Positions 1 through 64,000 of a stretch of 64,000 nucleotides of DNA are shown in pieces. The DNA lies in the NCBI GenBank assembly GCA_963678705.1, contig OY783203.1, positions 44,144,347 to 44,208,346 of the forward strand. Reading direction: 5' to 3'. This DNA is from Panorpa germanica. Taxonomy: Eukaryota > Arthropoda > Insecta > Mecoptera > Panorpidae. Below the pieces are notes generated by a model. The model was not told the DNA's origin, did not search any database, and worked only from the letters and a program-made list of their open reading frames with translations. A program made the position numbers and the translations under genes. The number at the start of each line of letters is the position of its first letter. The first letter of the stretch is position 1.

Positions 1-24
1 GCATGCTTTAACACTATTGTAATA

Positions 25-429
25 CGAGGGTCATTCTAATATAAACCGAAATTTTGTTTGTGTGACGTAAGTAACGCAGCGTCCCGGGGAATCGATGGCT
101 AAGGAAAGGAAAGTAGATAGTCGTGTTGTCTAGCTTGCATGCTAGATGAAGCCAAGACTACTTATTGCAACAAATGGCGCTAGCGATGTCGTCCTTCTGC
201 AGGATAAACTAAATAAACTGACAACCTCTTGAACACCCATATTTCAGGTTACCATATGCTTGCTTCACTGAAGAAAGCATTCGGAGGGGTAAGTTTTGAA
301 GACAATGTTTCGCTCGAACGGTATCTGTGAAATTGGCTACTAAGACATCTTCTTTTTTCCAGGATCAAGAAACTACCTATCTGTTGGAGAAAATATACAT
401 CTGTTGAATGGAACTATGTAGAAAAATGA
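25..429 (+). mobile_element. Internally deleted mariner-type transposon remnant
   Basis: A mariner-like terminal sequence (CGAGGGTCATTC) follows a TA dinucleotide at 23-24. At 247-429 an open frame, broken by one in-frame TGA, ends in a typical mariner transposase C-terminus: YH..ASLKKAFGG, then F.D, NWL, IKKL, and a final NYVEK before the stop at 427-429. The spacing between terminus and C-terminus is far too short for a whole element of about 1.3 kb, so most of the transposase, including the catalytic DDD core, has been deleted. No matching right-hand terminal repeat was found downstream. The family call rests on the C-terminal motif order and the terminus. The copy is certainly inactive. 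Confidence 0.72.
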
Positions 430-449
430 GGCACGTCGTATGTATTTTC

Positions 450-2560
450 ATACATCACCAAAAATCTGTAGTGTAATATTGTGGTTTATGGATGGACCCA
501 CCTATGATTAGAAGACATTGTTAGGTACTAATGCGAAGGTGCATTAAACGAAGAAACGGTTACAAAAGAGTTCGTTGAATAAATAATATGTGAAATATGA
601 AAAATGGTTAACACAAATGGCTATAGAGTTTATTTGATATTTGCAGAGTCGGTCATGAACACAAGGGCTCCCTCTGTTCCAAAAACGTTTTGACAGCGGC
701 TTGAGCAGTAAGGATCAATGCCATTTGATATCATTGGGGGCTCATTTCTCTACAGAAAGTATGATTCAACCTAAGAACAAGTACAACATTGACTAACTGT
801 CCTGATTTGGCAACTGAACTTCTGGTGAGTCACAACCGTTTTTTGTAAGTTGCGAATATTTATACATGATATTGCACCAGGGTACAATTCAATGTGATCC
901 CACTGGTACTCACGGTATATTTGCTGAAAAATAACTGAAATCCTAAATTTTTTGAATTATATTCTCTGTAAATGTCTGCAATTATAAGTGGTTTTACAAT
1001 ATATGCAGCGTAAATTTATCTTTCACAATCCTTTTTCATTATCTTTCATAATATTAGTTATATCAATAGAAATAGTTCAAACGACACATTTTATCTTCGT
1101 TGACTTTAGAGACATATTTCCAAATCTGTATATCTGGAACACAGGCTTCAAATTTTATAGGCACCAACATATATTTATATAACATTAAATAGTACGCATC
1201 ATATTCTACATGTCTAACACATAACAAAAAAACACATAGACTCTGTTCTTTAACGTTTCGATTCTATAAAAAGAAAATGACAAAGAGAAAATGTTTGTAG
1301 TGTTTTTTTAATAATAATAAAAAAAAAACCAACATGACTCAGTAATGATTATCGTAAATATTTCAATTCATTTCCACATGAAGAAATCGAGACAAAAGAA
1401 ATGCTTTGGGGCTTCTATTCAACCCCCCGTCTCAATATCACCCTGTTTATATCACGGGTATAATGACTTGTGCTCAATGTTAATTCATATAGAAAATACA
1501 TAGCTTTCTGGCAAGTTCAATTGGATGATTATACATTCCCAGGTAATCCCTAATTAAATCAAACATTTAAATTGATATGTTGTTTTGCTAAGCGCCTATT
1601 ACTAACATCTCTTTAATGATATTATGATAATACGAGTATACCAAATTGTGTAGAGAGTGTTAATAATTCCCTGTAATATATATGACAAGGTAATATAATT
1701 CCGTAGGGTGAAATAAAGCAGGGGATGTACGAGTATATTTAAAGTTTGAGGGAAGTGGGTTAAACAGAGATTTATGTAATGAAGATTTTTATGTTTGAGT
1801 GGGTGAAAACATGGGGTGCGCTTTTAGTCAGCATAATAAATATGAAAAATATGATACTTGCGTTAAAATCTAATTACATTGACTTCATTTCTTATTATAT
1901 GAGATTAGGTACTGATAATATAGTCTGTATAGTCTTGACAGTCAAGATGAAAGACTAATTTGTTTTTGTCAGAGACTGTTTACTAGATGCAAAGAAACTT
2001 TCATATGCAGACACACACTAATACAATAACACTTTTAACGAAAATGATTATGACAACATTGCCAATCCCAATGTCGTATGTCCTATAGAAGTATCATATA
2101 TATATATATAGGTATATTTAATATACTTTGTTTAAGTTAGCTATAAAGACCCACAAGTAATAGTCACTAGTTGCTAAAATGTGATATCTGTGGGAGACAG
2201 ATACACGGCTGTTATTTTTTCAAATTTTAACTTTATATATTTATATCTTTTCAACAAATCGATAAAAGAAAATGATTTTCATTTCTAAATTTTCTTAATT
2301 TTTTGTTTTATTAATTATTAGTTTTTTAGAGCATTCCTAAAAACGTGTTTTCAGATATACTCGAAACTATGTCTTTTTTATACTTAATTATAAACATCTC
2401 GCTTCACAATCGATGGAAAATTTTTATATGTTTTTGACAAATTACACCTAATTTACACTATATTTTAATTGTATAACATTCTTTTAAAAAATGTGTTTAC
2501 ATAAATGGTATTGATCCGTATCCATTCTGTTGGAAAACTCAAAATATTTTTAATTCCTTT
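450..2560. other. AT-rich non-coding stretch
   Basis: No supported gene. Open frames are short and lack codon or domain signals. A short (TA)n run sits near 2097-2111, and poly-T/poly-A patches are common. Confidence 0.6.
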
Positions 2561-2564
2561 TACT

Positions 2565-2830
2565 ACATATCATGGCTCAGGAAAAATCTGCATCAGGCAA
2601 ATTCCACTTTCCAACTACTCCCGATACTTACTTTTAATGTGTTCTAATTTCTCCTCTACTTTACTACACTTCCTACATACTTTCTCTTTTACTTTTCTCC
2701 AAATATATCCTGTTGTTGGAAATCTATATTCCTTTCACTTATCAGGCTCTGTACCTCTCTTCCTACTTCACTTAATCTGTCTTTTTTCACATGTAGATTC
2801 CCTCTTCCTTTTTAATATTTTTTCCTATCC
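2565..2830 (-). pseudogene. Possible degenerate retroelement polyprotein fragment
   Basis: One minus-strand frame reads, between three stop codons, as a lysine/glutamate-rich segment with CRKCSKVEEKLEHI followed by KYRE. Two of the stops are TGA where tryptophan would be plausible. A C-x2-C spacing followed by an acidic run and E-H is seen at the C-terminal end of non-LTR retrotransposon open frames in insects. The plus strand is correspondingly pyrimidine-rich and shows two long but meaningless open frames at 2505-3147. The match is short and decayed, so it could also be chance. Confidence 0.35.
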
Positions 2831-3149
2831 TTTGTATTTCCTATATTGCTGATTTGTTCACACACCACTCTCAAGAGTCTACCCTCTGCTTTTTCTTCCC
2901 ACCTTATCGCCCTCATCCCTGCCTCTTCAGTTATTCCTCTTTACCTCTTACAAATCTAGGTCTATTTGTGTGCACAGTGCATTTATCCGCACCCAACACT
3001 AACTATGTGCTTCTAAACATGTCCACATTTTATGTACTTCTCTTGCACCGCCTCCTCATTGTTTTTACACCTATGTATATCTCAGCTATGTATATCTCAC
3101 TAATTTATTTTGATCTATGTTTTTTATATATTTCTGATCACAAATAATA

Positions 3150-4519
3150 TTTTACTAGCATTATTAGAGACATTACATTTGTAAATTTGAGACATTTTTT
3201 TTTTCATTTTCTAATTGAACAGAATGTTCTCTTCGTTTACGATTGATTAAAATAAGCGCAAAAAAAAGAGAAACAGTAAAAAGAGAACTTTTAATAAATG
3301 TCCAGAGCTTTTGTGATGCATCTAGATGCTTAAGTACAAGTACATAAATATATAGCTGGAGTACAGCATACATATTACTATACAATATACGTTACACGTT
3401 ATACGTTGTATGTACATTGTTGGAAACTGGCGAATGTCATCATATGTCCTGCAAATGACATTGCTGTAAAATATAAATGAAATAGTGTTTCACTTTAATT
3501 AAACTGCAACAAAACAATTTTAGTTCTGTGCATATTATTTATATAAAAATATTTTACTTTAGGGTTGAAAATGTAACATTTAAAAAAATATTATTTTAAA
3601 ATATATTGTCATGCGCTGTTGTATTTTTGACAAATAATCATTTTCAAATTATAACGTTTGAATATAAGAATACATCTTTCTGTGAAATTTTAATTTATCG
3701 TGGTATTGTGATCACTTGCGTATTTTCTGGACAAATAGGAATTTAAATTAAAATGTTTTGACAAAACTAGACTAATTAAACTCGTTAGAAGGTATCGGTC
3801 CTATTTTGCAATTTATCGAAGGTCTAATTTAATTAAATGTTTATTCCTAATAATATTTAAGATTGTCTAATGTTATTGCGATCACTTACTTATATTCAAG
3901 AGTTAAAGAAATTTTGGTAGTTATTTAGTTAGCTACATTTTTTGTGTTGAAACTTGTAAAACAAAACTATTCACTATAACGGCCTGACAAAACTGATGGC
4001 AATAGTGTACTGATAGTATTGTTATACAAATCAGTATAATTGATTCGTTATACGGCTTTTTACATTACTTGTTCTGCACGAATCTAGGTCGTAAAGCGAG
4101 GTATGGGTGTATTTTCTAAATCAGGCTACTTAGATAAGACCGAGCCAATTCGTGAATTTAAGTTACCTTTTTGTAACATTTTTTTGTTAAAAGTTTGAAA
4201 AATTTTGCGTAAAAATTAGTTTAGATTTTTGCTATCATTAGTGAAAATAATTTAATTTAGTGAGTGAGACCGAAAGTCGATCGTAAAACGGTAGTTATTA
4301 CGAAACTGGTTACATTTTTACAGTGGAAAAGAATGGTAGAATTGTAATCATTACACACAAAACGCAAATAAAATTCAATAATCTTCTTAATATATATTCG
4401 CAAAATAATGCTAACGGGGCAAGCAAATAATTGTAATAATAATTGTGGTCGTATTATTATATGGTCCATAAAAACGAGATTTATAATCCCTATATTATAA
4501 AACGTGGTTTATGAAACTC

Positions 4520-4520
<1 letters not shown>
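3150..4520. other. AT-rich non-coding stretch
   Basis: Nothing recognisable beyond AT-rich sequence. The 15-mer CACGAATCTAGGTCG near 4077 recurs near 7950, suggesting a decayed dispersed repeat. Confidence 0.5.
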
Positions 4521-4521
<1 letters not shown>

Positions 4522-4594
<73 letters not shown>

Positions 4595-4597
4595 CTT
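4522..4597. repeat. (TA)n microsatellite
   Basis: A nearly uninterrupted dinucleotide TA tract of about 75 bp with one or two phase breaks. Confidence 0.95.
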
Positions 4598-4599
4598 CA

Positions 4600-6820
4600 A
4601 GATTATTATTTTATGTTGCTGTGCAATATATAATATTACAGCTGAGTCGGTGAAAAAATAATTAGATAAATGCTCCGGAGAATATTACTTAAATAAGAAA
4701 CGAACAAAATTTTAATCTTAAAATGATTAAATATGTGTAAATATAACAGTATACATTACAAGAACTAATGTTATTGATGTTTTACGTAAAAGTATGGTAA
4801 CGCCTATTGACATTTTAAAATATTATTATTTTGTGCGTTTTATGTTATTTTGTAATAATATCAGCCAACGCTTTGTTATTGATAAGAATTGACAAGTTAA
4901 GGCAATAGCGTAGATCAACATTGAACATTACAATGAATGTTGTCATTTGTGATGTTAAAGGGAAACAGTGAAATTGTTTTGAATGAAAAGACAAATAGCT
5001 GCATAGAAAATAGATCTATTGTTGAATGGCAGTGTGAACCGATACCAATCTACAAATTGAATTACTGATATTTTTTTTGTAATTCAACTCAACGTCTGCC
5101 TATTTCAGATGCTGAGTTCTCTCACAGGCTACCTCTTACTTGTTTAAAATGCTTCAGGCAATATTATTATTACTTAAACTATTAAATTATTTAAATATTA
5201 ATATTTTCTTACGGAATAGTGGCCAAGATCGTTGATACGTGAAATAGCCAACGTTAAATAACTATATTAAAGAAAAAATAGTATTTTCTCTAACTACAAT
5301 CTTAATTTGCTTTCTTGTATATTTCAATTTTCTAAACGTATATAAAGATGATTTCTCTTTCGTTCACAGTAATACGAGCTACATAGCGACATAATAGAAA
5401 GAGAAACAATAAATATTACGAAACTGCTTTTTTTGTAAATTAATTATATTTATCTTAATAATACAGTTAAAAAGGAGAACTGTGTATATTCGTACTTCAT
5501 ATACAATTACTTTGTGAAAATACAGTGTAAACATTGAGGGAAAGAAATAATAGAGGGAGAAACGTGAAAAGCTTTAGTTATTCATTCAAGGGTCTTGTAA
5601 GCTACGAGTACAAGTATATTGATAAATATTCAGATTTAAAATCAGACGATGCAAAATAAATAAAGAGAAAAGTAAATAAAAAGTAATGTTTTAATATAAA
5701 CAAGTAAAATAAATATATTTAAAGTAAAATAAACCAATTGCAAATATTTTTATAATTACAATGTTAAGGAACTGTAAATAAAACAAAAAGGCGTCTACTT
5801 TGTATATTTTATAAGTAGTCTTGTTCTAAATGAACAAAAGCTACATACAGAAGGTTCAGTAAGAGCCCAGGTGGAAATGTAACGCTTGTAACTCCCTAGC
5901 AAGTTGAATCGTGCACAATGTGTTAAAATTTTTGCAATTAAAACTTGCACTTAGCTTAAAACAAGCTTCAGACTGTTCTGCAAAACAGTTATCTACCTGG
6001 GATTTACAATAATGATATCTGCTTCCCATTTTAGCTTATCTGACTACAATCGAAATAAATTAAATAGCAATATTTATAATTTTTTTAAATATCATTTTAT
6101 TTATTTGGTTGTTGGTTCGAAAACTATATCCAGTGTCCCACAGAGGAAGCATAATGCCTGGAGCAACTAGGATTCATTAAAATTCTATTATTTTCAGTCA
6201 AATTTGTTTGTTGACTTAGAGAGAAATCAATTGTGCCTAGCCTCTCAGTCTTATAAGAAAATAAAACTAGTATATAAGGCAAGTAGTTATTAACAAAATG
6301 TTTCTACATTTTTAAAGGAATCTAGAACAACATGTCTAGGAAATAATTAGCTAGTATTCTCACCTTCAGTATTGGTTATGCCTATTGGTTACATTTTCAC
6401 AAAAGAAACCCGCAATTGAATATATTTATAGCTTACCATAATAACCTTACACTTGACTAGAGAAAATATATGAGTAATGCATGAGATCAGTGATGCGAAG
6501 GAATGTTATTAGACAGGTGACCTCCAATGACAACATGTTGCTGGTTTCCAATACCTTATGAGAACCTTTACCATATCATGATCTTTGCCGTCAAATTCTT
6601 TTGTATTATATCAAAGAAAAGAAGAAACTTTGAACTATGAAAGATGTGGAAAATACAAAAAAATATCAATCGACTTTTATAGAGACAGAACGAAAAGTAA
6701 TATAAAAATGTCAAAGAGAAAGAAAATTACGTGACATCTAAAAAGCAACAACAAAAATAAATCATTTAAAATTTTAATTTGAAAAATATTTTTTGTTTTA
6801 TGTAAGTTCTGTTTCTCAGT
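4600..6820. other. Intergenic DNA with one SINE tail fragment
   Basis: Apart from the SINE tail at 5080-5150 this span shows only AT-rich sequence. No open frame has exon-like splice boundaries or a recognisable domain. Confidence 0.5.
5080..5150 (-). mobile_element. SINE family A tail fragment
   Basis: On the minus strand this matches the family A 3' segment (GATAGGACTCAGCATCGG then CCGACGTTAAAT) with several substitutions. It is a 5'-truncated or fragmented copy. Confidence 0.6.
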
Positions 6821-6821
6821 C

Positions 6822-6957
6822 TTACGACACTGCGGTCGAGAGTGTTTACGTTTTGCATTGTTTACGTTATGTTTGGTTGTTATCAAAATTAATTTTATTA
6901 CACAACCAAAAATACTATCAACATTGTAAACGGCCAACGTTAAATAAATAAATAACA
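6822..6957 (+). mobile_element. SINE family A copy with internal deletion
   Basis: A tRNA-like head (ACGACACTGCGGTCGAGAG) is followed by the body motif TTGGTTGTTATCAAAATTAA, then directly by CATTGTAAACGGCCAACGTTAAATAAATAA. Much of the middle of the element is missing compared with the near-full copy at 30937-31231. Confidence 0.7.
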
Positions 6958-6959
6958 TT

Positions 6960-9900
6960 ATGAATTACAGTTTTGATTGATAAAGGAACACCTAACAAAT
7001 ATTCAATGTGCAAAGTCAAATTATGGAACTGACAATTATGGGAAACTTTTATAAAGAATATATGAAAAATAAGAAATACTTAAAACCCTTTTTTATGTTT
7101 AAACCGTTTCAACACTGGATTAGATTACCATATTAATTAGTATTATTTGTATAGAGCTTTGCTGAAACACAATTTTAATTAATTTCGTTTTGATTGTGTT
7201 ACGGAATGAATACCACTACAAATAATAGAAGCGATAGCAAATACACAATCAATATTATTTCACCACGTGTATACATTACCACCACGTGTATAAATTTTAT
7301 ATATATTAAAAGTTTTCTATATTGCAATATTTTGTATTGATTCTTTTTCAAATAAAAAAATGATAAATAATATAAAATATTTGTTACGTGAGGTAAATTA
7401 AATTGTGGTTCAATTAACAAATGTTTAAATAAAAATTAAAAATAGTAATTAAAATTATAAAAATAGATGTATAAAATATGTATAAAAATTTTATTTTAAT
7501 TAAATTTTTGATTATAAATTTATAACAATAACAAATAATAACAATTAAAATTAAAACAGCATTGTTTCTTCCGACTAAACCAGTCAATCGTTTCAATGAA
7601 ATGAATCAACCTATTCTATTTATTATACGGATTTTGAAAATTATTTCCAATAAAGTCTGTAACAATCTGGTTTTAGTTTTGATCATTCTGCTAAAGTCAA
7701 TTTCTATAATATCGTATCGATTTCACGTCAGACTTATTTAATTTGTAAATAAATGAGTAATAGATTTCCAAGTAGATTTGTGTCTCTAATATAAGCGCAC
7801 TATCACTAAAAATTAGAGTTTGAATATATGTAAACTTTATCACCAAAAATATTGCTAGTAAAGGTAGCAAAAGGTAGTTTAAAACAGCCCCACTCCCCTA
7901 TTATGTAAGTACATAGCTGGTAGATAGTGTTTTGTGCAAAAACAAACACGAATCTAGGTCGCAGATGTTACCCAGAGCATTCTGAGATGTGCATAACCTG
8001 TTTCAGTGCATTCAGTGCAGTCAGCTTACTGTTTTCTGGCAAATTAAGTTTACACTGTTACTTAAATACGACTTAAACCGTTGACCTCCTAAATATTTAA
8101 TAATAAGTTGTTATAATTTAATTTTCATTTTAAAATATCATTATCTCTATTTAAATAAACCGATGCAAACAGCATTTAATTCAAGTGTATGTTTATTATT
8201 ATATATGTTTCGGCTTCGGCTTCGTCAATGTTTTTGAAAATTGTTGATTTTATTAAATTAAAACAGTGAGTGAGAATGATACTTTTCAACAAGCATTAAA
8301 ACGTAACACTGCATAAATAATATATCATTTTTGGGAAATATTTTAAATTGTATTCCGAGTGAGATGACGGTTAGAAGCTAATTTAATATTAATTAAGTAC
8401 GTAACATGAATGGTAGTGGAATTTCTTTATGTTGTTTAATTTTAAATAATCGTTTAAATATTAGAGATAGATAAAGGTATTTCATTGCGTAGATCCCATA
8501 AGCTCCATCGCGACATTTGTGTTTTAACAATTTTAAAAGAAAACAAAATCTATTTTTGACTACCCGATATTGTAACACATAAATTTAAAAGAATATATTT
8601 TGTTTCAGTTTGCTTACCAATGTGTAGTCATAAATTAATTTCAATTTTATTTTCGTAACATTATATAAATACAAAAGGTATTATTTGCATACGTATTCGT
8701 ATACGTGTATGATATATCATATGCAAACTTTGGATGGAACATATGCCGCTCATTGCGGTAGGATTAAGTATGATTTCATAAATCCTATGTAAATATGATA
8801 GCATTCGCTGAAAGGTATAATTCATAGTTCCGCGTTGGAGATGCAGCGACACTGATTCTCGTGCTTGCACGGGTAGTTGTAGTTTTTTTTTATAGTTCTA
8901 GTTCAAAAACAGTTTTTGAATTAAACGGAGATATAAAATATAATATTTATTTAAATTGTTAAATCCTACATTCATATTTGTATAAAATTAGTTAAATAGT
9001 CAATGCAGTATTTTAGCTTCATATCTTATGTATATTTCAAAGGTAAACTATCGCAACTACAAAACAATTGATTATGAGGTTTATTCTCAAATAATATTCA
9101 TATAATCATTTGTATATAATAATATAATCATCATAATATAATCATTTGTATCTGAAGTTATCCATAAATTATGTCACATAAATTTCATGACTACATCGTC
9201 CCCATAGTCATGTCTTGTCACACAGAGTGCACTCCATCCTTTGATGTTACGTCACACATTTTTGCAGTCGAATTTGTATGTCCAGATCATGGAGTATTAT
9301 ATTATTAGGTACAAACCAAGGTGCCTTCGTGACAATTCTTAGTATATATATAAAATTTTACTCTTTAAACCTCTTTTCTACTGAATTTGATAAAATTTAA
9401 GTTCATTAGTGGGATATTAACAATTAAAGGGAGCATATTTAACATTCAGGAGAACTACAAAGTAGAACTAAAAACGTATTGCTTGAATTATCTTGTAGCA
9501 CGTACGCAGGGTTAAATCTTGCACTCTGCGTTTCAATTTCTATGTGAGAAATTAACAATTAACTTTGGAATTAGCTTGTAGCAAGCTAACTATTTGTAAG
9601 AATTTTGTACCTGTGTTGTAATAGAATAAATGAGGATTATTTGATCAGTTAGAAGAAAAGATATATATTAGTTTAAATTTGCCATTTTTTAAAAATACCC
9701 TTACTATATGCTGATAGTTATCGCAACGTTATATATTACCTTGCTTTGAGCGTGGTTCTGTTACCGTGGACAGCGTTGCCATATTTCTGAATAGTGTGAT
9801 TGTATTTGTATATTCTTATATGGAGTGTATCTAACATTTTTATTTAATCTGACTTTGGTTTTATACAAAAGGCTCTATGTCCTGGAGCTACAGTCCTCTC

Positions 9901-10350
9901 AATTCACTGATGATATGCTTCTGCTCGTTATAGTCTATATTTATTATTGAATAATATAGATATTGAATAATGTCAATCAAAACTACAAGGTCGAAGCAAT
10001 ACATTGACTTATGACAATACATTTGTATATATAACATATAACGTCTATAAACGATAAATATTTTATTTGCAAGGAAACTTTTGTCATATAAAAATACTTT
10101 CAGTGCGTATCAACATCGTAAAAGAACGTATTATGTATTAGAAACAATAGAAAGTCACAGGGTAAGATATTAAAATATATGGGTTTTCCGATTACATAGA
10201 TAATTATCTTTAGTATGTTGAATTCAACAATAAAAACCGCACATTCTTGTATTTAACAATTCGCAATATTTTTTATAGCCACTTAAATTTGCTATCAAAC
10301 TCTTTACTACTTTTACTTTAAATGATTTTATTGAAAATTAACATCGTGTG
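6960..10350. other. AT-rich non-coding stretch
   Basis: No supported gene. A small (CGGCTT)3 cluster lies near 8208. The region around 9415-9600 shares short words (GGAATTAGCTTGT) with the reverse complement of about 28990-29120, perhaps an old dispersed repeat. Confidence 0.45.
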
Positions 10351-10353
10351 AGT

Positions 10354-10354
<1 letters not shown>

Positions 10355-10425
<71 letters not shown>
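10355..10425. repeat. (TA)n microsatellite
   Basis: An uninterrupted TA dinucleotide tract of about 70 bp. Confidence 0.95.
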
Positions 10426-10428
<3 letters not shown>

Positions 10429-10793
10429 ATTTTCACAGGAGGAGTTTAATTTCACAGAATACATATTTTAACAATGTTTATAGTTATTATACAATAGTTT
10501 ATAATAGACAAGCAAAGATTTCCAGTTCGTAGTAGTGAAAATATTATTCTAAGTTTTCTGAGATATCTATGAAAGAGGTAGACTTTCTTTGAAGCTTATG
10601 GGTGAGAAAAAAGCAGAATGCAAAGCACTTGTCCTTCCCCCTGGTTATCGAATAGAACTTATGCGAGATAAAATGGAATATTTTATAAATATTACAGGAT
10701 TGAAAACATTCTGTTACTAGTTTACAAGCAGATTATACAAGTTTGAACTGGTATTTGGCACAGTCATTTAAGCTTAAATTAGGTAAGAATCTC

Positions 10794-10964
10794 GGAATTC
10801 GAGATACCCAGCTGTAAGTCTGTAAATATTTGTATATTGACACCCTAAAGTTGTCTCAAAACCTACATATGGTTTATACACCCTACCATATGTAGGTTTT
10901 GAGACAACTTTAGGGTGTCAATATACAAGTATTTACAGACTTATAGCTGGGTATCTCGAATTCC
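10794..10964. repeat. Near-perfect long inverted repeat (foldback)
   Basis: Two 80-bp arms (10794-10873 and 10885-10964) are reverse complements with only two differences. They are separated by an 11-nt loop, TTATACACCCT. As RNA transcribed from the + strand, both differences would be G-U wobbles, leaving an 80-bp stem without a bulge. No clear target-site duplication or protein-coding frame flanks it. It may be a foldback MITE, a hairpin-RNA locus that produces endo-siRNAs, or a recent inverted duplication. Confidence 0.95.
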
Positions 10965-10969
10965 GCGGT

Positions 10970-13900
10970 GAACTTACTATAATGACTGGGATATCTATCT
11001 ATGATCTGATCAATCTACAAATTGGTTAAACACAATCTTGTATCGAACTACGTATATGCCCAATTGAAATGATAATATAAATGACAACAAATTATATAGA
11101 CAAGAAAATGAATAAGTAAAACATAATTTATTCAGTCCATGTTTATTATTAAGCGAATATTGCCAGTGTTTTTGATCTTTATAGATGCTTTATTGATCCC
11201 GTAAAATTGCACAGTTTTAATTCTGATAAGGTTATAAGAAAAATTGATAAAATTATTTGAAGAGCAGAAATTATTTGAAAAAAAAAACACAAAATATAGT
11301 GACTTTCAAGAAGCGCTACTAAATTTATGAATTACAATATTTAAGGAATAATAATATTGAAAGAATTTTAACTTATGATAATTCTGGGCATCATAATACC
11401 CAAAAGAAAGCGTATACGATTTCTATGAGGTATGAGTACAGCGAATTAAAGTATTTTGAATACAAAATACCATAACTTTTCAAAACGTTATCGCATCCCC
11501 CTTCACTTCCACCCTTTTGAACCCGAATCCCGAATCCCGACTAGCGCTGTCCTACTTAGCACTAAATTTCTCTCATATCGTTGAATTTTATATTTGTGAC
11601 TGAGGTTTATAGTCATACTTTTTAGCCTTTATTTTCAACCGCATTCATCTCCGCTTCCATTTCTCTATCTAGTATCTGCTTTTTACTGCATATTTAAATA
11701 ATAAAAAAAATCAAATAATACATTTTTTTCTTCTGTTTATGAGAAATATACCCTTGACTTCTGAAACTTAATTTTCCGTGTATTTATTTATTACATTAAA
11801 ATTGGAATGGATCTAAAACAAAACACAATAATTTTCTTTTATTAATTCGTCCTGACCTTTTTTCAAAATACATTATGGGTTGTTCGCTTGAATAAAGTCA
11901 TGTTAAAAATAAAGTGGATGTGTGACCATCGGGGAAAGTAAAAGGATATAATGTTCTCTTCTGGGTACTACAGATGCTGTGATTCCGTAGTGAAATTTTC
12001 CTTATATGGAGACCCGCTAAAAACATAATAAGATGAAGAAAATAGTCATTTTTTAAACGAAATAATTTTACTCCTTTCTTATCCTTCTAAATTTTTAAAT
12101 TATAATTCACCTTTGCAGTGAGATGTCTTTATAACAAGATGCGTAAATTTGCATTGAGTAAAGCATTGAGCTGACCCTCATATCGCAGTGACAGGTTGGA
12201 TCATGTTCTATAGTCTTCCGCTTATCTTTCCCTTCTCACTTGGCTTTAGAGCTATTGAATTACATAGTCATTTTTTGTGGCAAATCTCGTCCATTGTATA
12301 ACTTGTACATTTACGAAATATTATTTCAACAATTACAAAGGTGATATTGTAGGCTAAATCCTATGTTTAGAAGATAGAACCATTAATTATACATTAATAT
12401 AATAGATCAAATAGGATTTAACAAAGGACCTAAATTCTGTATTTATATACATACATATGTACGAGTATCTTATATACATAATATATAAATGAAGTAACAA
12501 ACGTACGACTACGCGCTATATAGTATACTAATGTACATATCTAACTTTATAACCTTGTGACATCTGAGATATACCATAAGTTTCTTGTGGTGGTAGTTTG
12601 TCGTTATCCAGTATATCTTGAACTCAAGTACAAGTTAGTTTTAGGAGTTACAAAACCTTTTGTATATCTATAATATGAGTATCCTACTTTGCACGGTATT
12701 AGTTTGCACGGTTTGCAACACATGGCATTTGCTTTCTGCTCCTAACAAAGCGGCCAGTTGCATTAAACATGATTTAAGTGTATGTATAAGCAAAGGTTGA
12801 CTTCCCTTTAACACTTTCGTACACTATTTCAAATATATATATTTGCTTTGCTTCACAGTTCAAGAACTAATTATTTTATAGTTACTATAGACAGGCACGT
12901 GAATTCAAGATTTAATTCACAAAAAGTTACCTATAATAAATGTATAATATTATGTGACCTATTTTATTTATATTAGAATCATAAAATGACTCATTAGTTA
13001 TTTTGATAATCACAGAGTATCTCTTATAGACCCAACTATTTCAAGTTACAAAATACAGAGAAAACCGTTGTTTTAAAATTGTTTATTTGTAAGAATTAAT
13101 TCGCAAAAAAAACAAACTTTGATTACTTGCAAATCAAGAAAATATATCGGTGATCCGGAGACCGAACCCGAAGACAAACAGCATGATGCCAAGCACAATC
13201 GTTCACAGTATCGGTATCTGTATGAATTGTTTAAAATGATTTCTGTAAAGATGTACTTATATTTTAGTTAATATAAACAATAAACTAGTTTTAAATATTT
13301 AAAAATTGAATTAAAAACAACATTGCCATTATTCTTGATTCTTTTCAAATTATATTTCTAAATAAATTATTAAAATACTTTGTGATAAATTGTTTGTTGG
13401 TTTAATAATAAATTGAACTCAGATACAGCAGCACAGGATTGCTAGTTTTGTTAGACAGCTGTCGAATTGTGAGAAGTGTTATAAGCTTGTACAGTCATGT
13501 AAGTAACTTAGGTTTTTTTGAAATTGTGGGCACTGTGTTTAAGTATACAGGGTTGTGCGGTCGCATGAATTAACGGACCGAGTTCTTTAGTCACCTATGA
13601 ATAATATAATATTTACTTGTAATAAAAAATCATACAGAATAGACTTGATTTTGGTTTCTTACATATTTCTACTGCGGTGATTTTGGGTTTGTATCATTTT
13701 TAAACTGACCTTTATTTGTATTTGCTCAAAGCAGATATTAGGAAATAATTATTTATGAAAATACTTAAAAATAGTCAGAAATCCGACGGATTCTACGTGG
13801 TATAATATGCGTGATCTGTCTTAAAAAATCACGGCTAACCGATTACATCACATAATCACCGAATTTCTAAGTGCTACGTAATTCCTAGCAACTAGTAATT

Positions 13901-14960
13901 CCTATCTATTAAGCATTTGCGGATGTCTAAAATGTGATTATATTTCTCTATTTTAATAATATCTGTAATCGTAATACATCAACTTTTTCGAATCCATATG
14001 CTGGACCTTATTTCGTTAAATATTAATTATTTATAGTATAATCCATATAGTATCCCGTTAAACACAGTTATATCTATTGGAGGTTTATCTAACGTAACAT
14101 AAGTTACCTGTTACGTTAACCATGTTATTTAACATACAACATTTGTGACCTATTTTTTGATTTTTTTTAATCATATATATTCCTCAATCATGTAGATGTT
14201 TTGAATGTTTCCTAATTTGGAAAAGTCTTTAAATAAAATTAAGTACCACACAATCATGTTCTAAATAAAAAGAAAAAAATACCAAATTATTGTTTCTCAA
14301 TTATCTAAAAATAAAGAATATAAATTTATTTTTCAAAAAGTCATTTAATAATTTTGCATTCTACGCATTACATATGTACACAATAAAATACACGTTTAAT
14401 TTTTTAAATATGAAACTTTACACTATACTTAATTAAAAAATTAAAGTAGTTAAAAAAATTATTGAATTAATATTTAATTACCTTCAGGCAAACATGACCT
14501 TGTCGTTAAAATGGCCTCAAATTTTAAAATAAAAATAAATTAAATCGAACACCTTAAAGTTACTTAAAAAATTGACTAGTCATTTTATTTGTTAATCAGT
14601 ACATCACACTTTCAAAGATGGACTTACATTGTTTTAGTACCTAAGATGTAGCTGAAATCGGTGGCTTACAGTTTAAATTCTTTACTGTCACATTATATTA
14701 ACTCTATTTAATACTGAATATTATAATTATGGTTTATTTAAAAATATTTTTTTCATTTTTTCTCTACGACTCAGTTTCGAAAATAATAATCGACTATTTC
14801 GAGTAATTTTGCTTTAGAGAATTTTTTCATTTCGTCCATCAGATGTTCTATTAGTAATAAGGAAAAAGATGCTGAATATTCATGGATGGAAGACTGTTTC
14901 AAAATGATATTACTTTTAAAATAATTAAGCAAGACATGTAATATACTATTTTTTAATACA
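10970..14960. other. Intergenic DNA upstream of the methyltransferase cluster
   Basis: About 4 kb with no recognisable coding exon. It contains a SINE head fragment at 13143-13215 and a short tandem CCCGAAT run near 11523. No fourth methyltransferase copy or exon fragment was seen here. Confidence 0.5.
13143..13215 (-). mobile_element. SINE family A head fragment (tRNA-like)
   Basis: Read on the minus strand it has the tRNA-like order of the family A head: an A-box-like GATACTGTGAACGATTGTGC, then a B-box-like GGGTTCGGTCTCC. The body and tail are absent. Confidence 0.55.
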
Positions 14961-14985
14961 TATTTATTATTTTAGAAGAGGTATC

Positions 14986-16939
14986 ATGTCCAAATTATGT
15001 AAGAATATGGTTTTTAAGAAGCCTTACATATATTTAAAAAAAGTGGATGACTATCTTCTCAAAAGCAAAAGTGTTTTGTATATTGGAATTGCCGATGGCG
15101 AGTTTTTCATAAAGGAGTTCATGCCAGTTGTACCAGAGAATGTCAAAGTTATAGCAGTAACTGGTACAACTAAAGAAATAGTAGATGCATTTGCAATTAA
15201 GTATGCAGCGGAACTGGCGGAAATAGAAAAAACGCGAAAAATTACTCTACATGTATTGGATCTGGTGGGTAAAGAATATTCCCGTATTGATAAGTTCGAC
15301 TGCATCATTTCATTTTGGGACACTGGAGTTGCTAGCAATCTGAAGTAAGTTTTTACATACGCATAGACTCAAATGTAAAAGTGATGTAGTATTAATGCTT
15401 ATTTTATTACAGATTAGCGTATCCAAGAATCAGGGTAATGATGAAAGATTCAGGCGCTGCAATTATTATGATTGAAGTAAGAGGCTATTTTTGGGATGCT
15501 GTTTACAATGTATCAGTTATGCCAGAGTGGTACCCTTATTTAAATGGCGTTGTTGATGCCATTCCACCAACATTTCATAATTTTTGGTACAAAATAGATA
15601 AGGTATTAGAGAATGATGAGGAGCGAAAGTATAGGTGGAGTGATGGAGAACTTGCTGAATATAATGATTTTGACGATTATATGGGTAGGAAGATAATAAT
15701 TACATGCTATTTTGTAAATTAAACAAATCTTAAAGGTTCTTTTAGAAAAGCTTAAATTTTAAGAGGGGTGGTCTGAAAATTGCGCCATAAACTGCATTAT
15801 TAACATAAACATTATGTGTATGCATACACAATATATACATTTTTAAGCATTTACAATACATAATTTACAACTTATAGACATGAGTATGAGTGTGACACGA
15901 GTATGGGTATTTAAAATAAGGAGATTAAATTACTTTTATTGATAAAGACAATAACGTTTTTCAGACTTTCCCTGCTTTCAAATAATTGCCTATATACCTC
16001 AGTCATATTACAGCTTTTGAAAATTATTTCTATTCTAGTTATTATTTTATAATACTGGAACAGATTTGTACAGGTCCGATTCGAGAGTAATTTATAGTAG
16101 ATGCGAGATGAAGATTTGGCGGCTTCTTTCTTCCTTATAATAGTGTACTGTGATATTATATTACACTAGGCGCTACTTTTTTAGATATTGGTGACCGAAG
16201 TTCGATGCTACTTTGAACGGTTGATGCTACTTTTCATTTTGTTTTAAGAAGCAACAGAATGAAAATAAATTTTCGAATTACTTATGTTGTTTTTTGGTGC
16301 GTTTATTACTGTGTAATTCACAGGAATGTGTTTTAAATACCGAATGATTGTTTCTTGATTACTGCCACATACCATTTAAATCATCAAATTTATAGGTTAA
16401 CGTCATTATATTTAGTGAATATCAGAAAAGCTCAGTTACCGCTGAGATAATATTATAACTGAGTATTCACGAAATATGTAGACTTGGAGACAATTTAAAG
16501 AATAATTTTGGCCAAATTTTCAGATCATTGCCACATTATATATTTCAGATTAAAATAAGTTTCTATCACCATAAATTTTAAACTCTATAAGAATTCATAT
16601 TTAATTATTTAATATATATTGAAAATTATTATTTGCAAAAATCAAGTTTAACTTTTTATAGTCATTTAAGAAAATAATCTTATTCTGATTCTAGCTACTC
16701 TTAATAAAATGTATACCTTTAAGGACTATATTCCTGCTGAAAGATTAAGACAGTTTTATGATCTGATTTATGCTGAAACATTGCGCTTAGCAGATTTCGA
16801 CTATTCAACCATTGAAGTCAATCCACCTAAGGTAACTTATCCTTATTCAGTTGCTGTACTTATTTTACCTAACCCTCGAGAACCAAAGAAGAAAGCCATC
16901 AAAACCGAAACCGAAACCGAAACCGAAACCGAAACCTAA
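14986..16939 (+). CDS. JHAMT-like SAM-dependent methyltransferase, copy 1
   Basis: Three exons: 14986-15344, 15413-15684 and 16695-16939 (359+272+245 nt, 291 residues). Introns are 68 bp (phase 2, AA|GTAAGT...ACAG|A) and 1010 bp (phase 1, G|GTAGGA...CTAG|C). An acceptor (TTTTAG at 14975) lies 10 nt before the ATG, so an untranslated leader exon is likely. The product fits a class I SAM methyltransferase fold. Motif I is at residues 30-38 (VLYIGIADG), the FD...SF motif at 104-110, and then come a conserved Y..W and PP.F block and a C-terminal YIPAERLRQFYDLIYAETL segment. Length and block order match insect juvenile hormone acid methyltransferases, which methylate the carboxyl group of JH acid or farnesoic acid using SAM. 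Departures: no acidic residue in motif I, its middle Gly is Ala36, beta-2 Asp is replaced by Thr59, and the usual His-Trp after SFY is Gly114-Val115. The C-terminus is a (TE)5T tail absent from the sister genes. JHAMT-like fold is fairly secure; activity is uncertain. Confidence 0.82.
15795..15965 (-). repeat. Dispersed repeat family C, copy in intron 2 of copy 1
   Basis: CATAATTTACAACTTATAGAC, a ...GAGTATGGGTATTTAAAATAA block and GAGATTAAATTA...TTTTATTGATAAAGACAAT follow in order. The same blocks occur in reverse complement at 23560-23695 and 54880-55040, and in part at 25405-25460. No coding potential. Probably a fragment of an old transposon. Confidence 0.6.
16904..16939 (+). repeat. (ACCGAA)n hexanucleotide repeat in coding sequence
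   Basis: Five ACCGAA units encode alternating Thr-Glu at the end of methyltransferase copy 1. The last unit reads ACCTAA, which supplies the stop codon. The tract may change length by replication slippage. Confidence 0.95.
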
Positions 16940-17035
16940 ATTGTTGTAAATTCTTTGTTCTTTCAAAATACTTTTGTTTTAAACATTTCATATTTAAATA
17001 TTTATTAATGTATACTTTAGTAGAAATTAAAATTG

Positions 17036-17041
17036 AATAAA
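17036..17041 (+). promoter_or_regulatory. Poly(A) signal of methyltransferase copy 1
   Basis: AATAAA about 97 bp after the stop codon. It sits in a TTGAATAAATTTAAATTA context that is similar downstream of all three paralogues. Confidence 0.6.
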
Positions 17042-17044
17042 TTT

Positions 17045-18410
17045 AAATTATATTTACAAAAAATGTTTCTTTATACAAACCCACTAAGCACTTTTTTGTA
17101 GAATATATATAAAATTACCTATAAATATATCAGTTACATAATTGTTACGAAAATGTTATATTTATATTTACTGGAAGTGTTTAAATTTTTATTTATTGCT
17201 CCAATAGACAGAGAGCTATGTTATGAACATGCTCGTACATGTGTGACTACCATATTTAATACAGATTACATACTACACTGTTAATTGGCAAAAGATTTCT
17301 CAACTACAACACGGTTGATTTTAAGACAGCGATCACGGTATATGCAAAAGGTGAATGTTGTTTCTTTAAATATAAATGCTATATTAAATTGTAGTAATGA
17401 TCCATTCAGTTTACACATAACCAGCAAGCCCATTAAGGCTACAGTTTACAACAAAGGAAATTAGGTTAATATATCTTACATAAAGATTCATTGGACATAA
17501 TTTTACGATTGCTGACTTAAATACTTTCATGCAAGATTATATAACGTTCAATATTAAACTAATGTATTTATAAAACATGATAAACCTCGATGAATAATAA
17601 AACGTAAAATTGATTTAAAATATAATATTAATAATACATGAATTTTGTGGTTAGCGAAATAATATATATAACAAACAAAAATACTTTAATTTAAAATAAG
17701 TCCATATATCACTGGTAGAAAATTGAGTGCTGTTCAAATTCAAGTATGCTAGCTAGCTACGAGCTAATTCCTAGATCCAAATAATTTATAAAATGTTCCT
17801 GTCTAACAGAATTTATGTGCAGTGTACGAGTACTTCAAACAGCCAACAATTTGTTATTATATTGAAATTCATTGGAGAACAATAGTCCTTTATTTTATAT
17901 TTCATACAAATTATGTTTCTCAATAAACTCAATTATAATTGTTATAACAATATGCTAGAAATTGTAGGCTTAATGGTCGAATTCTAAATTGAATTCAGAT
18001 AGATCACTAGTGATTTTGCTAATTTATAAAGTTATAAAGTGTTATAGGTATATATATAAGTGTTAAAGTGTAAAGAGTTATAAAATGTAAGTAATATCAG
18101 AGATATCCAAGTTTCAGGCACCTATTTAGGTATTAACGCGTCGGAGTCAGTTAAATATTTCTAAATTAAGTTAATGTAATTTTTAACCGTTAAAACATTA
18201 CGTACTCTTTTAGATAGATTTTGTCTTAAATCTTGAAATTCCACAGCGGTACTTTTTGGTTCGCATCATTTGTAAGTAGGTATTTCCGTTTAATGTTTGC
18301 AAGAGGCTCAAAACTATTACCGTATTGTTTGGTACATTTTTTAACTCGAATGAATAACAATGACAATTCATGTATAATTCAGCCGACATATAATCAGTTT
18401 ACTTATTTAT
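17045..18410. other. Spacer between methyltransferase copies 1 and 2
   Basis: AT-rich spacer that must contain the promoter and leader exon of copy 2. Possible leader donors are AT|GTAAGTAA at about 18087 and TT|GTAAGTAG at about 18268; neither can be chosen from sequence alone. The last 18 bp of the upstream intron (ATTTATTATTTTAG) match those of copy 1. Confidence 0.5.
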
Positions 18411-18430
18411 TATTTTAGAAAGTCATTATC

Positions 18431-20655
18431 ATGTATAAAAAACCAACCGATCCAGAAGTTATAAAAGACGATATTCCCATCCTGTGCGAAACTTTAAATA
18501 GTCGACTTTACAAAGCATGTGAAAGAAAACTGAATACATTTAAAATTCTTGATAAATGTGAGAATATTTTGTTTCATGGAGTTGGTGACGGCGAATTTTT
18601 TATAAATGTGTTCTTGCCAAAACTACCAGAAAATGTTAAAACTGTAGTTGGAACCTGTACATCAGAAAACGCAATATTTGAAATATTGACGAAGAATAAA
18701 GATGTATTAATTGAAATGGGGAAAAAACGGGTAATTGATATTATAGAATTTGATCTGATAAGTGAAGAAGATTACGATATAGATAAGTTCGACTCAATTG
18801 TTTCATTCTATGATCAAGGAATTGCTCTCAACTCGAGGTAAATGCAACCTAATTAAGACATTATATACTCGTATACTCGTATATTTACATCAAATATCTT
18901 ACTATACATTTCATTTGATTTTTCCAGTTACCAGTATTTCTTACACAACATGTACCATATATTTTCTGCATTATATGTTATATGCTAAATAAATGAGGCG
19001 GTCAAAACCAATGTTTAGTAAGTCAAAGTTGCAACTTTTTTAGTTAAGTGTAGAAATCCAATCTCCATTCATTTAGTTTTATTACATGGAAACATAGCAT
19101 AACTCATAGCTTCAAATATTTATTTGGCAACCATATAATGGCTTCAATCAGACATTTATATGATTACGCTCATGGTTACTGTTTTCTCTCAAATGATTTG
19201 GACTACAACTCCATTGCGGTAGCACCATTTTTGTAACCGATTCTGCCACCATAAATAAAGTTAACCTCACAAAAATGACTCGAGAGGGTTTCAAGCGGGT
19301 TTAAATATGTAAATAAAAAATACAACACGTGGATATTAGCTTACAATAATGCAATGTTTCCTTAAAACAAAACCTAGTAATATTAAATTCAAAATGGTCG
19401 TAGTTTAGTATTTTATAGCTATTATAAAAGTCATCAATTATTAAAAAAAATTCCTTTGGTTTAGTAATCGTTAAAAAAATGTTTTTAAGAAGTTTTATGA
19501 CTATGCTAATTCGCAGAATAGTAGATGTACTGTAAAGTAACAAAACGTTGTATATGAACTAAAATCGTTTACGTAATATGTAAGTTTTGTTATATAAGAA
19601 ATCTTAAAATACAGGTTACTGCCTTTAGCAGATAAACTCGTATATAGAAATAAAAAGGATCCAATTAAACAATATTTTCAACCATAATCACTTCAACAAC
19701 TCATGCATCCTATTAATACAACAATTCACAACTTCTGAGAAAGTCCGTGAACTTTATTTTGTTCTGACTAAATTATATTTAGTAGCAAAATAATAACGTG
19801 GAATATAAAATAACGTTTCCAGTAAGATACTTTGTTTCAAAAAATGACACAAAATCCTGACTTACACCATTTTGCTTTTCGCCGCCTCATATACACATAC
19901 GAGTATATCTATATACCTATTTATATAAATTAATATTAATTCAAATTTAATAATAATTTAATTTTATTACAGCTTAGCATATCAAAGACTTAAGGATTTG
20001 ATGAATGATAAAGCCTGTGCAATTTTTGTATTTGAAACGAGAAGTTATTTTTTTGAAGCACTATACCGGATGTCACTTTTGTCACCTTGGTCGGAATATC
20101 TGAAAGATCTACGTGCTGGCATTCCGAAAACATTTTTTGATTTTGCAACGAACATGAATGAGCTCATGAGTAAAGATTCAATGATAGTAAACTTTAAATA
20201 CTTTGAAGAAGAATTCATTGAATATGACGATTTTAACAGTTTAGTTGGTACGAAATTATATTTACAATTTTCAAATTAAACGTGTATGTACTTGTATTTA
20301 TGTTTCCCTAAAAATTGAAAGTTCAAGTACAGGGTTCCTCAAAATTGCATCATAAATTGCTTTGTGCTTGAATATTTTGTTTTACTTGTTCTTTAAATCT
20401 TGCGCAGTTTATTTATAATGCATAAGTAATTAATTATATTAAAATAAAAATCTTACTTTTATTTTAGGAGTGTTCGATGAAATATATACACTTGGGGAAT
20501 ATATTCCTGCTGATAAAATATATGAATTTTACCAGCTACTCTATGCTGAAACGTTACATTTAGCACGAGCAAATAATGAAAGGGTTGATGAAGACCACCC
20601 CAAAGTAGTATTTCCTTTAACAACTACTACATTCGTCATACCTAATTTTATTTAG
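18431..20655 (+). CDS. JHAMT-like SAM-dependent methyltransferase, copy 2
   Basis: Three exons: 18431-18837, 19973-20247 and 20468-20655 (407+275+188 nt, 289 residues). Introns are 1135 bp (phase 2, AG|GTAAAT...ACAG|C) and 220 bp (phase 1, G|GTACGA...TTAG|G), at the same positions as in copy 1. The first of these donors is normal and the second is weak. An acceptor ending at 18418 precedes the ATG by 12 nt. Motif I is at residues 46-54 (ILFHGVGDG); it keeps the GxGxG glycines, but the acidic residue is Phe. The beta-2 Asp is replaced by Thr75. FDSIVSFY is at 120-127, followed by Asp-Gln-Gly130-Ile131 where JHAMTs have Cys-Leu-His-Trp. Exon 2 supplies a SPW.EYL and IPKTF block. Exon 3 supplies YIPADKIYEFYQLLYAETL and a short hydrophobic end. 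The tail lacks the TE repeat of copy 1. Same family inference; substrate and activity unknown. Confidence 0.82.
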
Positions 20656-20757
20656 TCTAAAATCTTTATTTAGTCTAATTTTGTAAATTTCAATTCAGTT
20701 TAAATATTTCATAATCATTTTATATCATATCATTGTAATTAAAGTAATATGTAATTA

Positions 20758-20763
20758 AATAAA
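20758..20763 (+). promoter_or_regulatory. Poly(A) signal of methyltransferase copy 2
   Basis: AATAAA about 100 bp after the stop, in an AATAAATTGAAATTA context resembling that of copy 1. Confidence 0.6.
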
Positions 20764-20860
20764 TTGAAATTATGTTTTCGAAAACTGTTTATTCATAATG
20801 CATTAATAGAAATATTCGTGTAATACTTAATTACAACATAACTTTTTTATTTAGCTTGAT

Positions 20861-20913
20861 AACTAAACCCAGAAAATATAATATTGGTTCGAGAATTGAA
20901 CCCTAAGCGAGGT
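20861..20913 (-). mobile_element. SINE family A fragment
   Basis: On the minus strand a B-box-like GGTTCAATTC is followed at the family spacing by ATATTTTCTGGGTTT, as in the copies at 26929 and 40380. The head start and tail are missing. Confidence 0.5.
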
Positions 20914-20914
20914 G

Positions 20915-22360
20915 ATAGGAGAGGAGAGAGAAAAGCTAAAAACAGTAACAACAATTCAGACCTTAAGGGCTAACTCAGAGTGACTTGCGATCGACTATCT
21001 GAGATCGACTTGTTTTTCAAACCGTGAACTTTGGGAATAAGAGCTGTATCGAGATACCACTAAAAACTGCAGTGATTCTTCTTCCATCTCCTGCCATCTC
21101 CATCTCTTAGTATATATTTTTAAGCAAGATTTAACTATTTCTATACATGAAGATAAAGCTATTTACTATTTCCTTTTTGTAGTAATATCTCATGGTTCAA
21201 TTACGAAGTTTTCTCCATACTTCTTATTAATTATTCATTAGAACTTTTCCTCGATTTTCTGCTGTTAATGAATTCTTTATAGTGTCTGAAATAAATTGCT
21301 CTCTTTCGCGGTAATTAGCACTGAATAATTAAAACAGGGTAGAAAAAGTGTTGTTTCTAAGCGAAATTTCTTAGTAACTGATACATTATACTCCTGCATT
21401 ATTCTGCAAACTAATTTAACTTACTTGCGCCTTATACTCGTATTGTGCTTCTATTTATGTAACGTATGTTACGGTTCTGAGTTTCATCAAAGTGCTTATT
21501 TTACGTATTGTACCTTTCAATTGTTTACTCTTTATAATTATTGTTAAGTATTTATTTCTTCCTTTAATTATACGATAATATTTTTATGACAAAACTGGTT
21601 TTATTATAAAAATAGTCAAAAAATGTATTTGTTTTTTTATTGATTTACAAAGAATAATTTTATCTTGCTGAAAGTTTATTATTACTATTACTACTTACAG
21701 TCAGTAAGTGTTTTAATAAACGTCAATTTAATTAAAAAAACAACAGTTTTTAAATTTCATTTTAGTAGTTTTATTTAATAAAAAAAAAGTTTAATAAAAA
21801 GGAACTAATTTCGAAGATCTCGGTTCACGTCGTAAGTAAATTATAATTATAACGACATTTCAATATTGTCTTAAGATTAGTACTTTTATTTATATTTTTC
21901 GTGTCTTTAAGATTTGTGGTTTCCAAGAATACTTGCAAATTTCAATAAGGAATTCCCGCTAAAAACTAGTAGTAATTAATTTAAATGGATTTTAATTTAT
22001 AGTTATTTTAAAAGTGTTTAAACTTTAAAAAGGGGTTCCTAAAATGCTAAAATCCATAAATAAGTATCTAAAAAAGTTTTATGATGATGTTAGTTAGTAA
22101 AAAGGAGAAAAATAAGTCACAAAGAGTAACAAATAACTTTTGAAGTTAACTAATGAGGTATTTTTCCATCTGACTGTAAATATCTACATACACAAACATT
22201 CATATATTCAAAATACTAATTCAATAATCACCTTCTTCTCTTAGAGCTATATATGCTACATTTCAGCTAAACACAACTACGTGCATTTGCCATCACCTTT
22301 TACATTACCATTAGTTTTCTTGCATTTCAAAGAATAATGTAACTATTTTTAATAATTGTA
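20915..22360. other. Spacer between methyltransferase copies 2 and 3
   Basis: AT-rich DNA with no open frame of note. It should contain the promoter and leader exon of copy 3. Confidence 0.45.
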
Positions 22361-22371
22361 GACTTATCATC

Positions 22372-24854
22372 ATGGACGTGTATAGTAACCTACCAAACCT
22401 GTGTAAAAATTCAAATAAACGACAGCGTGAAATATGTAGAGACAAGTTAGCCAGGTTTAGTATTCTAAATGAACGTAAAAGTGTGCTGTATATTGGGCTT
22501 GGAAACGGTGATGCATTTTTCAATAATTTTTTGCCATTATTACCAGAAACTGTTACAAAAGTGGTTGCTACTGATCTAATTGAAAAAGATTTACTATTGA
22601 CAGTTCAGAACAATGTTAGTAATTTAATAAATGAACAAAGAAAAGGAAGATTGGTTACTTTTAAACAAATGGATCTACTAAGTGACAGTTTTGTTAAGTT
22701 TGATACTTTCGACTGCATTGTATCATGTTGGTGTCTACGAAGTATTCATAATATGAGGTAAATTTAATTGAAAACAAATCATTTGTGTGCATGTATACAT
22801 ATTAAAACATCCAAATTAGCAGAACACCAGTAGGGTAAAAAAATTAACCATCAACAAAGTGTTAAATCAGTGAAAAACAAACCATCCTGATCGGGGATCG
22901 AGCCCCAAAGCTTTACCTTAGTACGCCAATTCTCTGATACTAAGCTACCAGTGTCATTAGTAATATGTAATATTTATTTTAATTTAATAATAATCTCGGT
23001 TTGAATATACACCAAATCACTCGGGAGCCAGTTTTACCTTTTGATATTTACTTATTTTATTTACCATGTGTGAAGTAACAATCCAAGTTTTGCTTAATAT
23101 AAAGTGTAATCTTATAGTAAATTTTTGATGTTAAATGTAAACTTTTATATGAGGAATCTTAAATGCATGTACATAATTGTTGTGTGCGGGAAGTTATATA
23201 ATTGAAACAAAGTTTGGATAATAATTTGGTTTAAGTTGCAATTTTCTGAAATAGTGAATGGAATAGAAATAGTATTGTGATGTTACCAGTAGAAATCTTA
23301 GATGTTTAGACATATAATTTAGAATAAAGACAGGAATCTCAAATTCAAAATACTCGTATCATTTGACCACTCTTTCGTCTTTTAGCTAAAGTACGTACCA
23401 ACAATAAATAACACGAAACAAGATATTTACAATAAATGAAGGATTATTTTGCAGTGATATTTTGCAGATATTGTGTCCAATTACTAATCTCAGAAAAATA
23501 GCACCACTTTTCACAAAATTATTTCGTTTTTCTCTTGATTTAACATGACACCATCAAACAAACTTAATCTCTTTATTTTAAATACTTGTACTCGTGTTTA
23601 TAACTTGTTAATTATGTATTGCAAATATTTATAAATATTATTTTAAGTGTTAATAACTGTCAAAAGTTGATGCACTCAAATAAATTTAAAAAAAAAATGA
23701 CACCTCTTGTTGAAAGTTTCTTTTTATATAAGAAATACATATGCACGGGGTATGTTTCGAATTTGGTTTTATGAAATTAACAAACAATATTCTTTATTAT
23801 ATTGCAGATTAGCTTATCCTCGATTGAAATCTATGCTAAATTTTGACGGTGTTGGGATATTTTTTTATGAAACATATAATTGTTTTTGGGCGGCTGCTGA
23901 ATATTTGACGGGAAAAGATCCTTGGAGATTACATCGCGCTGAGATAACTTATGGGTTTCCACCAACCTTTAAGCAATTAGGAACGGATATAATAGATATG
24001 GGCATAAGTGAATCTACTTACTCCTTTAGCGATAAAGAATATTACGAGTATAATAGTTTCAAAGAATTTGTGGGTAAGAAAATTTAAAATTTAGTTTAAT
24101 ATTAAAAAAGTGTGACTTATATATCAGTTCTAAAACCTCCATTTTGGGTAATTTACGCCGGGTGGAAATAAATCTGTATCTGTAAATTTTTATCAAACTG
24201 CAGTTCTTTTTCGCTCGAATTATTAATAGCCAGTTCGCTTATATGATTCTATGTGTTAAAAATTGCAGTAAAAATACTTCGCGGTGCTTCCTTGTGGTGC
24301 AGACTTAGTGTTACATCGGGACACATGATTCTTCATGGTCCCATATTTGGTCATGGAATGAACATATTTGCAAATTTTCTGTCTACTATATATGCTATAG
24401 TACGAACATCGCTAAAGCAAATATTCGTACGTTTTGTTGTGTGCCATATACAGCTAGTAGAATGGAAACATTTGTCTTCGTGTACATACACCGAATGTTT
24501 GCCCTATGAGCACAAACTCTGTGATACATAAGCGTATTCATAGTCAATTACGCATGTGTTGATTTGGAGTTAAACTATAGCAAAAAACATATACTACATT
24601 ACATTACTATTAAACTGACAATTAAAAATTTGTAAAATATTGTTCCAGAGTCTCTCGAAGCATCATATACCATTGCTGATCGACTTCCTGAACATTTCAA
24701 GATAGATAACTTTTTTTATAGGAGCGTTCTTATGGAATGGTCACACCTTTTAACAGAAGCAGAAAAAAAATTTGCTGCTGAAAGGAGTACAATTTTATTG
24801 CCTGTTGTAGTTACCACATTTTTAATGGGAAAATTTGTTAATGTTGACACTTAA
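22372..24854 (+). CDS. JHAMT-like SAM-dependent methyltransferase, copy 3
   Basis: Three exons: 22372-22757, 23808-24073 and 24649-24854 (386+266+206 nt, 285 residues). Introns are 1050 bp (phase 2, AG|GTAAAT...GCAG|A) and 575 bp (phase 1, G|GTAAGA...CCAG|A), at the same positions as in the sister genes. An acceptor (GTAG) ends 10 nt before the ATG. This is the least eroded copy. Motif I at residues 38-46 reads VLYIGLGNG with all three glycines, though Tyr replaces the usual acidic residue. The beta-2 Asp, which in this fold holds the SAM ribose, is present as Asp68 (VVATD). FDCIVSCWCLR is at 113-123, then Ser124 where JHAMTs have Trp. Exon 2 carries the DPW and FPPTF block. Exon 3 (ESLEASYTIADRLPEHFK...) diverges most from the other copies and ends in a hydrophobic stretch. 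Exon 3 is too short and divergent to stand out as an open frame; it was placed by splice phase and alignment. Confidence 0.8.
22880..22955 (-). repeat. tRNA-like sequence, probably a SINE head or tRNA pseudogene
   Basis: On the minus strand an A-box-like TAGCTTAGTATCAGAG is followed by a B-box-like GGGCTCGATCCCC at tRNA spacing. The T-arm can pair, but the acceptor ends do not pair with each other and the D and anticodon stems have mismatches. A functional tRNA is therefore unlikely. Its internal sequence differs from the family A SINE head. It sits in intron 1 of methyltransferase copy 3. Confidence 0.6.
23560..23695 (+). repeat. Dispersed repeat family C, copy in intron 1 of copy 3
   Basis: Matches 54905-55040 over TCTTTATTTTAA.TAC..GTACTCGTGT.TATAA and on to AAAGTTGATGCACTCAAATAA, with small indels. 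It matches the reverse complement of part of 15795-15965. Confidence 0.7.
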
Positions 24855-24984
24855 AATAGACTTAATGTTTAATTTAAATTATATTTTGGAATTTTATTTA
24901 TTCTATATATACTTTTTACTTGAAATTTTTTGACAACTATATTTAGTGTAGTATGTACTATTATTCTGTTTGCAAGCTTATTTA

Positions 24985-24990
24985 AATAAA
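24985..24990 (+). promoter_or_regulatory. Poly(A) signal of methyltransferase copy 3
   Basis: AATAAA about 130 bp after the stop in a TTAAATAAATTTAA context shared with copy 1. Confidence 0.55.
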
Positions 24991-24999
24991 TTTAATATA

Positions 25000-27900
25000 T
25001 TCATTCGGTATTAAGAATTACTTTTATTTATGAGAAAACAATACAGGCAAGAGAGAAGCAGATTGAGGAAACGGTGAGAATAAAGAAGGAGTAGTGATCA
25101 AGAAGATATAGGGACAAGAATTTAAGAATCAGAAGGTGCTTTTGAATTAGAAAAATGCTAGAACAGATTTAAGTTTAATTTAGAAATGAGATGTAATTAC
25201 GTTATTTAATATTGAAAGAATAAAAGTCTAACGACATTATTTAATAAATACAACAATGTAAAAGAACAACGTCGGTACGTAATAGAGTAAGATCCCACAA
25301 ACTCCAGACCTGCGTCGTTTTAGCAAATTTTGAGAATGACTAGAGTAATATGTAGTTAGGAACGTATGCGTACTTGCGAGCTTGAAAGCGATCCTTTTTT
25401 TCAAAATATTGATGTATTTAAAATATAGAGATTAAATTAGTTTCATTAATAAAGTCAATAAGGTATTAAAGAAGAAGGGGAGGGGGGTATAAGATTTTAA
25501 TTTTTTTTTAAATTTATTTATATTAATGTAGAACATATTAAGTTTATTGTGTGAAAATTTGAATTCGATTGGAGCAAAGCTGTCGGAGATATAGAGTTTT
25601 AAGTCTTCACCTCTCTGGTCTGGTTTCGTCTTTCTTTGAAATTATAAACGCATATTTCGTACACATAGCTTTTTCAGAGTCGGTGCCTTCTCTAGCTCAA
25701 AATCTACTGGACTCGTTCTTTACATAAATGCCAAGGTAGCGTTGTCGAGTTATTTCTCTTTTTTTTAATTTTAACGTATTTTAAAATAACAAAGTTTCTG
25801 ACTTTTTTCATGAAAAATCGGTATTTTGACTTCTAAGTGCTGTAAAAAATTGAACACACAATAAAAAAAACTCGACAGGGTTACCTGCAGAAACTTATCA
25901 CCTAATGAAATCATTTCGGTTTTTTGAATTCAGATAATCCAGTGATGAATTATGGGTCGCACCGCAATGTTACTTTTTTTTGTGACGTCTGCGGAGAATC
26001 GCTTTCAATGGCCGTGTCGTCAAAAAACATTATCGAAAATATTCTTTTTTATTGTTTTGAACTTAAACACCCCCCAGTGTAATACTGTTACTGAAAAATA
26101 TAACTGAATGCTTTTTACCACACATTTCCTATAAAAACATATTTAAATGACTTAATGGACTTATGTTTATAATATACATAAACCAGACGGTGTATTAGCA
26201 TAGACTATAGAGTACAAGTTCTGGAAACTGGAAAATCAAATCGTTAATTATATAAACTATGTAATCAACTACTTAGTATAAATCGGAAGGAAGTCATGTG
26301 AAGAAAGTCAGTGAGATAATGTTTAAGTTACAAAATGTATGGTGTGTTGTGTAAGCATTATTACAGTTTCGCAACATCCAACTATAAATAGATGTGCAAT
26401 AAAACAAGAATTACAATTAGGGGTGAGCATACATTAGTATAAATATACATTTTCGAATAACATATTTTATTTTCTTTATCTAAGAAAAAGAAAATATAAC
26501 AATATTACGTAGTACTTTGTTCTGGAATGTTTGGATGGTTTTGATGTTGCTGCTTTTGGTGCAACTTCACAGTTGAATACCATACGTTCACACTGGCTTT
26601 AGCAATTGCTTATACATTAATAATTTGTTGTGTATGGATAAAATGGATTGGCGTCCAATTAACCAATACATTTTTCTATAAATATTTAAATAATATAATT
26701 TTCTCAACACTAGTATTATAGGTATAACACTTAAGACGGTACGGGTCGGATAACAATTTAACGCATTACATACACCTACTTAGCAACTAGAGTTAGAGCA
26801 ATTCAATTTGGTAATTAAATAAATTCACTGAACGTAATTAGCACCGTATGATTAATATTTTATGATTCGCACATGTTAAACTATGTCAAAGTGTAAAACG
26901 CCATAGTCAATATACAAATAAGACAGCACAGAGCCGAGAGGATTATACTTGACGCCAGACTTCTGCGATTTTGAGTTAGATCTCTGGATCTATTTTCTGG
27001 GTTTGGAAGATATCAAATTATGCCCGGTAAACACAAAACATGTTTGTTACTTTAAATAAATATTATTTTACTTAAGTGACACGTAATAATAATTCGTTTT
27101 CCAGGATTGTAAGTACTGAGAGGAGACAAGAAAGGAAGGCGGTGAATGGCGAAGGTGCAGAGAAAAAAGGGAAAGAGAAAGACGAAAAGGGAGATAATCA
27201 TGGAGAACTGAAGGAGTGACATGATGAGAAGAAGGAAGAGTAGCAGTAGTTTTATATTGTAGTAGATATTTATGAATAGGATTAAGTCAATTAAATGAAA
27301 TGTAATTAACGATTTAGTGTAGGAAGAATGTAAAACCTATTAGAACGCATTAAAAAGTAAATATACGACCAGTACCGTTTCGATTTTCATATATGACAAT
27401 ACTGGGACAAGTTCTATATTCGCAGCGTGTTCCTAATTCTTCTATTCTAAGTAAACTTCTATCTGGATTTGTTGGCACCCTGTGGATTGATAAATTTGTA
27501 TCATGTAACAGTTAAGTACTAGAGATATATTTGCTAGGTTCAGCTGGGATAGTGAAGGCAGGTAAGGTGAGCGGTAACTGTGAGTCGGGAGCAGCGTACT
27601 CGTAACTCGTACACATCAAACTAATCATACAAGAATTACATCCCTATCCTTGTACTAGGATGAATTATAGTTTAGTTTATTGCATCAGTTTCAGAATCGT
27701 TACGCCCCTTTCCATACACATCCCTTCAACAGTAATACGAGGATGTTCTTCAACTACGATTTATTATTTCTAGGCACTTACCAAATGAATAAGACCCTTA
27801 TTTTTATGAATATATTGTTTTGTAAAAAAGTAATATTAATTTATTAGTATAAGTATAGTCTTAATAATATTTATAGGTTGTTACTTTAACTAGGAGTAGG

Positions 27901-30270
27901 AGTTTCTGCATTAATGTTTATCAATACACAACTGTTGCGAAATGAATAAAAATGTATATCACATATCTGCGTCGTTTTCCCCTCTCAACTACAAAATTTT
28001 GAGAAAGTAATAAGTTACAGTGTAAGAGAAGTCTAAGGTTGCTGCAGTTGGATTTTAACATAAATTGTAAATGCTTTAGCCGTTGCTAAAATGGAGGACG
28101 GTTAATATAAATTAAAAGGCATCGAACACAGAGAGAGTAAATTAAAACAAGTATACAAAGAACGAACAAATAAGTTACAGTGACACTACAACACACTGCA
28201 TACGATGACGACATTTTGAGTAGGGTATATTCGAGTTTTTTCGCATTAGTACATCTTATCATGTACTAACACATCTGTACTGTATTGTCAGAACTGCAAA
28301 TATGTATAAAAAGAACAGTCATGGTACAGCTCAAATTATCCGCGAATATGGCTCAGAAATATGCTACACTGAGTAGATGTTCAAAACGTATGAACCATAA
28401 TATGAATATGGACGTACCAAATAGAAATTTCCGCTCATAATAAATTGTGCTACTGTGACTACATTCTACTAAAAAATTCAGTGAATATTATATATTTTAT
28501 ACAAGTATATATATTCATATATAAATTCAACGATTTTTAGCTTAGTTTATTTAACAGTGTCCGCATTTATTTTTTCAAATATGTATAATGAATCTCTGAC
28601 TTTATCCTGACAGACAACTCGTCTACGGATGGTAGTTTTATTTCCAACGTTATAAACAATAAGAATAAGCAGTGAAGAATAAATAAAGTATATTTTCAAA
28701 TAATACAAGCGTTTGTATGAATATAAGTATAAAAGTATTTTTAATATAGCTAGAATAAAAGAATTTTTTTGATATTTTAGATTATTCTCTAATTATATTA
28801 ATAAAGTCACTTATGTTTTGTTGACAGCAAAGTATAGAATCAGCCTGTATTTTAGAGAACAGAGTTAGTTGTGTTTGTTTATAATGTTGCATAGATCGGT
28901 TTTTGTTAATTAATTTTGGCGATTCTTTTCCTGAGCTACTCATATATTATATTGCATCACAGGTAAAAATTTGTCCTACAAAGCAAATTTCACACTTGTC
29001 ACAAGCTAATTCCAAGGTTAATTTTCTACCTGTGATTCGTATGTTTAAAATACAAAATTCTCTGAGTTTTGTTGTTTAAAACATTTGACTGACAATGATC
29101 ATGTTCAAATATTGAACTTCTCCTGTAAATAAACAAACCAAAAGCATTCTGATAGAGTCTAGTCTTCTAATAATATATTTTTAATCACTTGAAAATATTT
29201 TAAATTAAATCAATAATAATTATCAAGATACGACGAAACTTAATTGGAAATGAGAAACAGGTAAACAAATTTAAAATTACATTAAGTATAGAAACCAAAA
29301 TCAAATCAAGGAGAACATCAAAATATCAGATTTTGAATCATTTCGATTAATCCCACGTAATTTATTTATAGATTTGAAAGGATTGGAATTAAAACGAATT
29401 CAGCGGATAATACATAACCCTTCAAGATGAAATATTAAATCAAAGTCATTTATAGAATTTTAGAAAAATATGAAAGGTTTTGTTTGAATGAATTGATTTA
29501 CTTTGTAAGATACGAGTATAACGACAGTTACTCGTAAGTTCAGAAAAATACAACACAAGCTCAAGCTCTAATATTCAAAACAGCGAGAACATTGACAAAA
29601 CAGTGGCGAGAGTTTGTTCTATATATTTTTACAACATATGTTTAAATTTCAAGGGCAAGGAATACAACCGCCACCAATTCAATCCAGCACCAATCCATTT
29701 ATATATTTCTTCAAATCTTTTTATCTCTCCTGATTCAAAAGAATGTGACCATGACCATACAACATTAGTAACATAACATCTATTCTATACCATAATGGAC
29801 TATATTGAATTCTTTAATGTACATTGAGTTTTTGAATGATGGCTGGAACTGATAAATAATATTACAGACTTATCTCTACAGAGATATCTTTTGAATCTTT
29901 GAAGAACAAGGGTTCAGAAATCGATGGAAAATATGACTATTAGAGATAAGCGCTCGACAGACACGTTAACCTTCAAAATACTTCGGTCAATTTCAGAATA
30001 ATATTGCTCTTTTATTTATTTGATACAAATGTCTAAAAATAAATTATTTTTGTTTGGAATTTTTTTTGATGTTATTGTTTTCTTTGTTTATTTACTTTAC
30101 AGAAAACAAGAGAACTGCCATCATGGCTAAATAAAACCGGTTTGTGAACTCATTTTTAACGCGGTCCTTTTTTTAAATTTCTGATTAAAATATAGGTTAA
30201 TATTTTTTGTATATACTCAAAAGTAGACAGAGAATTAGCTATTTAAAATTTACGCAATACGTAATCGACA
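25000..30270. other. Intergenic DNA with purine-rich patches and repeat fragments
   Basis: No supported gene. Purine-rich runs lie at 25035-25140 and 27110-27245. A family C fragment lies at 25405-25460 and a SINE fragment at 26929-27025. The purine run at 27110 follows a CCAG acceptor-like site, but its reading frame is low-complexity Lys/Glu and was not called. Confidence 0.45.
26929..27025 (+). mobile_element. SINE family A fragment (head and start of body)
   Basis: A tRNA-like head (AGCACAGAGCCGAGAGGATT) is followed by GGATCTATTTTCTGGGTTTGG and ATCAAATTA, in family order. It ends abruptly after the body start. Confidence 0.6.
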
Positions 30271-30274
30271 TTCT

Positions 30275-30350
30275 TTTCTTTTTTTCACAACAATCATAAT
30301 ATAAAATTTGTTGGGATGCACGACCCAGCTGTTAGTATTAAATACAAATC
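30275..30350 (-). repeat. Dispersed repeat family B, end fragment
   Basis: The reverse complement (ACTAACAGCTGGGTCGTGCAT and ATGATTGTTGTGAAAAA) closely matches 41745-41805. Confidence 0.65.
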
Positions 30351-30936
30351 ATAGGATGTTACATCTTTCAATAATTCAATTAAAAAAAAGAAAAATTTGA
30401 TTATTAATAATTAATATTTCTTGTAATATTAGGACTTTTAAAAAATAATTGGTTATTTAAGGGCCTAGTACCCAACTTTATCAATATATAGTACAGTTCT
30501 AAAAAAATTAAGTCATGGTTTGAAAGCCATTTAAATTTAACGTGAGACCAAAAAATGAAAATTAAGAATTTTAATTGCATATAATAGAATTTGGTGATTC
30601 GATTTTAATGGGCCTCAAAAGCTTTTACTTACAGAGCAGGATCCTATGTATGTATATGTATATATATACAAGAGCAATAAAGTAAATAATTCGGATAATT
30701 TTAATTGTCATATCTCAGTGAATATTTTTGAGAATATTGCAAGAAAAAAGTATTTTAAAACCTTTCAAATTTTTGACCAAATTTTACATTATTGATTGAG
30801 TAATATTGACCGTTGCAAACCTAGAATCCAATAAATATATATTTTATACCAATTTAATCATTAAACTTAAGTTTATTGGAATTAGAGGGTTGATGCAGTA
30901 CCGCATATGAAAAAGCATAGCTGTTTAAGTCAAGTA

Positions 30937-31231
30937 GATGACGCAGTGGCCGAAAATTATGTTTACTCTGTCTTTATATTTGACTCCAGTCTGGTGTGTC
31001 TTCGAGTTCGATCCACTGGAATATGAATGAGTGAGAATGAGAAGTTTGAATGAGGAATGAGTTAGGTTGTTATCAAAATTCATTTTATTATGTGCTCTCA
31101 TAATCATAAAGTTTATGAAGCAACGGTGTAGCTCACATAGTCCAGTCCAGGCACCATAAATATTGCCAACATTGTAGAATTTGGTCGGTGATAGGACTCA
31201 GCATCGGAAATAGACTGAAATTAAATAAATT
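30937..31231 (+). mobile_element. SINE family A, near full-length copy
   Basis: About 295 bp. The head has a tRNA-Ser-like A box (GACGCAGTGGCCGA) and B box (GAGTTCGATCC). The body carries GGTTGTTATCAAAATTCATT, then TAATCATAAAGTTTATGAAG and CCAACATTG. The tail is GTCGGTGATAGGACTCAGCATCGG followed by ATTAAATAAATTA. The 7SL-free, tRNA-headed plan indicates a class II (tRNA-derived) SINE moved by a partner LINE. It encodes no protein; the minus-strand open frame over it is incidental. Confidence 0.8.
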
Positions 31232-31557
31232 AGGTAATACAAAAATTATGTCTCATTTAAGAAATTTTGAATATACGAGTATATCATTTCAACCCACTTA
31301 AGCTATACACATGAAATTGAAGAATATTTTGTGTGTAGTAATTAGTTAAACATAAAAACCTTTTACTGGCTGAGATACATTAAAGGGCAATGCACTCTGC
31401 ATTGAATTTAACTGAATTTGTGCTCAGAAATTAGTACCGCACCGCCTCGCACCGACCGAACCGTTCACATGGGACAGCTGGTGTCCCGGTAATACACGGA
31501 CAGCTTTCATGTACGTTAGGTACGTACAACTTTTAATTAAATTACTTAAATCTGTGT

Positions 31558-31746
31558 GTGTTTCGTGTTTTTTCAGCCGCCATTGAGGTTAACGTTCTGG
31601 CAAAAGAAGGAATTCTATTAAATGTAACTCAGCGCCCAAATGAATGCTGTTTGACGCACGAAGAGATTCTGTACATTAACTCGGTTTTTGTGTACAAAAT
31701 AGTACCAGAATCGACTGCAGAGTTAATAAAAGAGAAAAAGCGTTGA
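31558..31746 (+). CDS. Unrecognised possible terminal exon
   Basis: A good acceptor (GTTTTTTCAG) ends at 31576 and is followed by an open frame of about 56 codons, rich in Glu, Val and Ile, that stops at about 31744 (final residues ELIKEKKR). Codon content looks more protein-like than its surroundings, and a GC-rich patch lies just upstream at 31430-31510. I recognise no domain, and no joining upstream exon could be fixed. It could be a last exon, part of an old transposon, or chance. Confidence 0.25.
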   Translation: MFRVFSAAIEVNVLAKEGILLNVTQRPNECCLTHEEILYINSVFVYKIVPESTAELIKEKKR

Positions 31747-31789
31747 AATAAGATAATTGCGCATTACTTATTTATTTGAACATTACGGT

Positions 31790-32045
31790 AATGAACTTGT
31801 GAACCATGAGGTTAAATTGAATTTCTATAAAGCTGTACTATATATTGATAAAGTTTTTACCGGGATCTCAAATGTAACTTTTTTTTTAATAAGTGGCAAT
31901 ATTACAGGAGACATTAACTATTCAAATAGGCAGTTTTAACCATCATTAAAGAGAATGAAGTATATAAAATATAAATCTGCGTGTGATGTCACATCCGCTG
32001 AATTGCCATCTCTTATATACAACTTACATTAGGACCCGTGCCACA
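31790..32045 (+). repeat. Dispersed repeat family B copy
   Basis: Shares ordered blocks with 41530-41770: GAACTTGTGAACCA, GATAAAGTT, AATAAGT..CAATATTA, CATCATTAAAG, CTG.GTGTGATGTCACAT, ATCTCTT.TATACAAC and GGACCCGTGC. Divergence is considerable and no protein frame is preserved. Confidence 0.6.
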
Positions 32046-32283
32046 AAAAAAAAATGTCCAGAAAAAACAAAATTTTCAATAGTAAGAATTTTTAAGTTTT
32101 TGATAAAAATGACCATTTCTTTTTAGTTCTCATGGCGATTACCGGGAACAACTAATACTTTAACTTTTTAATTTTTTTTCATAGTAATAAAAAAATATTT
32201 AAATAAAATTATGAAAATTTCTCAGTATATAGGGAAAAGAGGAAGGAGGTGGGCGACATAAGTTGTGCATAGAAGCCAACCGG

Positions 32284-32290
32284 TTATAAA
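32284..32290 (+). promoter_or_regulatory. Candidate TATA box of a + strand promoter
   Basis: TATAAAA within a GC-richer stretch (CCGGTTATAAAAACGGCCC), about 290 bp before a strong splice donor at 32573. A CCAAT motif and a perfect CRE palindrome (TGACGTCA) lie at 32391-32402, inside the presumed transcript. Confidence 0.3.
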
Positions 32291-32314
32291 AACGGCCCTG
32301 ATAAGTCACATAGA

Positions 32315-32572
32315 CGTTAAGCAATGAATCAATACCCTTGGAGCTTTAGCCTAACCGCATAGCCGTCCAACACGTTTATTCAGCAACAAGCCAATGACGT
32401 CACAATGTCGTTTGTACCGTTCTTTGGCTTATGTTATGTTTAAGGTTCGACTAAGTCCAAACAGAAACGAGACCAACCATACTGGAGACCGAGACCGAGT
32501 AACTGGAGCACCAAGAACGTACGATACGAAAATACACACAGTGAACTACCGAATATATTCTAACCAGTCAAG
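32315..32572 (+). other. Candidate non-coding or short-coding first exon
   Basis: This span is more GC-rich than its surroundings and ends in CAAG|GTAAGC, the best splice donor context in the region, at 32573. It is open for 60 codons from 32394, but the peptide has no recognisable domain, so it may be 5' UTR. Downstream exons are not identifiable in the window. Confidence 0.3.
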
Positions 32573-32735
32573 GTAAGCGTCCACAGGCCGCATTGACTTT
32601 ATCGAATAAAACGTGGCATAAAGAGAGTGAGGGAAGGCGTATTCAGGAACATGAACAATGGTGGTAGATTTTTTTTTATAGATTTGGTTTACTCCTCATC
32701 CATGTTGTAATTGTATTACTTTATATTATTTACCT

Positions 32736-32933
32736 ATTTAGGGTCGACCCTATTTCTGGTACTCGTACTATGTTGACAGTTTGTAAGGTAATGTAGCCTT
32801 ATATGTGAACAACACCGCTGCCTTATGAATTATTGATTATGTAGGTACAGAATCAAGGAATTGAACCCGATGAGACTGCAGTTTTGCGAAAAAGCCTTAA
32901 TGCTCTCGGTCACTGTGCCGTATATATTTGCGG
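32736..32933 (-). mobile_element. SINE family A, near full-length minus-strand copy
   Basis: On the minus strand the head reads GGCACAGTGACCGAGAGCATTAAGGC, close to the eukaryotic tRNA-Ser 5' half (GTGGCCGAG.GGTTAAGGC), with a B box GGGTTCAATTCC. The body (CATAATCAATAATTCATAAGGCAGCGGTGTT) and a decayed tail follow. Confidence 0.75.
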
Positions 32934-32939
32934 GCGTCT

Positions 32940-35900
32940 GATCGTAGACAAATTATGGTTGTGAAATATTATCCGTAATTAATTAATAATTATTAAAGTC
33001 TATAAAGAGTGTAAATCCTTGTTCTCATTTTAATTGTAGCTATACTTTAATTATTCAATTACAACGCGACCGTATAGTGAAAATAATTTCTTCCACTCGG
33101 CAATTAAAATACTCAAGTCGCGTGTGTGGTACGTCACATATCGAAGGTTTGAGAATCAAGCTTTCTTTATCCCCCTACAAGTTTGTAACCTTCTGTGTTA
33201 GGAGGTTGAGAGGATAGTTCACCCCGCTTTTTTTTCCACCAGATTCACCAGAAATATTCTAGAAGTCAATGTAAAAAGTGATAATTAATGTATTTATTTT
33301 TTATGGAAATATCAAAGATATATGCATAAAGTTAGGGAATATATTCGCATATATTTTCTTATACTCGGTATAAAACTAGGGATTTTTTCTGCATCCTACT
33401 GATACTTTAAGGTAATTTAAATAAAATTTATGCTACAAAATTATCATACATACTGTGCCTCGTAACTTACATTGAAAATTGTTGTTAAAGCTTCTCCAAA
33501 GTACCAAACTGCACTCAACTTTAACTTTTTTAGTCTGCGGATTTGTATTTGAATGACATTATCTTCAGCGCGGCGCGGCGGCTTTACATTGGCACTTTGC
33601 TACACTTCTTCATACCACTGGTGTCGCTGTATCTGCGGCAGTGTCTTTATTATGTTAGTGCTGCATGTACGAGTATGTAGGAGTACATACTTACAATATG
33701 TCAATATTGACAGCAAAGTATTGTATTTTGTTTCATAGGGATAAGAGTACATTGTTTTTCTTATTTCAATGTAATTTGTCATTTGTTGTGAGTAGCGAGA
33801 GTGATGTTGCATTTAGCCTCATTCCCACTCACTGTTTTGATATTTAATTTACGTTTTTATTTAATATTTCAATCTAGATTTCAGGTGTTACGCATACGCA
33901 TTCCTTGTGACAATCGTGTTTTAGTTTGAGTTTAGTTAATTTAGTTAGTGTGCATGCGTCGTTAATAATAAAAATTTTGACAGTTCGAGAGTTGAACAAA
34001 ATTGAATGTGAAATAATTATAATTGCTGTTTTTAATAACAAGTGTCATAGAAATTGTTTTTACCTTTTTATTTTTGACAAGCTGACATTTAACTTCTCTT
34101 TAAAATAAATCATACTGCATTTTCACAGATTATCACATTTTGGAGGTATAGGTATATGTAATATAGTTTTTTTTTATTTTGTATCTTTAATTTAGAAACA
34201 TTGGACCTTTTAAGGTTCTAAGAAAACAAAGAAAACGTAAATTAAATTCTAAATTAAAAATGGCGCAGAGAATGACTACGCATATTCTCATATGATAAAC
34301 AATTAAAATTAAATACAAAATTAAAAATAAATTTAAAACAGTGAGTGGGTGAGTCTTATAATGTAAATTAAAAATACTTTACTATTGAATGATACTTTAT
34401 ACACAGAGATTCAAATCGTTTGATTCAATCCTCAATTACTTGTGATATTCTCCAATTAATCTCAAATTCATTCTACCAAATACATTACTTGAACACGATA
34501 CATTAATAAATGTTTTACAATTTACCCGTTTCTTCCGACCAATTGCAGTCTCTCTTCAATGTGCATTTTATATATTGCTAAGCTAAGTTTATCTGATAGA
34601 ATAAATTGATCAAGCTTACTTATTGCAGTCGATTCTATAAGTAAATAAAAGTCACTCAATAAAGAATACAATTTACCTAAAAGCATGCTTATAATAATAC
34701 ACACAGAATACATAGAGCCGGATGAAAAAAACGCGAGGCCCGATGCAAAATTCACTTGTGGGGCCTGTCGTACAAAAAAATTCAAATAATTGTACATTCA
34801 AATAAAAACACAAAAAACAGAAACAAAAACATTTTGATTTTGCAAAATAAATTTGCGGCCCGAAGTCTGCATAGAATAACTTTGTTATTATATATTATAA
34901 GAACTGAAAAATTAGTTTTTTCTTATTATTAAAATAACCGAAAGATAATGTTTTTTCGTTGACAACAAAATAAAGTAATATTTTTAGTCTCTTGGGTTTC
35001 GAAGATATATGGCATTACGTTCTGCACTAGATAACCTAATTTACTTTTTATATATCTGTATTACGCTATATTGCTCAGTTAATAAGTTTTCAAGAACCTT
35101 TCACTAAAACACATAAATATTGTATGTTGTTCTGTTATCATAGTCGTTGTCTTAACTTTCCTTCCGCTTTGTAATACTTCTTACCTTATGACAATATAGC
35201 TGGAAATTAAGAGGGGCGTTCCAAAGCCTTAATAACTTAACACCCGAAAGAAATAATGCAGTCAAATAAAAATTAAAGTTTCTAGAAAAGTTTTCACATC
35301 TAAAAAGTAAATATAATTTTTTTTAAATTTATTTAACATCGACTTATTACCGATAGCAGTTTCTTTTTGAAATCGTGGCTTCATATGTGGATTATATCAC
35401 TCATAATCAATTTATCTTGACAATCCAAAGTTCGATATTCGGTCCGGAGTGAAGCATAAATGCTTTTACAGTGTCGCCATGCATATATTTGGCATATAAT
35501 GGATTTAATGAAACAGAAAAGAACAGGTGATTGGTGTCAACGTTTCAATAATCTAGCCATCATTATGATACGAGTCATGGACAGATTGGCAGAAAATATA
35601 TATGATTTTTACTAAAACAATTATAATACAATCAATCACATTTCAACAATTTATTGGTTTTATTTACCCTAATAAAGTTTTTGAGTGGGAAGCTTTCTGA
35701 TTCGGGTAGTATTTTCAGAACAACCCTTACAACTGCAAATGGGGATAGGATTTTAGGGCTGGAGTACGACTATACTCGTACATACTTCATTCCCCGTATC
35801 AATTTAGTTGCTTGCGGAAACGGAAACTGCCGGTATTATGCAGATTAGGTTTATTTGAACACAAAATCTTATCACTAAATCTCACCGCTCCTGTTGTAAT

Positions 35901-38900
35901 TGGGTCACTTAAGTAATTGTCTAGTTATACAATAAAGTCTAAACTAACAAATTTGTATTCTGTTTTTATAATTAATACATTAGGAGTACAGTACGAGTAC
36001 AGTAAGAATTAAGTAAGAGTACAGTAAGACCTTCTCTAATTGACTGTAATATTTTACTTATTTTAATTTTTATTTTCTTTTTTACCTAAATTATAAGTGT
36101 GCATAAATTACGTTTATAATTTAAATTAAGAAATTTTATTTTTGTATAACTATGTAAAACTTAAGTAATTCTTAAAACAAATGTTTTCTTTTGGATTTAT
36201 TTTTTCACTTTACATCTAGCAAAGCTTTTTTATTATTACAAGTTAATCTGCGCTACGAACAGCTTGTGTAAATAGAGTAACTGTGTACATCCTAGAGTGA
36301 AGTTACTAACTAAGGAAAAACTAACTAAGTCAATTTTTATATTCTTAAAAACTATTGGTTTTAATTGCGAGAGAGTAGAACAGCTTTTATATTAATTTCA
36401 CTATGAAAATAGTAATTACTGTTTGAGCAATAAATTATTTGCAATAAATTTGATTGAATAAATTAAAAAATGGTTTATAGTATTTTATACTCCTTCTATC
36501 TATTCTTCTAAGACGAGGTAGAATGGAATTAGAGATTGTGCAAAAAGATCTTCAATTGGAGAAGATACAAAAGTGTAATGATTTGAAAAAATGGGTTTAC
36601 TCTTACACAAATTTTGTTACAAACTGTAGTGTACCTTAGTACTATGTTGTCAGCTTATATAAAGACAGCTTACATAAATATAGGCCTGTAAAAAGTTCCG
36701 GGCCAGAAAAAGGATTTGATTAAAATTTCGATTTGAAAATCAAATATTTAAGAAAAAATAGACAGTAACTTTACCGTACCGGCTGTAAAATTTGTTGTAC
36801 GCTTCAATTCTAAATGAATTCGGACACGATTATTCGTCTCACAGTCTTATACAAATTTGTGTGTTTTCAAAGCACATTGAAGGCCTCAGTTCGAAAATAT
36901 ATTTGATTAATAATTGGTTACGGTCAAGAATTCTTTTTCGTATTTCAAAGTTTAACTTCATAAATGTGACCTCAAAAGTCCAGCTTAAGTTCCAGATTGA
37001 CGTGTAGAGGCTACTGACATTAGCTTTACGACTAGATTATTTTAGAGATACCTTTGTTGCTTATTGGTTGGAATCTAATTAGGCGTGGGGTAATACATTT
37101 TGCTTCTGAAACTTTTGCATCAGTTGTCCGTCTCACCGGTTTCACCACTATATCGGTCAAATGTCGATTCAGATAATAGGTCATGTCTGAGAATATCATA
37201 TTCGTATGATATTATTATTACCCTATTGTTTAAATGGTCTCACCTATTTCTGTGTCGAAATGTAAGCTCATCCAATGTATATATAATGTATTGTATATAT
37301 ATTTATATAGTGTATACAATACACGCTTCCTGTCCCGCTCAATGTGGTCGCAATAGTTTTGTCTCCAAGTAGTTGACTAGTTGTAGCTACTTACAACGTT
37401 GTTGCTTCAACGCAAAACCACGACTTGAGTAAACTAGTGGTGTCCCACATAAATAGATTTCTGAGCCAAACAACAATGTTACTAGTCCATAGGGCAGATT
37501 CAAAAGTAGGCACACTTAATGCTTGTTTTTAACCACTCCAATGAATCTCATGTGTTTAGAACAAGAAGCTTTAATTTAATTTTTGAAATGCAAAGAATTG
37601 TTCTCGTATTTTATATGTAAAAATATATATTTCTGGTGAATAGCCATGCAAAATGTATTTAGAAATTGCCATACGTAAAGTAATTTATATCATTCGTTGC
37701 ACTATAACAAGAAATTGGATTCTGGTTCAATTTTTTTTGTTTTAAAAAGAGGAAAATATTTTACAATTTATTCTACACCTAACACATCATAAACTTATGT
37801 ATATTATGATGGTTGTATAGTAGAGAAAATGTTTCTTCCCAAGGTATGCATAATTTACACAACAAAATGCAAATAATCAAAATAAAATAGGGTATACAAG
37901 TCTGAAGTTTATTCTGCTGCAACAATAGAGCTGCATAAATTATAACAAAATTAGCTCTATAAAGTTTATTTGTTACATAACATTGTTTTGGTATATGTGT
38001 CGGATATTTAAAAAGTTTAGTTTATTTTAAATCTAATTATAACCAAGTATAAAATAAATGGGTAATGATAATGCAGGGGTGGAGACTCTATGACAAGCGT
38101 TCTATGTCAATTCAATAGGTGACAACAAAAGCAATATTGCCGGTCAACGTTTTTATGAATCCTGTGTGTATTACGACGGTGTTGGTACAGACTTCGAAGA
38201 AAGTTTTTGCTTAGTTAGCTGTAAATTGTTCTTCTTGTTTCAGCATTATATTGTAGCACGGAAACATCCTTAATGTTTAATATTCAATTTATTACCACAA
38301 AAGGTCAGAACAACAAATTCCTACAAGAAAAATGTACCAAACCACTTAGGTAATTCATGTGTTTGTTTCTAGTAAACAGAAACTGCTCTAACTTAGGTGA
38401 AGTTATTCTACCAATTCGCAAAGATACCAGTCTATTTAAATATTTACAAAAAGTAAAGGAAACATTCATTTGTTATATATACACGTAAATAAATAACGTT
38501 TTACTTCATTTACTTGAGTAAAAGTTTCTTTTGGTAGTTATTTAATATTTACTTGTTAATTACTTTCACTAATTATTAATTAGTGCACCTCATAGTGAAC
38601 ATCATTAGGGATTAATAAAGATGTTTCTTTTTAATTAAGAGTCTAAGGTGATTTCAACATCAAGATCATATTCTACTACTAAGCAATAATATGTTTTCAC
38701 TGTTATGAGGCTCTCAATATTATAATTTTTAAGTTCAGTGATACCTCTGGTTCCGAACTTAATTCGTTCTTTGACCACGCTCTTATTTCTCTTTTCGTTT
38801 CTACTGCAATAATACACTTATGTTTCTTTACACCACTGACCCTAACACTTTTCACTTTCTTTGGAGCTATAATAAGGGTTAACTTAATAGAAAAACTATT

Positions 38901-40335
38901 TTATATACACGTATTACTGACTATGCACGACATAAAGCGCAGCGGTGTCAAATCTATGTTTCAACAAGAGTTCGTATTCCGAAGCATTGTATGCAACGTA
39001 CAACATTGTATGACGTTCGTAACCCGAAGTGCCACTCTAATTCTCTATTTAATTGAAAGTTATATTAATAGTCATTTCATGTATTTTAATTAAAAATCAT
39101 GTTTATTATTTAAAAATTTCATTAGTTATTTTGTTTGAATCAATAGAGGAGCGTTATAGAATACACGCGTATAATGATTATATTTATTATAAATTGTAAT
39201 TTTATTTGTCAGCTCTATTTATCAGTTGTCAGAATCAATTATTGCGTGGGAGGAGACAAGGGGTGAGATGCGATGACTGCCCTTTTCGAAATGTTTTCCA
39301 ATATATTTCATGCACCCTTGTGTATTCTATATTCCGTACATTTTTGTATAATAAAAGTGAAAAAAGAAGAACTTGATTATATTGCTCGTATTTTTCTAAT
39401 AATGTGATATTTATATAGAGTTTATTACTCCCTGTAAGCAGTTTGCGATTCCCAAAGGATCATGTCACCAATATACTTGTATTTCTGTGGTAGGGTAGGA
39501 TTTCATCCACGTTACTAGAACTATGGGACCTTTAAAGAATCTGAAAATGAAAAGGCTAAAGGGAAAATGAATGAAAACTTGTTATACCTCACAACTGAAT
39601 TTTGAGTAATATTTTAAAAAATGTATTGCTTTGGGAAAACTTTATGTTGGGGTAAAATAATTTTAAAAGAAAAGAAATTTGAAGGGGTTTTTCACTTCTA
39701 ATTTATTTACTTTTATTTCTTTTGATGAAGCTTTTTAGTCAAATGATGAACATAACCTATTATTAAAATTTATTTTCTTTTTGTTACTGATGGTCTATTT
39801 ATTTATGAAACTTTAATAATGGATAGTTGTGAAATTGGTGAATGAAAGCTACTATAAAAATAAATACATAAATTTTGCAATACCTCAAGGGTAAATTTCA
39901 GTGTTATGTAAACTACTATTCGAAATTCCATACATATTTTAAAAGTATTTTGTAATGTTTTAAATATATAAAATATGATATTTATAAAGATATTTTATAA
40001 GATAAGTTATTTAAGAATTAAAAATTCTTCTTAGACTAAGTACATTACTATTTATTTAATTTCACATAATATTATTTACTGTATAAACAAATATTTAAAT
40101 TACTTATTTTAACACATTATAAAAATTTTACTAAAGAAATAAAATTAGTTTTGAATCATTTTAACTTTGAAGTCAGTAATGACAGCTGACATGCAGATAA
40201 AATTAAAAGATTATGTAAGCTATAGTTAAAAATTCAGAAGACAATTGTCACTTTAATTAAAAAGTTGCCATTTAAAGCTTATTTTAAAAGATTGTATATG
40301 AAACGAGATGTTAAAAAAAAAATGTATTCTTTTAA
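32940..40335. other. Long AT-rich stretch without supported genes
   Basis: Short open frames at 35654-35848, 36792-37007, 37100-37372 and minus 38635-38817 have no recognisable domain or convincing splice context. GC-richer patches lie at 33540-33660 (GCGCGGCGCGGCGGC), 34730-34870 (decayed repeat with GGCCCGATGCAAA) and 38930-39040 (two TTCGTA..CCGAAG motifs, perhaps a MITE). A GAGTACAGTAAG direct repeat lies at 35985-36030. Confidence 0.45.
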
Positions 40336-40379
40336 TTTATTTAACGTCGGCCGATTTTCGTGATCCCCATTTGATCCCA

Positions 40380-40510
40380 GGACCAGATATATATTTTCTG
40401 GGTTTGGTTGTTATCAACTTATATTGATTATGTGCATACATAATCGTCACTTATTAGGCAGCGATGTAGTTGACATATATGAGGCCACGACACCACAAAT
40501 ACTGCCAATA
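40380..40510 (+). mobile_element. SINE family A copy, 5'-truncated
   Basis: Contains TTTTCTGGGTTTGGTTGTTATC, ATTGATTATGTGCATACATAATC, TTAGGCAGCGATGTAG and ACACCACAAATACTGCCAA in family order. The tail is absent. Confidence 0.7.
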
Positions 40511-40609
40511 TTTAAAAAGAAATCACTTTACATTTCATTTTATAATAACTATAATTTCTTCAATCGATTGACTATTCACCTTCAAATTATTTTTCTTTGT
40601 ATTTCATTT

Positions 40610-40746
40610 TTTTTCCTTATATGGAGGTTAATAAATTTACGATTATGTGATCACATAATCAATTTAACAATTTGGTATTCCTGAGATCGGGTCTGAAGAC
40701 ACAAGAGTCTGTCGTGAAGCATAAACGCTCTCAGTCACTCTACAGT
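40610..40746 (-). mobile_element. SINE family A copy, head and start of body
   Basis: On the minus strand a tRNA-like head (GTAGAGTGACTGAGAGCG...TTCAGACCCGATC) is followed by ATTGATTATGTGATCACATAATC. It faces the + strand copy at 40380-40510, making an inverted SINE pair. Confidence 0.7.
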
Positions 40747-41322
40747 CATATTTTATTCAATTAATTGACAATACCTGATACTTTACACTTACATCTTTTG
40801 CTTTAAAATAATCTTGTTCATTTGGAGTTTCAAGTGACATAAAAACGAGCCTCATAAAATATACTGCGCAGCACGAGGAGTACTTGAAGACGATATTTAG
40901 TTTAAGAGAACACAATTAAATTTAGCGATGATTTAGATGTTATTAAAAGTTTCTTTAAGTTATAAAAGGCTATAAATTTGATACTTGAAATGGCGGTGGG
41001 AACGAAGTAGATGAGTTAAAATACTGTAAGTGACAATTTTATTGATTTATTAGCTTTCGTAAGTGGTGTTTAAAACTCCCCATTCCCAGGAGAGTTTGTG
41101 GATTATTGACTCAGGTCAGAGCCACGTCACGTGATTGGTAACGTTCCGCTGTAAATGTGTAAAGCTGGGTGCAGATCAAAAACAGTCAAACATTGTCAAT
41201 ATTAAGAATTTTGAAACACATATGTTATATGAGTACTAAAACAGATTCAGGTAATATTCAATTTTTATATAAATACGCAATTACTGAAAGACTAATCGCA
41301 CTGTGAGAACCTCGCTTAACAG

Positions 41323-41345
41323 TTTGTATCTAGACTAGATACAAA
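41323..41345. repeat. Perfect 11-bp palindrome
   Basis: TTTGTATCTAG and its reverse complement flank a single A. It may be a chance palindrome or a dimeric protein-binding site. Confidence 0.8.
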
Positions 41346-41529
41346 GATAATTGACTAGTTACGTTTTCATATAATATAAAAAACAGGTAAATGTTTAACG
41401 ATATATCAACACAAGTTAAATGGTAAATTGCAATATAATAAATAATTCATAAAGTTGCTATTTGTTGAATATTACTTTGTACAAGTAGAAGTGATTAACA
41501 ATACTATGTTAGTTTATTTAATTATATGT

Positions 41530-41805
41530 ACAACGAGCTTGTGAACCAATTGATAAAGTTGGCTATCTGTACCTCGAATGTTCAATTACTTGTAATAAGT
41601 CACAATATTATGTTTTTGATCCTATAATCATTAAAGATATCAAAAGTTATATAAAATAAGTCTGTGTGTGATGTCACATACGATGATTTTCGATCTCTTT
41701 TATACAACAGAGATACATACGAGTGAGAGTGTGATACATCATTTACTACTAACAGCTGGGTCCTGCATGCCATCAAGTTTTATGTGATGATTGTTGTGAA
41801 AAAGG
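41530..41805 (+). repeat. Dispersed repeat family B copy
   Basis: Shares the block order listed for 31790-32045 and extends further, through CTAACAGCTGGGTCCTGCATG and ATGATTGTTGTGAAAAAGG. This end is matched by the fragment at 30275-30350. Confidence 0.6.
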
Positions 41806-42324
41806 AAAAATAATTTCGATTACTTATTTCTTCTGTGACGTTATACACACACATATATATATAACAGAAACTAAAGAAACTTAAAAATAAATTAGAAAAA
41901 CGATCCCAAAAAAATTGAGACATAATTAGTTCTTGTTTATTATTTGTGTATTACTTAAGTTGTTACTGCAACAATAGCGTCCAGTATACTATTGTTATAA
42001 ATTTTGTACACCAGTGCACCTAAAAGCAAAACTTATTGAAATAAGAAATTGTGTTATTATGTTTTGTGTATTGGGTTGCTAACTTTATGCAGTGCTAGAG
42101 AAGCATACTGGCAAAAAAAATTATTGAGATGCCCGGGTCAAACGTAAGAGCAGTAAGAATATCTCCCACAGAAAGAAAAAAGTTAATGTACCAACTAGAA
42201 ACCAGACTCTCATTTTAATTCTCTCAGGGTACAAAAGAAGCACAATTCATGACCATTCTGATCTCAAGAAAGAACGCAGAGCAAAATATTTATAAGTTGC
42301 CATATTCTTCTAAAAGGGTTATCC

Positions 42325-42337
42325 TAAATCTAAATAG
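42325..42337. repeat. Left target-site duplication of a SINE tail insertion
   Basis: TAAATCTAAATAG, identical to 42406-42418. Confidence 0.85.
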
Positions 42338-42405
42338 GTCGTCGGTGATAGGACTCAGCATCGGAAATAGGCCGACGTTAAATAAAAAAAAAAAAAAAAA
42401 AAAAA
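42338..42405 (+). mobile_element. SINE family A tail-only insertion with poly(A)
   Basis: A 68-bp insert: GTCGTCGGTGATAGGACTC..., the family tail through GCCGACGTTAAATAA, then a run of about 22 A. It is flanked by identical 13-bp direct repeats. The structure is what extreme 5' truncation during target-primed reverse transcription gives. Confidence 0.88.
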
Positions 42406-42418
42406 TAAATCTAAATAG
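42406..42418. repeat. Right target-site duplication of a SINE tail insertion
   Basis: TAAATCTAAATAG immediately after the poly(A) run. Confidence 0.85.
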
Positions 42419-43265
42419 TCCAATACTTTACCTCATTGTTTCTCTCAGTTCATACCTCAAACCATCCATAACTATTGCGCGAAGAGGAATTTGTGTTATT
42501 AGCTAATAATTTTTTTTAGATAAATATATATAAGCTGCATATGGCGAAAAATAGCTTATGAATCTAGGAATCAATTAACAACTGTATATTACTGCTATAA
42601 AATGGTGCGTGATGAATGTGGATCCTATAGGTTCTTTAGTATTTTATTAAATATATTAAGAAACACGAGTGTTAATTAATTACCTTTAGTTAGTACAACA
42701 AATAAACCCGTGCGCACAAAATGCGTGCCGCATTTACAATAGCAGTGTACGAAAGATAGCTAACAGTACCATTATAAATTCTAAAGTAACAATTGTAATT
42801 CCCACCCATTGATAAATCTCTGTTTCCAACTATAGAAACTAAATTTAAAAAAAGAATTACACTAGCTCCATGTTTGATAACTGTACGAAAACTCTTTGAC
42901 TTCAAAGGTATAATTCCTGCATTTAGACGCAATATTAGAAGCCATAAAGAAGGGTACGTTAGATGCTGAACTGTTTAACGTGTAGAACCACGCTGGTGTA
43001 CAACTAGGAGTGTAGGTTGTAGGGTACCAGTAGTTTGTTAACTTCCTCACGAAATGGAGCTATCTGAATCTAGGGCTGTCCCTGATTTTGTCATCAGATA
43101 AGAGTGGTGATACAATTCATATTAATTCAACCGGAAACTAAGACTTTAAGTTTAAAGCACAGCTGTCATGAATGTGTTTAAGTTCACAAAAGTTATTGGT
43201 TGAATTTTGACAAAGCTAAATTAATCAAGAAATGATGTAGATCGATCATAAGTTCCACTATATTT

Positions 43266-43267
<2 letters not shown>

Positions 43268-43329
<62 letters not shown>

Positions 43330-43345
43330 TCGTATATATATATAG
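43268..43345. repeat. (TA)n microsatellite
   Basis: About 78 bp of TA repeats interrupted once by CTCG. Confidence 0.95.
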
Positions 43346-44372
43346 TACTATATATTTAAAAGTAAGTTGCACTTGCAATATATTTTTACAAGAGTCTGAA
43401 TAAAATAAAAATAATATCATCTAAACACAACTCATAATGTTCTTGCACCCTAGAGAAGAATTACAGGTTTTCCTCTCGTAACCCAGCAGATTAATTTTAA
43501 TACAAAGCGAGAGAAGCAAGAATAAGATGAGCCAAAAGAAAAAAAAGGATTAAAAAGTATTCACACAAAGAAGGAAACCGGTTATATTTTACTTTTATAC
43601 TCGATTTAAATTTCGGTATAAATTTAATCAGTGCTAAAAGAATTTTTATTGCGGATATGTTGAAAGCACAATTTTAATCATAGGGGAATAATTGGTTCAC
43701 AATTTATAAGATTCTTCATCGGATTGATGGAATAAATTGGTTTCCTTATTAAATTTATTATTTACTGATAAAGAAACTAACGTGGCAGTAAATTGTTTCA
43801 ATACTCGAGTTCTACTTTATTCCATTTTTGAATTCTTCACCTGCAACATAATATCTTTTCATTTCCAACTTAATAAATTTGTATATGTATTTTGTGTAAA
43901 ACAATAACAAGTGAACACTGTCATTAATGTGTACACCTAACACCACCTGGTTAAATAAAAAAATGATTTGAAATAGCATTGTAAAATGGGGTCCTTCTTT
44001 ACTTATTTAATATCATCTTTTTTTTCGATCACACTATTCTTCACTAACAGTCGACTAGTCAGCATCTAAAACACTCTGAAATATGCACGCGCGTACCAGT
44101 GACTCAGTAAATTTAATTGCTACAGTCTTCGTCCAAATATATAATTAATTAATTCATCATTTATTATATCAGTGATTTATATGTGTGTCAATGTTTATTA
44201 AATAAAAAAAACACATTATTTTATCAATAATATTCAAGAACTTTTAATCCTGCGACACCATCAAGTTTTCTTCACAAACCCCTCTAGTGCAAATACTGAA
44301 AAGACGTATTATCTTGCCGAAATTTCTCCACAAAGTCTTAAATGTTTTTTTCGTAGGTCTTATATGTATAGT

Positions 44373-44515
44373 TAAGATAGTTTTAGACGACACAGTGGCT
44401 ACAGATCTTTTATGTTTGACGCTGACTGTTGTTGCTGGGTTCGGTACTCTAACCAGAGGTATATTTTCTGAGTTGGTTGTTATTTAGTTAAATTGACTAT
44501 GTACATATATATTAA
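44373..44515 (+). mobile_element. SINE family A fragment (head and body)
   Basis: The head reads GACGACACAGTGGCTACAGATC with a B-box-like GGGTTCGGTACTC, followed by GTATATTTTCTGAGTTGGTTG and AATTGACTATGTACATATA. The tail is missing. Confidence 0.65.
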
Positions 44516-44844
44516 TAATCATAATAATCAATAATTGATTTCTGATTCCATGATTTCTATATCCAAACAGGAAAAATTGGATGGAGAAAAAGAATAATAA
44601 TAATAAATAGTTGAAACAAACAAAAAATTTCAGAAAATTGACGAAAGGGAGAACATCGTTAATAGGTGTATCGAGTTAAGAAAAAGATTACGTTGAAAGA
44701 TAAATTTAAGTTTTACAAACTAATGGTTTTACAAATTATATGCATAATTATCAATTTTTCAGGAAATTACGTTTTTCATTTTTTTAACTCTTTTTAAGTA
44801 ATTCTTTTTAAATATACACTATTCTTCAGGGTTTCTATATTTTA

Positions 44845-44935
44845 TATTGCATGTGGCGTCAAATCGCTACTGACACCCTTGTCACATATTGGGGACCCTC
44901 TCCCCCGCGGTTAAATATGACGTAATTTACTGATG
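44845..44935. mobile_element. GC-rich transposon-like fragment
   Basis: A compositional island in AT-rich DNA, with GTGGCGTCAAATCGCTACTG, GGGGACCCTCTCCCCCG and ATATGACGTAATTTACTGATGG. Similar GC-rich blocks occur in insect transposable elements as I recall; the family cannot be named. Confidence 0.3.
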
Positions 44936-45384
44936 GCTCCTACTTTCATTTAGTAACTATAACACCAGTCAAATTAAAATCAAAATATCATCCTAACTAA
45001 GTAAATCTGTTTTATCTTTCACCAAACTATATTCCTCATTATTTTCTAATCTTCTAAACATCTATATTATGCTCTGCGTCTAAGTCTACTAAATTATTTC
45101 AATAAGAGAATTAATGAGAGTTTTTTAATCGCGTAAACGCAGCAAGTTAAGCTGTAACTTTAGTGTATTTCAGGGACGTTAAGTTAATTGAATGGGTTTT
45201 AAACAGTAAACGGTACGTAGAATGTTTATGATAAATTTATGAACCAAAAGGTCTTTAAGATTTAAATATATTTAGTACAATGACAATAAATAATTACAAA
45301 AAGGATGGCACAACCAAGGTAGAAAATTGTCTTTCAGTGCAGTTCTGAACCGGCTAGCTTGCAGCAAGCAGTTACTTGATATTA

Positions 45385-45535
45385 TATTTTCATCCGGGAG
45401 TCGTCAAGAGTAAATTGATTATGGGATTAGGCAAAGGTGTACTACACTTACATATAAGAGGCCAAGACATCATAAAAAGTACCACTGTAGTAAGAAGCCG
45501 TCGGTCATAGGATACTTAGGCGTGGTGGATACTTA
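45385..45535 (+). mobile_element. SINE family A copy, decayed
   Basis: Contains GTAAATTGATTATGGGATTAGGCAAAGG, GAGGCCAAGACATCATAAAAAG and GTCGGTCATAGGATAC in family order with many changes. Confidence 0.55.
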
Positions 45536-47654
45536 GCTTTAAGAGTTTAGCTGGTTAAGAGGAATGTTGCGATGTTCTCAAGTTACTGCTATGATGCACA
45601 ACATAGGGAGACGCCAAAGCGGAACCTTCGCAAATAATGTCGGTACCAAACGATGCTATGAAGACCTTCCAACGTTGGACGCTTGATAGTTGGAAGCATC
45701 GTGTGGTCTTTACTGGAACTAAAGTGTATCCAATGTCATTTGACCCGTGTCAAAAGATATTTTTCTACTCCCACCACACGTCATGCACTGCTGCACAAAT
45801 CGTCCAACAATGGAAGGTTTTATACTTGAAAGTTTCTTTATTTACTTAAAAGTTTTTGTTAAACAGTGTCAGTGTCAATAATATCAACAAATAAATAAAA
45901 TAAATAAATCGTTCGGTTTAAATATTTGTTCCATTGTGTAGTAGGAAACTTGCCATGTCAATCTTCCAATATTTGACTCACACGTTGGATGCAACATTTG
46001 AATCAATATACGCAACCATTTTTAAAATAATTACAATAATTTAAATAAATAAAATCGAAATCTTTGGTATAATATAAATATGAAACATGAATGTAATATT
46101 TACATAATTCTTTTGTAGCAAAAACGCTTAGAGGTAAATGTACGTAAGTAGTATAAAAAATGATTTGCGAATTTAAATAGAATAAATAAAAGAAAATAAA
46201 AACCAATTTATACGCATTAGATTTTTAATTGATTCTATGATATAAAATTTTATCAATAATAAACTAAATGCGTACTTTTTAATTTCCTAAAGCAAATTAC
46301 TTACCTTTTACTTACTCAATTACTTACAACCTAAATTACTTACAAATATCTATAACTTATACCTGTATAATAATAATTAGCTGCTTAAAACTAATAGAAT
46401 ATTCTTTCAAATTTGTGAATTTTTTTAAATAATTTAATATACAGTGGCCTCTTAACGCGGTACTTATACAATGCGGTTAAAATATAAAGCGATCTACATA
46501 GTTTATAAATTTCAAAATATCTCGTGGAAATGATTCTTCAGAAAAGTGCTTTTATAGTTAAAATTCAAATAACAATTGGATACTATTTGTTTATCTTAAT
46601 TTAGTATATCTTTAATTTAACATTTAGTATAAAATGCCAGAAGAATGTGCAGACGATGATCCCGCATGGCAGAGCATATCATGATATATTTTTCTCCAGC
46701 GGTGTTGACATTAAACCTACTGTTCTTGATTTTCACTGATATTTAAACTTAACTTCTAACATCGGAAGGAGTACTATCTAATCTACTAAACCATTATTAA
46801 AATATTAGACACTTCTGTGTACAAAATCACATGCAACTTTTATTAATAATTTAGTTATAATTATAATAAAAGTTAATGCGCCATAAATAATTAACAACTT
46901 CATTTTAAACTTTGTTGAGATAACTTAAATATTGATAAGATACTCATACATGAAATGAAATTCTCCCTGGAGTATAGTAATTTGCTGTAGCAGATTAAAC
47001 TAATTCTCAATTTCCTATTAAAGTAACGCGCAACACGGAAGTTTGCACTAGAACTGGAACTGGAATATAGAGAACATAGAGAAGGTAGTGTTTGGGTTTG
47101 AGATCAAAGCATCGAGTATAAGTATCAAGATCGTCTTTATCTTCTGTCACGATAAATTATTTCATTTTAGTAAACTATTATAGTGGTGTTACATAAAACG
47201 ATAAAATTAAGGGGAGACTCAGGAAAATTACGGTATAACATTTTTTAAACAATTTCTAAAATTTAAATATATATATTTATTAAAGTTCTTTTTACGTAAA
47301 ATTTTTTTGAATACTCTTTTAGGTACTAAACTTTTAGATTTTGACTGGAGTAATTTGCATTTTTAACATCCGAACCCTACATAACCTATGTTGAATCCGA
47401 TGCTTCTTGTTATAACAATAGTAATGTTCTTACGATTGTTTTTCTTGAACAACAAGGTAAAATGGACCTACACAATCCTTTCCTAAATTATATCGTTGAA
47501 TAGCTTAAATTTAAAAGTACAAGGTTGAAGAAATTTGGTTGAGCGCATATGGTAAAAGGTTATGAACCACTGCTCTAGTGCAATACTATCACGAGTATAA
47601 TCATGTTGAAGTTCTACACATATATTATCATTTTTATTATTGTTCTACACTGAC

Positions 47655-47737
47655 TATATGAGCTGTCTATTTTGAAAGGGAAGCAAGTGAATTTTGAAAG
47701 TAAACTTGTCCCACTCTCAAAATAAGCAGCTCATATA
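47655..47737. repeat. Imperfect inverted repeat
   Basis: Arms 47655-47678 and 47714-47737 (TATATGAGCTG...TTTTGA against TCAAAATAAGCAGCTCATATA) pair with a few mismatches around a loop of about 35 nt. Confidence 0.75.
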
Positions 47738-48254
47738 TATGGAATCCTTAATATCGATTGTGTTACACATGAACGAGCAGCAACAAGAATGCATGGTTGC
47801 ACACATCTTAGATTACCTAACTTTCTCTTGATAATGTTTAGATTAGTTTCAGTTGATTGAACAATTAGACGTTGCACTTTTTCTATATATGTATAGAATA
47901 TAAACAAGACACTTTTGAAAATTACTCGAATTAGTCCTATATACAGCAGCAAACTTCAATTACTTTGACTTACTACTGTAGATGTTAGATGGAATGTAGG
48001 CACCTTTTTTTATTTATTTATTTCTTTCATTTAATTTATTTACAGTAGGACTGTACTGAATATTTAGAGCACCGTATTTCGTCCTATTTATAATAATAAT
48101 GTTTTGAAATGAATGCAAGTGATTTACTGGGTTATCATTATAGCAAAGTGTATAGCAAATCTCGTTAAATTTAATGATTAATAAATGCAATTGACTACGG
48201 AACAATTTTTTTAAAATAAAAATACAAATATAAATACATATTAAAATCACTCAC

Positions 48255-48503
48255 CAACAAATGGAACCAAGCCTTCCTGCTCGTAGTCAGAGATGCTCTC
48301 ATTGCCTTGGCATTGTTCGGTATACGGATCTGAAATTTGATCGAAACTGCATTTGTTGTGTTGACTCCAGAATTCACGGAACCAAACATTGCGGCAGTTG
48401 ACTAGCAGTTCTTCGTTAGCATGAGCAATGTTTGATCCGAAGCTGATGTTGCAGGAATCGTGTTCCATGCGAGGGCGCAAAGATTTATAATAATGGTCGA
48501 ACC
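48255..48503 (-). CDS. Metabotropic glutamate receptor exon (ligand-binding domain)
   Basis: A 249-nt internal exon on the minus strand, with acceptor TTTTTTTCAG|GG at 48506-48504 and donor G|GTGAGT at 48254. It starts and ends in phase 1. The frame reads FDHYYKSLRP, then about 25 residues, then NVWFREFWSQHNKC, DPYTEQC and GNESISDYEQEGLVPFV. The FD.Y..LRP, R..WF.EFW and YEQEG..FV signatures, in this order, are those of class C G-protein-coupled receptors of the mGluR type, in the extracellular Venus-flytrap glutamate-binding domain just before the DAVYA..HAL helix. That helix would start the next exon. The receptors sit in the plasma membrane and signal through G proteins. The stretch between LRP and the WF.EFW motif is longer than I recall for typical mGluRs and carries two extra cysteines. 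No other exon was found in the window, so its introns must be long. Confidence 0.8.
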
Positions 48504-48509
48504 CTGAAA

Positions 48510-51500
48510 AAAATAATTACGTTTTAGTAAATTATTTCAATAACTCACTATTCAACAATTTTGCACATATATTCAAATGTCAAATGAAATATATTATTTA
48601 TTAAAATTACATTATTTTTTAGACTAAATGAGAAGCTGAAAGTAGTACTACGTAGACTCATACCTATTCAAAAAAGAACCACAATCGTATTTTACATAAG
48701 TCATCGACAAAATAACGCCTCCGTGTCGCCTTAAGTAACTATTCACGATAGCGTAGGAATAAAAAAAACTAAAAGAGAGCATTATCCAAGAAAACGCTGT
48801 CACTAACAATGTTGAAAAATGTATAATTTAAAAAAAAAAAACTTTAAACTGACGATATTTCGAAAAACGTGCGACTTTTATGAAGATCATGCTAGGCTTA
48901 TTCGATGCGTCAGAAGTAAGTCTACCTCCAATAAATTGTATGTTTAATATAATGAAAATTGATTTATTAATTCTTCATATTTTTTCATTGAAAACATAGC
49001 ATAATATTAGTGTGTAGATTTATTTTTACTTTTTCTTTACTTGTGCAATTTTCTTATGCTCATTTTGTGTGTGTGCTTCTATCATTTTGGACGATGATTA
49101 CAGAGTTTTGATTTTGGTCGTTACTACTATAATACTAAACTGCGGGTTAATTTTTCGGGTATGTTTTTACAAAATTCTTATAATAATACAAAAATAAAGT
49201 GTCAAAAACTGAATAATTTTTCTTAATTAATTTCATCATTAAATATTTCTATTACATTGAATTTTCAATGAATGGTAATTACTGCTAAGGTTTATAATAC
49301 AAGTTTAGATAATATTTTACGCGTAATAATTCACCTTTGTCTACGTTATACGAGTATAATGCTCTCAACACTTGATTGCTCTCTGCTCTGTCATTATCAG
49401 GCTTTCTTTAAACGTTAAATCATTATCACCGAAGAAACACAGCAGACGCTAGTCAGCAGATCTTCAAATACTCGAACATGAAATATGACACATTCCCGGA
49501 GGAGTACTTAAAGGGGATGCACAATACATACAATCCAACAACGTAATACCAAAACATTCTTTAAAAGATTGTACTTATTTGTTTTAAATTAATTGGAACG
49601 TATTTATTTGAAGATGTTGATGAAGTTCGCCCGGACAGGCTTATTATCAGTTTATACCTAGTATAAATTTTATAACAGGTTTATTTGTAAGGCAGTTAAA
49701 GTTAAAGTGATTCATATTTATAGTCAAAATAGTCAATACACTTATTTTCACCTGTTATTGGTTCGTTGAGAAATTGTAGTAAAAACGCCGGTTGTTAAAA
49801 AATAAAGGACTGTTATTTATCTTTGTTAGTCACCTTTATAATAACAAAATTTTAAGTTATGATCGAGATGGTTATAAGTAATATTTGACGTTTGAGTATG
49901 CATTTACTTTATACTCTGTTAAATAACAGTGATGATAATATACAGAAGGGAGAGGGAAAACGGGCAAAGTGTTATAATTTTTATTTTTTAAATGAATATT
50001 TTAATTTTTAATATCTACTATAATACTACAAGTTATTTGGTAATAATTGACTACTTGAAGTAGTACAGTTTTATAGAAATTAAAACATAGTTCTCAAGCC
50101 TCATTACCGTTTTGATGTAAGAAAAGACGTACTGTAAAGTCTCCGATGAACACTGTGTTAAGTATGGTGGTTAATGTTGAACCAAATGCAAATATTATCA
50201 CTAATATAGCAATAAATAGTGGTCTGGGGACCTAGAAATTCTTTTAGATATAAAAATAAATAGTGTACCATTTTTACCCTCGTCAAAATATTCTTGTGTA
50301 ACATATTCAACAAAATATGGTAAGAAATAACCATAGAAGTCTTCTTTGGGTCTTTGTTAACTATAAATGTATGAATATGGCTGTAATTTTCGTAAGTTAC
50401 AGTTTTCATAAATAGTATACGAGTACATAGTTTAATTTTACGTCATGTCTGTACTGTGAGAGTGGGAGTGGGAGTGGAGTGACATTGTAATATGAAACAT
50501 AGAAGTAAAACTAGTTTACAGAAGACGTAAATTTCAGTTGTTCTGAATACATTTTGTTCAGAATTTTTAGAGAGTTAATATTATATTTCAAATATGATAA
50601 TGATAGCATTTGAACGCATGAGAGCCCGAAGAGAAAATGAGTAAGGGGGAGGGGTAGTAAACGGAGATGTTTTCCGTAACTTACGTGATCAGAGTTTTTG
50701 TACAATTAAATTTAATTTAATTTATTTAACGTCAACTGCTTTCCAATGCTGAGTCCTATCACTACCGACCTCCTACTATGTTGGTAGTTTCTGTGGTGCC
50801 GTTGCTTTGTAAATATTACCCACACCGTTGCCTGATAAATTTATGCGAAACCGAAGACACAACAGTCAGCGTAAAGCAGCAATGCTCTCGTTTAAGGTCT
50901 AAACACAGTGAGTTTCGGAATCAAATATTATGGTATTTTATTAGTAGAGGGGATACATTTACCGTACAACGCGGTACCCCAAATAAAATCTACATGTATA
51001 TTTTATGTACTTTTAACAAATTTACGAAGCACTGGTTAAGAACCATAGGACTAAATAACATGTTCTGCACATTGAACTCAGATTGCAGCATCTATATTTG
51101 CATCTCTTTCAGAGGCGTAGTCTCGTAGTCTCGTAGTTGGTGCCGTATACGGTGGACCCCGTTATTGCATTACCGACGTCCCAAATGATGCATCCGTGTT
51201 CTCATAGAGTCAGCATTTACTCAAGAGACATAAAGTCTCATTTTTATTCATAGAACGTTCACAGATTCCGCAAATGAAGTCTGCAGACAGGAAGCATACT
51301 CGTACGAGAGTACTAGAATGCCAGTATTATCAATTTGACTAAAAGCAAATTATTTCTTTTAGTCGTATTGTACAAAGCAGAAACCGCTAGTATGTACTCG
51401 TTACTTTAATAATTCAATTACTAAGTTTATTTATAGTTCTTCATTAGCATTCTACAACAATTTCATTATTAATTAGAGAAACGTAGTTCCATGTTCTACC

Positions 51501-52150
51501 TACCTTCAGTATAGAAATATTGGCAAATAGTTGGACAGCGTAGTAAAATTAAGTTCTGAGGATCATCCCTACTAGCCTACGCCGTTAAGGAAGAATTTTA
51601 CTAATTTTCTTCCATGTAAACAATACATGTAGTACATAAGAATATTCAGAATTAGATGTATCCATTTGCAAAAAAGGCTTATATATAAAACAAAAAAATA
51701 ACTGAATACTTCACTTTTTTTCAAATTACAAAAATTATGTCATGTCTTTACAATATACATGTGGGTTTTGATTTTAGGTATAATGTGAGACATGTTTTTC
51801 GTGGAAAAATTTTAACGAAGCACTAGCAGCTACCTTTTTAGAAGATAATTTACATCCTCATTAATTATATAATCTATTTCAGCATAGAATTAATATTTTC
51901 TTCACGGTTCAATGGATAAGAAATTGAAATAAATACCTTTCAAAATTGTGAAGCTATTGTAACCCTTTAAGAAATGATGCTGAAATATTGTGAGGTGATA
52001 TTTGATTCTCCGGATAAGAATGTATTTTTCCTTGAATGTTGGTTTACTATAATATATAAAATATACTAAATTAATTTTGAAATTCTACAGTGTTTTGAAA
52101 ATAAACAAATTCCTAACCATCCACGATATATACAAAACTGGATTATGCAC
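48510..52150. other. Probable intron or intergenic DNA
   Basis: This lies upstream of the receptor exon on its strand. Only a SINE copy and a possible hAT-like end at 51109 (CAGAGGCGTAG) are recognised. No open frame looks like an mGluR exon. Confidence 0.45.
50716..50905 (-). mobile_element. SINE family A, near full-length minus-strand copy
   Basis: Read on the minus strand: a head with GAGAGCATTGCTGC and a TTCGGTTTCGC B-box position, TTATCAGGCAACGGTGTGG, CCACAGAAACTACCAACATAG, and the tail GTAGTGATAGGACTCAGCATTGG...GTTGACGTTAAATAAATTAAATT. Confidence 0.75.
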
Positions 52151-52154
52151 CAAG

Positions 52155-52265
52155 ATCTTGGTATATCTTACATAAAGAAATGGATTATATAGATACATAA
52201 TCGTACACTTATTAGGCCACAAAAATTGCAAACATTAAAGGATGTAGTCGGTGATAGGACTCTCT
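52155..52265 (+). mobile_element. SINE family A fragment
   Basis: Contains GATTATATAGATACATAATCG, TTATTAGGCCACAAAAATTGC, AACATTAAAGG and GTCGGTGATAGGACTC. It breaks off inside the tail motif. Confidence 0.6.
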
Positions 52266-52784
52266 TAATAAATAGAAACTAAAAAATACTAAAGAAACTT
52301 AATAAATAGAATAAAAAGAAACTTACGCTTAAGGACGAAATTAAAGTCATCAGCAAGAAATATCTACGAAGATTACAAGAATATCTCAATCAATTACCAG
52401 TACAAATCTACCAGAGTAATAAAAAGGCTGATATGCAAAAATCCAATAGACTTATCACCAACAGCATACTACAACTTATTTGCTTAGCTGTATAGTGTAC
52501 GTATTAATATTTGTAAGTAACACTTGTTAGTTTTAAGTATCAACAAAATTTGATGAATGCTCTTTCGGGCAAGTTTTAAATTATGAAATTATGAATAAAT
52601 AGAAGAAAAAAACACTATTTTTATTTTGTTCCCTTTAGTTCTGTCTCTCTTGCTCTCTGAGTCTTTTTCATATTTTCATTACTATGCTGACGTTATCACA
52701 ATAGAACATTTTAATTAGTTAAGTAAAATGCGCGGTAATTGCTCGATATTATTTTCGATATTTTGTTGTGAATCTTGTAAATAT

Positions 52785-52965
52785 ATCCATGTCAGTGTCG
52801 TAGCGTGCCTTAGACGGGCCCCGTATCAAAATTTGTTGGGGGTCCCAAATGATGGGTAAAGATTTTTCACAAAAGGAACAAAGGGCAAATTTGGGGCCCT
52901 TGCAGCCCGGGGTCCCGTATCATTCACACGGCTGATACGGCGGTAGCTACGCCACTGATCCATGT
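52785..52965. mobile_element. hAT-type MITE with 8-bp target-site duplication
   Basis: A 165-bp element (52793-52957) with terminal inverted repeats CAGTGTCGTAGC / GCTACGCCACTG (one mismatch in 12). It is flanked by identical 8-bp repeats ATCCATGT (52785-52792 and 52958-52965). The 8-bp duplication and CAGTGGCG-type ends point to the hAT superfamily. It is non-coding, much more GC-rich than its surroundings, and would need a transposase supplied elsewhere. Confidence 0.88.
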
Positions 52966-52969
52966 CCAT

Positions 52970-54380
52970 TTCTTAATAAAGAGCAAGACAATGAATATTG
53001 CGTAGTGATTTATACATGTTTTAACAAGCTTCATAAAAAATACGAAAATATAGTGTTTTTTTTATAAGCTTCAAAACAAATAACATAGCTATAACGAATA
53101 ATTACTAAATGCACAATTTGTTATCTCCAACACACAGTACCTTAAATAATAATTTAAATCATATTATTTTAAATAAATTTATTGTACTTTGTATTACACT
53201 CGTACGCCGTGAACAACAAGTGTCAGAAACTGAAGTGAGGTAAAGCCGCACGATCAGAGAAAACGATGATTTAAAAGATGATTTATTAGAAAGGTATTAT
53301 TTTACTCGTATTTATCTTATGTAGTACACAAACATATTTCTTAATATAACGAGTTACATCAATACTGCCTAAAGAGTAAAAACCCATCTCTCTTTGTTTG
53401 TGAGTATATCTGTGGCTCATAAATATTGGGGTCTTCTGTTATTTACTGGTACCCATCCTTCTGTATTAGACAAATAAAACAGAATCCCGTATAATAGCTA
53501 CTTATTGTATTCAAAAGAAATCTTAGCTATGCGTGCAGAATTTTGATGTGAACATTATCGAAGAAGAATATTATTCGCATTAGAAAAGGTATTTCAAGAA
53601 AAGAAAATCCACTCGATTTCTGAGAATTGATCTTATTGTCAGACATTAAATTTTTTAATAAACGTTTGTTTTAAGTTATGTTGTTTTAAGTTGTTTATTT
53701 ATGTTACCAATTGCCAAAGAACCACAATCTAAAAATAGAAATATACTCAAAATAAATTAATAACAGTGATTAGTAAGATGTTGATTTCCATTGTAGAAAG
53801 TGCACAGCCTTGAATGTGAAGTGTTATTTTTTCAAGATTAATAAATAACGGAGATATTAATTATGACTTCTCCATACCTTAGTATATACGAGTATTTAAT
53901 TGCTTGGGGTGGCCTCAAGAGGCTGCTACCCCACAAGGGAAAATGTTGAAATGACTCGGTCTTAATTGCTATGAAGACCATTTTATTTTAGCGTAATATT
54001 ATATTTAAATGCGGTAGGTAGATCAATAATGGTAATTTTCTCTTAGGAACAAAATATATGCTATACTTTCAAATAAGGAAAACTCATTTGAAAAACAGTT
54101 TTATTGTTTGAAAACATGTAAATATTTATTAAAATAGATGGTTTATATTATAAATTAATATTGTGCACATTTTTCTATTATGAAATACATTTGAATTAAT
54201 TAGAAGTTATGGTGAATGAAGCTTGCTGCAGCCTTCTATCGCATTTATTTATTAATAGCTGCACTAATATAAGTAATAGTAATAGGATATACGTGAAAAA
54301 ATGCATATTCTTTTTTAAATTGTAGTACCGCTGACAGTAAATTAGGTCAGTCAACAAATTAAAATATTTATAGAGAGTAA
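52970..54380. other. AT-rich stretch, nothing recognised
   Basis: No open frame or repeat stands out apart from TACTCGTA-type words near 53304 and 53886. Confidence 0.5.
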
Positions 54381-54389
54381 GAAAGATAC

Positions 54390-54600
54390 AGTGTTTAAGA
54401 GCATCGATCCCCGGATAAAGTTATAATTTCTCGGTTTAATTGTTATCAAATTAAATTAATTTGGTACTATGTAATCATAAAATTATTAGGCTCCAGTGCA
54501 GTTTACATAAGCATCAAAACATAATTTACAACATAATAGGGTGTCGTCCATGATATGACTCAGCATCGGAACTAGGCTGATGTTAAACAAATTTAGTTAA
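54390..54600 (+). mobile_element. SINE family A copy
   Basis: A partial head (ACAGTGTTTAAGAGCATCGATCC) is followed by GGTTTAATTGTTATCAAATT, TAATCATAAAATTATTAGGC, CATAATAGGGTGTCGTCCATGA and the tail ACTCAGCATCGGAACTAGGC. Confidence 0.72.
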
Positions 54601-54625
54601 ACAAAAGAGAGTTATTTTCAATATG

Positions 54626-54865
54626 CTAGAAAGATTTAAGCTGGAGAGTAAATTCTTGGCAGTCTGAGTGAGGACAAATTACGGTACTTGGCTGAAAGTA
54701 CTAATAAGTACACTCAACTTATTTAAAACAGAACCACAACCAATATGTAAACAATGTAACAGCCCACTAACGAAAAGCATATTATTCTTTGATGCTCAAG
54801 ATTCGTCGTACAGACAAGGCTATAATATGCCTGAGGAATATAGACAGATATTTGAAAGCAGGTAA
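54626..54865 (+). pseudogene. Non-LTR retrotransposon C-terminal remnant
   Basis: An open frame with one upstream stop includes EPQPICKQCNSPLTKSILFF, then SSYRQGYNMPEEYRQIFESR. A C-x2-C followed by LT..(H)IL, then an R..Y block, is the usual end of the second open frame of several LINE families. The expected His and the later Cys are lost. It is short and broken, so inactive. Confidence 0.55.
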
Positions 54866-54879
54866 AGTCTGGAACACCT

Positions 54880-55040
54880 AATTGACTTTATCAATAAAAC
54901 TAATTTAATTTCTTTATTTTAAGTACCCGTACTCGTGTCTATAAGTTGTAAATTATGTTTTGTAAATGTTTATAAATGTATATATATATTGTTTTAATAA
55001 TTTTTGAAAGTTGATGCACTCAAATAAGTATTAAAAACAC
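54880..55040 (+). repeat. Dispersed repeat family C copy
   Basis: Starts with GACTTTATCAATAAAACTAAT (the reverse of the 15950 end) and runs through GTACTCGTGTCTATAAGTTG to GTTGATGCACTCAAATAAG. It thus joins the segments seen separately at 15795-15965 and 23560-23695. Confidence 0.7.
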
Positions 55041-55274
55041 AGCGGATTGTCAAGAGGAGAGAATGATACAGTATTGAAAGTAGGAGGTCAGAGCCTTTTC
55101 CAATCTGAGACCAGCCCTCTTTTGCATCTTAAGAAAACACAAGAATAAATTTTCAAGGACTACACGTACGCTCTTTTTTCTAAGAGAATGTAAACAAAAC
55201 ATCTGAAATGAAGGAGGTAAATAAATAAAACTAAGGAGGAAGAATAAATAGAAAATATATTTTTAATTCAAGTT

Positions 55275-55340
55275 TTATGTGAGACAAACGTCTTATGTGA
55301 GACAAACGTCTTATGTGAGACAAACGTCTTATGTGAGACC
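55275..55340. repeat. 18-bp minisatellite
   Basis: TTATGTGAGACAAACGTC repeated three times exactly, followed by 11 further matching bases of the unit. Confidence 0.95.
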
Positions 55341-55344
55341 CTGT

Positions 55345-56385
55345 ACTATTATACAGTTGTAGAATTAAGAACGTCATGAACACATTTAATAATTGATGTT
55401 TATAATCATAAAATGTAGGTACCACAGTAGTCATTATGAATCATAATTATATTTTAGAACAACAGATGAGCAGAAAACAATGCCACTTAAGAATATACAG
55501 AAATAACGTTTTGTTTTGTTTCTTTATATAAATGATGTTGTGAACAATCTCAAGTACCTTTAGTACCAGAGTGCCTCGTAGCATTGTAATAACGTAGCGC
55601 CGTAGCGATGTAGAGACGTAGCAGAGGAACAACGGTGATTAAATCGTTTTTATTGTCACGGAAATGAACTAGTTACATATCATAATAAAACTGGTGGTGA
55701 TTGTGGTTACAATGTCTTGTTATACTTTATTAGAAGTATACAGTTATTAAAGCTAAATAATGCATTAAATCAAAATGTTAAATTATGTACAGAAACATAT
55801 CACACTCCATTGATAATATGTACATATTATATGTAGAGACACATAGCTGTTATGTTTGTTGTGCCAGCTAGTGGTAAAAATGTGTACTTTATGGGTAATT
55901 TAATAAACTGTCATCAACAGTAATTATATGTCAGTATATTAATATTTACTGATTGAATAAAATCAAATTATTTTCGTAATGTCATTATTGAAAAAAGTTT
56001 GTCGACGTCGAGTATGCCCTGCATATTTTCTATACGCTGGTCGTTTGGTTGTACCACCTAAAATAATTAATGAGCACTCGTAACTGATTTGTTCAGTATT
56101 CTAAAGTTGATATCTTATAGAAAACTAATAAACGTATGAAGTGGATATATGCAGTAAAAAATTATGTGTAAACATACATAGAGTGCATTCAGCATTACTA
56201 ACATTTCGGTTAACATCAAGCTGAAAAAAATATATCTAATTTATTCATTTATATATTTTTAAATTAAAAAAACGCTAGTAAAACTTATCTTTTATTAAAA
56301 ATGAAATTAACGGAAAATCAAATATTACCGTATTAAGTATAGAGAGAGCATTGTTTGCAAGCTTTGTTAAAGAAAGAAGCCAAAA
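55345..56385. other. AT-rich stretch, nothing recognised
   Basis: Only a loose CGTAGC cluster at 55575-55622 stands out. No gene can be supported. Confidence 0.5.
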
Positions 56386-56389
56386 GCAT

Positions 56390-56615
56390 TAATACTTATT
56401 GCCAGACTGCCGTGTATAGCTCTATATATTTTGGGTTTGGTTATAATCACAGTTTAATTGATTATGTGGTTACATAGTTATAAAATCAATAGGCAGCGGT
56501 GTAATTCACATACATGATGCCACGGCATCACAAAAACTGGTAACATAATAAGAGATCGTAGGTATTATGACTCAGCATTGGAAATATACCGTCGTTAACA
56601 AATAAAATAAAATTA
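56390..56615 (+). mobile_element. SINE family A copy, body and tail
   Basis: Contains TTTTGGGTTTGGTTATAATCAC, TTAATTGATTATGTGGTTACATAG, AATAGGCAGCGGTGTAATTCAC, CACGGCATCACAAAAACTGG and the tail GACTCAGCATTGG with ACAAATAAAATAAAAT. The head is degraded. Confidence 0.75.
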
Positions 56616-57278
56616 AAAAAAGTTTGAAGACGTAACATTTTCAATTAAGTTTACTTTTAATAATACGTTGTATAAACTGGGTTAAAACTTAGTTTATAGT
56701 TTTTATTTGATAATATAATCTTATTTTATTTTAATATAAAGTTGGAAGTCATAACTTTTCAATAATTTCAACATTGAAGTAGAGTAGCCAATTAGTTATT
56801 GTTATAAACACATATTAGTAAAAGCATTGTTAAAAGATGTTCAGGAAAACCTTCAAATGATCAAACAATATGGATGTTAGGAGTAAGTATTATAAAGGAT
56901 AGAAGAGAAACAATGTTCTCAAGGTTTAGAAATATAACAAAAGAAACTTTGAAAACTATTGAAAATTGTGATGACCACAATGGGGTAAGCACGTATGAGA
57001 AACGAGTATAAAGTTCAGTTAATTAATCTGAAGCCAACCCACAAGATTTTCAAGAGCATAATATTGAATTTTTCAAAATATTTGGGATTATTAAAACACG
57101 AATAACAAAAGATACACATTACACATACATGCAAAAATATATAGTATATACTAGATAGAATATTGTTAGGTATACAATATTAATCTTGAATAGTATTATG
57201 CAAAATATCATGATTTTCAAAAGCATAGTGTAAAAGCGTTTCAGTGAGCGTAACTGGTGTCTGTTAAGCTAATATCAG

Positions 57279-57318
57279 ACGGTTCACTCAGGTAAACTTT
57301 TAAACTTGAGTGAACCGT
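57279..57318. repeat. 15-bp hairpin
   Basis: Arms ACGGTTCACTCAGGT and ACTTGAGTGAACCGT pair with one G-U-type difference around a 10-nt loop. Confidence 0.85.
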
Positions 57319-57417
57319 TCATTTTCCTTTCATTGCATGTTCACACGTCACAGACAAAAATGTACATTCATTCGGTAATATACAATAGTACGTCGTTAAG
57401 CAATTTAAGCGTATTAA

Positions 57418-57520
57418 GCCGGTTTTACACCAGGGAGACAGTTCAATAAAACACGAACAAAAACTTGTTTTTCTGAACAAAAACCCCAATGCTTACACCA
57501 AAGAGACAGTTCTTAAAACA
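57418..57520. repeat. Imperfect direct repeat in a transposon-like context
   Basis: TTACACCAGGGAGACAGTTC (about 57426) and TTACACCAAAGAGACAGTTC (about 57494) lie about 68 bp apart, the first after GCCGGTTT. The short GCCGGTTTTACACCA start is reminiscent of DNA transposon ends, but no inverted partner was seen. Confidence 0.55.
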
Positions 57521-57524
57521 TTTT

Positions 57525-59950
57525 TGATGCTGTTTTAGTAAACAAAACACATTCCAATCTGGAGTCTGTAAGATCAAATGAAAAATTAAAAGTACTTGCG
57601 CCTATATTATGATAGACAAGCTGTCAGAACCGTATTTCTCTATTAAGAATTATCTATAAAAATTGTATTTTGATTAAAAATGACCATCAATCAATGATGA
57701 TTTGATGATATCAACCATTTTTATTTTAACAAAATATTTATTTATATATTTAATCATTCAATCGTAAGTAACTGCCAAAACAAACATTTCATATGAAAAT
57801 CAACGTCTGGAAATATCTAGTAATATATTAAAGATGTTGGAAGTTGGAAGAGAAATTGCATTTCGTAAAACAACAGGAAAACCACTGTTTTAGCAAAACT
57901 TTTAAAATATTTCTTTTGTTCTGTTTAGTTACTTCTTCTGCTACGAGTAACCTCAATTGACGAGTTATTTATTTTGGTACAGAAAACAAATTTATTTTAA
58001 AAGAGAAAACAAAACGTTCATTTATTTATTTTGCAAAATATACCTAAACCTCGATTTGCACGGTAGATATGTTCCAACGAAATCCGCGTGAAAAGAAAAA
58101 TTCGCGTAAAATTGAGGATGTGTTCCACAACTAAAAAAATCTGTGTAAGATTAAAAAGAGAACCATGTATTGTTCTAAAAACGTTAATGAAAACCCATAA
58201 TATACAAATTTTAGAAAATATGCTCACAAATTTCACCCATATTTTTACTAAAAGAAGAAATACACTTTTTAGTCCGTAAGTACGTACATAAAAAATAATA
58301 AGTTGTTAATGGCATGACAAAAACACATCGACTCAATTACAACACAACTGATTTAAAAATTGAAATGTCATACAGTAAGATCAAGGATCATTGCCACAAC
58401 TAAATTTAATTAGCTAAATTGTAAAACTTTCACACAACAATCAGCATTAGTACTAGTATTTGTCTGTATGAATGCTACTAGTACCATAAAAGTTTACTTG
58501 TTTTGTATTTTACAGTTAACTGTTTCGACAAATAATTGCACTTGAAGCTAGACAACGTTATTGGAACCATATGCTATAAACGTGTTAATTAGTTGAAAAC
58601 ATAGTTTTACTGTTTCCGGTGCATGTTTCGGTTAAAACTACTCCTGGAAACTGTTGCAGACTAAACACGACTATTAATTACTCCTAAAAGCACTGTTACT
58701 ACCCATACTTCATCGTTTAACCTCGAAACTTACTACATAATGAAATTTACAAATTAGTATTATCAAAATAAACTCGTTATATTTTATACAATAAGTAAAT
58801 ATGTGAATAAAATATATTAATGTAAATAAAAGTTCAGAAATAGTATATTGTAATACGGTAATGACACGTCACAGTCGGTGAAAGCATTGCTTGTTCCTAA
58901 CTGCGTCAACGGCCCGTCAATACCCGTTTAGATTGTGATGAGGGTATTTCCGCTGACATTGCACCTCTCGTGCCATCGGTGATCAGTGTTCGATTGTACA
59001 ATTCCCTGATACGCGTTGATGTTGTGTAATCCATTTATTTATCAGTAATTCCATAATCATTGCAAAAACCTGTCATTTATTTTTAAATATATTATATTTC
59101 ACGCTTTCTCTGCCTTCTGTTCCATTTAAAATGATATGTAATATTTACTATAAGCCTCAGTCAACAATTAAAAAGTTTTGATGGCAGATATGTTCTGAAA
59201 ACGTTATGTTTTCTTCTATAGTTCAAAAACCTATGGTAAAGGAAAAACATACCTATATTTGAAATTATGTCAGTGAAGAAGCCAAGCTACGACAGGCCAG
59301 AAATGTTACTATCAGTCTGCTTCCCTTTCCTTTCCCCCTTTTCGTTTTGTAGCTGCGAGGGTTCATCATGATTTTTGTGGGAGAAGTCATATCATATCAT
59401 ATTTTATGTATTATGTAATTCTTCTTCTATTCACAGGACCTCTTTGAGCGACTCTTTTTACTTTTATTTTAAGACATGTAGAATCTTAAAGTATTTAATT
59501 TACATAACATGTTATCTATATTTTTATATACTGTCAAATGTTATTTACACTCAGACTCTAAATTGAATTCTTTCTTTCTCTTTTTATGAGTCATCCTTAA
59601 GAATCTGGAAATACCTTCACTGAGAAACGCTTTTGGGCTTTATCACTTAAAATATATAGACGCATAAATAATGCACATACAATGGTTTAGATATTTGCTG
59701 TACCTATCTAGTACATTGATTTACTTTTTTTGTACTTCTTTTTTTAAATTTTGAATGGCTTTCTATGACCCAGTCCCTTTTCTGCCATAGAGTCTGCCAC
59801 TTACTTTTTACCACCTAATTATATTGACTACCACCCAAATCGTATTCCCGTAACTTATTCCTAAGTGCTTTCATTTCATTAGTTAGATCAAACCAAGTAT
59901 TATCATTGGTATAATGATTTCTAGTATTTATATTATTTATTCCGAATAAC
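57525..59950. other. AT-rich stretch with one GC-rich island
   Basis: The island at 58860-59020 is described as a finding. No other sequence in the span suggests an exon or a known repeat. Confidence 0.45.
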
Positions 59951-59951
59951 T

Positions 59952-60194
59952 ATAAACCTTGACATGTATCTAGAAACAGTAAAGTAAGTTAAAGTTTAGC
60001 ATTTCCAAGAAAGTGTATAATTAGCAATTTTAAGACGTACCATTGCACAGTATTCCACTGAAACAGTAACAAAACATAAACCTTGACATGTATCTAGAAG
60101 CAGTAAAGTAAGTTAAAGTTTAGCATTTCCAAGAAAGTGTATAATTAGCAATTTTAAGACGTACCATTGCACAGTATTCCACTGAAACAGTAAC
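59952..60194. repeat. Recent tandem duplication, 124-bp period
   Basis: Copies of 119 bp at 59952-60070 and 60076-60194 differ at one base (AAACAG/AAGCAG), with AAAAC between them. Confidence 0.97.
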
Positions 60195-60199
60195 TAACA

Positions 60200-62250
60200 C
60201 CAGAAACTCAAGGAAACAGGAATATAGCGTCAATATCATCGTCAATTTTACACCTAATTAAATTACTTTCATAAAGAATACACAATTAATAAGACTAGAA
60301 AATCTAAAAGCAATCTATTTATATTGAATACCTATATACACTATGTAGTGGAAATGGAAATTGTTCAGTGTAATTTGTTAATAAAATTTAATTACTTCTG
60401 AGCAAAAAGAGAAAAGTTTAATTTATTACCTAACTTTTTATATAGTACTTGATTTATATTTGAGTGTTCCGAGTTTTAGTGAAGAAGAACTTACAACAAG
60501 AAAAACTTGCACGAAACATTCGAATCAATATATCAAACTTTTAACAATTAGATCTACCTCTGTAGGTTGTAAATGTTTAAGTGTGTATAACGATATTGGC
60601 AGAAAACTTTTTATTGGAAAACCTAACTGTTATTTCTAACGGTATAATATACTAAATTCAGTATACTGGAATAATGTATTTTTTGCAAGAAAAACTTTAA
60701 TAAAGCAATATTAAATTAAATTTAGTTTAATTATTTCTAAATTACTATTCAATAACTTCTCTTCAACAAAACATCAAACTCTTTCAATATTCTCGGAATT
60801 AATAGAAAACAGTAATTTGAAGCAGTGGCGGATTAGTTTTTAAAATATTGTTTGAAAAAAGTTATCTCCCTAAACACAAATCATGCCTTTTTATGTCGCT
60901 CGATTTGTTAGTACGAGAGGAGCTATATAAGCACTGGATCAAACAAAAATGTATTAATCAAATAAGATCGAAAATATAATTATGTATTTCTTTATTAAAT
61001 GTCAATTAAATTATTTTATTAGGCGAAACTTTACGAGGCTACTACATCAAATTTTATTGGTAGCGGCTTAATAAAACCAATAAGAAAAGTGTTACAAAAG
61101 AGACTTGAAATTAAAATATCAAAATCGCTTTAAGTGTTTTAATAATTCATTTCATCATGTAGAAAAATTTACGGTGCACGTTTCAAACTTACGAGCTTTG
61201 TATAAGCTAACTCATTGTCTGCTAAGATCATTGTCTACTTCTCAGATAAAGAAATGTAATACAAGATCATTTCATTTCATTCATTTTCTACGTAGGAATG
61301 ACAACCGTTAAGACGCTAACCGACGTTAATCGTTAACCGACAACCCGCATCGTGACTGACAGAGAAAAAAAGAAATTTAATAATGTATGAGTAGCTCATG
61401 TAAGTTTAAGTTGCGTAAGTGTAAGTTTTAAATTATCAAAGGATATACATGAATTTTAAAATTACCAAGTTTGCTAACTTCGGTTTGAAACAACTGGATA
61501 TAAATTTCTTTCTGCTGTTATAAAATGTATAAATTATAGCAATGACATTTTTAAGGAAATTTTGTTAAAAAGTATAAATAAGAAAGTAGTCGATTGTGTT
61601 ATTTGAACATGAACCAAATGGCCCAGTTCTCTGCATATTTACTTTACCTCTAATAAATATATATTTCCTTGGCTTAGATTTATGAAGCGTCGTGTGGAGT
61701 ATAACTCATCGATCTCTACGGGAACCACCTCCTGGGGCTTGCCCAGTTTCATTTTATTCAATAGTAATCAATGCTTCTTCATGACATCTTATTTTATGAC
61801 GACATAGCACGATATGTGTACTTGTAGACTCCAGAGGGCTTCGCACCACCAATTAGACTGAGATTCAATATGACAAACTTAATAACAATATTAATAAGTA
61901 TTATAACAAGCATAAATAATAATTTGTTTCGATTTTTATGGCCTTTTTTGTTTTAATATTTATGTGAGTGCTGGTATATATATATTACATAAATATAAAT
62001 GCTATTTAAGGGCCGGTGGATATTGATGTTGTGAATAACATATTAAAATTTCAGACAATTCGCTTAAATAGTTTTTTTTTTCTACAACACCATGCCGAAA
62101 AAAGTAGTTTTCAGATAAATCAGATTAAAGTTTTAAGTATGCTATGGCTATATAGCTATTGATATATGCTAAAACGGCTGTAGAAACGAAAATATTGTCA
62201 ATATCCTTACAAAATAAGACTAAGACCTTAAAAGACTATACTTTCGAAAT
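60200..62250. other. AT-rich stretch with a possible hAT end
   Basis: CAGTGGCGGATTAG near 60825 resembles a hAT terminal repeat, but no inverted partner was seen. Otherwise nothing is recognised. Confidence 0.4.
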
Positions 62251-62254
62251 ATCA

Positions 62255-62850
62255 AAAATTATTGATATTTAAGCAAATCGTTGATAGAAATATAACTTAA
62301 TATACTTGAACTTGAGGGAAGACTTGTCTCTATATATAATTCACTACAAAATAATATATTCAAAAAGTCCGTGATTTGAAATAGCTGACTTAGTTGTACG
62401 AGTATATTTTAAACAAATAGAAATTTTAGATTACGGGGAATATTAATTAGTTTCTCGCTTATTAGTTTGTTTTTTATTCTCCAGTAAATCAAATGAATGC
62501 ACTGCACTGGCTTCATATTATAAAACGTAAATACTTCCTACGCATTATGGGTAAAATTATTGATATTTAAGCAAATCGTTGATAGAAATATAAATTAATA
62601 TACTTGAACTTGAGGGAAGACTTGCCTCTGTATATAATTCACTCTAAAATAATATATTCAAAAAGTCAGTGATTTGAAATAGCTGACTTAGTTGTACGAG
62701 TATATTTTAAACAAATAGAAAATTTAGATTACGGGGAATATTAATTAGTTTCTCGCTTATTAGTTTGTTTTTCATTCTCCAGTAAATCAAATGAATGCAC
62801 TGCACTGGCTTCATATTATAAAACGTAAATACTTCCTACGCATTATGGGT
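62255..62850. repeat. Recent tandem duplication, 298-bp unit
   Basis: Units 62255-62552 and 62553-62850 are about 98 percent identical (around seven differences) and abut directly. No coding frame or known element is visible inside. Confidence 0.97.
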
Positions 62851-62854
62851 GAAA

Positions 62855-63640
62855 TGTAAAGTAAAATGTAAAGAACTTCTGCAAATTCAACACAGCTATT
62901 TTTTAATTAAAAATAAAATTACGATTTAAAATTGAACCAAAACTTCAGTGAGCAAACAAATAACATATTAGATAACAGGTAATAATCAACAATCCAAGAT
63001 TTAAAAAATTCTTCACGTATTTAATATGTTTGAATACGAATGAATTTAACTCTTTGAAATGTGTTTTGGTTAAAAGGATCAGAAATAAATACCACAAATA
63101 CGAGTATACAAACGAAATACACAATTAAATAAGAGGTGGTAATAATGAATCATAGTTAACATTTGTTATCGTACTTTATTTACAATTTTCCGAAAGTTTT
63201 AACTAATAAATATTTATTTTAACAAAGGATAAAGTCTACTCTCTTTGCAAGCACTATATAACACTTTTATCATTAAAAGAACCCTCTTAAAGTAAACATT
63301 AAGTTTTGACATTTATAAAAATATGGTTCTAAATAAAGTTTTTAACATAAATAGTAACTGGGATTAAAGCTTTCTCGTAGAACTTACCAAATGGTTATCT
63401 CAAAACTAGACTCTAAGTAAAAGGTGACCGTTTCAAATGAATAAAGTAAAAGAAAAGTCTGAAGAGTTAGTTTAGTAGTTGCGGCGACCTCTGTAGGTTG
63501 CTGCACTGTGGTTCTGCCGTTTCAGAACGTTCTACGAATGGAAAAATTACTTCAAGAATACGTGATTTAAGTTCAAGTGATTTTGTTTTTAAAGAAAAGC
63601 TAATATTTATAGATTCCATTTATTTCCTTTTGTATAAATG
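62855..63640. other. AT-rich stretch, nothing recognised
   Basis: No supported feature; a slightly GC-richer patch lies at 63475-63535. Confidence 0.45.
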
Positions 63641-63650
63641 GTCAATAATA

Positions 63651-64000
63651 CGAGGTTCGCCTATAAAATAACGAGACGGACGCTGTAAGACATTATATTT
63701 TGATTTCATACATATTTATGTGTTATCACTTTCAATATACATCTCTATAACGCTCCATGCGAATCTTTCATTGTTCGAAATAGTGCTTAAAATCGTCTTC
63801 TGACAGTTCTTTCAGAACGAGTGCCACTTTCTTTTTCACAGCTTCAAAGACTCAAATCTAGTTCCTTTTTAATGCAGATTACACCTTAGGAAACTGAGAG
63901 AAGCGCATGACCCGGTTTCTTATACATTTCTTATGACAATTTTTTGCTTTATTAAAAGACGTATTATTTTTCCGGCAAAACAAAAAAATAGATCTTATAC
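63651..64000 (-). mobile_element. Mariner-type transposon, 3' end, cut by the window edge
   Basis: After a TA at 63649-63650 the terminal sequence reads CGAGGTTCGCC.ATAAAATAACGAGAC, typical of a mariner inverted repeat. On the minus strand at about 63890-63722 a broken frame gives the transposase C-terminus: KGTRFESLEAVKKK, LKELSEDDFKHYFEQ, KIRMERYRD and YIES. A stop replaces the usual Trp before KIRMER, and other stops and frame breaks lie further upstream, so this copy is a pseudogene. The rest of the element lies beyond the right edge of the window. Confidence 0.85.

Follow-up and report, generated by a model that had tools for sequence, protein, structure and literature searches.

Insect JHAMTs are among the closest described systems to the genes considered here. 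In CfJHAMT, the acid group is bound by Tyr7, Gln14, His115, and Trp116, Gln14 mutants are inactive, and Leu142 contacts the terpenoid chain, according to the account in PMC13223930. The JHAMT survey PMC10015273 counts 31 copies in Schistocerca, and Mecoptera are absent from its main text. Literature searches returned nothing on point for JHAMT in Mecoptera (Drosophila seminal-vesicle work was among the matches listed), no work linking X-linked multicopy genes with juvenile hormone, and, among the matches listed, nothing on point for pseudoenzyme methyltransferases or for X-linked amplification.

The window, by which we mean the whole 64,000-nucleotide stretch that was analysed, is located on the X chromosome of Panorpa germanica. 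It contains three intact three-exon genes, g1, g2, and g3, which are arranged head-to-tail and encode proteins of 291, 289, and 285 aa (Table 1). All six introns have GT..AG boundaries, and each gene has intron phases 2 then 1, the sole option tried by the gene-model script. The acceptor-like AG lies 10 nt (g1 and g3) or 12 nt (g2) upstream of the ATG, and an AATAAA or ATTAAA starts 82 to 130 nt downstream of the stop in all three genes. These models confirm the head-to-tail order, common exon number, phases, leader acceptor, and poly(A) context given in the preliminary description, and the proteins are as divergent as it had stated, both among themselves (identities of 35% for g1 and g2, 28-29% for g1 and g3, and 30% for g2 and g3) and from canonical JHAMT (against three PDB JHAMTs, the window exon 1s reach 22-26% identity to whichever is closest). 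Pfam found no domain above its cut-off in four further long ORFs in the window.

Table 1. Exons and putative processing signals of the three genes in the window.
Feature	Position	Strand	Remarks
Acceptor-like site 5' of g1 ATG	14961..14975	+	putative leader intron
g1 exon 1	14986..15344	+	119 codons + 2 nt; motif I is LYIGIADGE
g1 exon 2	15413..15684	+	Glu141 (codon 15474-15476) aligns with CfJHAMT Leu142
g1 exon 3	16695..16939	+	(TE)n tail, then TAA
Acceptor-like site 5' of g2 ATG	18404..18418	+	putative leader intron
g2 exon 1	18431..18837	+	motif I is LFHGVGDGE
g2 exon 2	19973..20247	+	Glu157 (codon 20034-20036) aligns with CfJHAMT Leu142
g2 exon 3	20468..20655	+	includes stop
Acceptor-like site 5' of g3 ATG	22347..22361	+	weaker, pyrimidines 8/13
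g3 exon 1	22372..22757	+	motif I is LYIGLGNGD
g3 exon 2	23808..24073	+	Glu150 (codon 23869-23871) aligns with CfJHAMT Leu142
g3 exon 3	24649..24854	+	includes stop
AATAAA 3' of g3	24985..24990	+	similar signals at 17036 (g1) and 20758 (g2)

Descent of the trio from JHAMT is supported by profile comparisons, because all six PDB matches of the trio profile at E ≤ 0.001 are JHAMTs (best 7.7e-17, to 9un4), and no unrelated methyltransferase family appeared at that threshold. A profile of six genes of the wider lineage matches JHAMT 9un4 at 4.7e-34 over positions 6-271 and autosomal JHAMT-like genes at 2.3e-37, and whole g3 matches 9un4 at 1.1e-6. Membership of the JHAMT family, as originally proposed, is thus borne out by homology over most of the protein. 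A Pfam search at E ≤ 1 yielded no family for g1 or g2, and the AlphaFold2 model of g1 exon 1 has an ordinary class I methyltransferase (Rossmann) fold (pLDDT 83.5). The proposed JHAMT-like order of motifs stands in length and in the FD..S block; the IPAE..YAETL block is present in g1 and nearly matched in g2 (IPAD) but fails in g3 (LPEH, without YAETL).

The lineage holding the trio comprises at least 25 genes, 23 at 11 X loci and two on chromosome 1, which group together with support of 100/97; genome copy counts are lower bounds, weak matches having been fetched in part. The suggested lineage-specific expansion therefore holds within this genome and exceeds what was claimed. A description of the lineage as strictly X-linked was dropped upon discovery of the X-type pair on chromosome 1, and a clade of 21 X copies (100/100) lost its resolution once the alignment took in divergent autosomal rows, leaving X plus chromosome 1 as the supported group. 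With those rows included, a clade of X copies that excludes the chromosome 1 pair is not established (AU p values of 0.44 and 0.31). The trio has a common origin in three trees (97/90, 91/92, and 96/76), and the exon-1 tree places g1 apart from the other two. Of the earlier argument for tandem duplication, the origin of the trio is upheld by three-exon trees (97/90 and 91/92); the intron phases also fit all four autosomal relatives modelled, with the script restricted to those phases, and therefore phases alone are no proof of it. The first copy at 47.09 Mb has no exon 2 that we could find, and the exon boundaries of the second chromosome 1 copy are unsure. An exon-2 fragment at X 8.66 Mb with an internal stop was left out of every count, and two Pfam-matching loci (C5 near 0.61 and C10 near 5.79 Mb) have no exon-1 match and enter no table. 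TIM is located on chromosome 10, and 30K lipoprotein (PF03260), taken as a Lepidoptera marker, gave no signal, nor did it in the controls.

The motif-I Asp40 is found in none of the 23 X exon 1s vs 50 of 55 others, which, like the counts below, are not independent events, since residue changes are linked by descent. The 55 include the second chromosome 1 copy, a member of the lineage, without which Asp40 is kept in 50 of 54; an earlier figure of 38/38 autosomal copies was revised to 50/55. The trio lacks this acidic residue throughout, and the three glycines of motif I are kept in g2 and g3 but not in g1. A complete GxGxG is present in 9/23 X exon 1s vs 47/55 others, and H, N, or Q occupies the His115 position in 3/23 vs 46/55. 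The His115-Trp116 positions read G-V in g1, G-I in g2, and R-S in g3, and the Gln14 position is aligned with Lys in g1, Leu in g2, and Gln in g3; a second alignment, in which g1 was trimmed and has a gap there, again gave Gln for g3. Among the X exon 1s, the adenine-contact Asp/Asn92 is kept in all 23, Asp/Glu68 in 19, Tyr7 in 12, Gln14 in 11 (g3 among them), and Trp116 in 11, and therefore a clear loss of cofactor binding, or of acid binding, does not extend to every copy. The position of CfJHAMT Leu142 is acidic in 23/23 X exon 2s (21 E and 2 D; 20 alignment rows, among which is the orphan exon at 27.287 Mb, and three later rows) vs 0/17 others (13 rows, including three PDB chains, and four from chromosome 10). 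The chromosome 1 pair, which is in neither count, has E and T.

That these are decaying JHAMT pseudogenes on the X is extremely unlikely. Two X clusters (at 0.96 and 1.24-1.33 Mb) have omega close to 1 and the 8.66 Mb fragment carries its internal stop, as decay would predict, but reading frames are open nonetheless, splice sites are intact, and the acidic residue at the Leu142 position is universal among the X exon 2s. In the window trio, omega is 0.40-0.63, an average value from which positive selection is not claimed, and fixing omega at 1 and kappa at 2 lowered lnL from -2529.2 to -2544.2; two autosomal clusters have omega of 0.24-0.375. Neutral substitution runs, taken to the divergence of the real pairs, produced a mean of 13-16 stops for the three window pairs, with 0/500 stop-free per pair, and those for 11 divergent pairs a mean of 7.7-16 stops, likewise with 0/500 stop-free. 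Two close pairs, for which 24% and 29% of runs were stop-free, are uninformative. Since the exons of the relatives were first found as open segments, this comparison is least biased when applied to the three window genes.

It is also quite improbable that these are ordinary JHAMT-like paralogs that still methylate fatty or terpenoid acids, their odd residues being noise of fast evolution. JHAMT copy number does change fast, as in Schistocerca (PMC10015273), the fold is kept in the g1 exon-1 model, and Gln14 persists in nearly half of the X exon 1s; yet such noise sits poorly with a uniform loss of Asp40 and a uniform acid at position 142, neither of which is the pattern of the other copies. 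We regard as unlikely, though deserving more weight, the idea that these are working SAM-dependent methyltransferases whose substrate has changed, perhaps to a molecule positively charged close to the methylated group, and which use the new acidic residue. The adenine contact in every X exon 1, the three glycines in nine of them, and one new acidic residue common to the copies, which suggests a specific new site, are consistent with activity, but the motif-I Asp is missing from all 23, the full GxGxG from 14, and g1 and g2 escape Pfam even at E ≤ 1.

We therefore prefer, as probable from sequence comparison, a lineage of JHAMT origin that either began on the Panorpa X or was transferred there, multiplied at 11 loci, and changed function. 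Because part of the active site is lost and a new pocket residue is common to the lineage, a role other than hormone synthesis is probable. The proteins would no longer esterify JH acids, the methyltransferase fold would be retained as a scaffold whose altered pocket accommodates a different ligand or partner, and use of S-adenosylmethionine may be weak or absent in the most eroded copies. The new role is possibly non-catalytic. Of the two roles first suggested, other fatty or terpenoid acids as substrates are weakened by the changed His115 and Trp116 in the trio, the changed Gln14 in g1 and g2, and the charge at the terpenoid-contact position, and a non-catalytic role fits better, though the proteins may act on another substrate. 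X proteins of 418 and 540 aa carry Lys-rich ends and one chromosome 1 copy has [ST]P-[KR] repeats; such basic disordered tails might hint at a nuclear or germ-line role. A fuller picture, of a mostly X-linked pseudo-methyltransferase family on an ancient X with rapid, partly adaptive change, some basic disordered tails, and a nuclear or germ-line role, is rather doubtful as a whole.

Although duplication of JHAMT is frequent, a lineage with a lost cofactor-site acid, an altered acid clamp, a new pocket residue, and a concentration on one ancient sex chromosome stands out, and it offers a clear case for how a hormone enzyme may turn into something else. If annotation pipelines simply named these genes "JHAMT", juvenile hormone work in Mecoptera would be led astray.

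Compared with insect JHAMTs (PDB 9un4, 9xyo/9xyq/9xys from Choristoneura, and 7ec0 from silkworm), the trio has the same length, a near whole-length profile match, the exon-1 fold, and the FD..S block, but lacks the motif-I Asp, has changed His115 and Trp116, and bears an acid in place of Leu142. Duplication in clusters is shared with the JHAMT-like paralogs of Musca, Schistocerca, and Bombyx. Among the other JHAMT-like genes of this genome, the four autosomal ones modelled fit the same three exons and phases, but the group differs from the X copies in keeping the motif-I Asp (50/54 exon 1s) and in the omega of two autosomal clusters (0.24-0.375). Slx, Stellate, and Dox are X-linked multicopy families in sexual conflict. 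The Panorpa lineage resembles them, by analogy only, in X concentration and fast change. That it serves in reproduction or in germ-line cells is speculation.

The three head-to-tail genes of the window resembling juvenile hormone acid O-methyltransferase (JHAMT), here g1, g2 and g3, are complete; the gene models bear out the shared exon number and intron phases (2, then 1) of the preliminary description, with three coding exons per gene and introns bounded by GT..AG. The proteins have 291, 289 and 285 residues, respectively, with pairwise identities of 35% (g1-g2), 28-29% (g1-g3) and 30% (g2-g3). Neutral substitution simulated to equal divergence produced a mean of 13-16 stops per pair, with no stop-free run (0/500 for each pair). 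Codon models of the trio gave an omega of 0.40 (GY), 0.56 (MG) and 0.63 (MGK), and fixing omega at 1 and kappa at 2 fell 15 log units below free GY. g1, g2 and g3 are coding genes under net constraint.

The window's contig is the X chromosome (47,989,005 bases), which PMC11464959 gives as 47.99 Mb; PMC10715201 describes the X of P. cognata as a homologue of Muller element F, the ancestral X of Diptera. A genome search with six X members and a chromosome 1 copy, followed by local profiles on the fetched loci, found 23 exon-1 units of one lineage at 11 X loci and two genes on chromosome 1, the second downstream of the first and more divergent. The other JHAMT-like exon-1s (n = 54 examined) were all on other contigs, with none found on X. 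Given the X share of the assembly (10.3%), the chance of 11/12 loci on X is 1.6e-10, a figure for loci that are non-independent because duplication occurs within the chromosome. In a three-exon tree, the 25 genes form a single group (100/97), the trio has support of 97/90, and g1 joins g2 (100/99). Two further trees support the trio at 91/92 and 96/76; an exon-1 tree differs, joining g2 to g3 (93/83) and leaving g1 without firm placement.

Loci of the JHAMT-like lineage and other features observed
Sequence	Position	Lineage units	Observation
X	near 0.81 Mb	1	368 aa protein, SR/SP-rich tail
X	0.96 Mb	3	
X	1.24-1.26 Mb	4	
X	1.33 Mb (1.330-1.337 Mb, L038)	2	418 and 540 aa proteins; long C-terminal AAGNQ-type or AAKQ/ANQ-type repeats, Lys-rich ends
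X	4.06 Mb	2	
X	near 4.86 Mb	1	
X	near 8.663 Mb (L026 4724-4900)		exon-2-like lineage fragment with internal stop; apparently a decayed copy
X	27.29 Mb	2	
X	31.09 Mb	2	
X	near 38.20 Mb	1	
X	44.16 Mb (window)	3	g1, g2, g3
X	47.09 Mb	2	
Chromosome 1	near 23.456-23.466 Mb	2	
Chromosome 1	23.4565-23.4594 Mb (L098+L097)		X-type gene on an autosome; acidic pocket residue, tail of many SPKR/TPAKK repeats
Chromosome 1	near 23.463 Mb (L097/L099)		long open frame with hydrophobic stretches adjoining the lineage copies; by eye resembles an ionotropic receptor
Chromosome 2; unplaced contig C157	4.747 and 4.985 Mb (L090, L091); (L092)		near-identical JHAMT-like exon-1s, His replacing motif-I Asp; apparently recent duplicates
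Window	59952-60194		two-copy tandem repeat, ~124 nt, 99% matches
Window	62255-62855		two-copy tandem repeat, ~298 nt, 97% matches

The acid of SAM motif I (Asp40) is retained in 0/23 X exon-1s vs 50/55 JHAMT-like exon-1s outside the X copies; the five exceptions carry His (three near-identical copies), Ile or Leu, the Leu row being the second chromosome 1 copy and hence a lineage gene. All three motif-I glycines are present in 9/23 vs 47/55, and the adenine-contact Asp/Asn is retained in 23/23 X exon-1s. In Choristoneura CfJHAMT, Tyr7, Gln14, His115 and Trp116 grip the acid group, Gln14 mutants have no activity, and Leu142 abuts the terpenoid chain (PMC13223930). H, N or Q occupies the His115 position in 3/23 X vs 46/55 other sequences. 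Less telling are Gln14 (11/23 vs 35/55), Tyr7 (12/23 vs 40/55) and Trp116 (11/23 vs 10/55, with Phe in 22/55 others). At the Leu142 position, Glu or Asp stands in 23/23 X exon-2s vs 0/17 others (Glu141 in g1, Glu157 in g2, Glu150 in g3), and likewise in the better chromosome 1 copy. An acidic residue has thus disappeared from the lineage's cofactor motif, and another has appeared at a position in the substrate pocket.

Median dN/dS of exon-1 pairs with dS <0.6, which are not mutually independent, was 1.16 (13 X pairs) vs 0.30 (25 autosomal pairs); high autosomal values also occur, up to 1.28 among 18 pairs listed. The 0.96 Mb cluster had a model omega of 0.96-1.05 and the 1.24-1.33 Mb cluster one of 0.75-0.97, compared with 0.24-0.375 in two autosomal clusters. 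Acceptor-like sites (>=9/13 pyrimidines, <=15 nt from the start) precede 10/21 X genes, one of these models lacking a Met start, 0/38 autosomal genes and 75/1127 control ATGs, which fits an inherited leader intron. The leader acceptor described before each ATG of the trio holds for g1 and g2, and g3 narrowly falls short in pyrimidines. Of the X gene models, 3/14 are long. The tails at 0.81 Mb and on chromosome 1 carry 6 and 7 [ST]P.?[KR] motifs, respectively (shuffle means 1.9 and 0.9), and the two 1.33 Mb tails carry none.

The trio is JHAMT-like by descent. JHAMT function is unsupported for it because the motif-I Asp and His115/Trp116 are absent. A role other than in juvenile hormone is likely. 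These proteins could be pseudoenzymes or a new active methyltransferase, the former appearing somewhat more likely. Our literature search found no report of an X-linked JHAMT-like lineage with such changes. Neither Mecoptera nor Panorpa appears in the main text of PMC10015273, which already describes bursts of JHAMT copy number; expansion of this kind is therefore known.
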